NCBI GenBank assembly: GCA_016190205.1
Contig: JACPQZ010000006.1
Location: 1 to 13,102 of the forward strand
Direction of reading: 5' to 3'
From: Candidatus Omnitrophota bacterium
Lineage (GTDB): Bacteria; Omnitrophota; JACPQZ01
DNA length: 13,102 bases
The notes below the pieces were generated by a model. That model ran no database searches and was not told where the DNA came from. It was given only the letters and a program-made list of their open reading frames with translations. The position numbers and the translations under genes were made by a program. This document shows, piece after piece, positions 1-13,102 of the stretch. How positions within the stretch are numbered: the first letter of the stretch is position 1; each line of letters starts with the position of its first letter.

Positions 1-5
1 TATGA

Positions 6-337
6 CATCCGTGATTCGTGATTCGTGAAACGTAGTTGACGGCTTGAGTAACCAGAAACCAGCAACCAGATACCAGAAGATTCCAGAGACCAGATACCAG
101 AGTGAAAAGATGAAATCCAAAGCTTGAAATTCGAAGCACGAAGCAAATTCGAATGACCGAAATTCAAAATTCGAAAACGGTTGTTTTGAATTTCTGATTT
201 CGAATTTCTAACTTGCTTCGAATTTCGATCTTCGAATTTCGTATTCTTTCTGGTTTCTGGCATCTGGTATCTTCTGGTTACTGGTATCTGGTATCTGGTT
301 TCTTTTTTTCACGATTCACGATCCACGATTCATGCTA
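6..337. repeat. Three-layer nested inverted array of 7-bp repeats downstream of rpsG
   Basis: No gene is visible here; nearly all of the gap is one large imperfect palindrome centred near base 180. Outer layer: GATTCGT-type heptads at 13-33 face CACGATT-type heptads at 310-337. Middle layer: ACCAGAT-type heptads at 51-106 face CTGGTAT-type heptads at 250-301. Inner layer: AAATTCG-type heptads at 124-180 face TTTCGAA-type heptads at 184-243. Each right arm is the degenerate reverse complement of its left arm, and the 7-base period is kept in all three with only occasional slips. The array ends just after the rpsG stop codon and would lie between rpsG and the expected fusA. It could act as an RNA hairpin at the rpsG 3' end, but no U-tract follows it on the minus strand, so I do not call a terminator. 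Confidence 0.88.
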
Positions 338-338
338 C

Positions 339-806
339 TCACCATTTGTAATGGCTGAACGCCCGATTGGCTTCCGCCATCTTATGCACGTCTTCGCGCT
401 TCTTAACCGCAGCGCCCGTCCGCCCAAAGGCGTCGGCAAGCTCGTTTGCCAGCTTCTCCTCCATGGGCCTTCCCTTCTTGGCGCGGGCGAAGTCACGCAT
501 CCAGCGGAGGGCGAGGCTCACCCCCCGGTCCTCGCGCACATCTATGGGAACCTGGTAGGTAGCTCCGCCTACTCGCCGGGACTTCACCTCCAGGAGGGGT
601 CGGGCATGATCCACGGCCTGCTGCAAAACCTCCAGGGGTTCCTTATTCACCTTCTTGGCCGCTCCCTGGATCGCCTTGTACACGATCCGCTCGGCCTTGG
701 ATTTCTTGCCCTGAATCATAATGACGTTGACAAAACGCGTGACCAGTACACTATGGTAAATAGGGTCTGCGATAAGCTGCCTGCGGACTGCGCGGTCGCG
801 TCTCAT
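339..806 (-). CDS. rpsG: 30S ribosomal protein S7
   Basis: Encodes 155 residues, the usual length for S7, the primary 16S rRNA binder that organises the 30S head and borders the E site. The N-terminal region with FVNVIM followed by [11 protein letters not shown], the central [11 protein letters not shown], and the C-terminal [20 protein letters not shown] are family hallmarks. The ATG at 806 overlaps the rpsL stop as ATGA, and an AGAGG inside the rpsL end lies 5 nt upstream, so translation should be coupled to S12. In E. coli S7 is the autoregulator of this str operon and acts near the rpsL-rpsG junction. With a 4-nt overlap there is no intergenic leader here, so any such control would have to use coding RNA. 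The stop is TGA, followed within a few bases by the large heptad palindrome. Confidence 0.98.
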
Positions 807-1174
807 TTAGGCCTCTTGGCTCCGTATTTTGAGCGGGATCGTCTGCGCTGCTGTACCCCAGCCGAATCCAGAATCCCGCGAATAATGTGATAGCGGACAC
901 CCGGAAGATCTTTTACGCGCCCCCCCCGGACCAGCACGATAGAGTGCTCCTGCAGATTATGCCCCTCGCCCGGGATGTAGGCCGTCACCTCCATGCCGTT
1001 CGTGAGCCGGACGCGGGCCACCTTGCGCAGGGCGCTGTTGGGTTTCTTGGGGGTCTGCGTCTTTACCTGTAGACACACGCCCCGCTTCTGGGGGTTACCC
1101 GTCAAGGCCGGAGCCTTGGTCCTCTTAAACTGCTTCTCCCTCCCAAAACGCACGAGTTGGTTTATCGTTGGCAT
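803..1174 (-). CDS. rpsL: 30S ribosomal protein S12
   Basis: Encodes 123 residues, full length for S12, the decoding-centre protein of the small subunit. PQKRGVC near residue 30, [12 protein letters not shown] at 41-52 and [14 protein letters not shown] at 83-96 are the signature blocks. Lys43/Lys44 and Lys88 occupy the positions where streptomycin-resistance changes arise in other bacteria, and these residues look wild type. Asp89 is the conserved residue that RimO modifies in many species. The start at 1174 is ATG with GAGG six bases upstream (1181-1184). The gene follows rpoC after a 104-bp gap filled by a heptad hairpin, and its stop overlaps the rpsG start. The order rpoC-rpsL-rpsG is the common bacterial arrangement in which the rif and str clusters are fused. 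Confidence 0.98.
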
Positions 1175-1196
1175 CCGATTCCTCTAGCAACCTTTC

Positions 1197-1259
1197 ATCG
1201 GGTTTCGGGTCTCGGGGATCGGGTCTCGAAACCCTATACCCGAAACCCGATACCCGAGA
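1197..1259. repeat. Inverted 7-bp repeat array between rpoC and rpsL
   Basis: Nine consecutive 7-base units run in phase. The left half (1197-1231) is of ATCGGGT/TTCGGGT type and the right half (1232-1259) is its reverse complement, CCCGAAA/CCCGATA type. A perfect 14-bp inverted repeat pairs 1197-1210 with 1238-1251, and a shorter GGGT/ACCC hairpin sits at the centre. The array begins about 20 nt after the rpoC stop on the minus strand and ends 22 nt before the rpsL start, leaving the rpsL ribosome-binding site free. No U-run follows it in the transcribed direction. It may stabilise or mark the junction between the rpoC and rpsL messages; that role is inferred. Confidence 0.88.
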
Positions 1260-1278
1260 TTCGCTTTACGGATCATGT

Positions 1279-4200
1279 TCACTGACCTTCCTCGGGCGGC
1301 GCCTCTGTCTTCACCTGCGCGGCTTGCTCCTCGGGATTAAGATCCGGGTCTTGCGTGTTTTCCGCCTCACTCGCGGCAGCCTGCTTGACGAGCAGTGCCG
1401 GTTCTACGACCTTCATCATCTCGATGTTCCGGTGGGCATGGAAACCTGTCCCCGCCGGGATAAGGTGTCCCATGATCACGTTTTCCTTAAGGCCCACGAG
1501 ATCGTCTCTTCGTCCGCTCGCCGCCGCATCGGTCAGGATGCGGGTAGTTTCCTGAAAGCTTGCGGCCGAAATAAAGCTCTCCGTGGTCAAGGAAGCCTTC
1601 GTGATACCCAAAAGGACAGGCGCAGCGCTCGCCGGCCTTTTGCCTTTCTTCACAAGCTCCTGATTGACTTCCTCAAACCGGAAGTGGTCCACCTGCATGC
1701 CCACGAGGAAATCCGAATCAGCCGGGTCTTCGATCTTTACCTTGCGCAACATCTGACGGACGATGACCTCAATATGCTTGTCATTGATCTTGACGCCCTG
1801 CAGGCGGTACACCTCCTGGACCTCGTTCACCAGATATTCCTGCAGTTTCTTCGCCCCGCTCACATGCAGGATATCCTGCAACACGATCGGGCCGTCTACC
1901 AAAGGCTCCCCCGCCTGGACCTGATCTCCCTTGTACACATTGAGATGCTTCCCGTGCGGGATGAGATACTTTTTCTGCATGCCGGTGGAGGAGGTTACGA
2001 TAATCTGGCGCTGGCCCTTGAGCTCTTCTCCAAACTCCACCGTGCCATCTATCTCAGTAATCAAGGCGGGGTTTTTAGGCCGTCTCGCCTCGAAGAGCTC
2101 CGCCACACGCGGGAGACCTCCTGTGATGTCGCGCGTCTTAGCAATCTTGCGGGGCGTCTTGGCCACCAGTGTGCCCTGGGTGACCGCCTGCCCATCCTTA
2201 ACCACAATATGCGCCCCCGGCGGGATGGGGTAGAACGCGATGATTTCATCTCCCTCGCCCAAGATGACGATCTGCGGGTGGAGGTCTTCTTTGTGCTCCA
2301 CGATCACGCGTTCGGTTAACCCCGTGGTCGCATCGAGCTCCTCACGCATCGTGACGCCTTCTCTGACATCTTCGAGCCGGACGCGCCCGTCCACCTCCGT
2401 CAGAATCGGCACCGTGTAAGGGTCCCAACGCACGATCATCTGACCCTTTTCGATCGTCGTCCCGTCTTCCGCACTCAAGAGGGCCCCGGAGGGGATGGTA
2501 TGGCTCTCCAGCTCGCGGCCGTCCTCGTCATGCAAGGTGACCTGGCCATTCCTGTTCAATACCACAATCTCATCGCTCTTTGTCTTGACGATTTTCAAGT
2601 TGTGGTACTTGAGTGTCCCGGCATTCTTGGTTTTGATATAAGACTGCTCCACGACCCGGGACGCCGTGCCGCCGATGTGGAAGGTCCGCATGGTGAGCTG
2701 TGTCCCAGGCTCGCCGATCGACTGCGCCGCAATGATGCCGACGGCGTGCCCCAACTCGACCAACCGCCCCGTCGCGAGATCCGTCCCGTAACAGCGGGCG
2801 CACGCCCCCTGGCGTGATTCGCAGGTCAAGACGCTCCGGATCCGTATCTTTTCGATCCCCGCCTCCTCGATCGCATCGGCCGTCTTGGCCGTGATTTCCT
2901 CTCCGGCCTTTGCAAGCACGCTGTCCGTGATCACATGAACCACATTATCCAGGGCGATGCGGCCCACGATACGTTCCTTGAGGCTCACGACCACATCATC
3001 GCCTTCCACAATGGCTTCTACGGTGATGCCGTTCACCGTGCCACAGTCTATTTGGTGAATAATGACGTCCTGGGCAACATCCACGAGTCTACGCGTAAGA
3101 TATCCCGAATCGGCGGTCTTTAAGGCGGTGTCGGCGAGACCCTTGCGCGCACCGTGGGTGGAGATAAAGTACTCGAGTACCGTCAGCCCCTCTCTAAAGT
3201 TCGCGAGGATGGGGCTCTCGATAATTTCGCCGGAAGGCTTGGCCATAAGACCGCGCATGCCCGCCAGCTGACGGATCTGTTGTTTGGAACCCCGTGCCCC
3301 GGAATCGGCCATCATGAAGATCGGGTTAAACGACTCGAAATCCTCGAACATCTGATCGGCCACCTGATCCGTGGTGCGTGTCCAGATATCTATGACCTTG
3401 TTGTACCGCTCGCCATCTGTGATCAGGCCCCGCTTATACTGGGATTCGATCGCCGCCACCTCCTTGCGCGCTTCTGCGAGGAATTCCTTCTTGAGTTCCG
3501 GAATTCTCATGTCATCCAGGCTGATGGAAATCCCTGCGCGGGTAGCCTCCTCAAAACCCAGTTTCTTGAGATCATCCAGGAGCTGGACCACACGGGCGTG
3601 ACCCAGCCGCTCGTAACAGCTGGAGATGACCTTGCTCAAGCGGCCTTTGTCAACCGCCTCATTGACATAGGGAAGTTCCGGCGGCAGGATCTGGTTGAAA
3701 AAAACCCGGCCCGGTGTAGTCTGAATCATCTCACCCCTGATGCGCACCTTAACGCGCGCGTGCAGCTCTACCTCGTCGTCCTGATAGGCGGTGACTACCT
3801 CGTCGGGATCGGAAAATACGATCCCCTCCCCGCGCCCGCCCGCTTTTTCCTTCGTCAGATAATAACAGCCGAGGACAATATCCTGGCTTGGGGTCGCTAC
3901 AGGCTGGCCGTTGGCCGGTGAAAATATATTGGTCGTCGACATCATGAGGATCCGGGCCTCGAGCTGCGCCTCATTGGACAGCGGCACGTGCACGGCCATT
4001 TGGTCGCCATCAAAATCGGCGTTAAAACCGGCGCAGACGAGGGGGTGAATGCGTATGGCCTTGCCCTCGATCAGCAAAGGTTCAAAGGCCTGGATACCCA
4101 GCCGGTGCAGGGTGGGTGCCCGGTTCAAGAGGACCGGATGGCCCTTGATGACTTCCTCCAGGATATCCCACACCTCGGGTTTGACGCGCTCCACCATCTT

Positions 4201-5367
4201 TTTCGCGCTGCGGATGGTGTGGACATGCCCCTGCTCCTTGAGCTTTTTGATGATGAAGGGTTCGAAGAGCTCGAGGGCCATCTTTTTGGGAAGGCCGCAC
4301 TGATAGAGCTTGAGTTCCGGGCCGATCACGATCACGCTGCGCCCTGAATAATCCACGCGCTTTCCCAGGAGATTCTGCCGGAAGCGGCCCTGCTTGCCCT
4401 TGAGCATATCGCTCAAGGACTTGAGCGGCCGGTTGCCCGGACCCACGACAGGGCGCCCGTGACGGCCGTTGTCAAACAGGGCGTCCACCGCTTCCTGAAG
4501 CATCCGCTTTTCATTGCGAATAATCACCTCGGGGGCCTTAAGCTCAATAAGCTTTTTCAGCCGGTTGTTGCGATTGATTACCCGGCGGTAAAGGTCATTT
4601 AAGTCGCTGGTAGCAAAACGGCCTCCGTCGAGAGCGACGAGAGGCCGAAGATCCGGAGGGATGACCGGTACGACGTCTAAAATCATCCATTCGGAACGGT
4701 TCCCGGACTTCCGGAAGGAATCCACGATCTTCAAGGTCTTCACAGCCCGGAGCTTAGACTGCTTGGATTTGGAGTTCGCGATGGTGGCATTGAGCTGCTT
4801 GACCATCTTCTCGAGATCTACCTCGCCCAGGAGTTCCTTGATGGCCTCGGCCCCCATGAGGGCCTTAAACTTACCGCCGTACTGGTCCACGGCCTTCTGG
4901 TGCTCATCCTCCGTCATGAGGTCCTTCTTACGGAGCGGGGTCTCGCCTGGATCGACCACAATATATTCCTCATAATAAAGCACCTTTTCCAGGGCGCGCA
5001 CGGATAGGTCCAGCAGATTTCCGATCCGCGACGGCATGGCCTTGAAGAACCAGATGTGGGAGACAGGGGTGGCGAGGTCTATGTGGCCCATGCGCTCGCG
5101 CCGGACCTTGGACTGCGTGACTTCCACTCCGCAGCGATCGCAGACGATACCCTTGTGTTTGATGCGCTTGTACTTTCCGCAATTGCATTCCCAGTCACGG
5201 GTAGGCCCGAATATCTTCTCGCAGAAGAGCCCGTTCTTTTCCGGCTTGAACGTCCGGTAGTTAATCGTCTCAGGCTTCTTAACCTCCCCCCGCGACCACG
5301 TCCGGATGACGTCAGGGGAAGCGATGCGGATGCTGACCGAATCAAATATGTTGATGTCGTAATCCAT
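1279..5367 (-). CDS. rpoC: DNA-directed RNA polymerase subunit beta'
   Basis: Encodes 1362 residues, the catalytic clamp subunit of RNA polymerase. The N-terminal zinc site is C61-x-C63 with C76-x2-C79. The Mg-binding motif NADFDGDQM lies at 449-457 with the three catalytic aspartates D451, D453 and D455. The bridge helix spans about 733-767. The second zinc site is C775 with C849, C856 and C859. The trigger-loop region follows at about 882-900. A segment of roughly 200 residues after about 915 interrupts the trigger loop with sandwich-barrel-like repeats, resembling the SI3 insertion of Gram-negative polymerases. The acidic tail after residue about 1325 is low complexity. The ATG at 5367 is 15 nt after the rpoB stop with GGGGGAA seven bases upstream, so rpoB and rpoC form one message. 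No frameshift or missing active-site residue was seen. Confidence 0.99.
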
Positions 5368-5382
5368 GAATGGCTTCCCCCG

Positions 5383-8300
5383 TTATGACTTGCCCGACAA
5401 CAATTCTTCCACCCGGGCCTTACGTTCTTCCGAGGTCTCCGGGCGGGGCTCGGCGGCCTTGATACGTTCTCTCTCGTGTGCCGGGCTCGCGTGCTTTTTC
5501 TCGGGTTGGATATCCAGCGCAAGGCTCTGCAGTTCCTTGACCAAGACGTTAAACGATTCCGGGGTCCCGGGCTGAAGCGCATTCTCTCCCTTTACAATCG
5601 CTTCGTAGATCCTCGTGCGTCCCGTCACATCATCGCTCTTGACGGTCAGGAGTTCCTGCAAGCAATAAGCCGCGCCATACGCCTCGAGCGCCCAGACCTC
5701 CATTTCGCCGAACCGCTGACCTCCAAACTGGGCCTTGCCGCCCAACGGCTGCTGCGTCACCAGGGAATACGGTCCGATACTCCTCGCATGAATCTTGTCA
5801 TCCACCAGGTGCGCAAGTTTCATCATATACAGGTACCCCACCGTCACCTTCTGATCGAACTGAACGCCCGTGCACCCGTCCCTCAATGTGATCTTTCCGT
5901 CTTCAGGGAGATGGGCCTTCTTCAACAGCTCCTTGATTTGACCCTCCTCCACGCCGTCAAACACGGGGCTTGAGACCTTAAACCCGAGGGCCTTGGCAGC
6001 CCATCCCAGGTGGGTCTCCAGAATCTGGCCCACATTCATACGGGAGGGAACGCCCAAGGGGTTTAAGACCATATCCACCGCCGTACCGTCAGGCAGGTAG
6101 GGCATATCCTCTTCCGGCAGGATCTTGGCGATAACCCCTTTGTTGCCGTGGCGGCCCGCCATTTTGTCGCCCACCGAGAGCTTCTGCTTGCTGACCACAT
6201 AGACCAGTACCCTTTTGAGCACGCCCGGCGGAAGCTCATCCCCCCGCTTGAGCCGCTCGACTTCCTTTTCTTCCTCTTCGATCAACTCCTGGATCGAATC
6301 GTCCCAGATGCGCGCGACCTTAGCAATCTCGATCTCCAGAGTGGGGTTGCCTTCAATCTTGATACTTTGAAAATCGCAGTTTGTAATTTTTTTCACAAGG
6401 GCCCGGGTGATCGCACGGCCCGCGGCGATCAGCACCTCTCCGGTCTCTGCATCCAGCAGGCTGTCTCCCGGTTTCTGCCCGATCAGCATGGAAGAAATCT
6501 TGTTCAACCGCTCCTCCTGCAGCTTGCGGATGCGGATCCTGTATTGATTGCGCAGCTTTTCAATTTGAATAAGCTCGGTCTTGCGCTCGTCCGTGCTCTT
6601 GGGTTTAATCCCCCTGCGGCTAAAAACCTTCACATCAACGACAATCCCCTCGACGCCCGGAGGGACCGTGAGGGAGGTATCCCGCACATCACCGGCCTTC
6701 TCGCCAAAGATGGCCCGCAGGAGTTTTTCTTCGGGCGACAGCTCCGTCTCGCTCTTGGGCGTGACCTTCCCCACCAGGATGTCTCCGGGACCCACCTCGG
6801 CCCCGATGCGTACAATACCGTCCTCATCCAGGTCCTTGAGGGCGTCTTCCCCCACGTTGGGGATGTCGCGGGTCAGTTCCTCATTGCCGAGCTTCGTATC
6901 CCTGGCCTCCACCTCAAACTCTTCGATATGGATGGATGTGTATACATCGTCCTTGATGAGCCTCTGGCTGATCAGGATCGCGTCTTCAAAGTTATAGCCG
7001 CGCCACGGCATGAAAGCGACAAGCACGCTGCGACCGAGGGCCAGCTCCCCGTCCTTCGTCGCGGCGCCGTCCGCCAAGACCGCCCCCTTCTCCACCTTTT
7101 GGCCGGGTTTGACCGTGGGCCTCTGATTGAGACAGGTGCCCGCGTTGGAACGCACAAACTTGCGCAGTTGCATCACGTGAGTCCCGATGGCAATAGAGGA
7201 TGCGTCCACCTCCTTGATGACCCCGCTCACGGGGGCAAGCACCATGACCCCTGAGTCGCGGGCGGTGGGGCCCTCCATGCCCGTTCCGATCAAGGGCGGT
7301 TCCGTCTCCATGAGCGGGACAGCCTGGCGCTGCATGTTGGATCCCATGAGTGCGCGGTTGGCGTCGTCGTGCTCGAGGAAAGGGATAAGACTCGCCGCGA
7401 CGCTGACCAGCTGCTTGGGACTCACATCCATATAATGGACTTCCTGGGGTTTCACCTTGGGGAAGTCGCCGCGATAGCGCGAGCTCACAGCCTCATCCAC
7501 AAAATTCCCCTTTGCGTCCAGGCGGGAATTTGCCTGGGCAATGACGTATTGATCTTCCACATCCGCAGACAGGTAATCAATTTTGTCCGTCACCCTCCCG
7601 CCCGTCACCTTCCGATAGGGCGTCTCCAGAAATCCGAACTCGTTGACGCGCGCGTAAGTGGAGAGTGACGCGATGAGTCCGATATTGGGACCTTCCGGCG
7701 TCTCGATGGGGCACAGCCGGCCGTAGTGCGAGGGGTGAACGTCGCGCACCTCAAAACCCGCCCGCTCACGGGAGAGCCCACCCGGCCCGAGGGCTGAAAG
7801 GCGCCGCTTATGCGTGAGCTCCGCCAGGGGATTTGTCTGATCCATAAACTGTGAAAGCTGGCTGCGCCCGAAGAAATCCCGAATCGTGGACGAAACGAGT
7901 TTGGAATTCACCAGGTTATGCGGCATGCAGGATTCGATGTCGTAGATCGACATGCGTTCCACGACCGAACGGTACATGCGCGCGAGACCTATCCGGAATT
8001 GATTTTGAAGAAGTTCCCCGACCGAGCGCACGCGCCGGTTGCCAAGGTGATCGATGTCATCCGGACGCACCTGGCCGTCCTTGCATTTGATAAGTTGTTT
8101 GATGACGGCCACGAGGTCCTCGAGCCGGAGGATCCGCTCATCCAGTGAGGTCTTGAGGTCGAGCTTGCGGCTCATGACATACCGGCCCACGCGGCCCAGG
8201 TCATATCGCTGGGCGTCCTGAAACAGGCGCTTGATAAGGCCCTGCGCGTTATCCTTCGTAGGAGGATCCCCGGGGCGCAGGCGCCTGTAAATACCCATGA

Positions 8301-9198
8301 GGGCGTCTTCCTGGGAGAGATGCGGATCCTTTCTCATGGTGGCGAGTATGGAAGGCTCGAGTTCTTCTCCGGCCACCACATCAATCGTTTTGAGCCCCGA
8401 TGAACGTATCTGTTTAATCACGGTGGGCGTAATCTTTTCGCGGGATGGGATCGTCACCTGGCCCGTTTCCTTGTCGCGGATCTCCAAGGCCAGGACACGG
8501 CCCAACAGCATCTTGTCAGACACGCGCGCCAGATTGAGGGTCTCTACCCCGTAGAAGGCCTCGATGATCTGGCGGTCGGTGGAAAGCCCCATGGCCCGCA
8601 AGAGGGTGGTCGCCAGGAGCTTTCTGCGCCGGTCAATAAAGACATACAACACATCCGTAAGATCAAACTCCAACTCCAGCCATGCCCCGCGATAGGGAAT
8701 CACGCGGGCCGAAAAAAGCTTCGCCCCATTGGGATGAAGGCCCACCTCCATACTCACCCCAGGCGACCGATGAAGCTGGCTCACCACCACCCGCTCGGCC
8801 CCATTAATAATGAAGGTGCCGTTTTGCGTCATGAGCGGGAGGTCTCCGAGATACACCTCCTGCTCGCGCGTCGCGTTCTTGTGAACGAGCCGGAGCCGGA
8901 CCTTGAGAGGCGCCGCATAGGTCATGCCTCTCTTCTGGCATTCCTCAATGGAGTATTTCGGCCGGGCCAGGGTGTAGGTGATATACTCGAGCCGGCAGGT
9001 GCCGTCGTAACTCGTGATGGGAAAAACCTCGCTGAATACCTCCTGCAGACCCTTGTTCTCCCGTTTCGCCTTCGGCACATCCATCTGCAGAAACTGCTGA
9101 TACGAGTCCACCTGAATCTCAACGAGGTTCGGCAGGGGCATCACTTCAGGAAGCCGCCCGAAGTGAACCCGGCCACCAGCCATGTTAGCTTTAACCAA
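5383..9198 (-). CDS. rpoB: DNA-directed RNA polymerase subunit beta
   Basis: Encodes 1271 residues, shorter than the 1342 of E. coli, consistent with smaller lineage-specific insertions. The rifampicin-binding region is intact: SQFMDQ at 449-454 and [13 protein letters not shown] at 462-474, with the usual sensitive residues D453, H463 and S468. [14 protein letters not shown] follows at about 496-509. Near the C-terminus, [14 protein letters not shown] and the later [24 protein letters not shown] are the universally conserved active-site and clamp-contact blocks. The best start is TTG at 9198, because AAGGAG (9208-9213) stands nine bases ahead of it. The next in-frame ATG, at 9183, is 24 bases from that SD and would give a protein five residues shorter. 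The gene follows rplL across a gap carrying a heptad hairpin and is transcribed with rpoC. Confidence 0.98.
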
Positions 9199-9207
9199 GT
9201 GATTTAT

Positions 9208-9213
9208 CTCCTT
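9208..9213 (-). promoter_or_regulatory. Shine-Dalgarno supporting the TTG start of rpoB
   Basis: AAGGAG on the minus strand, nine bases before TTG at 9198 and 24 bases before the first ATG at 9183. The spacing favours the TTG. It lies 13 nt clear of the upstream heptad array, so a folded array would not cover it. Confidence 0.75.
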
Positions 9214-9226
9214 AAGATATTTGCCT

Positions 9227-9321
9227 GTCGCTAGTCGCTAGATGCTAGATGCTAGTCGCTGGCAAAATAGGACCGTTCATAACGATTGACGAAGTTTTTG
9301 TTTGCTAGCGACCAGCGACTG
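9227..9321. repeat. Inverted 7-bp repeat array between rplL and rpoB
   Basis: Five in-phase heptads of GTCGCTA/GATGCTA type at 9227-9261, followed by GCAAA, face a reverse-complement arm at 9301-9321 (TTTGCTA, GCGACCA type). The two are separated by a 34-nt AT-rich spacer. The near-perfect pairing is 9255-9266 with 9301-9312. In the transcribed direction the array starts about 8 nt after the rplL stop. In E. coli the corresponding gap carries an attenuator and an RNase III site that lower rpoBC expression relative to the ribosomal proteins; this hairpin sits in the same place, but a matching role is only inference. Confidence 0.87.
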
Positions 9322-9328
9322 ATTTTAG

Positions 9329-9886
9329 TTACTTCAGTTCGACCGTCGCGCCAGCCGCCTCAAGCTTCTTCTTCATCTCCTCGGCCTCTTTCTTGGGAAC
9401 CCCATCCTTCACGGGCTTTGGACACGCGTCCACAAGGTCCTTGGCCTCCTTGAGGCCCAGGGTGGTCATGGAGCGGATTTCCTTAATGACCTGGATCTTC
9501 TTGTCCCCTGACTTGGTCAGCACAACGGTGAAGCTGTCCTTCTCCTCCGCTTGCGCCCCCGGAGCCGCCGCTGCGTGCGCCCCCGGAGCCGCCGCCAGCA
9601 CAGGAGCCGCCGCCGTCACCCCAAACTTCTTTTCCAGGGCCTTCACGAATTCAGCCAATTCCAACACCGTCATCTTCTCAATGCTGGAAATCAAATCCTG
9701 GAGCTTCTGAGACACCTTGGTACCTCCTCCAAAAACCTGCCTAGCCTCCTGCGCGGCCTCTTCTTTGTGAGGAACCTGCCCGGGGTGCTGGCCACCCTTC
9801 TCGCCAGCAGACGCCGGCCGGGCCTTGACCTCCGCGCCCTTCTCTTTTTCCTTCGCCGTAAGTTCCTGTTCGACTGACATGGTCAT
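9329..9886 (-). CDS. rplL: 50S ribosomal protein L7/L12 with an N-terminal extension
   Basis: The long form is 185 residues, starting at ATG 9886 behind GGAGG (9891-9895). A second in-frame start, GTG at 9715, has the stronger GGAGGAGGT six bases upstream and gives 128 residues, the normal size of L7/L12, the multimeric stalk protein that recruits translation GTPases. The canonical part has the dimerisation and L10-binding N-terminal domain ([19 protein letters not shown]), an Ala/Pro-rich hinge and the C-terminal factor-binding domain ([20 protein letters not shown]). The extra 57 residues are rich in Lys, Glu, Ala and Gly and have no recognised fold. Their third codon positions are GC-rich like the rest of the gene, so the extension looks translated rather than accidental. 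I list the long form and regard both starts as usable. The next ATG upstream in frame lies inside the repeat array and has no SD. Confidence 0.9.
9552..9599. repeat. 24-bp tandem duplication encoding the L7/L12 hinge
   Basis: Two adjacent 24-bp units, 9552-9575 and 9576-9599, share their first 20 bases exactly. They encode the repeated Ala-Pro-Gly-Ala element of the flexible hinge of rplL. The unit is eight codons, so the frame is kept. Confidence 0.8.
9716..9730 (-). promoter_or_regulatory. Internal ribosome-binding site for the canonical L7/L12 start
   Basis: GGAGGAGGT on the minus strand (9722-9730) plus a 6-nt spacer precede GTG at 9715. It lies inside the long rplL reading frame, where it is read as Phe-Gly-Gly-Gly-Thr. 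It is a stronger match to the anti-SD than the upstream site and marks exactly where L7/L12 proteins normally begin. Confidence 0.7.
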
Positions 9887-9906
9887 GTATCCTCCATAAT
9901 GACAGT

Positions 9907-10152
9907 GTTCGTACTGCGTACTGCGTACTGCGTACTGCGTTGTGCGTAATGAAATACGCGGATGACGTTTGTGCAATGTGCAAGGTGCTATGTGCTATGA
10001 GAAAAATGCCGGAGCCAACTGATCTACCTCAACTACATTGCACTTTGAACTTTGCACGATCCGTGCACCCCACCCAAGCAGCTGACGCCGGAAGAAAGCT
10101 ACCCGACTAGACGCAGTACGCTGTACGCAGTACGCTGTACGAATCACGCTTC
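9907..10152. repeat. Composite heptad-repeat element, copy 1 (between rplJ and rplL)
   Basis: Outer left arm: four GTACTGC units at 9911-9938 plus two degenerate ones. Inner left arm: GTGCAAT-type units at 9971-9998. A non-repetitive core follows at 9999-10036. Inner right arm: ATTGCAC/TTTGCAC units at 10037-10057. A 53-nt spacer at 10058-10110 precedes the outer right arm, ACGCAGT/ACGCTGT units from 10111, which runs through the rplJ stop codon at 10144-10146. It aligns along its whole length with the second copy at 12764-12988; the core is 36/38 identical and the 53-nt spacer 40/53. The copies differ in the number and order of outer heptads. It accounts for nearly all of the unusually long rplJ-rplL gap of 257 bp. 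Confidence 0.9.
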
Positions 10153-10668
10153 ACTCGCGCGCTTCGCTTGCAAGGCACCCAATGTTCCAACAAGATTACG
10201 TATCAGTGCATTCAGCGTACCCACCACGCCGTACAGAGGGGCCTGAACCTGGCCCAGCACCTTCGCGATCAGTTCCTCCCGCGAGGGGAGCGCCGCCACA
10301 TGCTTTACAGTCTCCGTATTCCAAATCTCACCATACGCATAGGCCCCATGTATGATGAACCCCTCGTTCTCCTTCGCGAAATTGACCAGGACCTGTGAAA
10401 TCAGCTCCGGATTTCCCTTCCCGATGGTGAGGGCCGACGGGCCCTTCAGCAGGTCCGATACGGAGTCTAAGTGGGCGCCCTTGAAGACCTTTCTCGCGAT
10501 GGCATTCTTAACGACCAGGAAGCGGGCCGACTTCTGCTGCAATTTCCTGCGTAAGCCCCCCACGACCGCCACAGGCAAACCCTGGTAGCCGGTTACAAAA
10601 AGAGAATCGTTTCCGGAAAGCTGTCGGGAAAGTTCCTTCCCCATGGCCTCCTTAACGGGAGAGCTCAC
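10144..10668 (-). CDS. rplJ: 50S ribosomal protein L10
   Basis: Encodes 174 residues of L10, which anchors L7/L12 dimers to 23S rRNA at the stalk base. Recognisable features are the FVTGYQGL block near the N-terminus, the KNAIARKVF region, and the C-terminal helix (EELIAKVLGQVQAPLYGVVGTLNALIRNLVGTL region) that binds L7/L12. I choose GTG at 10668. It overlaps the rplA stop as GTGA and has GGAGGG (10676-10681) seven bases upstream. A TTG 15 bases further upstream (10683) keeps the frame open but lacks a properly spaced SD. The last codons and the stop lie in a heptad array, so the extreme C-terminus (Ser-Glu-Ala) may derive from repeat sequence. There is no free leader before rplJ, where an L10/L7-L12 autogenous control site is usually found. 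Confidence 0.97.
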   Translation of the reverse strand: MSSPVKEAMGKELSRQLSGNDSLFVTGYQGLPVAVVGGLRRKLQQKSARFLVVKNAIARKVFKGAHLDSVSDLLKGPSALTIGKGNPELISQVLVNFAKENEGFIIHGAYAYGEIWNTETVKHVAALPSREELIAKVLGQVQAPLYGVVGTLNALIRNLVGTLGALQAKRASEA

Positions 10669-11369
10669 GCCTGTTCCCTCCAAGGCCCTGCATCCAGTTC
10701 AACACCAGGTCCCATGGTGGTAGCCAGGGCAACCGACTCAAGATAAATTCCCTTTGCCGCCGCCGGGCGCGCGGCCGTCACGGCATCAATGACCGCCCGG
10801 GCGTTGGCGATGAGGCTTTCCTCATCGAAGGAGATCTTGCCGACCCCCACGTGAATCCCAGCCTGCTTGTCCGTCTTAAACTCCAGCCTTCCGGCCTTAA
10901 GCTCCTTAACCGCCTTAGCGACATCCGGTGTCACCGTGCCTGTCTTCGGATTGGGCATGAGCCCCTTGGGACCGAGCACTCGACCCAGCTTTGCCAGCTC
11001 GCGCATGAGTTCGGGATGGGCAACGGCCACGTCAAAATCGGCCCAGCCCTGCTCCACCTTTGCGATGAGCTCTTCCGCACCTACTGCGTCGGCACCCGCC
11101 AGTTCCGCCAGTCTCGCGACCTCACCTTTAGCAAAAACAATAACCCTCACCTTTTTCCCGCTGCCATGCGGCAGACCCACGGTTCCACGGACCATCTGAC
11201 CGGGCGCCTCGGGATTAACCCCTAATTTGAAGGATATCTCCACCGTTTCATCAAACTTAGGCTTGGGATATTTCTTCAGGGTGGCAATGGCCTCCTGAAG
11301 CGAATAAACCTTTCCGGGCTCAAGACATTTCAACGCTTCCTGATACCTCTTGCCGCGCTTCATCTTCAT
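10665..11369 (-). CDS. rplA: 50S ribosomal protein L1
   Basis: Encodes 234 residues, the usual size for L1, the mobile stalk protein next to the E site that also represses its own operon in many bacteria. The two-domain protein carries the signature [15 protein letters not shown] at 133-147, and the C-terminal half resumes domain I with [17 protein letters not shown] at 11369 overlaps the rplK stop as ATGA and has GAGGT six bases upstream within rplK. This predicts strict coupling of L11 and L1 synthesis. The TGA stop overlaps the rplJ start, so rplK, rplA and rplJ form one continuous translational chain. Confidence 0.98.
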
Positions 11370-11791
11370 GGAGCGACCTCGATCCCCATGCTCCGCGCCG
11401 TACCCTCTATAATCCTGACCGCCCGGTCCAAGTCGGTGGTGTTTAAATCTTGAAGCTTTTCGCTCGCGATCCGGCGGACATCCTCCCGGCTCACTTTGCC
11501 AATCTTCGTTTTATTGGGCTCGCCCGAGGCCTTGGCAATCCCACAAGCCTTCTTGAGGAGGACAGCGGCGGGCGGGCTCTTAATAATAAAGGAAAAGGAC
11601 CTGTCCTCATAGCACGTGATAATGGCTGGGACGATCATGCCCGCGCCCTGCTTGGTCTTCTCATTGAAGGCCTTGCAAAACTCCATGATGTTTACCCCCT
11701 GCTGGCCGAGGGCAGGCCCTACGGGAGGGGCGGGGTTCGCCTGACCTGATGGAATCTGCAACTTGACTATACCCTTAATTTTTTTGGCCAT
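11366..11791 (-). CDS. rplK: 50S ribosomal protein L11
   Basis: Encodes 141 residues, exactly the common L11 length. L11 binds the GTPase-associated region of 23S rRNA and takes part in factor binding and the stringent response. The proline-rich N-terminal domain ([20 protein letters not shown], residues 12-31) is the thiostrepton-contact region. The C-terminal RNA-binding domain includes [17 protein letters not shown]. The start is ATG at 11791. The 20 bases before it contain no convincing SD, unlike all its neighbours. The heptad array ends only about 15 nt upstream, so translation may rely on an unusual leader. In other bacteria L1 represses this operon at a site just ahead of rplK; I could not identify such a site here. 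Confidence 0.98.
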
Positions 11792-11805
11792 ATTCAGTCT
11801 ACGAA

Positions 11806-11886
11806 GGACGTTGGTCGTTGGACGTGGGACGTTTCGTCCCTCATCCTTCGTCCCACTTCCTTCCTCCTACGTCCCACGTCCCACGT
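11806..11886. repeat. Inverted 7-bp repeat array between nusG and rplK
   Basis: Eleven consecutive heptads keep perfect phase from 11806 to 11882, with four more bases of a twelfth. The left arm is GGACGTT/GGTCGTT type (11806-11833) and the right arm TCGTCCC/ACGTCCC type (11834-11886). The centre is a perfect hairpin: GGGACG at 11826-11831, a TTT loop, and CGTCCC at 11835-11840. In the transcribed direction the array starts about 11 nt after the nusG stop and ends about 14 nt before the rplK start. It therefore fills the rplK leader, where an L1 operator and an SD would be expected. Confidence 0.9.
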
Positions 11887-11897
11887 AACATCAGTTA

Positions 11898-12425
11898 TCA
11901 CAGCTTCTCTACTTGCCAGTACTCGAGTTCAAGCGGAGTGGCCCGGCCGAATATGGAGACCATGACCTTTAATTTGCCCTTGGCGGGGTTTACTTCCTCG
12001 ATCGTCCCATTGAAATTTATGAAGGGTCCTTCCTTGACCCTTACGCCCTCGCCCTTCTCAAATACCACCTTGGGCTGCGGCTTATTCTGTTTATCCTCGG
12101 CCTGCTTTAAGAGGGTCTCGACCTCGCTCTCCTTGAGCGGGATCGGCTGATTGCCGGAACCCACGAATCCCGTCACCCCCGGGATGCTTTTCACCAGATA
12201 CCACGTGTCGTCCGAAAGCTCCATCTCCACGATGACATAACCCGGAAAGTTTTTGCGCTGTGAGATCGTCTTTCTGCCTTCGCGGATCTCCGATACCCGT
12301 TCCGTGGAGATAAGGACCTGGCTCACCTTTTCGGCCAGGCCTTCTTCCTTGGCCCGCCGCTCGAGGGCCATCTTGACCCGATTCTCGTGTCCCGTCTGGG
12401 TGTGAATCACATACCACTGTCTCAT
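11898..12425 (-). CDS. nusG: Transcription termination/antitermination factor NusG
   Basis: Encodes 175 residues. NusG binds the RNA polymerase clamp, suppresses pausing, and links polymerase to Rho or to ribosomal S10. The NGN domain (about 1-105) opens with QWYVIHTQTGHENRV and contains the FPGYVIVEMEL strand and VKSIPGVTGFVGSGNQPIPL. The KOW domain spans about 125-175 (GEGVRVKEGPF, then a FNGTIEEVNP turn). There is no extra domain between them. ATG at 12425 follows the secE TAA directly with no intervening base; only a weak AATAGGT stands upstream, so coupling to secE is likely. The gene is followed by a heptad hairpin before rplK. Confidence 0.98.
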   Translation of the reverse strand: MRQWYVIHTQTGHENRVKMALERRAKEEGLAEKVSQVLISTERVSEIREGRKTISQRKNFPGYVIVEMELSDDTWYLVKSIPGVTGFVGSGNQPIPLKESEVETLLKQAEDKQNKPQPKVVFEKGEGVRVKEGPFINFNGTIEEVNPAKGKLKVMVSIFGRATPLELEYWQVEKL

Positions 12426-12614
12426 TTAAGAACCTATTAGAAAGCCCACGACCCTCGACAGAACCAAATCACAGATACCTATAAACACCGCCAACAAGAA
12501 CGTAGCCGCAATCACAACAACGGTTGAGGCGACAAGCTCTTCCCGCGTCGACCACGAGACCTTCTTCAGTTCTCCCCGTACTTCCTGTACGAACCCGATT
12601 GCTCTGTTTGGCAT
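12426..12614 (-). CDS. secE: Preprotein translocase subunit SecE
   Basis: Encodes 62 residues, the short single-span type of SecE that clamps the SecY channel in the inner membrane. The amphipathic cytosolic helix carries the family motif ELKKVSWSTREEL (15-27), and one hydrophobic segment spans about 28-50. E. coli SecE has two extra spans; this lacks them, as most bacterial SecE proteins do. ATG at 12614 has GAGGA immediately before it and GGAG eleven bases before it. It lies 53 bp downstream of tRNA-Trp and abuts nusG. A rpmG (L33) gene, common between tuf and secE in other genomes, is absent here. Confidence 0.95.
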   Translation of the reverse strand: MPNRAIGFVQEVRGELKKVSWSTREELVASTVVVIAATFLLAVFIGICDLVLSRVVGFLIGS

Positions 12615-12639
12615 TCCTCACTGTTCTCCAAAAACGTCC

Positions 12640-12654
12640 AGGGTTCGAATCCCT
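12640..12654. other. T-arm-like hairpin just downstream of tRNA-Trp
   Basis: AGGG, TTCGAAT, CCCT on the plus strand forms a 4-bp stem with a perfect T-loop sequence, oriented opposite to tRNA-Trp and 13 nt past its 3' end. A 14-bp stretch here (12641-12654) is the exact reverse complement of 12677-12690 inside the tRNA T-arm. On the minus strand it is followed after a few bases by TTTTT. It may be a relic of a second tRNA or of an inverted tRNA end, or a chance hairpin. Confidence 0.5.
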
Positions 12655-12667
12655 AAACAACTCTAAA

Positions 12668-12742
12668 CAGGCCAGGAGGGATTCGAACCCCCAACATGCG
12701 GTTTTGGAGACCGCCGCTCTAGCCGATTGGAGCTACTGGCCT
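12668..12742 (-). tRNA. trpT: tRNA-Trp (anticodon CCA)
   Basis: The 75-nt cloverleaf closes fully. The acceptor stem AGGCCAG pairs with CTGGCCT, with discriminator G. The D-stem is GCTC/GAGC. The anticodon stem GCGGT/ACCGC encloses loop CTCCAAA, giving anticodon CCA. The T-stem GGGGG/CCCTC has T-loop TTCGAAT. The CCA end is not encoded; TTT follows the discriminator. A tRNA-Trp between tuf and secE is a widely conserved arrangement. Confidence 0.97.
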
Positions 12743-12763
12743 CGTCATCCTCTAAATAGCACG

Positions 12764-12988
12764 GTTCGTACTGCGTACTGCGTTGTGCGTACTGCGTAAC
12801 GAAGTACGGAGATAATGTTTGCGCAATGTGCAAAGTGCTATGTGCAATGAGAAAAATGCCGGAGCCGACTGATCCACCTCAACTACATTGCACTCTGAAC
12901 TTTGCACTTTGCACAGACCAAGTACTCCACTCAAGCGACGGACGCCCGAAGAAAGCTACCCGACTGGACGCTGTACGCTGTACGCTTC
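12764..12988. repeat. Composite heptad-repeat element, copy 2 (between tuf and tRNA-Trp)
   Basis: Same architecture as the copy at 9907-10152. Outer left GTACTGC units run from 12768 to 12802 with one GTTGTGC variant inside. Inner left GTGCAAA-type units lie at 12821-12848, the core at 12849-12886, inner right TTTGCAC-type units at 12887-12914, a 53-nt spacer at 12915-12967, and outer right ACGCTGT/ACGCTTC units at 12968-12988. The tuf stop codon (12987-12989) overlaps the last heptad. No gene is visible in this 244-bp gap. Confidence 0.9.
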
Positions 12989-13102
12989 ACGCGATGATTT
13001 CACTGACTACCCCGGCCCCCACGGTGTGGCCGCCTTCGCGGATGGCGAAGCGCACTTCCTTTTCCATGGCGATGGGGGCGATGAGCTCGATCTCGAGGTC
13101 GA
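12987..13102 (-). CDS. tuf: Elongation factor Tu, C-terminal end (partial)
   Basis: Only the last 38 codons and the stop lie in the window; the 5' end continues past base 13102. The visible peptide, ending in [20 protein letters not shown], is the closing strand pair of EF-Tu domain III, the part that with domain II contacts aminoacyl-tRNA. The upstream [13 protein letters not shown] segment matches the same family. EF-Tu delivers aminoacyl-tRNA to the ribosome as a GTPase, but the GTPase domain is outside the window. The TGA stop sits in the last heptad of the downstream repeat element. Position ahead of tRNA-Trp and secE is typical for one tuf copy; whether the genome has a second cannot be told here. 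Confidence 0.97.

Follow-up and report, generated by a model that had tools for sequence, protein, structure and literature searches.

The six long intergenic gaps of the window, which is the whole 13,102-nucleotide stretch of DNA analysed here, are filled with arrays of degenerate 7-nt repeats. These arrays are probably copies of mosaic, hairpin-forming interspersed repeat elements that have a high turnover and are expanded by slippage of one heptad at a time. The building block is a module, a short heptad array that typically has a 5-nt core plus two looser positions, often A/T. It usually has a convergent reverse-complement array as its partner and can then form a hairpin. Modules are nested concentrically, with CGTGAAT around ACCAG around TTCGAA, and swapped among elements. 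Single heptads would be gained and lost through slipped-strand synthesis, while whole elements would be copied into co-directional gaps and soon be replaced.

The gaps 1-338, 1175-1278, 9199-9328, 9887-10143, 11792-11897, and 12743-12986 (gaps 1 to 6) are intergenic (Table 1), and the tRNA-Trp was the sole match in an Rfam search of the window for structured RNAs. The first-pass annotation had described 7-bp-period arrays paired with their own reverse complement in all six, and both parts of this description hold. The arrays are detected by TRF, and autocorrelation is best at lag 7 in every gap, with values of 0.57, 0.55, 0.40, 0.47, 0.60, and 0.44 for gaps 1 to 6 compared to 0.24 in coding DNA. 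All six lie above dinucleotide shuffles (z of 12.5, 6.3, 3.6, 8.0, 7.3, and 6.6). An inverted partner array is present in each gap, and each folds better than its shuffles (z of -15.2, -5.1, -3.8, -9.0, -3.0, and -3.6). Gap 1 forms a single nested hairpin of -152.8 kcal/mol, and gap 3 is the weakest of the six. As also described before, neither the short gap between secE and the tRNA (12615-12667) nor the overlapping gene junctions contain arrays. In a scan whose matches all came from other phyla, the best RpoB match, in Chthoniobacterales, reached 60%, and the source phylum would be one of the PVC type such as Omnitrophota.

Table 1. Genes and heptad-array features of the window
Feature	Position	Strand	Composition or basis
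Gap 1 composite, concentric modules	10..332	.	folding, copies elsewhere in the genome
Gap 1 CGTGATT module	10-32 / 308-332		
Gap 1 ACCAG arms B and A	49-103 / 248-301		
ACCAG arm B	49..103	+	4 heptads + step + 3 heptads
Gap 1 TTCGAA module	124-178 / 185-245		
ACCAG arm A	248..301	-	4 heptads + 10-nt step + 3 heptads
rpsG (S7)	339..806	-	Pfam PF00177
rpsL (S12)	803..1174	-	Pfam PF00164
Gap 2 (rpoC-rpsL)	1198..1257	.	CGGGTTT / CCCGAAA inverted heptads
rpoC	1279..5367	-	Pfam RNA_pol_Rpb1 domains
rpoB	5383..9198	-	Pfam RNA_pol_Rpb2 domains
Gap 3 (rplL-rpoB)	9227..9321	.	GTCGCTA array 9227-9260, short inverted partner 9303-9321
rplL (L7/L12)	9329..9880	-	Pfam PF00542
Gap 4 (rplJ-rplL) composite	9910..10141	.	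outer GTACTGC / ACGCAGT, inner GTGCAAT / TTGCACT
rplJ (L10)	10144..10677	-	Pfam PF00466
rplA (L1)	10665..11369	-	Pfam PF00687
rplK (L11)	11366..11791	-	Pfam PF00298
Gap 5 (nusG-rplK)	11806..11886	.	GGACGTT / CGTCCCA inverted heptads
nusG	11898..12425	-	Pfam PF02357
secE	12426..12614	-	Pfam PF00584
tRNA-Trp	12668..12742	-	Rfam
Gap 6 (next gene, probably tuf, to tRNA-Trp) composite	12767..12986	.	second copy of the gap 4 element

Lag-7 arrays are abundant in the rest of the genome and also in several relatives. In a sample of 573 kb of stretches from the source genome, period-7 arrays make up 13.0% of the intergenic and 0.23% of the coding bases, with genes called by a simple ORF rule that produced several misplaced ORFs touching arrays, while the periods 5, 6, 8, 9, and 10 cover 0-0.14% of the intergenic bases. 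Tandem 7-nt units are over-represented and intergenic here as they are in the heptanucleotide STRR and LSSR repeats, which are likewise unspaced intergenic tandems and more frequent than repeats with other unit lengths (Calothrix and Nostoc STRR; Mrazek 2007). However, those repeats consist mainly of one or a few words in direct orientation, whereas the 199 array pieces of the sample fall into 35 word clusters and are mostly mirrored, nested, and composed of multiple modules. The largest clusters are ACCAG with 43, CGTGAAT with 26, and GTACTGC with 25 pieces, compared to about 9 at most for random words. Same-word pairs are inverted in 42 cases, and among families with at least two pairs, 33 of 34 pairs have the same convergent polarity. 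The arrays begin about 3 bp past the stop codon, end about 15 bp short of the next start, and occupy 59 of 147 co-directional and 10 of 42 divergent, but only 2 of 33 convergent gaps (non-convergent versus convergent, p 2e-4). Being hairpins between genes, they could be thought to act as transcription terminators or attenuators, but this avoidance of convergent gaps makes such a role next to inconceivable. In addition, terminator-like sites are no commoner in the window than in shuffles and none is listed on an array, and the combination typical of intrinsic terminators, a GC-rich stem with a T run that also occurs between convergent genes, was not found.

As no congener of the source genome turned up, three genomes of a related genus (G007, G013, and G010) were compared. 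Between flanks that are 96-97% identical, the words in their orthologous gaps are wholly different. The arrays are mostly replaced and not cleanly inserted between these species. The rapid copying and replacement of mosaic elements would explain why sister species hold unrelated words in the same gap. Alternatively, intercistronic RNA hairpins could be selected as such, for mRNA processing, stability, or translational insulation, with the sequence being free and the words turning over. In both species, most replaced orthologous gaps indeed have better folds than their shuffles despite their unrelated sequences, the replacement often being another hairpin element, but some orthologous gaps of the sister species are simply short or empty. 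Similarly, z-scores below -2 are found in 56% of the array gaps but in only 16% of the array-free gaps of the source genome, which still leaves nearly half of the array gaps without a strong hairpin or markedly better folding, and therefore many arrays must be one-armed. The scarcity of arrays in convergent gaps and their tight fit between stop and start agree with a selected RNA hairpin, whereas the arms do not co-vary and selection alone leaves the 7-nt period unexplained. As the primary cause we consider it unlikely. It is compatible with mosaic elements, however, as the reason for their retention, and selection may well keep them between the stop codon and the ribosome-binding site, perhaps via the RNA hairpin.

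The heptad words had been thought to differ completely between the gaps and to be gap-specific, which has to be revised. Gaps 4 and 6 share words because they are paralogous copies with a mean column identity of 86% and two 7-nt indels, and a third copy of the element is located elsewhere in the genome (L165:12180-12414, 79%). Gap 1 also has further copies, including L165:6349-6700 with 76% over 354 bp. Its outer flanks are common to L151, L154, and L165, and the outer CGTGAAT module and spacer are common to four copies while the inner part varies. For gap 3, no copy was found in the 573 kb genome sample. The 15 analysed ACCAG arm pairs of this sample have two distinct arms, A and B, in A-B orientation, and thus represent dispersed copies with terminal inverted repeats as is known from MITEs. 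The arms usually contain 4+3 heptads with one 10/11-nt step and keep position-specific conserved spacer letters, while the modules are exchangeable. Arms of 6, 7, 8, or 10 heptads are found that differ by single heptads, which together with the 7-nt indels between gaps 4 and 6 amounts to the whole-unit copy-number variation of STRR and LSSR repeats. Written as the motif ACCAGAAGAWACCAG, the layout has 29 occurrences in the source genome, whereas of 269 other genomes in the phylum only four have a match, each a single one, so that the architecture of the ACCAG element is nearly private to the source genome. The ACCAG word with other layouts is also present in distant families and in viral contigs, a distribution that copying inside a single genome leaves unexplained.

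The multi-module architecture shared by dispersed copies is hard to reconcile with a de novo origin of each array from its own gap sequence, through slippage in 7-nt steps together with fold-back or template-switch synthesis. The slippage part of this scenario reportedly resembles the proposal made by Mrazek in 2007. It would account for the strict period of 7 with one-heptad indels, for the same words in unrelated lineages and different words in orthologous gaps, and for the array in L165 that starts at the TGA stop codon of the gene itself. However, arm agreement at variable positions is 0.34 within and 0.39 between elements (permutation p 0.99), and each ACCAG arm type retains its own letters. 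The arms are not homogenised, and therefore the fold-back or template-switch synthesis suggested in the first-pass annotation, by which one arm would be copied from the other, is unsupported. Local origin is very improbable as a general explanation, but it may have provided the founder arrays.

Each heptad could also be the site of a DNA-binding protein, as in parS of pSM19035, where omega/ParB binds adjoining 7-bp WATCACW heptads, both direct and inverted, and requires at least four contiguous heptads for full activity (PMC9499535). The anatomy is the same, with contiguous, unspaced 7-bp units in direct or inverted order that have a 5-bp core and A/T flanking positions. In the ACCAG arrays, the core is conserved above the last two positions and A/T swaps account for 47% of the changes, but clean A/T-only degeneracy fails for most other words. 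pSM19035 is a single plasmid system with a single word, whereas some 20-35 words would require many readers, and words are replaced between sister species. Furthermore, profile searches of the source genome (93% complete) for omega (Omega_Repress, PF07764) and RHH_1 (PF01402) gave no match. Judged by this analogy, a protein reading the heptads would be very unlikely.

Copies of mosaic elements were presumably spread by a mobile-element-like route, and the 7-nt step would stem from polymerase slippage. The genome comparisons revealed no transposase, target-site duplication, clean empty site, or donor for the heptad element. A RAYT/Y1 transposase was rejected as driver because the presence of Y1_Tnp does not track the arrays: G017 carries arrays without any Y1_Tnp match, and G012 has six Y1_Tnp matches but no strict array in a 14 kb sample. 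Spread via phages or plasmids was rejected as well. There was no phage match, and the plasmid matches, on Klebsiella and Citrobacter plasmids, cover 51 bp at 84% and are probably an unrelated array. An assembly artefact is ruled out because many independent genomes, and named isolates as well, contain arrays. The culturable Mucilaginibacter carries one (L064:13800-13880). The first-pass annotation had proposed a common generating mechanism, which is supported by the single period genome-wide, the differing words at orthologous gaps of sister species, and the whole-heptad indels, but not in the sense that words were created per gap, most arrays belonging to dispersed families. It could be possible, although we are rather doubtful, that an undescribed element class or an enzymatic generator writes concentric heptad hairpins into the gaps that separate co-transcribed genes, across many bacterial phyla and in some phages. 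The machinery, and not the sequence, would then dictate the 7-nt step, which would account both for words shared among unrelated lineages and for the differences between sister species at orthologous gaps.

Heptamer repeats have precedents, also as inverted pairs; new are the concentric mosaic form, the load, and the word replacement. The TAACTGA repeats of the Beggiatoaceae lie close to start codons and within operons for ribosomal proteins, in 169 direct sets and one indirect set (PMC4679880). In Xanthomonas, GGGAATC heptamers with conserved positions 1-4 and 6 form 186 arrays in Xcc and, in 70 cases, two nearby convergent sites that result in inverted repeats (PMC4692102), but this is one G-rich word with quadruplex potential, and concentric multi-word elements are not described there. 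The P6b stem of the Nostoc tRNA-Leu(UAA) intron is built from the heptad motifs TDNGATT or NNTGAGT, has gained and lost 7 nt on one or both stem sides, and has repeatedly and independently replaced one motif class by the other (PMC4476775). Unlike the dispersed arrays here, it is a single locus within an intron. BIME/REP elements and MITEs are also dispersed, non-coding, palindromic, intergenic module mosaics, whereas the elements described here are heptad-built, have no linked RAYT pattern, and are almost absent from convergent gaps, and no target duplication was seen for the heptad arrays.

That 7-nt repeats are over-represented between bacterial genes is an observation of long standing, for which a guess at polymerase slippage has been the sole explanation. 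Here, heptad arrays fill about one eighth of the intergenic DNA as dispersed, nested elements, and for one of these, the ACCAG family, the element is defined and its arms are known. The gaps of sister species display before and after states, by which the origin, spread, and function of the arrays become testable, and the swapping of words among close species offers a handle on why bacteria favour 7-base repeats. Between essential genes of an operon, the intergenic sequence can be replaced completely while the gene order is kept.

The window lies in a metagenome-assembled genome of 1.65 Mb, on contig C71, and carries on its minus strand a ribosomal/RNA polymerase operon (rpsG, rpsL, rpoC, rpoB, rplL, rplJ, rplA, rplK, nusG, secE, followed by tRNA-Trp and the gene after it; Pfam, ARAGORN). 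The first-pass annotation had claimed that its six long gaps are filled with inverted arrays of 7-nt units (heptads), and the period is borne out: lag 7 is the top autocorrelation lag in all six (0.40-0.60 versus 0.24 in coding sequence), 3.6-12.5 standard deviations above dinucleotide shuffles. As single strands, all six fold better than shuffles. The further claim that the heptad sequences (words) are specific to each gap fails, because gaps 4 and 6 are paralogous, sharing a mean column identity of 86% and differing by two clean 7-nt indels within heptad runs.

Positions of the six gaps (G1-G6 for gaps 1 to 6, window coordinates) and of other sequence stretches (L numbers)
Feature	Position	Description
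G1	1-338	one nested hairpin, -152.8 kcal/mol, z -15
G2	1175-1278	
G3	9199-9328	
G4	9887-10143	
G5	11792-11897	
G6	12743-12986	
Lentisphaerae	L055:10971	inverted period-7 pair
Acidobacteria	L057:14386	inverted period-7 pair
Mucilaginibacter	L064:13800	inverted period-7 pair
Contig end	L089:16874-17001	CCCGAGA, AGACTAC
Contig start	L099:1-90	same array
Array at stop codon	L165:6349-6380	TGAATCG TGAAGCG TGAAGCG
Inner palindromes	L096:10566-10835, L100:54-328, L165:6382-6656	GGCGGATCCGCCTCGGGCGG
Klebsiella plasmid CP067450.1	L225:2501-2555	51-bp match to ACCAG arm, 84%
Orthologous gap	L135:4854	AGGCTTC/GCTTGTG in G007, ACAGTTT/CTGTTAT in G013, AATTATC in G010
Orthologous gap	L135:8723	palindromic MITE-like repeat in G007, GGTTATT in G013, TTTGCTA in G010
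MITE-like element	L185:5610-5841 (G007), compared with L193	9-bp direct duplication ATGAAAGTA taking in ATG

Such arrays were also found elsewhere in the source genome. In a 573 kb sample, counted after runs of N were removed and ORF starts cut back out of arrays, they make up 13.0% of intergenic bases and 0.23% of coding bases, and periods 5, 6, 8, 9 and 10 account for 0-0.14% of intergenic bases. A stricter threshold leaves 121 period-7 segments versus at most two at every other tested period. Because many segments at periods 6, 9, 12 and 15 occur in all the sequence, coding included, around rpoB of the named genomes, exclusive period 7 is claimed for the source genome and not for all bacteria. 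Clustering the 199 array pieces by word yields 35 groups, the largest being ACCAG (43), CGTGAAT (26) and GTACTGC (25), while among random words of equal composition the largest cluster has about 9. Adjacent arrays with the same word form 42 inverted pairs, and in families with at least two such pairs the convergent polarity is identical in 33 of 34; the 24 "direct" pairs are mostly fragments of a single array.

Arrays are present in 59 of the 147 co-directional gaps, in 10 of the 42 divergent ones and in 2 of the 33 convergent ones (non-convergent versus convergent, Fisher p 2e-4). Of the two convergent cases, one lies in the window and results from a gene-call error, and the other is doubtful. 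In co-directional gaps they run from about 3 bp past the stop codon to about 15 bp ahead of the next start; in longer gaps a preference for start over stop is not significant. In one stretch, L165, the array opens on the stop codon of the upstream gene. Relative to transcription, elements are found in either orientation. Terminators were rejected as an explanation, given that the distribution is unlike that expected and a search for a terminator signal in the window found none.

In the sample, an arm of the ACCAG element is usually built of four heptads followed by three more, with a step of 10 or 11 nt between the two groups. Read A-to-B, 15 arm pairs resolve into two distinct types with conserved spacer letters (arm A consensus AACCAGATACCAGTTACCAGTAACCAGAAGATACCAGATACCAGAAACCAG). 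At variable columns the arms agree no better within an element (0.34) than between elements (0.39; permutation p 0.99), and for like arms the agreement is 0.65 (A-A) and 0.72 (B-B). Thus, since the family spread neither arm has been copied from the other, and A and B differ by a fixed A/T difference in most heptads. The inner part varies: it consists either of TTCGAA heptads plus a GGCGGATCCGCC module or of sequence unrelated to these. An outer CGTGAAT module with spacer is common to four copies, including window gap 1. Some elements contain a GC-rich, REP-like inner palindrome that is missing from the window copy. The source genome contains the layout motif ACCAGAAGAWACCAG 29 times and 4 of 269 others contain it once each, and runs of the bare ACCAG word appear in 16 of 285 genomes and abound in a few distant families; therefore, the element is lineage-specific and the word recurrent. 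The reversed control pattern GACCAWW also gave arrays in a few genomes of the phylum (G220, G219, G143, G127), a chance find of another heptad word. The plasmid match (IncFIB/IncHI1B) is unannotated, has a hok-type toxin gene on one side and a hypothetical gene on the other, and recurs at several places per plasmid.

Around rpoB, strict period-7 segments were found in 9 of 80 named genomes, nearly all outside called ORFs and several as inverted pairs. Some viral contigs (IMG/VR; L215, L218, L220, L204) carry up to 17 mostly intergenic arrays in 13 kb, with CAGTGAT and related words; the first three have sequence in common. The same array stands at two contig ends (L089, L099), so arrays probably interrupt assembly. 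Heptamer repeats are a known over-represented but little explained class (PMC4679880; PMC4692102). Inverted convergent pairs are already known in Xanthomonas (PMC4692102), as are, at one Nostoc locus, stem arms made of complementary heptads whose class has been replaced repeatedly (PMC4476775). Within the open-access full-text literature we found no description of concentric multi-word elements filling operon gaps.

In genus g8, flanks of G007 and G013 are 96-97% identical, yet orthologous gaps are often unrelated in content. Identity is below 0.75 in 7 of 10 orthologous gaps where one or both species carry an array, compared with a median of 0.90 in array-free gaps. In a second genus (G004, G014, G017) one word was kept (GTACGGC) and one changed at orthologous gaps, as read from the sequences. 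Such comparisons demonstrate turnover in relatives of the source genome rather than in the lineage of the window itself. In both species most of the replaced gaps have better folds than shuffles do, so hairpin character often outlives replacement. In the source genome hairpins are frequent but not universal, with z < -2 in 56% of array gaps versus 16% of array-free gaps. A MITE-like palindromic element in g8 has apparently inserted at a start codon, and its other copies likewise end in ATTGAATG, making the start codon.

Y1/RAYT-type transposases were rejected as a driver, their presence not following the arrays. The site anatomy of omega/ParB of pSM19035 (WATCACW heptads) resembles the arrays (PMC9499535), and searches for omega/ParB and RHH_1 as heptad-reading proteins gave no match in the source genome. 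The copying route, the reason for seven and any function are what we infer from these patterns. What was observed of the arrays (their dispersal and modules, their one-heptad indels, where they lie and how they are replaced) is best accounted for by mosaic interspersed hairpin elements, which would be copied from gap to gap with high turnover, while heptads may be gained and lost through slippage.
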